35,338 bases of DNA from contig NW_003148771.1 of NCBI RefSeq assembly GCF_000003605.2, positions 277,426 through 312,763 of the forward strand, given 5' to 3'. The stretch comes from Saccoglossus kowalevskii. Lineage: Eukaryota; Hemichordata; Enteropneusta; Harrimaniidae. This document shows positions 1 through 35,338 of the stretch, one piece after another (position 1 is the stretch's first letter; every line of letters begins with the position of its first letter). The notes under the pieces were generated by a model. The model made no database searches. It was not told where the DNA came from and saw only the letters and a program-made list of their open reading frames with translations. A program made the translations under genes and the position numbers.

Positions 1-538
1 CGTTGTTTTGTGTGCTCAACGTTGTCTTGTGTGTTCAACATTGTTTTGTGTGCTCAACGTTGTCTTGTGTGCTCAACATTGTCTTGTGTGTTCAACATTG
101 TCTTGTGTGCTCAACATTGTCTTGTGTGCTCAACATTGTCTTGTGTGTTCAACGTTGTTTTGTGTGCTCAACGTTGTCTTGTGTGTTCAACGTTGTCTTG
201 TGTGTTCAACATTGTTTTGTGTGTTCAACATTGTTTTGTGTGCTCAACATTGTCTTGTGTGCTCAACATTGTCTTGTGTGCTCAACATTGTCTTGTGTGT
301 TCAACATTGTCTTGTGTGTTCAACATTGTTTGTGTGTTCAACATTGTCTTGTGTGCTCAACATTGTCTTGTGTGTTCAACATTGTTTTGTGTGCTCAACG
401 TTGTCTTGTTTGTTCACCGTTGTCTTGTGTGCTCAACATTGTTTTGTGTGCTCAACATTGTTTTGTGTGTTCAACATTGTCTTGTTTGTTCACCGTTGTC
501 TTGTGTGCTCAACATTGTCTTTTGTGCTCAACGTTGTA
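1..538. repeat. 19-bp tandem repeat array, truncated by window start
   Basis: About 28 head-to-tail copies of a 19-bp unit such as CGTTGTCTTGTGTGCTCAA. One 18-bp unit occurs near 328 and two variant units contain TTTGTTCAC near 402 and 480. The variation is nearly all transitions at three positions: CAACG/CAACA, GTC/GTT and GTGTGC/GTGTGT. Because 19 is not a multiple of 3 and the unit lacks stops, all three + frames stay open and give Cys/Val-rich 19-residue repeats. This is a property of the satellite, not evidence of a gene. The array continues left of the window. Confidence 0.95.
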
Positions 539-1195
539 AATTCCGTACAACATACAGTTAACTCTGTTGGGCTCTCATTTGCATATTTGTTAATTCTAAT
601 GGTCATCATTGCTTGACAAATAACACCCTGTAAATGTGTGTGACATTTGTAAATCATTTTGTCCTTGTGTTGTAAGTTGAAACATCACTCCAGACATGCA
701 ATGCATATTAACTATTACAGAGACAGTCTTAGTAAAAACTAGGTCACGATTCTGCAATATATGACATAGTTGTATGTTAGTCGTTTGTTAGCTCCATTGT
801 CATCACTTGGTATAGGTGATTGTGTACTGTCGTTGCCGTTCTGTGACCCACAACAACTTTTTTTTTCAAACATCTTCTTCTCAAAAATCTCATTGTTTTT
901 TTACCATGTACATGGTACATACTTCCTTGGGTGAGCCTCTGATCATTTTGCAACGATATGATGATATTTTGTGACAATTCTCTATTTTTATTGAATATTG
1001 TAATATTTGATCAAAAATGTTATTTTTGACTTTTTCCTGACATTTTGCACATTTTTATGTGATTTTCCATTCCCTATATTGCTTATAGGTCGTGATAATA
1101 ATTATTAAGATAATACTGAATAAGTGTGATTTGCGCCTAGATGCAGGGTTATTTTGTGAACGGAGAAAAGTTGACTTTGCCATTCAAAGGATTAT
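539..1195. other. Non-coding AT-rich stretch, nothing recognised
   Basis: No convincing exon, RNA gene or repeat was found. Short open frames here have no recognisable protein content and no splice context. Confidence 0.5.
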
Positions 1196-1403
1196 TACTG
1201 TGGAATACTTTATTTTTGCTGGAATTAATTTTCGCTGAAAAAGGCTTTTTGGGGGTTTTGCGTGGAATTTATTTTCACTAATTTTTGATGAGATTAATGT
1301 GAAATATAGGAAAAAACGTATATTTGCTGTATTTTATTTTCACGGAATCATCCCTTCAGCGAAAATAGCGAAAATAAATTCCAAGCAAAAATATTCTACA
1401 GTA
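1196..1403 (+). mobile_element. Family 1 MITE-like element, copy a
   Basis: A 208-bp segment starts TACTGTGGAATACTTTATTT and ends in TATTCTACAGTA, giving inverted ends. Inside, the phrases TTTTCGCTG and CAGCGAAAA recur as inverted sub-repeats. The same internal order (GGAATTAATTTTCGCTG, then a GTGAAATATAGGAAAAA core, then GGATTTTATTTTCAC-like, then CAGCGAAAATA) is found at 16726, 20998 and, partly, 11741 and 30661. The TA at each edge fits a TA target duplication. No transposase is present, so it would be non-autonomous. Confidence 0.8.
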
Positions 1404-2503
1404 ATCAATTTTTTGAGTGTTTCTACATTGTTCTAGTCACCCTCTTCATCTTATTCGGCACGTACTGGCATGCGTGATTACGTACCCTGTTGAAAACATA
1501 AGATGGCGTGACAGACGAATTAAAATGTGAGCTATTATTCAAATTAAATCATTTTGTCTAAATCTGCATGACTGTCAATTTTTTTTATAAAAATCACAGC
1601 ATTCAAAATTCAATCAACAAAAATGTGAAATGTATGGCGTAATTTACCTAATGGCAATTTTACAGGGCACGTAAAATGCCACACTGATCATATTGTGTGG
1701 GTGTCAAATCAATGACTGCTCAGGAAATATTAAAGGTGAACAAAGTCTTGGCAGTCACTTCTCATTTCTACCCAGTTTTCTGGCTGAAAACGTGTGTGTT
1801 CGATGAAGATTGATCTCTGTCAAGGTGTTTGAAAACTATTGATATGTGTTTCATCTCTTTAGCTTAGAGTTGAAATTTATATGTAGCCTTTATATCTGGT
1901 ATGGTGGCATTTGGTTTTTATAGCCATTGGCCAAAAACAGGGAAAAGATAGTGTTATGAATGATTTGTTCTAGTCATATAGCATTGAAACATAATATGTA
2001 GGACAGTGATTATTGGGTGGTATGCAGCGTATCTGTCTGCTGTGGTGTCTGTCTGCTGTGCCTGCAGTTCTGCAGCTTGAACTTGACAGTATTGGAACCC
2101 TGAAATTACATGTATCATAAATTTTATAAATGATTTTGTTTTCCCAATGTTTTATAGATAACTTGTTTGTTTCAAGTGCATGTGATATTTTGTTTGATTA
2201 TGTCACTGAAGTTGCAGTATTGTTCAAAATTTCAAATGACGCACATCATCTCATCAGATCATGTTTACCTAAATTTGTACAAAGCAACATCACATTTCCA
2301 GTAGTTCACAATACTGTCAGTCAAACGTTCATCTGCAAACACTTGGTGTTATATGCAATAATACTGAAAGGATTTTAGTTGTTCTACAAAGGGACTATGA
2401 ACAAGGACTGCAAAATTGGGGATAATTATTACGTGTTCAGACAAAAAATACCACGTGACAGTGAAACCTGCAAATGATCTGGTCTATTTAGTGTGAATTT
2501 TGT
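1404..2503. other. Non-coding stretch, nothing recognised
   Basis: AT-rich sequence with small local repeats only, such as a GTCTGTCTGCTGTG duplication near 2030-2060. The 82-codon open frame at 2130-2378 has no recognisable domain and no splice context. Confidence 0.5.
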
Positions 2504-2659
2504 CAGAATAACTCGTTGGTTGTAATTTGTCTTAGTTAGTGACAAAAGTGACAGAATAACTCGTTGGTTGTAATTTGTCCTTAGCCGTTAGTGACAAAAG
2601 TGACAGAATAACTCGTTGGTTGTAATTTGTCTTAGTTAGTGACAAAAGTGACAGAATTT
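2504..2659. repeat. Three-copy tandem repeat of 48-52 bp
   Basis: Units start CAGAATAACTCGTTGGTTGT at 2504, 2552 and 2604, and a partial fourth begins at 2652. The second unit carries about four extra bases (CCTTAGCCG in place of CTTAG). It lies just upstream of the large minisatellite but is unrelated to it in sequence. Confidence 0.9.
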
Positions 2660-2681
2660 GTTGCTGTCAAATTTGACACAC

Positions 2682-2804
2682 TGGTGAAGGGTTCGGAGAA
2701 ACCCAGCTTACATGGAGCACAATGCCACAGGTTGTGGCATGCATTAAAGGACAGTGCCATAGCAGCTTGGTTTCCTTGACTAACCAGTGGGGAATTAAAT
2801 CAAA
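2682..2804 (+). mobile_element. Short retroposon-like insertion with 15-bp target duplication
   Basis: The 15-bp string TCAAATTTGACACAC occurs at 2667-2681 and again, identical, at 2805-2819. It brackets 123 bp that end in a short (AAATC)n-type tail. The insert has two potential hairpins: GGGTT...AACCC near 2690-2705, and ATGCCACA-ggt-TGTGGCAT near 2724-2742. A tail plus target duplication points to LINE-mediated retroposition of a short RNA or of a 5'-truncated LINE 3' end. An alternative is that the direct repeats are two minisatellite half-units, because the flanking array uses the similar CAATTTGACACAC. Confidence 0.55.
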
Positions 2805-5234
2805 TCAAATTTGACACACATGGCTTTCCTGTGATGATGTATTTACCAGTGTGCCCTCTAAGCCAATTTGACACACATGGCTTCCCTGTGATGGTGTATT
2901 ACCAGTGTGCCCTCTGAGCCAATTTGACACACATGGCTTTACTGTGATGGTGTATTACCAGTGAGCCCTCTGAGCCAATTTGACACACATGGCTTCCCTG
3001 TGATGGTGTATTACCAGTGTGCCCTGTAAGCCAATTGACACACATGGCTTAACTGTGATGGTGTATTACCAGTGTGCCCTGTAAGCCAATTTGACAAACA
3101 TGGCTTCCCTGTGATGCTGTATTACCAGTGTGCTCTCTAAGCCAATTTGACAAACATGGCTTCCCTGTGATGGTGTATTACCAGTGTGCCCCATAAGCCA
3201 ATTGACACACATGGCTTCCCTGTGATGGTGTATTACCAGTGTGCCCTGTAAGCCAATTGACACACATGGCTTCCCTGTAAGCCAATTGACACACATGGCT
3301 TCCCTGTCATGGTGTATTACCAGTATGCCCTGTAAGCCAATCTGACACACACGGCTTCCCTGTGATGGTGTATACCAGTGTGCCCTCTAAGCCAATTTGA
3401 CACTGGGATTCCATGTGATGGTGTATAATCAGTGTGCTCTCAAAGCCAATCTGACACAGGGATTCCCTGTGATGGTGTATTACCAGTGTGCCCTCTGTGC
3501 CAATTTGACACTGGGATTCCCTGTGATGGTGTATAACCAGTGTGCTCTCTAAGCCAATTTGACACTGGGATTCCCCGTGATGGTGTATTACCAGTGTGCT
3601 CTCTAAGCCAATTTGACACTGGGATTCCCTGTGATGGTGTATAACCAGTGAGCCCTGTAAGCCAATTTGACACTGGGATTCCCTGTGATGGTGTATAACC
3701 AGTGTGCCCTCTAAGCCAATTTGACACTGGGATTCCCTGTGATGGTGTATAACCAGTGTGCCCTCTAAGCCAATTTGACACTGGGATTCCCTGTGATGGT
3801 GTATAACCAGTGAGCCCTCTAAGCCAATTTGACACTGGGATTCCCTGTGATTGTGTATAACCAGTGTGCCCTCTAAGCCAATTTGACACTGGGATTCCCT
3901 GTGATGGTGTATAACCAGTGAGCCCTCTAAGCCAATTTGACACACAGGGCTACTCTGTGATGGTGTATTACCAGTGTGCCCTCTAAGCCAATTTGACACA
4001 CATGGCTTCCCTGTGATGGTGTATAACCAGTGAGCCCTCTAAGCCAATTTGACACTGGGATTCCCTGTGATGGTGTAATACCAGTGTGCCCTGTAAGCCA
4101 ATTTGACACTGGGATTCCCTGTGATGGTGTAATACCAGTGTGGCCTGTAAGCCAATCTGACACACATGGCTTCTCTGTGATGGTGCATTACCAGTGTGCC
4201 CTGTAAGCCAATCTGACACACATGGCCTCCACTTGATGGTGTATACCAGTGTGCCCTCTAAGCCAATTTGACACTGGGATTCCCTGTGATGGTGTATTAC
4301 CAGTGTGCCCTCTAAGCCAATTTGACACTGGGATTCCCTGTGATGGTGTATTACCAGTGTGCCCTCTAAGCCAATTTGACACTGGGATTCCCTGTGATGG
4401 TGTATTACCAGTGTTCCCTCTAAGCCAGTTTGACACTGGGATTCCCTGTGATGATGTATAACCAGTGTGCTCTCTAAGCCAATTTGACACACACGGCTTC
4501 CCTGTGATGGTGTATTACCAGTGTGCTCTCTAAGCCAATTTGACACACAGGGCTTCCCTGTGATGGTGTATACCAGTGAGCCCTCTAAGCCAATTTGACA
4601 CTGGGATTCCCTGTGATGGTGTATTACCAGTGTGCCCTGTAAGCCAATTTGACACACATGGCTTCCCTGTGATGGTGTATTACCAGTGTGCCCTGTAAAC
4701 CAATTTGACACACATGGCTTCCCTGTGATGGTGTATAACCAGTGTGCCCTCTAAGCCAATTTGACACTGGGATTCCCTGTGATGGTGTATACCAGTGAGC
4801 CCTCTAAGCCAATTTGACACTGGGATTCCCTGTGATGGTGTATACCAGTGAGCCCTCTAAGCCAATTTGGCACACATGGCTTCCCTGTGATGGTGTATAC
4901 CAGTGAGCCCTCTAAGCCAATTTTACACTGGGATTCCCTGTGATGGTGTATACCAGTGAGCCCTCTAAGCCAATTTGACACACATGGCTTCCCTGTGATG
5001 GTGTATAACCAGTGTGCCCTGTAAGCCAATTTGACACACATGGCTTCCCTGTGATGGTGTATAACCAGTGAGCCCTGTAAGCCAATTTGACACACACGGC
5101 TTCCCTGTGATGGTGTATAACCAGTGTGCCCTCTAAGCCAATTTGACACTGGGATTCCCTGTGATGGTGTATACCAGTGTGCCCTCTAATCCAATTTGAC
5201 AAACATGGCTTTACTGTGACGGTGTATAACCAGT
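2805..5234. repeat. Large minisatellite, about 44 units of 53-56 bp, two unit types
   Basis: Units read GTGCCCTCTAAGCCAATTTG, then either ACACTGGGATTCC (type A, about 54 bp) or ACACACATGGCTTCC (type B, about 56 bp), then CTGTGATGGTGTATAACCAG. Type B dominates both ends. Type A forms uninterrupted runs in the core, for example about 3400-3930 and 4260-4470. Small length changes come from TATAACC/TATTACC/TATACC. Because 54 is divisible by 3, type A runs hold long minus-strand frames with an 18-residue period (SQCQIGLEGTLVIHHHRE). No start context, splice sites or protein family supports expression. Confidence 0.95.
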
Positions 5235-6566
5235 TAATTGAATTTACAAAGGTTATTTCTTGTTTATTCACATACAACTGTAACTGTGGGTTCACAGTGC
5301 CATGTCAGTGAATATTTTAACTTCCAAAAGACTTGTATTGACTTTGAGGGTTTTATCAGCCAAATTTAGATTTCAAGTTTACAAAACTTATTGTGTAGTA
5401 TTCATACAAATGTATCAGCAATTTTATAAGGCTTTTCTTTTATTCTTCAATAAAATAAAAAAATATCGTTAAATAAAAAAGTGCGAAGTACGTGTAATTT
5501 TAATAACAATAACATGTGAGACGGTGTGCACTAGGTTCACGGTAGAGCTCTATATTGAAACCTAAGCACTTGTATTGCTTTTACTTCCCCTTTCATACAA
5601 TACAACTTTTACAGTTTTTCTGCATAATGCAACAAAACATGGAAAAATACTGAAAATCTAATTCTGGTCATCAGAGAATATTACACGTAATCCTAGCGGT
5701 ATGAATCATAACAGTAATGTGCATTTCCATATTTCACTGTCTGTAATGAGCTTAAAACATGCCATATTTCATTTGTAAATTCATCTATAATCTGAAATCG
5801 TCGTTATACAATGTAACAATTGATGATGACTGCTTATAGCGATTCATGGTTCATCTTTTGTTCATCAATTTTCCAGGCTCTCCCGTCCATGAAAGCATTG
5901 GATGTGTCGTCTCGTATATATTCTGCATGTTTCCTTTAGTCAATATTTTATTAGTATTTTGTCTCCTTATATATAATGCATAAATACGTGTGAATAATAG
6001 ATAGGTAGACAGTAACGTTGAAATTGCCGCTTGGTTGATAATAGATGTGTACTGTCTTTGTCGTGGATGGAGCATCAAAATCAAATCTACGTTCGTTATT
6101 CATTGCATCATATGCGTCACATATTACCTGAGTTAAAATATGAGCGGTCATTTATTATAAATTTGAATGTATACAATAACAGTAATAACAGTAGATTGGA
6201 AGATTTCTTTTGCAAGCTGGGTCCCAAACGATTTATCTTCTCCGTGCATATGCATGCTAACTTTGTTCATACAACTGGAGGATATGTATTCAGTGTCAAG
6301 CAGTTTAAAAATTTAACTTTAATAAGAAACTCAGAATACATATTTATATATGCAGGCATTTGGGGCCAAATCAATTTAAATCACTGCATTTTCTAATGAA
6401 ATTGTTATTAATCTGTAGTTACATACTAGTTTATTCATCTTGTTTATAAATTTTTTGCAGCAGAAATAGTGGCTGTGAAAACATATGTAGCTTTTTTTAA
6501 CACTGACCTAATTCTATTCACTGGGATTGTGTTTTAGTACTATGACCTATCATGAACCTTTTCGAC
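5235..6566. other. Non-coding AT-rich stretch, nothing recognised
   Basis: Contains A/T runs and short random open frames, such as 6031-6396 and its antisense partners. None shows a recognisable domain or splice boundary. Confidence 0.5.
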
Positions 6567-6935
6567 AATAGACCATTTTCCGTACACTGCGAGAATCACG
6601 CGTTATGCGTGAAATCGAACGTAAAAACAGGACAAACAAAGGTCATAGCGTCGTAGTGGCGTCAAACATCGCGTGGGATTCAACAAACGCAAAAGTATTT
6701 TGGGGACATTTCCATGCTTAATAATGTGCTGTCCACATTTGATGATAGGCAATTACGATTAAGTAAGGGTATTCGGAAGCAATATTCCTCTGTCGAAGAT
6801 CGGCCGGTCGGTGTGAGCTACGAAATAAGGAAATTCGAGTTCAAAATCAAATCGTTTGATTTTTGCGGCAGACGTTCGACACGCGTCTTTCATGCATCTC
6901 GCGAGATCTCGCAATTGTACGGAAAATCACCTATT
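6567..6935. mobile_element. CpG-rich inverted-repeat (MITE-like) element
   Basis: The left end AATAGACCATTTTCCGTACA is matched in inverse by the right end TGTACGGAAAATCACCTATT. Weaker inverted similarity continues about 55-63 bp inwards, through GCGAGA to TCGAACGT. The inside has many CpGs (ACGCGTTATGCG, GGCCGGTCGG, CGACACGCG), unlike the CpG-poor flanks. I see no clear target duplication. The open frame at 6714-6965 lies across the element and its edge and is not recognisable. Probably a non-autonomous DNA transposon. Confidence 0.65.
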
Positions 6936-6982
6936 CTATTTATACCTTATTTGCTTGTGGTTTAGATATATGACAGGTGTGT

Positions 6983-7395
6983 CTTTTTTTTTTTTGTAAA
7001 TGTTGTTGGGCCAGGCGAAAGTTCCGGACAGTCACTTGTCTCTCCTGACTTTATTTGTATGTGCAAATTGCAAGTTCTAGTGCTGACACATAGTGCATTT
7101 TGCCACAGAAGTCATATTCATGTTTGGGACTACATGACAGGGCTGCGCGGCCATCTTCCTATCAAATAGCAGTTTAATGCGCTATCCTGACATCAACCAG
7201 GCTTGGCCGAACACAAGCACCTGTAAACATTAACCAAGGGTCCCATTCATTAGTGAATGAATCTCGGCCAGTGGAATTGGCCTTCCCATTGAGGGTAGGG
7301 GTCGATGCTTTGATGTTCAGCCTAAGGTAGGATTTGAACATGGGTCTACCGATCATGAGTCTGATGCCACAACCACTATGCTACCAGTGACCGGT
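6983..7395 (-). mobile_element. Complete tRNA-derived SINE
   Basis: Read on the minus strand, the element starts near 7395 with AACCGGTCACTGG. It has a perfect A box TAGCATAGTGG (7383-7373) and a perfect B box GTTCAAATC (within 7339-7330), about 33 nt apart as in a tRNA. An anticodon-like CTCATGATC lies between them. It ends in a 12-base poly(A), seen as a T run at 6984-6995. A 12-bp target duplication TGACAGGTGTGT flanks it at 6971-6982 and 7396-7407. Target duplication, tail and Pol III promoter all point in the same direction. The tRNA-unrelated body contains the stretch that appears as the 60-codon open frame at 7174-7356, which is not a gene. I did not assign a SINE superfamily. Confidence 0.9.
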
Positions 7396-7407
7396 TGACA
7401 GGTGTGT

Positions 7408-8570
7408 TATTGTTCAAAGTAAGTTGTATGATCTACCATACATTTAACACAGTATTTGGTTTACATGCGCTTCTAATTGAACAATAATTTGTGACATACT
7501 TTAGTTGATTAATTGTTTTAAATTCAGTTTTAATTGAAACAATCAAATGTATTACATTTAAAAACTTAACTCAAAGTAAAACCAAATTGTGTTTTTTGAT
7601 ATTCACAGCCCTGGTTGGACTTTTATCCATTTGAACTACGAAGTCAACTTTTGTCAGCATTCACAAAACTAAACCTAAACCTTGCCCATGGGCGATGTTT
7701 CAAATAGTGGGCGATGTTTTGGTCCACACATTGCCTGACTGAACATTTTTACAGACCCCAATTTTCCCGTCCGAAAGCATTAAAACTTCATTAAAACCAA
7801 TGCTGTATACGAATTGTTGTTGCGTATTATGACTCGTTAAAATACATTTCACTTACGTTTATTACACTCGAATAAAGTCTAAGCTTGAAAAGAATGTTAT
7901 TTACGAAGTTTAAAATATCCAAGCCTTCCTGGTTCGAGCCTCTTGGTTGTTATCATTAATGTTTAATCTTTGTCTGTATCGCATTCCAGACAAAAAGTCG
8001 GTAAACAAGAAATGGGCAAACTAAAATGTCTCCTGCGTTTTACATGTGACATGATTATTAAAAAACACAGAGTTAAGCGGTCATGTACGTTCTATAAAGC
8101 TAACCTTGTACACATAATCTTGTACTGACGTGTTTTTTGTCCAAAAAAGACGTTCCCTTTCAGTTAACCCCCAGTTAACTCTTCGCGTTCATGGTATTTG
8201 TGAGAGTTGAAAGATTTTTTGAACACATGACAAGTAACTATATTGATTTGCGTCAAGCTGGATGGCCCGAATTTAAATATCAGTGCATGAACTCTGGAGG
8301 TCACTGCCCAATGCCGCACGTAATTCAAACGCATGGTTATTATAGTTCAGTCGAAATGTACGTGAATATTGCGATCGAAGTGCACTGTCCAGAGTTTATT
8401 ATATTATAGTAAAATTTATGGTATGGTTTATATTACATGTTCACTTCATTTTGAATAAATAAATCATCATTGGAACATAGATGAATCACAAGTATTTAAA
8501 ATATTTTCTTGACTTTCCGTAGATACCCGACTACTATCATTTTAATGATTTAATGCGCCCATGTTTATGT
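7408..8570. other. Non-coding stretch, nothing recognised
   Basis: No supported gene. The 72-codon open frame at 8191-8409 has no recognisable family. An isolated B-box-like GGTTCGAGCC at 7931-7940 lacks an A box. Confidence 0.5.
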
Positions 8571-8830
8571 TTGTGTAATTATTACGAATGCAACACATTA
8601 TCAAGTCGGTAATATTGAAATATTCACAGACCCAATACCCCAGGTCAGTATCCTAACAATAGTGAAAATTATCTTGAGTTTGCGTAATTATCATGAAAGC
8701 AATACATTTAATACAAAGTTGAAATATTCTGAGCTGATACAATATATAAACAAATTTGCGTAATTAGAAGTAAACGACGTTGATATATTCAAAGCCAGTA
8801 CAGAGTTGCATACAAGTTGCGTAATTACTG
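8571..8830. repeat. Degenerate tandem repeat carrying TTTGCGTAATTA
   Basis: The motif TTTGCGTAATTA or a close variant occurs at about 8569, 8679, 8755 and 8816. Each copy is followed at a variable distance by an AATATTC-like stretch (GAAATATTCACAG, GAAATATTCTGAG, GATATATTCAAAG). Spacing shrinks from about 108 to 76 to 61 bp, which suggests an old decayed tandem repeat. Confidence 0.6.
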
Positions 8831-9134
8831 TACCGTCGGATATAATAACAGTTTTACTAGATCGACACGCGGACCACAAAAGAAAAAGGTTGCTAAGGTA
8901 ATGCCAGTTCAGCACGTGACTTGGGGTCAAACTTCGGTCAACACACACTTGATGCCAGCATCGCCGTGCAGCAAGTTTCGCAAAGTACTTGAAGTTCAAT
9001 TGCGTCCCAAAATGATGTCGCTGATCACTCAGTTGTCGCAGCGTGTGTTGTCATGTCCATGATGCACCCAGTTTCAACTTTGACTTGCTTTTCCTTCTTC
9101 GTGCATGTTCTTGTTCACGTAAAATGCGACCTCT
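8831..9134. other. Non-coding stretch, nothing recognised
   Basis: Overlapping small open frames (8817-9062, 9043-9369) have no recognisable domain. CpG content is somewhat higher than in the surroundings. Confidence 0.4.
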
Positions 9135-9177
9135 CACCAATCACAGTCCCTCTATCATAGAGGGACTGTGCACCAAT
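9135..9177. mobile_element. 29-bp palindromic insertion 1 with 7-bp direct repeats
   Basis: The 29 bp at 9142-9170 form a perfect palindrome with 14-bp arms (CACAGTCCCTCTAT / ATAGAGGGACTGTG) and one central base. They are flanked by a perfect 7-bp direct repeat CACCAAT at 9135-9141 and 9171-9177. The layout equals that at 12135-12177. It is best read as a tiny foldback insertion with a 7-bp target duplication; no autonomous partner is visible. Confidence 0.65.
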
Positions 9178-9306
9178 GATTTAAAACACTTTGAATTTAT
9201 ACTTTGCATGATTATATTTGGTCAACGCGAAACATTATTTTTTCTGGACCATTTTTATCAACGCAGGGTTATTTTTTCAGACAAGATGGGCCTCGTAATA
9301 TCTGCC

Positions 9307-9377
9307 AAAAGATTGCCCGGGCGATCTTTTGGTCCACAATTTTCTTTAAAAAAATCGAATCCTCCATAAGATCGCCC
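9307..9377. repeat. GC-rich palindrome plus a third inverted arm
   Basis: Positions 9307-9330 are a near-perfect 24-bp palindrome, AAAAGATTGCCC / GGGCGATCTTTT. A further arm AAGATCGCCC at 9368-9377 is the inverse of 9319-9328, so two alternative hairpins can form. Function unknown. Confidence 0.6.
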
Positions 9378-10139
9378 AGGGCGGGGTATCAGCCGAATCC
9401 GGTAATTGTAGCAAATAGGAAAGATAATTTGGTCCAGTATTATTAGAAAAAATGATAGAAAATTGCATAATAATTGGTAATGTGTTTGGCTGGCAAGAAA
9501 AACTATGATACACAAACAATTAACATGGATTCATGGTATATGCATGTCTTGTTCCACCTATTATTGTGCCTGATGAATTCATGTAGTAAAAATGTTTTTA
9601 TCGGGGCATGAACTGAAATAGTTGGATCCCCCCAGGACGACCTTAAATAACAAATACTGCAGCTGTGCTTGGTTCCGCTGCTTGATAATGTTTAAGTCAG
9701 CTTTGAATAAAAACTATAATATTGAGTTGGTCAGTAGACTGTAGAAACACTGTCAGTACACCAGGTGTAGTAAAAATGGCAGTATTTGACAGGATTGATG
9801 AGTATTATCCATTATGATATTGCTGCACTTTTAGTTTTATGTTTCAATTAAGTTTCTATTTTTGTGTTAAGTGCTTGTGACACAGTATTCCCCTGCAATA
9901 TGCATGTATTGAATTAATAATGTCTCCAAATAAAAATATTTTAGTCAGTAAATATTTTTATTGTTAAACATGTCTTACGTTGAAATATTTTCACTATTTG
10001 CATTGCATCATGGGAATATGGTGAAAGAGCAGACAGTTGTGTCAAGCAAAACAGCAAACTCCAAATCTAATTTGTCCTATATTCTATCGAATAAACAGAA
10101 AGGCTGACATACATTATGGTAGATTTTTATCTTTCCCAG
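9378..10139. other. Non-coding stretch, nothing recognised
   Basis: AT-rich, with no supported exon, RNA gene or element boundary. Confidence 0.5.
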
Positions 10140-10329
10140 AATTGTTCGAATGTTTTTACTGTAAAAAACGGACGAGCTCAAACTCCATACTTGCATAATA
10201 TCGAACAGATGCATTTGTGTCACCATCAAATCCAAAATGGCTGACTGGCAGTCATTTTGTTTAAATGAATGCAGTTCTTTAAAGCTGTATTTCATACATG
10301 CCCGAACCAATCAAGTTTAAACTTCACAC
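10140..10329. repeat. Interspersed repeat fragment related to 32230-32400
   Basis: The order AAATGGCTGACTGGCAGTCA, a TTTAATGAATGCAGTT stretch, ATACATGCCCGAACC and ACTTCACACATAT is paralleled at about 32230-32340 by AAATGACTCACTGGTAGCCA, TTTAATGAATGCTGTT, a GCTGGGCTGATC stretch and ACTTTACACATACAT. This marks a diverged dispersed repeat. The 77-codon minus-strand open frame at 10077-10310 overlaps it and is not a gene. Confidence 0.55.
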
Positions 10330-10531
10330 ATATATTAATTATTCATTGGGTTTTAATTTTGCTTATTTCGCTGACTGAAAAATGCGCTGAATTAAAACCC
10401 AGTGAATATTTCAAATTTAGCATACAAACATTATCTAATTAATAAAACCATGAATTTAAAACCCACTGAATATGCCTGAAATGATAAATCAGCAAAATTT
10501 AAACCCAGTGAAAATTAGTCATTTTACAGTA
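10330..10531 (-). mobile_element. Family 2 MITE-like element, most complete copy
   Basis: The inverse phrases TTCATTGGGTTTTAATTTTG and AAATTTAAACCCAGTG lie at opposite ends. Internal AAAACCCAGTGAATATT and TTTAAAACCCACTGAATAT add further inverted sub-repeats. The right end is ATTTTACAGTA. The same internal order is seen at 13689 and 15210 as two halves split by an insertion. No coding capacity. Confidence 0.7.
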
Positions 10532-11740
10532 TATATCTCTATAATACAAATAGGAACTATGCATGACTTATTTTCAGATTTTTTTAATTTCATCAACCTG
10601 ATTTGTAGTTAGGATTAACTAGCATAAATTTTCGGGTACAGACATTTTAGTAGCTCTGTCTGCTCTTGAGCTTATAACTTCCTAACCTCAATTTACCTAA
10701 CAAATCAGTCTCCTTGTCTTGGAGAGCAACAGATTACCTTGGGATGCCTGCAGCGTACCCGCAACATGGTCTTATGGGAGATAAGCTTAAGGCTTTAGAA
10801 GCTACATTCAATATTTACATTTGTATTAGAATAAATCCTAATAAATAAATAAATGCACCATTTTTTACTGTCATTGCACTTTCATTTTGTTAACGGTTAA
10901 TAAACATTTATTGTGTTTGCCCTGCCCCTTCAAATCCAAAGAAGAAGTTGTAACAGTGTGTCCCCATGTTTCATAAGGGTAACACATGTTTCATTTAGGT
11001 AACGCAGTAATCTATTTTTACTTTCAAGCTAGAAGGAAATGGAAATGTAGGTAGGTGAGACCCAAATTAATGGAGAGCCAGTGTCTGTTCACATGTACAC
11101 AAGACTTCATCAACAGAGTGGAGCTGTTCATATAACTGATTGTTCTTCATTTCATTTCAGCTTCTTCTTAAAAACTGTCAGGTGTATTCGTTTCATTCTC
11201 ACCACAAATGTACCTTGGACAGTTCCCACTCAGATTTGCTTATTTTGTAATAATACCTTTAATTCTCTAATTTTATCGAATATTTTGTCAATTTTGGTAA
11301 AAAAATAATATTATTTTCAACTTCTTCTTTAAATTGGCTAGCTCAGTTCAATACTTAATTGTTTTATGTCACCTTGCATGGGCCTCTGATTAAGGGTAAG
11401 TTTATTTTTTTAATTTCACTGAAAATATTTGTAATTTTTTTTTAAAAAACTATCTGTCTAACTACACAGCGGAGCTATCTCAGCCGAGAGACTGCTTTTT
11501 TTTTGTGTTAGCATTAGTGTAGTATAAGAGTCAGTAATAGTCCTGTCATAAGGAATGCCTTTTTATTTACAAAAGTCTCAAGTGCAATCAATACTTTTAA
11601 GATTATTTGTGTTAGGATTTGGGGTTAGGATTCTGTACATTTCAAGGATTTTGGTTACGTTTGACCATACATATTTGTAGTTGGGGGGGTTTAAAACATT
11701 GTTAAAATAATAATTATTCCAGCATTCAATATAAATAAAC
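10532..11740. other. Non-coding stretch with a (TAAA)n-type tail
   Basis: Near 10838-10855 the string AATCCTAATAAATAAATAAA resembles a short-tandem tail. A similar string ends at about 17410, so both may be ends of one retroposon family. I could not find target duplications. Nothing else recognised. Confidence 0.4.
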
Positions 11741-11843
11741 ATAACGAAAAAACTTATCAGAAATCAGTGAAAATAAATTCCATACAAAACGCCCAATAAG
11801 TCATTTCAGCGAAAATTAATTCCAGCTAAAATATTTTTCAGTA
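11741..11843 (-). mobile_element. Family 1 MITE-like element, half copy b (reverse)
   Basis: Only the end with CAGTGAAAATAAATTCCATA, CATTTCAGCGAAAATTAATT and TTTTTCAGTA is clearly preserved. On the other strand this matches the left half of copies a and c. The other half is lost or too diverged to see. Confidence 0.65.
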
Positions 11844-12134
11844 TTTTAATAATGCCCACCCAGTAAGTCATAAAACTTCTGTCACCGGCGTTGTTTTTCG
11901 GAGCAGAAGGCAGGTGATAATCATTAATCTATCTCCATTGCAGAGGTTCATTCTTACTTAAATGTACATTTTCCAACTACTTAAATTGTTACCTTCCCAC
12001 GCAATGTTGTTCAATTGCATGCCTAATACATTGTACAAACACTTGTCTGGTGCTGGTACTACTTTTGACATGAAGTGGCTTTAAGTTTAATTAGTCTAGA
12101 AAAAACCACAAATGTCAAAGTTAACTTCGGTTAC
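11844..12134. other. Non-coding stretch, nothing recognised
   Basis: No supported feature. Confidence 0.5.
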
Positions 12135-12177
12135 CTTTCACCATAGACCCAGCTCCAGTAGAGGTCTATGCTTTCAC
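12135..12177. mobile_element. 29-bp palindromic insertion 2 with 7-bp direct repeats
   Basis: The 29 bp at 12142-12170 begin CATAGACC and end GGTCTATG (8-bp perfect inverted ends) and contain a TAGAGG string shared with insertion 1. A perfect 7-bp direct repeat CTTTCAC flanks them at 12135-12141 and 12171-12177. Insert length, CA...TG ends and target-duplication length match the 9142-9170 insertion, although the two differ in sequence. Confidence 0.65.
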
Positions 12178-13026
12178 TAATAAATTATTTGTTATAAATG
12201 TTATCAAATATTTTGCTCAAGACCAGTAGGCAATGGAAATGTTTACCAATTTGGTCAAAAATTAACAAAGAGATGATACTTAAAACTTTGCAAAACCAAC
12301 ATTTTTGTTGGAAAAATGATGGTGAGAGAATTCAAATTGTCGTAATCATTGCAGACAGGGAGATTTTGTTGGATTAATACATCCTCAAAATAAATGTACA
12401 TTCTATGTATATACCACAAAAAGAGCTGAACTACAAGAAGCGGATAAATAAAACTGATCTTGTCATTTGAATCAAAGAATTACTCGGATTAATAAAATTT
12501 TGGTTACGGCATAGAACGTAAATATGACCTGCTGAACCAATTTTTTTATGCTGTCTAGAATTGGTGGATTAACATCATTCCCGATTTCCCTAAATCGTAA
12601 GATTATATTGTAATCAGTAGATACACTGCTATAAGAGCAATTAGTTTAATGGTATGTTTCCGATTAAAAGTCCATCCAGTCAGGTTGCTGTTAATCCGTT
12701 AAATTGATGATGTCACAGTCGGTGATTGACGACTAGATTATAGATAATGATGCACTAGATATTGAGAATGAAAACTACATACATGTAGTTGTCCTGAACA
12801 CATTTTTAATTCAAAATTACTGCATTGGTGACATTTTGTAAGTATATTGTATACAGGTCTTGATTTGGGAATAAATATCAAATGTTTATGTGACAAAAGT
12901 TTCTTTAAAATTCATAACATTACTAATTGTTCTATTTGACTCCTGTAAGGGAAGCAATTAACTTTTTCATCACCAGACTTTCTGTCCCAAATTTTTCTGC
13001 ATTTTTTTTACTCCTGTGTGCGAAGC
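12178..13026. other. Non-coding stretch, nothing recognised
   Basis: AT-rich, with no supported exon or repeat boundary. Confidence 0.5.
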
Positions 13027-13043
13027 CTGTCTGTCTGTCTGTC

Positions 13044-13080
<37 letters not shown>
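13027..13080. repeat. Compound (TCTG)n / (TG)n microsatellite
   Basis: About five TCTG units followed by an uninterrupted TG run. It lies at the left edge of the decayed repeat that follows. Confidence 0.95.
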
Positions 13081-13081
<1 letters not shown>

Positions 13082-13688
13082 TATCTGTTCCACTGATATC
13101 TCATGAACCACATATCAGTTTTTGATGAAATTTTGTGCATAGATGCACTGGGCCAATGCGCAGATTTGATGAGTTTTTGGTGAAAATCCGTGCATACTAA
13201 TTACCTAATTTGCATGATAATTAGTTAATTTTTAGCTGTTCCATGGCTGTTCCACTGATATCTAAAGAACTGCTCATTGGATTTTGATGAAACTTGGTTC
13301 ATAGATGCTCTGAACTAATGTGCTGATTCAATTAGCTTAGATAAATATCTGTGCATATTAATTACCTAATTTGCATAATAAATACATTTTTCGAGTAGTA
13401 ATCATTACATTTCAGTGAAACTTGGTGCATAGATATTCAAGGACTACCGGGGGGTATGCAGAGATTGATTGTTTCGGGGTAAATATTTGTGCATATTAAT
13501 CACCTAATTTGCATAACATCTCAAGTAATATCTAAATAACTCATTTCAATGAAACTTGGTGCATAGCTGCTCTAGGAAAATGTAAAAACCTGACTAATTT
13601 AGGGTTAAAATCTGTTCATATTAATTCCCTAATCACATTTCAATTAAACTTGGTACATAGGTGAGCTGTTACATTGCGCAGATCTTAA
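13081..13688. repeat. Decayed tandem or dispersed repeat with AAACTTGGTGCATAG units
   Basis: About five diverged units follow the order: ATATCT with AAGAAC-like sequence, TGATGAAACTTGGTGCATAG, ATGCTCT, an AATGCGCAGATT-like stretch, GTGCATATTAATTACCTAAT, then TTGCATAA. Units begin near 13097, 13256, 13400, 13515 and 13630. A further piece (TCTGTTCATATTAATTACTT) is found at 15228, on the other side of the nested insertions. Confidence 0.75.
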
Positions 13689-13778
13689 TACTGTAAAAAA
13701 ACAAATTTTCACTGGGTTTAAATTTCGCTGATTTTCCATTTCAGTCATATTCAGAGGGTTTTAAATTCACGGTTTTAT
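13689..13778 (+). mobile_element. Family 2 MITE-like element, left half (interrupted)
   Basis: Starts TACTGTAAA and runs through TTTTCACTGGGTTTAAATTT and TTTTAAATTCACGGTTTTAT, matching one half of the 10330-10531 copy in inverse. The match stops at 13778; the other half resumes at about 15096. It is embedded in the AAACTTGGT repeat. Confidence 0.6.
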
Positions 13779-15095
13779 CATTACCTTGCCCGTACCATCA
13801 AAGATGGAAGGGAAAGGTATATTAAGGGAAAAATTTTGTCCGGCATTGTCGTCGTCGTTGTCGTCGTCGTCGTTAATAATTGTTATTGTGTGCATGATAA
13901 CTTTACTAATTCTATTCCAAACTTCATCAAACTTGGTCACCTTGTTCATCAGTATAAAGNNNNNNNNNNNNNNNNNNNNNNNNNNNNNNNNNNNNNNNNN
14001 NNNNNNNNNNNNNNNNNNNNNNNNNNNNNNNNNNNNNNNNNNNNNNNNNNNNNNNNNNNNNNNNNNNNNNNNNNNNNNNNNNNNNNNNNNNNNNNNNNNN
14101 NNNNNNNNNNNNNNNNNNNNNNNNNNNNNNNNNNNNNNNNNNNNNNNNNNNNNNNNNNNNNNNNNNNNNNNNNNNNNNNNNNNNNNNNNNNNNNNNNNNN
14201 NNNNNNNNNNNNNNNNNNNNNNNNNNNNNNNNNNNNNNNNNNNNNNNNNNNNNNNNNNNNNNNNNNNNNNNNNNNNNNNNNNNNNNNNNNNNNNNNNNNN
14301 NNNNNNNNNNNNNNNNNNNNNNNNNNNNNNNNNNNNNNNNNNNNNNNNNNNNNNNNNNNNNNNNNNNNNNNNNNNNNNNNNNNNNNNNNNNNNNNNNNNN
14401 NNNNNNNNNNNNNNNNNNNNNNNNNNNNNNNNNNNNNNNNNNNNNNNNNNNNNNNNNNNNNNNNNNNNNNNNNNNNNNNNNNNNNNNNNNNNNNNNNNNN
14501 NNNNNNNNNNNNNNNNNNNNNNNNNNNNNNNNNNNNNNNNNNNNNNNNNNNNNNNNNNNNNNNNNNNNNNNNNATTTGCATACAAAGCAGAGCTTGCAAC
14601 ATGATAGCTATTCATAAAGGGTGTTTTTTTTTTTTACTTTTCATATAATACAGTAGTCACACAATGAGGCAGTTCATATTTGTTTCAGTGAATCATTAAT
14701 TTTTGACAGACACCTGTACAAAATACTTGGACAAAAGCCAGCTAAGATTTTCTGTTATCTTGCATGTTTTATGAATCTATTCACGTCTAAATGCAGCACT
14801 TTTTTTTTGCAATGAGGCATTTGTTTTTATACTAAAATATCTGAATTACTTTGAATAAAGCTGGAAATTATGTCCCTTAAAATAATTAAACAAATAAGGC
14901 ACAAATGTTTTTGTAAGATATTTACATCTTTAAAGGACATTCAGTAGACTGATTCCCCACTGTTAGTTCAACCCCAAAACTTTTTTGTATTCAAAATTAA
15001 TTATGACAATGTATATTTATATTGAAACAAACTATGTTAAAGGGAATTATATTATATAACAAAGGGCAAGGTCACCAGAGTTCAACTATGTTTTA
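13779..15095. mobile_element. Probable insertion splitting the family 2 element, contains the N gap
   Basis: The two halves of a family 2 element (13689-13778 and 15096-15210) are separated by this block. Near its edges lie the inverse strings ACCTTGCCC (13783-13791) and GGGCAAGGT (about 15064-15072), which could be terminal inverted repeats. It includes a (GTC)n run at 13848-13873 and an AACTTGGTCACC motif of the same type as the surrounding repeats. The interior cannot be read because of the gap, and the exact edges are uncertain. Confidence 0.4.
13960..14573. other. Assembly gap, 614 N
   Basis: A run of undetermined bases. Open frames that cross it are artefacts. Confidence 1.
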
Positions 15096-15210
15096 GATAA
15101 TGTGTTCTATGCTAAATTTTACATATTCACTGGGTTTTAATTTAGCGCATTTTCCAGTCAGCGAAATAAGCTAAATTAAAACCTAGTGAATAATTAACCC
15201 CTTTACAGTA
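15096..15210 (+). mobile_element. Family 2 MITE-like element, right half
   Basis: Runs TTAGATAATGTG, ATTCACTGGGTTTTAATTTA, AAATTAAAACCTAGTGAATA and ends CTTTACAGTA. It continues the half that starts at 13689. Directly after it the AAACTTGGT-type repeat resumes (TCTGTTCATATTAATTACTT). Confidence 0.6.
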
Positions 15211-16725
15211 TTAGTTTTACACTCAAATCTGTTCATATTAATTACTTGATTTGCATAATTAGTTTTTCAGCTTTTTCAATAATATCTTAAGTACAGGTAA
15301 TTTTGAATTAATTTTTAATATTTCTCCAACACTCTCAGCACACAAAAGCTCTTTCTGAGCTTTCTTTGACTTCTTATATGCTTCAATATTTCTGGAAATT
15401 AACCCTAATTTAGGAGCCAACAGACATAATTTGAGTCAATTTTCAGTTTTTTCTCAAAAAATTTGACTATTTTTGTTCCAATCTTCTGAAGGAAAATGCA
15501 GACTATAAACAGGACTATTTTGTGAATTTGTGATGAAAAGATGGACCTAGTGGTACACTGTATATCTTTTTCCATATGACTGTCCTTGGTACCGTAGTAT
15601 TTGGTGTTTACACATCATTTGCTGAAATCATCCATGGATTGTCAAAATAAAGAAAAAAATAAGGAAAAAAGCTGTCATCTTAATCAGCATTTTTTGAAAA
15701 TGTATGGAATATCCTTGTTTATTTTGTAAAGATGTCAAAGTTTATGTAGATGATTAAAAATTGAGTTGATATAAAATGATGTTTATCAAGAGAACCAGCA
15801 AAAGGTGTCATTAAGGCAAAGTAATAATGGCATAATCAGTGTGATTTGTTGATAAGATTCAGATCTAAATCTCATTATGGTAATCAAATCATCAAGACCT
15901 TGAATATCAACATGCGTGACTTTAAAATGTTTTCATATTTTTGCTCCATAAAACAAAATGTAGACAATATATGAATCCAATGAAACACAGCCCATATTAA
16001 CACTTCTGTAGATATCGCTCATTTTTGCTCTTTGTGTAGACATTCATCAGGTGTTGTGTTCAGAATATAAAAAGTCAAACTTATTTGGCAGAAAAATAAG
16101 TTCCATGTAATATGACTGACTTTGTAATGCTTTCACCTGTTTTGTACTTTGCATTATGGGAGAAGATATTTTGCATTAAGCGACAAGTTACAACTAACTT
16201 AAAATGTATGGTAATTTGCATCATATTCCACCAGTTAAATCACAGAATGACGGGCATACAATATACTAAAATGTGTCACGACTGATTATCACTTCTTGCA
16301 TGCTTGCAATCTTTCCAGCAAAACAAGGTGCACTGAGTATTGTAAAAACTCAAAGTGTAAGAGACACATTGACCTTCTGTGAATAGACTGTGATGCAGAC
16401 ATATTGAAAGTTATTTGGAATAATATATTGGCATTCCACGTGGCTTAGACTTGGAAATAATTGGAAGCAGCAGTCAGAAAACAGACCTTTCTGGTGTCAT
16501 TACTTCAAGATAGCTTTGAAATCACGATAATTAAACTTGACTTTGGCCAGCTGTGTTTAGTCAACATGTAGGTAGCACTGCTCTTACTCTAATTGGTATG
16601 TGACTTGACAGAAGATTTCCCAGGAGGAAGTAATGTCTTAATCATTAATTTAAGTTCACCCAAAGACTGACTTGTATGGTGATAAAAAACAACTGGTGTA
16701 CAATCTCTATATATTGGGCAACAAA
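15211..16725. other. Non-coding stretch, nothing recognised beyond a repeat remnant
   Basis: About 15220-15300 is a remnant of the repeat at 13081-13688. The rest shows no exon, RNA gene or clear element. Confidence 0.5.
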
Positions 16726-16937
16726 TACTGTAAAATACTTTATTTTAGCTGGAATTAATTTTCGCTAAAAAGACTTTTAGGGTGTTTTGTATGGAATTTA
16801 TTTTTACTTTTTTTTGGCAAGTTGAATGTAAAATATAGGAAAAAGATATATTCGCTGGATTTTATTTTCACTACATCATTCCCTCAGCGAAAATAGCAAA
16901 AAATCAATTCCAAGTGAAAATTAAGTATTTTACAGTA
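16726..16937 (+). mobile_element. Family 1 MITE-like element, copy c
   Basis: Starts TACTGTAAAATACTTTATTT and ends AAGTATTTTACAGTA. It has the same internal order and orientation as copy a. Its terminal TA is shared with the next element, which begins TACTGTAAATG. Confidence 0.8.
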
Positions 16938-17103
16938 CTGTAAATGCAGTAATTATGGCTGGTATTTAATTTCCATATTTTGAACATCAAAGAATTAATA
17001 TCTTTTAGTAATTTTTACATATGGATGAATAATTTAGCCGATTTTGTTTATCAGAAAAAATATAGAAATTAAAACGCAGTGAATAATTAATGCATTTACA
17101 TTA
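16936..17103. mobile_element. Family 2-like element, degenerate, abutting copy c
   Basis: Begins TACTGTAAATGCAGTAATTA and ends with AATTAAAACGCAGTGAATAA and GCATTTACATTA, resembling the ends of family 2. The interior is diverged. Confidence 0.5.
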
Positions 17104-20100
17104 TTCTTCGCTCATTATTGCAAAAAAATATAGAATAACTTGTTTTTGTAGTGTAAATTTAAATTTTTTTTGCTTGAATTTTTAATATGCTAATAGGCAC
17201 AAATTAATTGAGACAATTTGTAATGTTATTCGCACCTATGTTATATTGACTGACAATTCTGTAGAGAACTCATGGTTAATTCGTGCATTGATATCATAGC
17301 ATTTAGAATTTAGACATCATAGTGTGGTGTGGTTCCAATGATAAATACATGTTTGTTTACTCTAAGTTTTAATGCCTGCTGCAAATATAATCCTTAATAA
17401 ATAAATAAATCAGGAAAGAATTTGAATTGAATTTTTTATCATTTACATTTATTGTTGAATCATAATTATCACTTGAACCATAAAAATTTGATCCCGCAAA
17501 GCGAAATTTTATTTTGAATAATTTTTGGTGATTATAATATAATTATGTTTGATAATAGCTAAAAAGAAAACAACTTATTAATAATCCATCTTTGAATATT
17601 TTAAAATGTATGATACACCATTCAATGTCCATAGTTCTACATATCAATGCTACAACCAACCATCGTTCATCAAATCGTCATTTTATATGAAATGCTTACT
17701 GTTGTGACTCATATGTATGCTGTCGCGTGTGAACAAGCAATCACAGCGACCGTCACAAAGTAGTTCTCACCTAGTAACAAAAAAAATTGTGTCCTTAATT
17801 CAACAAAACGAAATGCAATGTGTGTTTATTGCATTAGCCGTTGATAAGAGGGATCTCTCGGAATTTGATAGCGTCATTTGTATTCAAATAGTGTCTGTTG
17901 ATGTCCTCGGGCATTCAGGTCACACATCGAATGCAGAATACGGATGAGTAAAGGCAGGAAGATTTTGTCACACGCTGTTAGATCGCGGCTTAGCTTTAAT
18001 CCATACTGCAAGTGAACTAGCGAAGACACAAAGGTCTTTGTATCATTTTTTTGTTTTATATATACATCGCGGTAACAGCGCAGCAGACAAATGTTTTTGC
18101 ACAACCTAATGGTATGCATACCTTGCAATAGTAAGTGAAGTTCATTTCTTTGAAACAATATCACAGATTGACAGTGTGTGTAGTAGATTGAAAACGGTGA
18201 TGTTTTTATTCAAGTACACATGATTGTGTAGTTACGTCAGCTTTTTTAATGCACCTACGTACTGTGTTCAATTTCACTGTCGCTTTCTGTAAATCAGAAT
18301 AAATTTAGTGTAGATGTGAAACATGATTTAGTGCTTAAAATAGTCGGTACGTTAAATATTCAGAATTCTTATTTATACTGTCATCTTTCTGTACTGCAAC
18401 GTAATTCTTAGAGCAACCTGAGCCTAATTTATTATCAAAATCCATATAATGTAACTCAATCAACACATTTTAAAATGTATTATGTTAGGGATAGATCTGT
18501 AATTGCATAATTTTGCCAATTTTTAATATTACGTCCTTTAAAACTGAGAGTAATATCAAAATCTTTTATTAATAACTGTACATTGTAGCACCATAAATTA
18601 TATACATTATGTAATGAGTAAGTATTATGAATGAATGAGTTATTTTTTTTTTAATATTTTTATCTTCTTAAGCTCATAGTAATTCAAATAGTCCGTAATT
18701 CAAAATAAATTTAATAATTCAGTGTTATATACTACAGAAAATCCAATCATGTGTATGTGTTGTATATATTATAGATGTTGTATATATTATAGATGAAGCC
18801 TGTATTCAGTTACGTAAATATTAACTTGAACAATTTTAGAAAATTATATGTAATAATGCTGAATATTGAAGAGAAGAGACAATTTATGTTTCAGTTCAGA
18901 AATAAATTACTGAGGAAAAAATATCGTACTCGCCCAGTTGGGGTTCTTTATCATCTAACACGTTGCTGTGTGAATCCAACCGCTAACCTGAATATATCAA
19001 GTTCTTTTGAAGACGCGGAGAATAATAATATTGAGTTTGTTCATTTACGACTGGGATACAAATGATGTTATGTCCGCGAAGCTATTAATTCCATTAAAAA
19101 TATGTAATTTATCTTACTGAATTCAGTTGCTCTATGGTGAATCAAGTCTCATTACTAAATTGAATTTGTTGCCATTTTTGTAGTGTTTAGACATGTATTT
19201 AGTTGGTCAGTAGTTGCATAAAATACGTTACTCACAACCACTTCATTTCTGTTTTTAACGTGGTCTCTTATGACCTGGGTATTGATATGCAAATTACTCA
19301 AAATAGTCAGTTGAAATGAGATACCAATTTACGAATACTTTACGTGCACTTGGCGTTTATAGCAGTCCTGCTCATTTGTTTCAATCTGATTTATTATTAA
19401 AATTGCGCTAATTCACTTGATTTCTTGTGATTTCCATTAATATGTAAAGTGGGGTATATTTATAGGATCAATGGCAGACTGCTCAAAAATCGACATTTAC
19501 TTTAGTGTAGTGTAGTGTGCCCTCTGGTGTTCAAACTAGGAATATATATTTTAACAAGAAAAATAATAACCTATTTTAAATATTAAATTTATTTTACTTT
19601 AAGTCCTGATGTAGCTATTCTGCATTGTTAGTAAATATGAAATATTCAGTTTATTATAAATGTAAAAAATCTTTTTTTTCAACCCATCCTCAAACCTCCG
19701 TAACATCCCTATCATTTGGGATAATCCAGTACTATTCTATGACTGGGTCGTACCACTTCAGGATTAATAGGGCGGAAAGGATTATCCAATTAGACTTCCA
19801 TTACATCATAGACGTAGATGAATCTACCGTGACAGTAATCAAACTAACTCTTCCTATTGGTGGATGTTTATGGTGATTGCCGCTGGATTGCTTATTTTAT
19901 TTATTCGTCACTGTACGTTACTTTTTGATGGACCATTGTTCGTTCTAAGCTATCAGAGGGCTAATAGCAATGCAGAGTAATGCGACGTAAACGCATCTAC
20001 ATTTCTACAAAACAGGAGTAGGAAACGTCTACGAAAGTGATTCTAAGCTTGTAAAGTTTTGTTGACCTAATCCATGAGTGTGTTCCGTCTTTTTTTAATG

Positions 20101-20997
20101 GTCTTTAATTGGTCAGAACTTTGCTACGTTTAATTACCGACGTGTTTTCTACACGTAAGATGGTGAGACAAACGTGGATGCTTGCCATTTTAAATGATGT
20201 CCAACACAATTACATACCGCTTTATATGTAAGTATAGACTGTAATAATAGTTTCATCAATATTTATTTATTTTTTATATTTTTTGGGACACAATTTAATT
20301 AATGTTTCTTCAGCAGTATACGGTTACAATAGATGCCAATGTGTCAGATTTTGGACCAAAAAAAGCAGCAATTTGACATAAGTTGGAATTTTGTTCGAAC
20401 ACCAAATTAAAATGCTCTCACCTGTCACGAAAAAAACCTGCATAATTTTTTTTATAATTTTTATTAAAAATTTGATCACAACCTGTAGCCAATAGAAAAT
20501 TATGACTTTTTGATCCCAAATTATCAAAACATTGTAGATAAATTCTTATAAACTTGCAAAAAATTGCAGCAAAATTTTGGTGGGGAAAATGGCTAATCAC
20601 CATCTTGAATTAAAGCTATTGTTGGCATACAGTGATACTGAACCATGAAACTGTGCATCCTTTCTCTAAATGGTTTGCCTCAACTTTGTATACCGGTAAA
20701 TGCTGATAATTTGAGAATGGAATAATTGCTACCAACTTTATATTTTGAAAAAATCTAAACAATCAGACAAAATCACATTTACTGTTTAGTTGCTATGTGT
20801 GTGGTATAATTACTACAAATTGATTGTAATTTCACTTAATTAATAGACATGAGGGCTTCTTTATTTAAACTACATTTGTATAATGTCTTTGTTCACCTAA
20901 ATGGATATATATTCCATTGCCTACGTGTTCCAGAAGATAATTATCCAGGTTTATACTGTACATGCAGGCAACAAAAGTTCAAAGATTTTAAAAATAA
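17104..20997. other. Non-coding stretch, nothing firmly recognised
   Basis: Contains a (TAAA)n-type tail near 17393-17411 and a two-copy 18-bp repeat TGTTGTATATATTATAGA at about 18759-18794. Open frames at 17717-17947 (76 codons), 18793-19065 (90 codons) and 19625-19876 (83 codons) have no domain I recognise, no clear splice sites and ordinary local composition. Confidence 0.5.
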
Positions 20998-21205
20998 TAC
21001 TGTAGAATACTTTATTTTCGCTTGGAATTTATTTTCGCTATTTTCGCTGAAGGGATGATTCCGTGAAAATAAAATCCAGCGAATGTATTTTTTTTCCTAT
21101 ATTTCACATTAAACTCATCAAAAATCAAAATAAATTTCATACAAAACACCTAAAAAGCCTTTTCAACGAAAATTAATTCCAGCGAAAATAAAGTATTCCA
21201 CAATA
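20998..21205 (-). mobile_element. Family 1 MITE-like element, copy d (reverse)
   Basis: Starts TACTGTAGAATACTTTATTT and ends AAAGTATTCCACAATA. The internal order is inverted relative to copies a and c: TTCGCTGAAGGGATGATTCC comes first and GCGAAAATTAATTCCAG-like sequence last. The 69-codon open frame at 20849-21058 runs into it and is not a gene. Confidence 0.8.
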
Positions 21206-21386
21206 CCACTCACTGCAAAACCATGCATTTTCACTGGCATTTGATATCAGTATTTTAAAATTTTGAGCAATTTTACTTTTAAGTTCACAAACTTAGTAGG
21301 AAAACTTTGAGTTCTATTGTTCTTGTTTTATTTATCTGCAAAAACAGCGAAGTTAAAAACCAGTGATAATTAAATGTGGTTACTGT
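21206..21386. mobile_element. Family 2-like element, degenerate, abutting copy d
   Basis: Phrases CATTTTCACTGGCATTTGAT, then AAAAACAGCGAAGTTAAAAA, then CCAGTGATAATTAAATG and GGTTACTGTA resemble a decayed family 2 copy. It directly follows a family 1 copy, as at 16936. Confidence 0.4.
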
Positions 21387-21540
21387 ACTGAATATGGGTA
21401 ACGTCTTCGGATCAATTATTTCGTCTAACTGTAAGGGTCTCATTAAATTTGTGTCTATTCCTGGTTAAGTTAGATTACTTAAGGTGTAATCATTGCACTC
21501 TCAGAAATGACTACATTATACTATACAAGTCATCACCGGG

Positions 21541-21714
21541 TTTCGTAGATATATATTTATATATATTTATATATATAAATAAAAAATTTATATATATAAA
21601 TAATAAAAAAAATTAAAAATAATAAAAATATATATAAATAATAAATATATATATAAATATATTTATATATATATTTATTTATATATATATTTATATATAT
21701 TTCGTAGATATATA
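21541..21714. repeat. TA-rich low-complexity block with 15-bp flanking direct repeats
   Basis: Composed of TATATATTTATATA-type words in both orientations, so it can fold extensively. The identical string TTTCGTAGATATATA begins it (21541-21555) and ends it (21700-21714). Confidence 0.9.
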
Positions 21715-24700
21715 AATCCATAAGCTGAATATTTGTTGACGCATGAAAACAAAATTTAGTAAGAGTCCATCATCAAAGCGTTAAAATAATAAAGTTTTTT
21801 GTAGCAACATTAAATATATCATACACATTAATGAGGTCACTGTCATTTTAGTCAATTTTCAACATCTCAGACATCCCTCACTAATTCTGGGGCAACATTC
21901 TGACTGCAAACAAACAAATTTCAGAAATTCATAGAACTTCAAGAAAATTAAATCATCGTGTCTATAATTCAATTTTAATACTTTGAAGCATTCACAGTAA
22001 TTTTGTTGGGAAATCAAATCTCAAACTTGCTGCTGTAAAAAAAAAATATAATAAAAATGTATTTTTCAGGAAAATTAATGCATATAATATACTTTGATAT
22101 ACCAATAAGGATGAAGTAGTGAGTTACAGAGGTTTTTAAAACATTTCAAGCCCTTTTAGAAATATTGGCGATACTGCCATGGAAAACATTTGTAGTTTTC
22201 GGGATGTAATTGAGAAGTCAATCAAAACCCGTTTTAATTATGCCAGTTTTATTTTCCATTCATAGGCAGCAATTCAGTATTAAATGCATGCACATTCAAC
22301 TTTTCTTTCAATTGTGTAATCTTCAGTCAAATAGTAGTAGGCCTGTGCTGGCAACGAAAACACACTCAAGTTATGATTTTTATTTTTTTAACAAAAAGTC
22401 GATTAAAGTTATTGTAAATCTAACCATTATTATTAACTTAATCCAGAATCAGCATAAAGCCGTCTGTTCCTCATTTGACATTTGGTTTACCAACTCTACC
22501 CACAGGGACATAATAAGTTCCATAATGCCAACTCACCCACAGGGGACGTAATGACTTCCGTAATGTCACATTGTAGATTTTGTTCATACTGTTTTACCAC
22601 CTACGTAACAGCAGTAAAAGTTCACATCTTTTCATTCAGCTGACGTTTCACTAAAAATTACTACTGTTAATATTTTTTGGTGGTACATGTTCCTTGTTTA
22701 TCCAGCCTTTTTACTCTCTTGTAAACTTGCAGCCTGAACAATTTAATTCTATAATTTTAGTGAATATTATTGTTAAAAAATAATATTACCGACTAGTTTT
22801 TATAATGCTATCAGTCTAATTGCTTTAATATTTTACATACTGTATTCATAAAGGTATCTGAGGTTGACCTCTATTTGATTTATTATGCCCCGGTACTGTT
22901 GCTGATGAAAGATATAGTGGTTACCTGTGTCCATCCATTTGCACATTGGTATCGGAAGCACAATTGCAGATCGAGACATTCATACGTTCAAAGTCATTGC
23001 ACACTACATCTGATCAACATATTATTATTTAATATTATTGATTACTTTTGTAAATCACCTTGATTGCCTATGAAGTCTTGATAATTTTTTATTTGTAATA
23101 CATTTTACATGAGGACCACCATCCTTAAATAGACTTTTCTTATGTTTTCCTTTTTTTTCTTCCTATATATGTTATATTGAAACTTATATACGTATTTGGT
23201 AAAATAAAAAAGATTTTATTCATTCATAGAGGGCTGCTCATTTGGTATTCTTTGAAGATTTTGTAATAGTGAGCTAATTTGTTTGCTAGTCGTCTGTGAC
23301 GCTTGAGTCCTTCCCAAGAGAAAGGCCAAAAGACTCCAAAGCTCATTAGTATTCGTACTAGCTACATCTTTTACAAATTCATGATATGATCAGTAGTTTA
23401 AAATAAACATTACCACCTGAGGTGTTACCACCTGTGTCCAGTATTTGTCTTACTTTAATTCACACTTTGTTTCTCTCAGTTTCTTAAGTGTCTGTGGTCA
23501 TGTAAGGCCATTCATTTGCAGTTACAGGTGGCCGTGATATTCTGTATTACTACTTTAGTAAATTGTCAGCTTGTTCAGTTATAACCATTATAAAATTCAC
23601 CTTTATAAAATTGGTGTGGTTGATTCTGAAAAATATTGAAAAAAAATATGCTACATAGAAAATAGAAGAAAAAAATCCCACTCACTCCCACAAGCAAAAA
23701 TTAAAAACATCATTATGTAAAAAAAAAAATTATTCTGAAACTTGAAATTGGTATGGAAGTTCACCCCCCTCAGTTTCTAATGGTGAACCCCTAAAACAGA
23801 AATGTTGGTTCAATAATTTGTTTTTGCGATGATCAACATTTTGTGAAAATTAAAGCTAAAGCATGACATTTTTTTGTTTAAATATAACCACATAAAAATC
23901 ACCAAATCTTACCGAAATATTGTTTTAGACATGATTGCATGGGCAAAGTGACACTACATAAGGCTAATGTTACATAAAATGTGATGTGAAAACTAAGTCA
24001 TCAAGTCGCCATTTTGTTGAAATCAGTCATGTGATAGTGGTCGTAGAAAATTATGATACACAATGCACACTACTATGGGATGTGACCTTCTTTTGTCGCT
24101 TGCAAGTGATTTAATGTACAACACCAGTATCTACATGCATGCATGTATACACAAGGGAACAGGGCGCAGCGCCCTCATGCCATGGCCCCCTTACCCTGGG
24201 GAGCAGATCCTCTGGCAACCATGAAATTCTGATTGACCGGGGATCACATGTGGCCACAGTCTTCAACTGTGACCTGTCTTATAGAATTTTGGCCCCAAGG
24301 AAGCCATAGAATGCTCCATTTTAACTTGGAATTATCAAAAACTCCACACCCCACTGAATTGCAGTGCTCCCTCATGCATTTTTTTTCTCGAAAATCCCCT
24401 GTGTATATGCTATGCTTTCACTGTCCACATTTCGGAGATGGTTGTTACAAATTTACACTAATGACACAGTAAATGTTTTTTATTAAAAATAAAAATCAGA
24501 GAAAAAAGATCAATAGTTACAGCTATTGTAGATTCAAATTCTTGGCAGATTCGGGTGGTTTCCAGTATGTTTCCAGTATGTTGGCGCAGATCTGTAAGGT
24601 TCAATTCAACCCCAATAAAAGCCCAATAATAGAAGACAACTCTCTGAAATGGAAAGCTCAAAGCTCAAACACCTTATTTATTTACATAATAAGCATAGCG

Positions 24701-24881
24701 TGGTTGTAATACAGAAAATATGGCATCAATTATTTATGTACTGACAGCTTTTATGAATGTTTTGCAAAACCAATAAATCTATTAATATTTTATGAATAAT
24801 TATAATGGCTACAGCTGTCTGATTTCTTTACATGACTGTAATCACATTGTTTATGACATAATAATGTTGTTAATGCAGTAT
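21715..24881. other. Non-coding stretch with a small two-copy repeat
   Basis: Positions 22498-22569 hold two copies of a 37-bp unit starting ACCCACAGGG (22498 and 22535). The remaining sequence, including open frames at 22210-22551 and 24233-24472, shows no recognisable protein or RNA. Confidence 0.5.
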
Positions 24882-25380
24882 TCATATTCACTTTGCTCAT
24901 AGTATTTGTTTTAGATTCCATATTCACATTGCTTATGATATTCAAATTAGTTGCCAATTATTCCCATTTGTTGCCATATTCAGTGATTATGGTATTCACA
25001 ATGGATGCCATATTCACATGAATTTCTTTATTCACTTTGCTCATGGTATTCATTTTAGTTTCCATATTCACATTGCTCATGATATTCAAATTAGTTGCAA
25101 TTATTCCCCTTTGTTGCCATATTCATTGATTATGGTATTCACAATGGATGCCATATTCACATGAATTTCTTTATTCACTTTGCTCATGGTATTCATTTTA
25201 GTTTCCATATTCACATTGCTCATGATATTCAAATTAGTTGCCAATTATTCCCCTTTGTTGCCATATTCAGTGATTATGGTATTCATATTGGCTGCCATAT
25301 TCACATGAATTTACCTATTCACTTTGCTCATGGTATTCGTTTTAGTTTCCATATTGCCGAATATCCACATCAGTTACCAT
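24882..25380. repeat. 144-bp tandem repeat with internal subrepeats
   Basis: The phrase TTGCCATATTCAGTGATTAT or a variant starts at 24971, 25114 and 25258, a period of 143-144 bp. Partial units lie on both sides, giving about 3.4 copies. Each unit contains diverged subunits built on CATATTCACATTGCTCATGA. The period is divisible by 3, which keeps the His/Ile-rich frame 25095-25394 open; this is not evidence of a gene. Confidence 0.9.
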
Positions 25381-27024
25381 ATTATTTTGTCTAGACTTGT
25401 TAAGATATAATTTCTGTTCAATATTGATTGTACATGCAATACCTGCATGATGTTACTATGTCCTTTCTGTGTGATTTCATTTTCATCTAATTGTACACAT
25501 GCATGTACACCAGTTAGGTTAGTAACGATTGCTATTAAAATGACGTAAACTCTGACATACTTGGGTCGCCTTTATTGAATTCTGCAATTCTGTTCTGACG
25601 TCATTCCAAACTGTTTAATTCACAATCATCAGTCAATGGCGTTGCTGCTTAATTGGACAAGGATTTTATTTTTGGCATTTCAGTAATATCTTGTTCAAAC
25701 TTGGTATGAACATCACACATATGGTTTGCTATAGCACGTTGTCTTTTTTTGGTTATCATAATTTTTAGATATTTTTGAATTCCATACGGTTCCTTGAAAT
25801 GACAGGGTCTGATTTCAGTCGGGCTCGGTATGAGTATCACATTAGGTGCATTACTGTGGAATGTTATTTTTTGTTGGTGATTTTACAATAGGTCATGTGA
25901 CCTTGTTAGTTTGCTTAATCGTAATTATAATACCAAATCAATACCAGTGATGATGGGTATTGGGTGGGTGTGTAGCAACACTTAATATAAAGCTTAATGC
26001 TATTACAGTTCTAATGTTCTTTATATCCCTTTGAATGCCTTTTTGTCACTCGTCACAAAATAAAACCACATAATTTTTTTCAAGAAGTATTGAAATAATT
26101 ATGCATGCACGTTGTGCAAGGTCAAAAAAGTTGAAATCCTCAAAAGTTTAACAACCCTTGGAAAGAACCATTGGCAGGAAGTAGTCCCTTTTGTCTCTGT
26201 TGGTCACTCTATGGATTTGTCTTTTGAAATCTATAAAAGTTATTTGGGAAATGACATGGCCTTCATTAATGCAACTATATTGCCATTGAGCAACAGGCCT
26301 GTCACTTTCAGTATTATGTCAACGCACCGGACAATTCTCATCGATTTATGCAACCTATGCATTTCACAGAGGAGAATTTATAGTCAAAATGTTATCTATA
26401 TTATCTAAATGGATATCTCTTATCAAGCCTATATACACACCACTATGTGCCTCCACTATCACCTCTTGTCTGGTTACCATGGCAACACCATTCATAGTAC
26501 ATTAGTGAGAAGTCCTGTGACCATTCCGTATAAGATAGTTTTCATACTACGATACATGTACTTTATAGTGCTTTTGTCTGGTTGTGTTTCAATTCACTTC
26601 GTTGATGAGGTTTAAAAGTTAATGTCTATTTCTACTAACGTCAATATTCTCATAATTCAGTTTCCTAGTCTAAATGCAAGACAATTTAAAGTTTTTGTTC
26701 ACTTGTTCTAAGAATGCATGCAAAATAAGCTTGTTCACTGAAAGAAATTTTGTTCGAAATACTCGGTGATGGCACTTGGCAAGTAGAGTTAAAGCAGGAC
26801 TTTTGGATTTAGTAATTACAAAAATTCAGCCATTGAAAATAAAAATTACAGTTGCCAAACCATTTTACAGGTTTGATAAGTACCTGGACCTATAAAAATG
26901 TACTGGTTTTGGCCAATCAAGTGAATAGTCCAAATATGCACTTCACTGATTGGTTGTCATGTTACTTTCTCAACTTGAATATTTATAGCTATACTCTTAC
27001 TATTGAATCGTTTGTTTGGTTGTA
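25381..27024. other. Non-coding region upstream of the first recognised dystrobrevin exon
   Basis: May hold the promoter or a 5' intron of the downstream gene. About 25690-25710 carries TTCAAACTTGGTATGAACAT, related to the AAACTTGGT repeats at 13.1-13.9 kb and 32.17 kb. Open frames at 26112-26408 and 26409-26615 are not recognisable. The last bases (TTGTTTGGTTGTAG, ending at 27024) look like a 3' splice site. Confidence 0.5.
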
Positions 27025-27039
27025 GGTCATCTGACAGCA

Positions 27040-27124
27040 ATGGATGATAGTGGGCAGTCTAGGTCAGGTCAAAGTTCATCTTCGCGAATCAATGATGAAA
27101 GGCGTCAACTTATAACAGAAATGA
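27040..27124 (+). CDS. Dyb: Dystrobrevin, coding exon 1 (N-terminus)
   Basis: Encodes residues 1-28, starting MDDSG, continuing through a Ser-rich QSRSGQSSSSR stretch and ending ERRQLITEM. The MxDSG start and the ERRQL..EM segment align with the N-terminus of vertebrate dystrobrevins. The Ser-rich insert between them seems longer than in vertebrates. The ATG at 27040 has G at -3 and G at +4. The frame is open upstream to a possible acceptor TTGTAG|G ending at 27024 (or CTGACAG|CA ending at 27037), so an untranslated exon upstream is likely. The donor is A|GTAAGT at 27125; the exon ends in phase 1, splitting an Arg codon. Confidence 0.88.
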
Positions 27125-27345
27125 GTAAGTTCTCTTCAGTATTTGTTTTTACAAGAGACAAGCTAAAACTATTGAATTTGAAACAACTTAATATTTGAAT
27201 TGCTGTTTCTGTTTGAGATGTACAGTTTTGTACCTGGTGAATGTGTATACTGATAGTACCGTATGTGAACTTGAGAAAATGATTTCATACATTTGAATTG
27301 TGTGAGTATATATTATTAATGCATTATCAATTTCAATTTTTCTAG
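27125..27345 (+). other. Dystrobrevin intron 1 (221 bp)
   Basis: GTAAGT donor and TTTTTCTAG acceptor, phase 1. No features seen inside. The unspliced frame reads on to 27198 and should not be taken as coding. Confidence 0.9.
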
Positions 27346-27426
27346 GAAACCAAAATTTTGATGTGATTCGATTTGCCACATACAGAACAAGTTGTAAGCT
27401 GCGATTTGTACAGAAAAAATGTAACT
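27346..27426 (+). CDS. Dyb: Dystrobrevin, coding exon 2
   Basis: 81 bp encoding residues 29-55, [15 protein letters not shown] followed by [12 protein letters not shown]. The segment [20 protein letters not shown] is a hallmark of dystrobrevins; dystrophin and utrophin differ here (AYRTAMKLRRLQK type), which decides the family. It is the start of the first EF-hand-like region that contacts the WW/ZZ side in dystrophin relatives. The acceptor is CTAG at 27345 and the donor GTAAGT at 27427; both junctions are phase 1. Confidence 0.96.
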
Positions 27427-28077
27427 GTAAGTTTTGAGATTTAAATTACATTAAAAAATGTCTGTTTCCATAGACACCATCAGTGGCATATACTAAGGTA
27501 GGGAGAGGTAGAAAATAAATGAAAGATCAAACTACATAAGTCAATCCTAATTATATATCACATGTAGTTCATACTTTCTGCCTATTGCAGATAGCATGTT
27601 TCAATATTCTGTCACTTATTCATGGCTATATGTTGTCAGATGTAAAATATAATTATCATGAGAATGTTGCAAAGTATACAAGAAGGCAGTACGCCGATTG
27701 TATCGACTTGGTTGATGTGATGCTGTACTGCCTGAGTGCATACTTTAAGGTATTCTCATGATAACCTTTTTATTATGTATACATCTGTTTTCTGTTAGTA
27801 GTAATAATTTAATGATAGATAACAACTGAAGATGTCAATGAATCTGTTTTATGCTACAGTATTTAAACTTTTGCATTTAGTTACATGATTTTATTTTCCT
27901 TACATGCTATAGTGCTTTATGTTCACTGTCAAGCTGAAACGTGTCAATTCCCATATAAATGAGAATTTGAATTTTGGAATGAGTGAAGATACAGTTTGGA
28001 AGAAATGCATTTTTTTTTACTGAATGGTAAATTCTATTGTTAGATAAATAGTAATGTTTATTTTAATTTGTTTTCAG
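27427..28077 (+). other. Dystrobrevin intron 2 (651 bp)
   Basis: GTAAGT donor and TTGTTTTCAG acceptor, phase 1. Contains the long hairpin at 27653-27764. Confidence 0.92.
27653..27764 (+). ncRNA. Intronic 112-nt hairpin, candidate miRNA precursor or small foldback element
   Basis: Two equal 40-nt arms (27653-27692 and 27725-27764) are inverse to each other at 31 of 40 positions, rising to 34 of 40 with G-U pairs. They surround a 32-nt loop. Perfect blocks are TTATCATGAGAAT/ATTCTCATGATAA at the base, AAAGTAT/ATACTTT in the middle and AGGCAGTAC/GTACTGCCT near the loop, separated by small symmetrical mismatches of 2, 1 and 3 nt. This geometry suits a pri-miRNA stem on the sense strand of the host intron. 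I do not recognise a known miRNA seed. A MITE is the main alternative; no second copy was seen in the window. Confidence 0.45.
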
Positions 28078-28291
28078 TACATCTTGTAGACATTTGGAAT
28101 ATCATTGAAGCATACCGAGAGAACGGTCTAAACACCATGGAACACTCATCAGAGTTGCCTTTTTCTAAAATAGAAGGAATCATTGCTAGTATATATTATC
28201 AATTAAATAAACGACTCCCCTCAACGCATCAAATCAACATTGATCAATCTATCAGCTTGCTACTCAATTTTCTACTCCTGGCGTATGATAG
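28078..28291 (+). CDS. Dyb: Dystrobrevin, coding exon 3
   Basis: 214 bp encoding residues 56-126, beginning [19 protein letters not shown] and including [16 protein letters not shown], then [16 protein letters not shown]. These segments match the dystrobrevin first EF-hand region (helices of the EF-hand_2 type domain) nearly residue for residue; the middle ([15 protein letters not shown]) is more variable, as usual in the family. The acceptor is TTTTCAG at 28077 (phase 1 in) and the donor GTAAGT at 28292 (phase 2 out, splitting a Ser codon). Confidence 0.97.
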
Positions 28292-28769
28292 GTAAGTGAT
28301 TCAGTTGGACATGATTGGTGTTACGTTGAACTTGCTATAATGTCATGTTTCCATGGTGTCCTCATGCTCGTCATTTAAATAGCATTTTGGCAGATGACTC
28401 AGACAACCAACATGTTGCTGTTGCCAGTTGCTAGTAAATATTCAATCAGGAAATGTGCTTCTATGTAACAGTATACTGAAAGATATATTTCTGATTTTCT
28501 TATCGTTTGACAAGTGAAGACAACAGAACATTGTCAGACTTTGGTAAGGTGAATGATGAGATTATGATCATGGAATATGGTTTCTATGGCAATGTGCAAT
28601 GTACAGTATTGTGTATAGCATGTCTCATTGACCGGTATACACTCGATACAGATGTGTGTGTCGTATAATTTCAACGTAATGGTCTCTACTCGGAGCTTAC
28701 ATTTAATTCAAAGTCGCAGCCATTGTCTCTTTAATGTGTTGAGTCACTTTAATTGTGTTTGTTTTTTAG
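28292..28769 (+). other. Dystrobrevin intron 3 (478 bp)
   Basis: GTAAGT donor and GTTTTTTAG acceptor, phase 2. Nothing recognised inside. Confidence 0.92.
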
Positions 28770-28855
28770 CGAGGGACGTGGCCACATGAGAGTATTATCT
28801 ATCAAAGTTGCCTTGGCAACACTGTGCTCAGGGAAACTCATGGATAAACTCAGAT
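28770..28855 (+). CDS. Dyb: Dystrobrevin, coding exon 4
   Basis: 86 bp encoding residues 127-155, SEGRGHMRVLSIKVALATLC then SGKLMDKLR. Corresponds to the family's DPEGHGKISVFAVKMALATLC segment. Together with the preceding Asp it forms a degenerate EF-hand loop (D-S-E-G-R-G) lacking a Glu at the last coordinating position, so calcium binding is doubtful, as is general for dystrobrevins. The acceptor ends at 28769 and the donor GTAAGT starts at 28856; phase 2 in, phase 1 out. Confidence 0.96.
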
Positions 28856-30660
28856 GTAAGTATGACGCAGCCCTTCTTTTAAAATTTATGCTTATTATAG
28901 GTTTCACACCATAATTATAATTTGTGTCAAGGAGCTGGGTTATGTACCGACAAATGTAAAACAACTTTTTGCAAGAGATGACATGCTTGTATTTCAAACT
29001 GTTATATTTAATATGATACCAGAATATGAAAGCCTTAGTTTTGTGAGTAGAATTTTAGCAATAATCAGCTGGTTTTGAATTGGCTTGTACATTTAGAATG
29101 AGCAGTCAGCTTGGTGAACTTTTCTAATTTTGCTAATGTAGTTGAATCAGCTTCATTATTGTGACTTTCAGCACTGTGATGATGCTTTTTATTACATGTA
29201 TTTGAATTTATGAACTAGAAAACCACTCTTTTAATTTTGTAACATTTTGGGTACTTGTCTCTTTGGTTCTATGCAGGCTTTCAGCCAGCCATCCATCTGT
29301 CATTATTGACAGGCACTATTGACACTGTATATCTTAAGCATTTCGCACAAGGAGTGCTAGGAGTTTGTTCAAAACTTCGAATGTTTTTAAATCAATCGTC
29401 GGTTGGCTCATATTTTATGCATATAATAAACTGTTTCAGTGATTTCTTTCCTAAATAATGATAAATGAAACTTAGAAGCATTGTAGAAATAAACTAGCTG
29501 GCCCTAAAAATGCGTAAATCTGCAATCTGTTATCACTACTAGTTCCTGCTTAGGAAGGCATTCTACACGTTATTTTATTGCATTCTGACATTCTATTTCA
29601 AGCTAGTTGAAACCTAAAATTACGCAGGAAATTTCAAACTTCGAACACAAATTTTATTATTGTTATTATGTCTTAATTTCTGCTGTTCGAAAGATTGAAT
29701 TATGTATAACATTAATATTTCACTCACAAAACAATATCTCACTAAAATACGTGATTAAAAGGCAACTTAAACTGTAAAACGAAGAATCTAGTTCCATGTA
29801 CTTGTGTAAAAAAGCGACGGATCGCTATTTGAGCCAAAATATGACAGACTTATGCTAAGACAGACTTCCTGTGACAGCACAATAAGACAGGCACTCTATG
29901 TTTTAGACATGTACAAAATGTGAAAGGCAAATTATTGACAAACCTTTCACATTTTTAATTTATCTGTAAATTACAAAATAACCATAGATAATCAACAACA
30001 AAAACAAGTCTATGGCTACAGACTAGCACCTCTGTTTTTTTCATCTCAATAAAATTTTTAGATTAGCATTTTCAATTTTTTGCTTATATCCCTGGTTTTT
30101 TGTGGAAATAGTTCCGCTTTTCAAATTTGTATACTTTTGTCGATGGTGGATGACAGGAGTACAAGACTTGAGGTTATTTTTCATGCTCAAATAAAAGCAG
30201 TTTTAGGTGATGAATTGGACAATGTCTAAAATGATCATAACAAAATAGTTACTCACCAACTCCTTTCTTAAATTTTAAAAGTTAGCTTATAGAAAATAGC
30301 CACTTATTCAACTCAAGACGTCAAATCAACTAAAAAAAAAAAATCACATACATGGCCGTTATTATCCTGTTATTGCATATTGAATGTAAGAATTGACCTC
30401 AATTCACTTAAGCTCAGATAACACTTTAGATCCATTCCAATTTACCATACAAAATATACTTACAATGCTATCCAATGTGTCTATTTGCACTGTTCCCCAT
30501 TGTTGTATAAAGTAATAGTTATTTTTTCTCAATTATGAAATAAAGTGATAGAATTTATCAATTTTGACACGTATTATAGATGAAAACTGCTAAATAGCTA
30601 TATTTCAAGTGATATCATTGTTACTTGTCACTGTATGTGTGCGAGTACGCTGAAATGATG

Positions 30661-30814
30661 TTCTGGCTGTTTTGTAGGGAGTTTATTTTCACTGATTGTT
30701 GGTGAGTTGAATGTAAAATATAGGAAAGAATGTATATTCGCTGGATTTTATTTTCACAGAATCTTTCCTTCATCAAAAAAAAAACAAAAAGCGAAAATAA
30801 AGGATTTTACAGTA
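30661..30814 (+). mobile_element. Family 1 MITE-like element, 5'-truncated copy e
   Basis: Retains TTTATTTTCACTG, GTAAAATATAGGAAAGAATG, ATTCGCTGGATTTTATTTTC and the end GCGAAAATAAAGGATTTTAC-AGTA, in the orientation of copies a and c. The left inverted end is missing. Confidence 0.7.
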
Positions 30815-32039
30815 CATTTAGCCTAATAATTTTTTAAGAAGGATTTTTAATAGAAAAATAAACATGAACTAATTTGAATCATCACACCTTTAAATGAATA
30901 CTATTAGTAGGCAATTTCATCATAATCTTGACCTTTTAATAGAAATTACCGGTAATTTCTTTGTGACTGCAGTGTATGTTACCTAAACATGTTTAGCTCA
31001 GATAGTTGCAATAATTTAGATCAAATTTGAGACATACATGTAGGTATCATGAGATAATGTGCAGTCATGTTATATTTTCAGAGCCATGACCATGTAAATT
31101 AAGTAGCTAATTTGCATATTGCCACATTTCAGCCTGTGTAAGCAAAATCTCAAAAACTTGAGAACTGATTTTGATTAGATTTGCTATATATTGATGCTGG
31201 ACGTCTGTCGACTAATGATCCTAAACTTCTAATGCCATTGCTCCTTCACTGACTATGAATGATTATAGTATTTATAAAAATAGTTATACATTAAAAAAAA
31301 ATTTCAAGTTATGCGTGTGACAGGTTCATTGTTTTTTCGAGAGATTTAAAAAGAATTTTCAGTTTTCATGGAAAATCATAAAATTATTCACAATTTCCTA
31401 ACAAAAATAAAAAAAAACATGTGTCAATTTCAAGAAATTTTTTGCCTTGCTATTTTCAAACATGCTTTTGCCTGTCTATAATTAGTGTACCGGTAAATTA
31501 GTATTGTTATATTTTAACACATTGTCATTCATTGCATCAACAAACGTATACCAATATTTATAGTTTTTGGTGCTTCCATAGCAATACAAGCATGTGTCAA
31601 AATGTTGAATAATTGACTTCATGTCTGCGTTGCAAATTAGCGTCATCATGTTGTCAGATTTGATCGTAATTACTTCTTACTTTGCCGCTGTTATCGCGCA
31701 CAGCGACTCACTCCCTGGTGGCTTTTCATTATTAGTAAACTGATAACCCTTTTATTGTGCCATTCTAACACCTTGTGTTCTGTTAAAGCTGTCAGATGTA
31801 TTCTATTGAAAGCCCTTGGCATGTAGAGTAATGTGTGTCTCACACATGTACAAAATGAACCAATTACATTTACGGTATTTACAGGATATCTGGGTCACAT
31901 GCTTATTCCCAATAGCTGAATATTATCAAGTATCTTTGGGATTAAGAAGAAAACACTGACATGCAGCATGCCCCATTGCGACCATTGGGTTTAATCTTTC
32001 CGAATTTATAGGCTGTTCCCGTCCAGACAGGGACTTTTA

Positions 32040-32400
32040 ATTTCACCTCCATGAGTCTGTGTGCCTGTTCGTCTGCACCTAGCTGTATCTCAGACATGCC
32101 TTGGCTGATTTCATTCAAATTTCACTCACACATCACACATCATATCATACATATATATACATTCATTCAAACTTGGTATGTCCATTGAAAATAATCGGTC
32201 CTTGACGCACAACATTTTTCAGATTGAAAATGACTCACTGGTAGCCATTTTTTTTAATGAATGCTGTTTTTGGAGTCATATTGATAACATACATGTAGCT
32301 GGGCTGATCATGTAAAAACTTTACACATACATCATATTTGTAACAGATATGCATAGAATCAGAATCTGATTCAAAATGGCCTATCATCATTTTCATGCCA
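32040..32400. repeat. Dispersed repeat related to 10140-10329
   Basis: Contains TTCAAACTTGGTATGTCCAT (about 32167) and the ordered phrases shared with 10140-10329 (ACTCACTGGTAGCCATTTT, TTTAATGAATGCTGTT, CTTTACACATACAT). Diverged; boundaries are approximate. Confidence 0.5.
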
Positions 32401-34060
32401 GAAACGCATTATGAATGTCATTGGTGGAATGATGCAATTTTAATTTTAATAGATAATAACATAGTGGCTGAGCGATAAAATGGTCAGTCAGCTCATCATT
32501 GTCCTTACTACTTATTATTGTTTTTGTGGCTAAAATTACTTCATACGTTAAAGGCTTTTTATAACAACATGCAGAATATATTACAACTTTAAACACACAA
32601 CTTTCTATATATTGAGATGCTTGTAGATTTGCTTCTAGTGAGGATTGTGTGATTTCCACAATTTTTGCTACTTACATGTATGGGTCGTGAAGCAATCCGA
32701 AATATACATAGTATTGTTTATGAACATGTCGGCAATGCAACTATCTTGACATTTTTGCACAAAACATGATTACAAGAAATCAAATATATTTATCGCAGCA
32801 CTGAAAACTTCCGTTAAAAATCAACTTTGGATAAATAAAATTCTTATTTTTTTCATGAAATTATTGTTTTTTTAATCTTCTAAATTAACTAAATGGCATT
32901 ATCTTTATTGATTTTTGACTTGTTAGGCTGCAGTGGCCAATAGCAAGGATTTTGTGCCTTTAATGAAATAGAGCAGATTATAGCTGAACGTGGATTAATT
33001 AGCCAATAAGCTCATAGCAAATTGTGAACACTTCCAATTGGTCACGTTAAGTTACATAAGGACTACCAAAACACAGACATTATTGTCAACAGTGTTTTTC
33101 CCTTTTAAGAAAATTTGACATTGAGAAATGTTGTTTTCATCCCAGATCTCTTGTCAATTTCACTGAGAAACTTGCTCATCCAAAAATTTCCTAAATTTTT
33201 AGCAAGATATGTAGCTAATTATATCCATTTGGTTTTCAAAATTATCAAAATTACATAAAAATGTTCAAATGTTGTATCAAAATTTTGGTCTGATAAAAAA
33301 TCATGTTCAAAATTTTGGAATGTGGAGTAATTAGTCAAAAGTTGGGTACTTTGGAGGGGACATTTAGGTTAATACTTGGGTTGAATGAAAACGTTAGTGT
33401 GATTACTGAATCATAAGACATTGTAGTCAAAGAGTCTTAGCTGCGTGATTTGCAATGTGGAATAATAATAAGGTTGCCAAGGTTGTGTTAATGCTAGTAA
33501 TTACCTAAATTGTTATTGCACAGTTGAAAAAAAAGAAGTAATTTGTGAGTAATTACTTCAAATAAAATGAATAACTCCTTGTAATTTCCCACTGTTGATT
33601 GACGATACAAGTTGTTTGAGTTGCTGCATGGATGTTGCATATATGGCACGTTCCTCACTGAATTCATGCTGTGTGGGAACAGAAGCTATTTTTGTATGCC
33701 GGCATGTTGTCATCACAGTGACAATTAATATTACAATAATGATTGTGCGTAAACACTCTGCCTCTTTATGTAGTGTTTCAAAATAAGTGCATATATATGC
33801 AGACAGTTTTCAATTTACTTTGATTTAAAGTGGTCATGCTATCATGCTACAGCAATGAACTACTTTTGTCATGTAACACAAATGATATTGAAAAACTAAA
33901 TCAAGAATGTAAATTCATTTATTTGTTAAGTGCTTTGGATACTCATCTTATGATACCTTTCGCCAAATATGTTAATTCTATTTTAAATGTAGTTAATACC
34001 GGTAGTTGTATTTAGTGGCCATACTGCCGTATTGTACTATATCGGTGTTGTGTCAATAAA

Positions 34061-34090
34061 TTATTATTATTATTTATTATTATTATTTTT
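34061..34090. repeat. (TTA)n microsatellite
   Basis: About nine near-perfect TTA/TAT units ending in a T run, within intron 4. Confidence 0.9.
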
Positions 34091-34553
34091 CAATGGCTGT
34101 TACTAACATTTTTTCGACCCTACTTGACTGATTCAAAATAGAAATCATGGTTACTATGGAAAAAAAGCTATGACTTCCTTCATTGTATTTGCTTTGTATG
34201 TGCAGGATATTTCCTATGCAAGGCAGCATTTATTACAGGCTTAATATGTTCTGTGAACTACCACAACTATACATGTGTACAACATTGCTGGAGTACAAGT
34301 ACGATCATTTTTTCCAGCCAAAAATGTTGGTGCAAGTTTTGGCACATTTTTAACATAGTTTTCTTTCCATTAATTTTGGACAAAATAAGCTTAATTTATC
34401 ATTATCTACAGGTCTTGATCAAATATTTATATAAAAAAAGTTGGAAAAAAATTATACAGCTAGATTTGTTGAAAGTGACAACAATTGTACTATATTTGGG
34501 ATGTTCAAGTGGTTTTAAATATAGTAACAATTTTTACAACTTTTTTTTCTCAG

Positions 34554-34711
34554 ATATTTTTTCCCAAGTGTCTGATTCAAATGGCACACTGGTGTGGAAT
34601 AAATTAGATGCGTATTTAAAAGAAGTATTGTCATTGCCAGGAGCTGTCTTTGAAGGTCCATCATTTGGTTATAATGAAACAGCTGCCAGATCATGTTTTG
34701 GATATGAAGCT
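34554..34711 (+). CDS. Dyb: Dystrobrevin, coding exon 5 (gene continues past the window)
   Basis: 158 bp encoding residues 156-208: [20 protein letters not shown], then [20 protein letters not shown], then [13 protein letters not shown]. This matches the family's YIFSMISDSSG...[28 protein letters not shown] segment, the start of the second EF-hand region. SDSNG looks like a partial EF loop. The acceptor ends at 34553 (phase 1 in) and the donor GTGAGT starts at 34712 (phase 0 out). Downstream exons for the remaining EF-hand, the ZZ zinc finger, the syntrophin-binding part and the coiled coils are not in the window. Confidence 0.96.
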
Positions 34712-34860
34712 GTGAGTAATAGACATGTTGTTTGCTTTTAACCAATCAGATGTGAGTAGTAGATATGTTGTTTGCTTTCAACCAATCAGCTTTGAGTAAT
34801 AGACATGTTATTTGCTTTCAACCAATCAGATGTGAGTAGTAGACATGTTGATCGTTTCAT
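34711..34860 (+). repeat. 40-bp tandem repeat that includes the exon 5 splice donor
   Basis: Units of exactly 40 bp start at 34711, 34751, 34791 and, partly, 34831. Each has (T)GTGAGTAATAGACATGTTG, then TTTGCTTTCAACCAATCAGA. The first unit begins on the last base of exon 5, so its GTGAGT is the real donor. GTGAGT recurs at 34752 and 34832; the third unit has TTGAGT instead. Confidence 0.95.
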
Positions 34861-35338
34861 CTCCATGTGTGGAAATTAAATATTAATATTGTCTGTATTG
34901 GACTGACTTGTTGGAGAATAAAAGTACCTGTCTCATTTGATTATGTACCTTTCCCTAGCAAGATAAATTATGACATATTATTTGAAATAAAATGTCCATT
35001 CGTAGCTCATCATTTTATAAGTCTTTAAAAACTGCATTTTTCTGCAAATTAGAAATTTTGGACAACCCGATTTGGATGGTCAGTAAAACTTTATATCATT
35101 ATTCATCTGTCCAGAGAGAGGAGGGAGTTTGTGCGTTTACCTGTCCCAGCTAAAATATGTCTGTCCGTGACAGGCCTTAATTTTGACCGCTGACCTCTGT
35201 CGATTCAGACAGTCGCAACATATGACTATCAGCAAACTGACATGTTTCAATTTTCCGCCATGTCATAGTAGGAGTATTTTTGCACCCCTCTTTTGCAACT
35301 TCCGGGAAAGTGGTTTATCAGCAAACAGAAGACAGGGT
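34861..35338 (+). other. Dystrobrevin intron 5 (partial), nothing recognised
   Basis: Intron sequence to the end of the window; no next exon is visible. Confidence 0.6.

Follow-up and report, generated by a model that had tools for sequence, protein, structure and literature searches.

Two 29-bp inserts between perfect 7-bp direct repeats as candidate excision footprints of P-superfamily transposons

Two sites ~3 kb apart in the window (the whole 35,338-nucleotide stretch of DNA analysed) each carry a 29-bp insert with CA...TG ends between perfect 7-bp direct repeats, raising the question of what kind of event leaves so short a structure twice. The features are:

9135..9141, + strand: left target-duplication copy CACCAAT (direct reading and script)
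9142..9170, no strand: palindrome 1, 29 bp, 14-bp arms, one central base (script)
9171..9177, + strand: right target-duplication copy CACCAAT (direct reading and script)
12135..12141, + strand: left target-duplication copy CTTTCAC (direct reading and script)
12142..12170, no strand: segment 2, 29 bp, ends CATAGACC/GGTCTATG, 13 bases between (script)
12171..12177, + strand: right target-duplication copy CTTTCAC (direct reading and script)

Direct reading and a script reproduced exactly the coordinates, lengths and repeats that the original prediction had given for both loci. Positions 9135-9177 consist of CACCAAT, CACAGTCCCTCTATCATAGAGGGACTGTG and CACCAAT, with the arms of palindrome 1 perfect over 14 bp, and positions 12135-12177 of CTTTCAC, CATAGACCCAGCTCCAGTAGAGGTCTATG and CTTTCAC, with the arms of segment 2 perfect over 8 bp; in both inserts the inverted arms begin at the first base. 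In single-stranded DNA, palindrome 1 forms a hairpin of -13.1 kcal/mol (z -7.03, 0/200 shuffles as good), and the fold of segment 2 is weaker (-4.9 kcal/mol, z -3.45, 1/200 shuffles as good). The two inserts had been described as different sequences, which holds for the cores but not for the arm ends: the outer eight arm bases, CACAGTCC and CATAGACC, are identical at 6/8 positions (P = 0.007 for random 8-mers of the same composition), a value to be read with the caveat that a CA start is also common to P-type ends (P, Pdre2). At the level of sequence, this agreement suggests that the two loci may descend from related parent elements.

Towards the end of the window, an exon-like stretch at ~34556-34705 (+) matched EF-hand_3 (E = 1.1e-13) in a domain search that covered this one reading frame, and also PDB chains of dystrobrevin (best E = 3.9e-14). 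Because this stretch matches dystrobrevin, the window probably belongs to an animal dystrobrevin gene region, and the two loci apparently lie in non-coding DNA of animal origin, ~22 kb ahead of the dystrobrevin exon. The rest of the window is repeat-rich. A large minisatellite at 2808-5234 contains 54-56-bp units (TGTGATGGTGTATTACCAGTGTGC core), ~44 copies by two overlapping rows, with several reading frames open through parts of it; other minisatellites occupy 3-537 (19-bp unit), 24885-25355 (144-bp) and 34711-34850 (40-bp). About four diverged unit copies spaced 125-161 bp apart (TTAATTACCTAATTTGCATA motif) span 13085-13671, followed some 290 bp later by an assembly gap (13960-14573). One or two interspersed families of inverted and direct repeats (TTTTCGCTGGAATTAATTTTCGCT type, AATTAAAACCCAGTGAATA type) have a MITE-like look, with copies up to 94% complementary, at:

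1194-1410, 10321-10532, 11750-11833 and 13687-13778: repeats of the TTTTCGCTGGAATTAATTTTCGCT/AATTAAAACCCAGTGAATA type
15105-15212, 16724-16976, 20998-21206 and 30648-30815: repeats of the same type, continued

How readily such structures arise by chance was quantified by pattern scans and simulation. With arms of at least 8 bp, a 7-bp repeat and a length of 20-60 bp, the two loci were the sole matches in the 35-kb window. Under those settings, lone matches did arise in 4000 simulated windows (34 in total), but two in the same window occurred in 0/4000; these order-2 Markov windows take no account of local repeats. Relaxing the scan to arms of at least 7 bp, repeats of at least 5 bp and lengths of 18-79 bp gave 23 matches, namely both loci and 21 in one AT-rich repeat (21574-21694, 21/23 matches), and still looser arms (5 or 6) added matches within tandem repeats at 3028-5046 and 25001-25224. 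A further scan required CA...TG ends, 22-47 bp and arms with at least 8/10 positions matching, and tolerated 0, 1 or 2 mismatches between the direct repeats. Both loci were the sole matches at each level, against simulated means over 300 windows of 0.013 (0 mismatches), 0.16 (1) and 1.23 (2), the last setting having no power to show an excess of this size. In a wide scan for direct repeats of 6-9 bp around inverted ends separated by at most 6 kb, with 60 simulated windows, 7-bp repeats gave 6 matches versus a simulated mean of 10.0, and the two loci ranked best by far. The same scan returned 4 matches with 8-bp repeats and 3 with 9-bp repeats, the top ones among them AT-rich, and 96 at 6 bp, where the best 12 of the 96 were examined.

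The claim that the pair represents insertion-type structures with 7-bp duplications in excess of chance expectation is borne out by the empty 0/4000 count and the mean of 0.013 for exact repeats. Both loci look like real insertion-type structures; their structure and its significance are matters of observation. Coincidence, or a local template-switch artefact that builds a palindrome between short direct repeats, is hardly credible as an explanation. Chance and low complexity are disfavoured by the absence of the pair from the simulated windows and by the structure scans, and against template switching, arm-pattern scans of the window gave no close source for the arm sequences, the closest other match lying at 13562-13574 with one mismatch in 11 specified bases.

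Fixed-length direct repeats are a mark of transposase-type insertion, and an insert consisting of two inverted ends alone is the remnant of a cut deep inside the ends followed by end joining. On balance, and with slightly better than even confidence, we read both 29-bp inserts as probable excision footprints of cut-and-paste transposons of the P superfamily (P element, Galileo or THAP9 kind), by analogy with described systems. The kept ends are a stronger pointer to the superfamily than the duplication length, which alone does not identify one because hAT families with 7-bp duplications exist; such families serve as an example query in a Repbase paper (PMC4455052).

In Drosophila, P transposase makes its 5' cut 17 bp within the inverted repeat (PMC7776569), and the donor ends bear 17-nt 3' tails of element sequence adjoining both target copies (PMC2895639). 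A comparable course here would start with the insertion of a transposon with ends like CAYAGWCC..., duplicating 7 bp (CACCAAT at one site, CTTTCAC at the other). If the Drosophila P analogy holds, transposase would then cut at the outer 3' ends and, on the other strand, ~17 nt inside the terminal repeat, and both target copies would remain, each still attached to the outermost ~17 nt of the element as a 3' overhang. Once a few bases had been trimmed or annealed, end joining would fuse the overhangs into a short palindrome. Palindrome 1 would then be two transposon ends joined after excision, and segment 2 two imperfect ends joined in the same way, with or without filler bases. Under the footprint reading, the candidate element ends are CACAGTCCCTCTA... 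and CATAGACC... A version of the 17-nt overhang model in which segment 2 has a unique microhomology was set aside as evidence, since every 29-bp insert overlaps by 5 there. We infer that such a scar would be a dead relic, hardly movable again by a transposase that cuts at 17 nt, because 29 bp is less than 34, twice the 17-nt stagger.

The form of the inserts was compared with Drosophila P{w-a} junctions, using our own tally of Table 1 in PMC2895639 with Tables 2 and 3 left out. The table comprises 66 isolates, 44 with both 8-bp target copies and 22 that lose part or all of one. Among the 44, a 30-bp perfect CA...TG palindrome occurred in 14, a 32-bp palindrome in 5, a junction of 26-34 bp in 21 and inverted termini matching over 8 or more bp in 37 (PMC2895639). 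The 30-bp palindrome (14/66) ties with a 14-isolate class outside the 44, which keeps ~8 end bases and has lost part of a target copy and most of the palindrome (PMC2895639). Being one of the two commonest junctions, it makes superfluous the unknown enzyme that the original prediction had invoked, the P superfamily already yielding such a structure. The same holds for the tiny foldback class proposed there, whereas the balance leans towards its other option, scars of a larger element. Set against the Table 1 junctions (7-44 bp, mode 30), the two inserts measure 29 bp, have CA...TG ends and carry arms of 14 and 8 bp; this likeness of form is observed, and the source element and its ends are putative. 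Palindrome 1, with its 14-bp arms in 29 bp, is very near in form to the commonest Drosophila class keeping both copies, and segment 2, with 8-bp arms, fits if imperfect ends or filler bases are allowed.

The P{w-a} scars share with the loci here two intact target copies around a short palindrome, built there from the outer ends of the terminal repeats and here from putative element ends, CA...TG termini and a size of ~30 bp, and differ in having 8-bp rather than 7-bp copies and another end sequence (PMC2895639). They were made in flies lacking Rad51, which left end joining as the sole route, gap repair being favoured at first where Rad51 is present (PMC2895639); the present loci, in contrast, are genomic relics of a putative parent element. 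The target copies here are perfect 7-bp repeats at both loci, compared with 7 bp in Galileo and 8 bp in P. By analogy, a P-type enzyme would be compatible with a 7-bp duplication because Galileo, a member of the P superfamily, makes 7-bp duplications as a rule (PMC2775673, PMC4168063), with three 8-bp exceptions in D. willistoni (PMC4168063). Galileo differs in its long foldback-like terminal repeats and its target consensus GTANTAC, compared with CACCAAT and CTTTCAC here, where the transposase is putative. Zebrafish P-like Pdre2/THAP9 elements, with short 13-bp terminal repeats starting CAT, have ends that can be likened to those here, but their duplications are 8 bp and their end sequence is another (PMC10983969). 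A CA start is found both in the Pdre2 ends, CATACCTGTCAAC (PMC10983969), and in the Drosophila P end, CATGATG... (PMC2895639).

Several observations count against a P footprint. Duplications are 8 bp, not 7 bp, in Drosophila P (PMC7776569) and in zebrafish Pdre2 (PMC10983969), and the zebrafish enzyme produced larger flanking deletions in fly-cell assays (PMC10983969). The perfect arms of segment 2 reach just 8 bp, which needs imperfect ends or filler bases. Two scars of equal 29-bp length with unlike cores, 3 kb apart, would, if typical, imply many scars genome-wide. The Table 1 tally also weighs on this side, since 22/66 isolates lose part or all of a target copy and the lack of Rad51 confined those flies to end joining. 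Pattern scans and the wide scan for 6-9-bp repeats (at 6 bp, the best 12 of 96 matches) turned up no parent element bearing these ends in the 35-kb window.

A high scar density, if typical, would be more in keeping with a large family of tiny elements. Such a family, or families, would consist of genuine ~29-bp elements, two terminal repeats with nothing between, moved by a P- or hAT-like transposase with a 7-bp duplication, the main rival reading, which we consider unlikely. Equal 29-bp length, CA...TG ends and a 7-bp duplication at two sites within 3 kb are what it would give, as are related arm ends and target copies without mismatch; the cores, however, differ between the loci, and within the mismatch limits used a second copy of either core was not found in the window. 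By the established mechanics of DNA, a duplex of 29 bp should be too stiff to bend round until its ends pair. Movement as a 29-bp unit is mechanically unlikely because of this stiffness and because the unit is shorter than two 17-nt overhangs. Very short MITEs likewise have inverted repeats and a target duplication, but the loci here lack repeated copies in the window, and an insert of 29 bp has almost no interior. Collections of viral contigs and of bacterial and archaeal genome contigs, none of them animal, gave 0 matches to three palindrome patterns, and the viral contigs gave 0 matches to one host repeat pattern, an absence to be expected for animal DNA and one that says little.

LTR ends are TG...CA, and an LTR retrotransposon remnant was rejected, the ends here being CA...TG. 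Footprints of a different, perhaps undescribed, superfamily with terminal inverted repeats that cuts deep within its ends and duplicates 7 bp would also fit the structure, and we regard this as quite improbable. Dada elements make 6-7-bp duplications and sit in small RNA genes, which they target, and the U6 and U1 families (Dada-U6, Dada-U1) lack terminal inverted repeats in the account of PMC3706591. Dada was ruled out for the present loci: the arms begin at the first base, the window yielded no tRNA, and 8400-12900 gave no Rfam match. Ds (hAT) junctions kept 0 element ends in the 17 events, at one atypical site, reported in PMC1978519. With these 17 junctions as the yardstick, a hAT footprint was ruled out by the 29 bp kept here between perfect copies. 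The Sleeping Beauty scar corresponds to its 3-nt overhangs (PMC7827188), and the mosquito Mutator-like Muta1 in yeast excises mostly precisely when target copies are present (PMC5225508). In these published examples, scars of hAT, mariner and Mutator-like elements lack 8-14 bp of each end, unlike the loci here, and in the literature compared no other enzyme with a long inside cut was met.

Extreme internal deletion of transposons through failed gap repair, leaving just the two ends, has in its favour that interrupted gap repair was common after P excision in the Drosophila assay (PMC2895639). Such a process has no need to stop ~14-15 bp from each end twice, and we hold it to be very improbable. 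The P-superfamily footprint stays our preferred reading of the two loci.

Full-text literature searches with six strings of 12-13 bases (four taken from arms in the window, two guessed variants) returned papers that look unrelated by title. Queries for names of the shortest or tiny MITEs gave nothing related among the matches listed, and no paper on P-type palindrome scars in a genome sequence appeared among the matches listed, by title or start of abstract. Under the footprint reading, this type of scar is already known, and the loci are of modest interest unless genome-wide numbers are large. It is a doubtful prospect that the genome holds many ~29-bp palindromes with 7-bp duplications, as either the smallest known transposons, moved by a P-like transposase, or a fossil record of P excision; if true, that record would be readable and the history of transposon jumping could be reconstructed from it. 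Two scars in 3 kb hint that the type may be common and overlooked, in our opinion because a 29-bp unit falls below the usual size for repeat annotation. If the footprint reading is right, short palindromes between direct repeats would be a readable scar of P-type excision and break repair, and P-type excision would have been seen from sequence alone in an animal probably far from flies.
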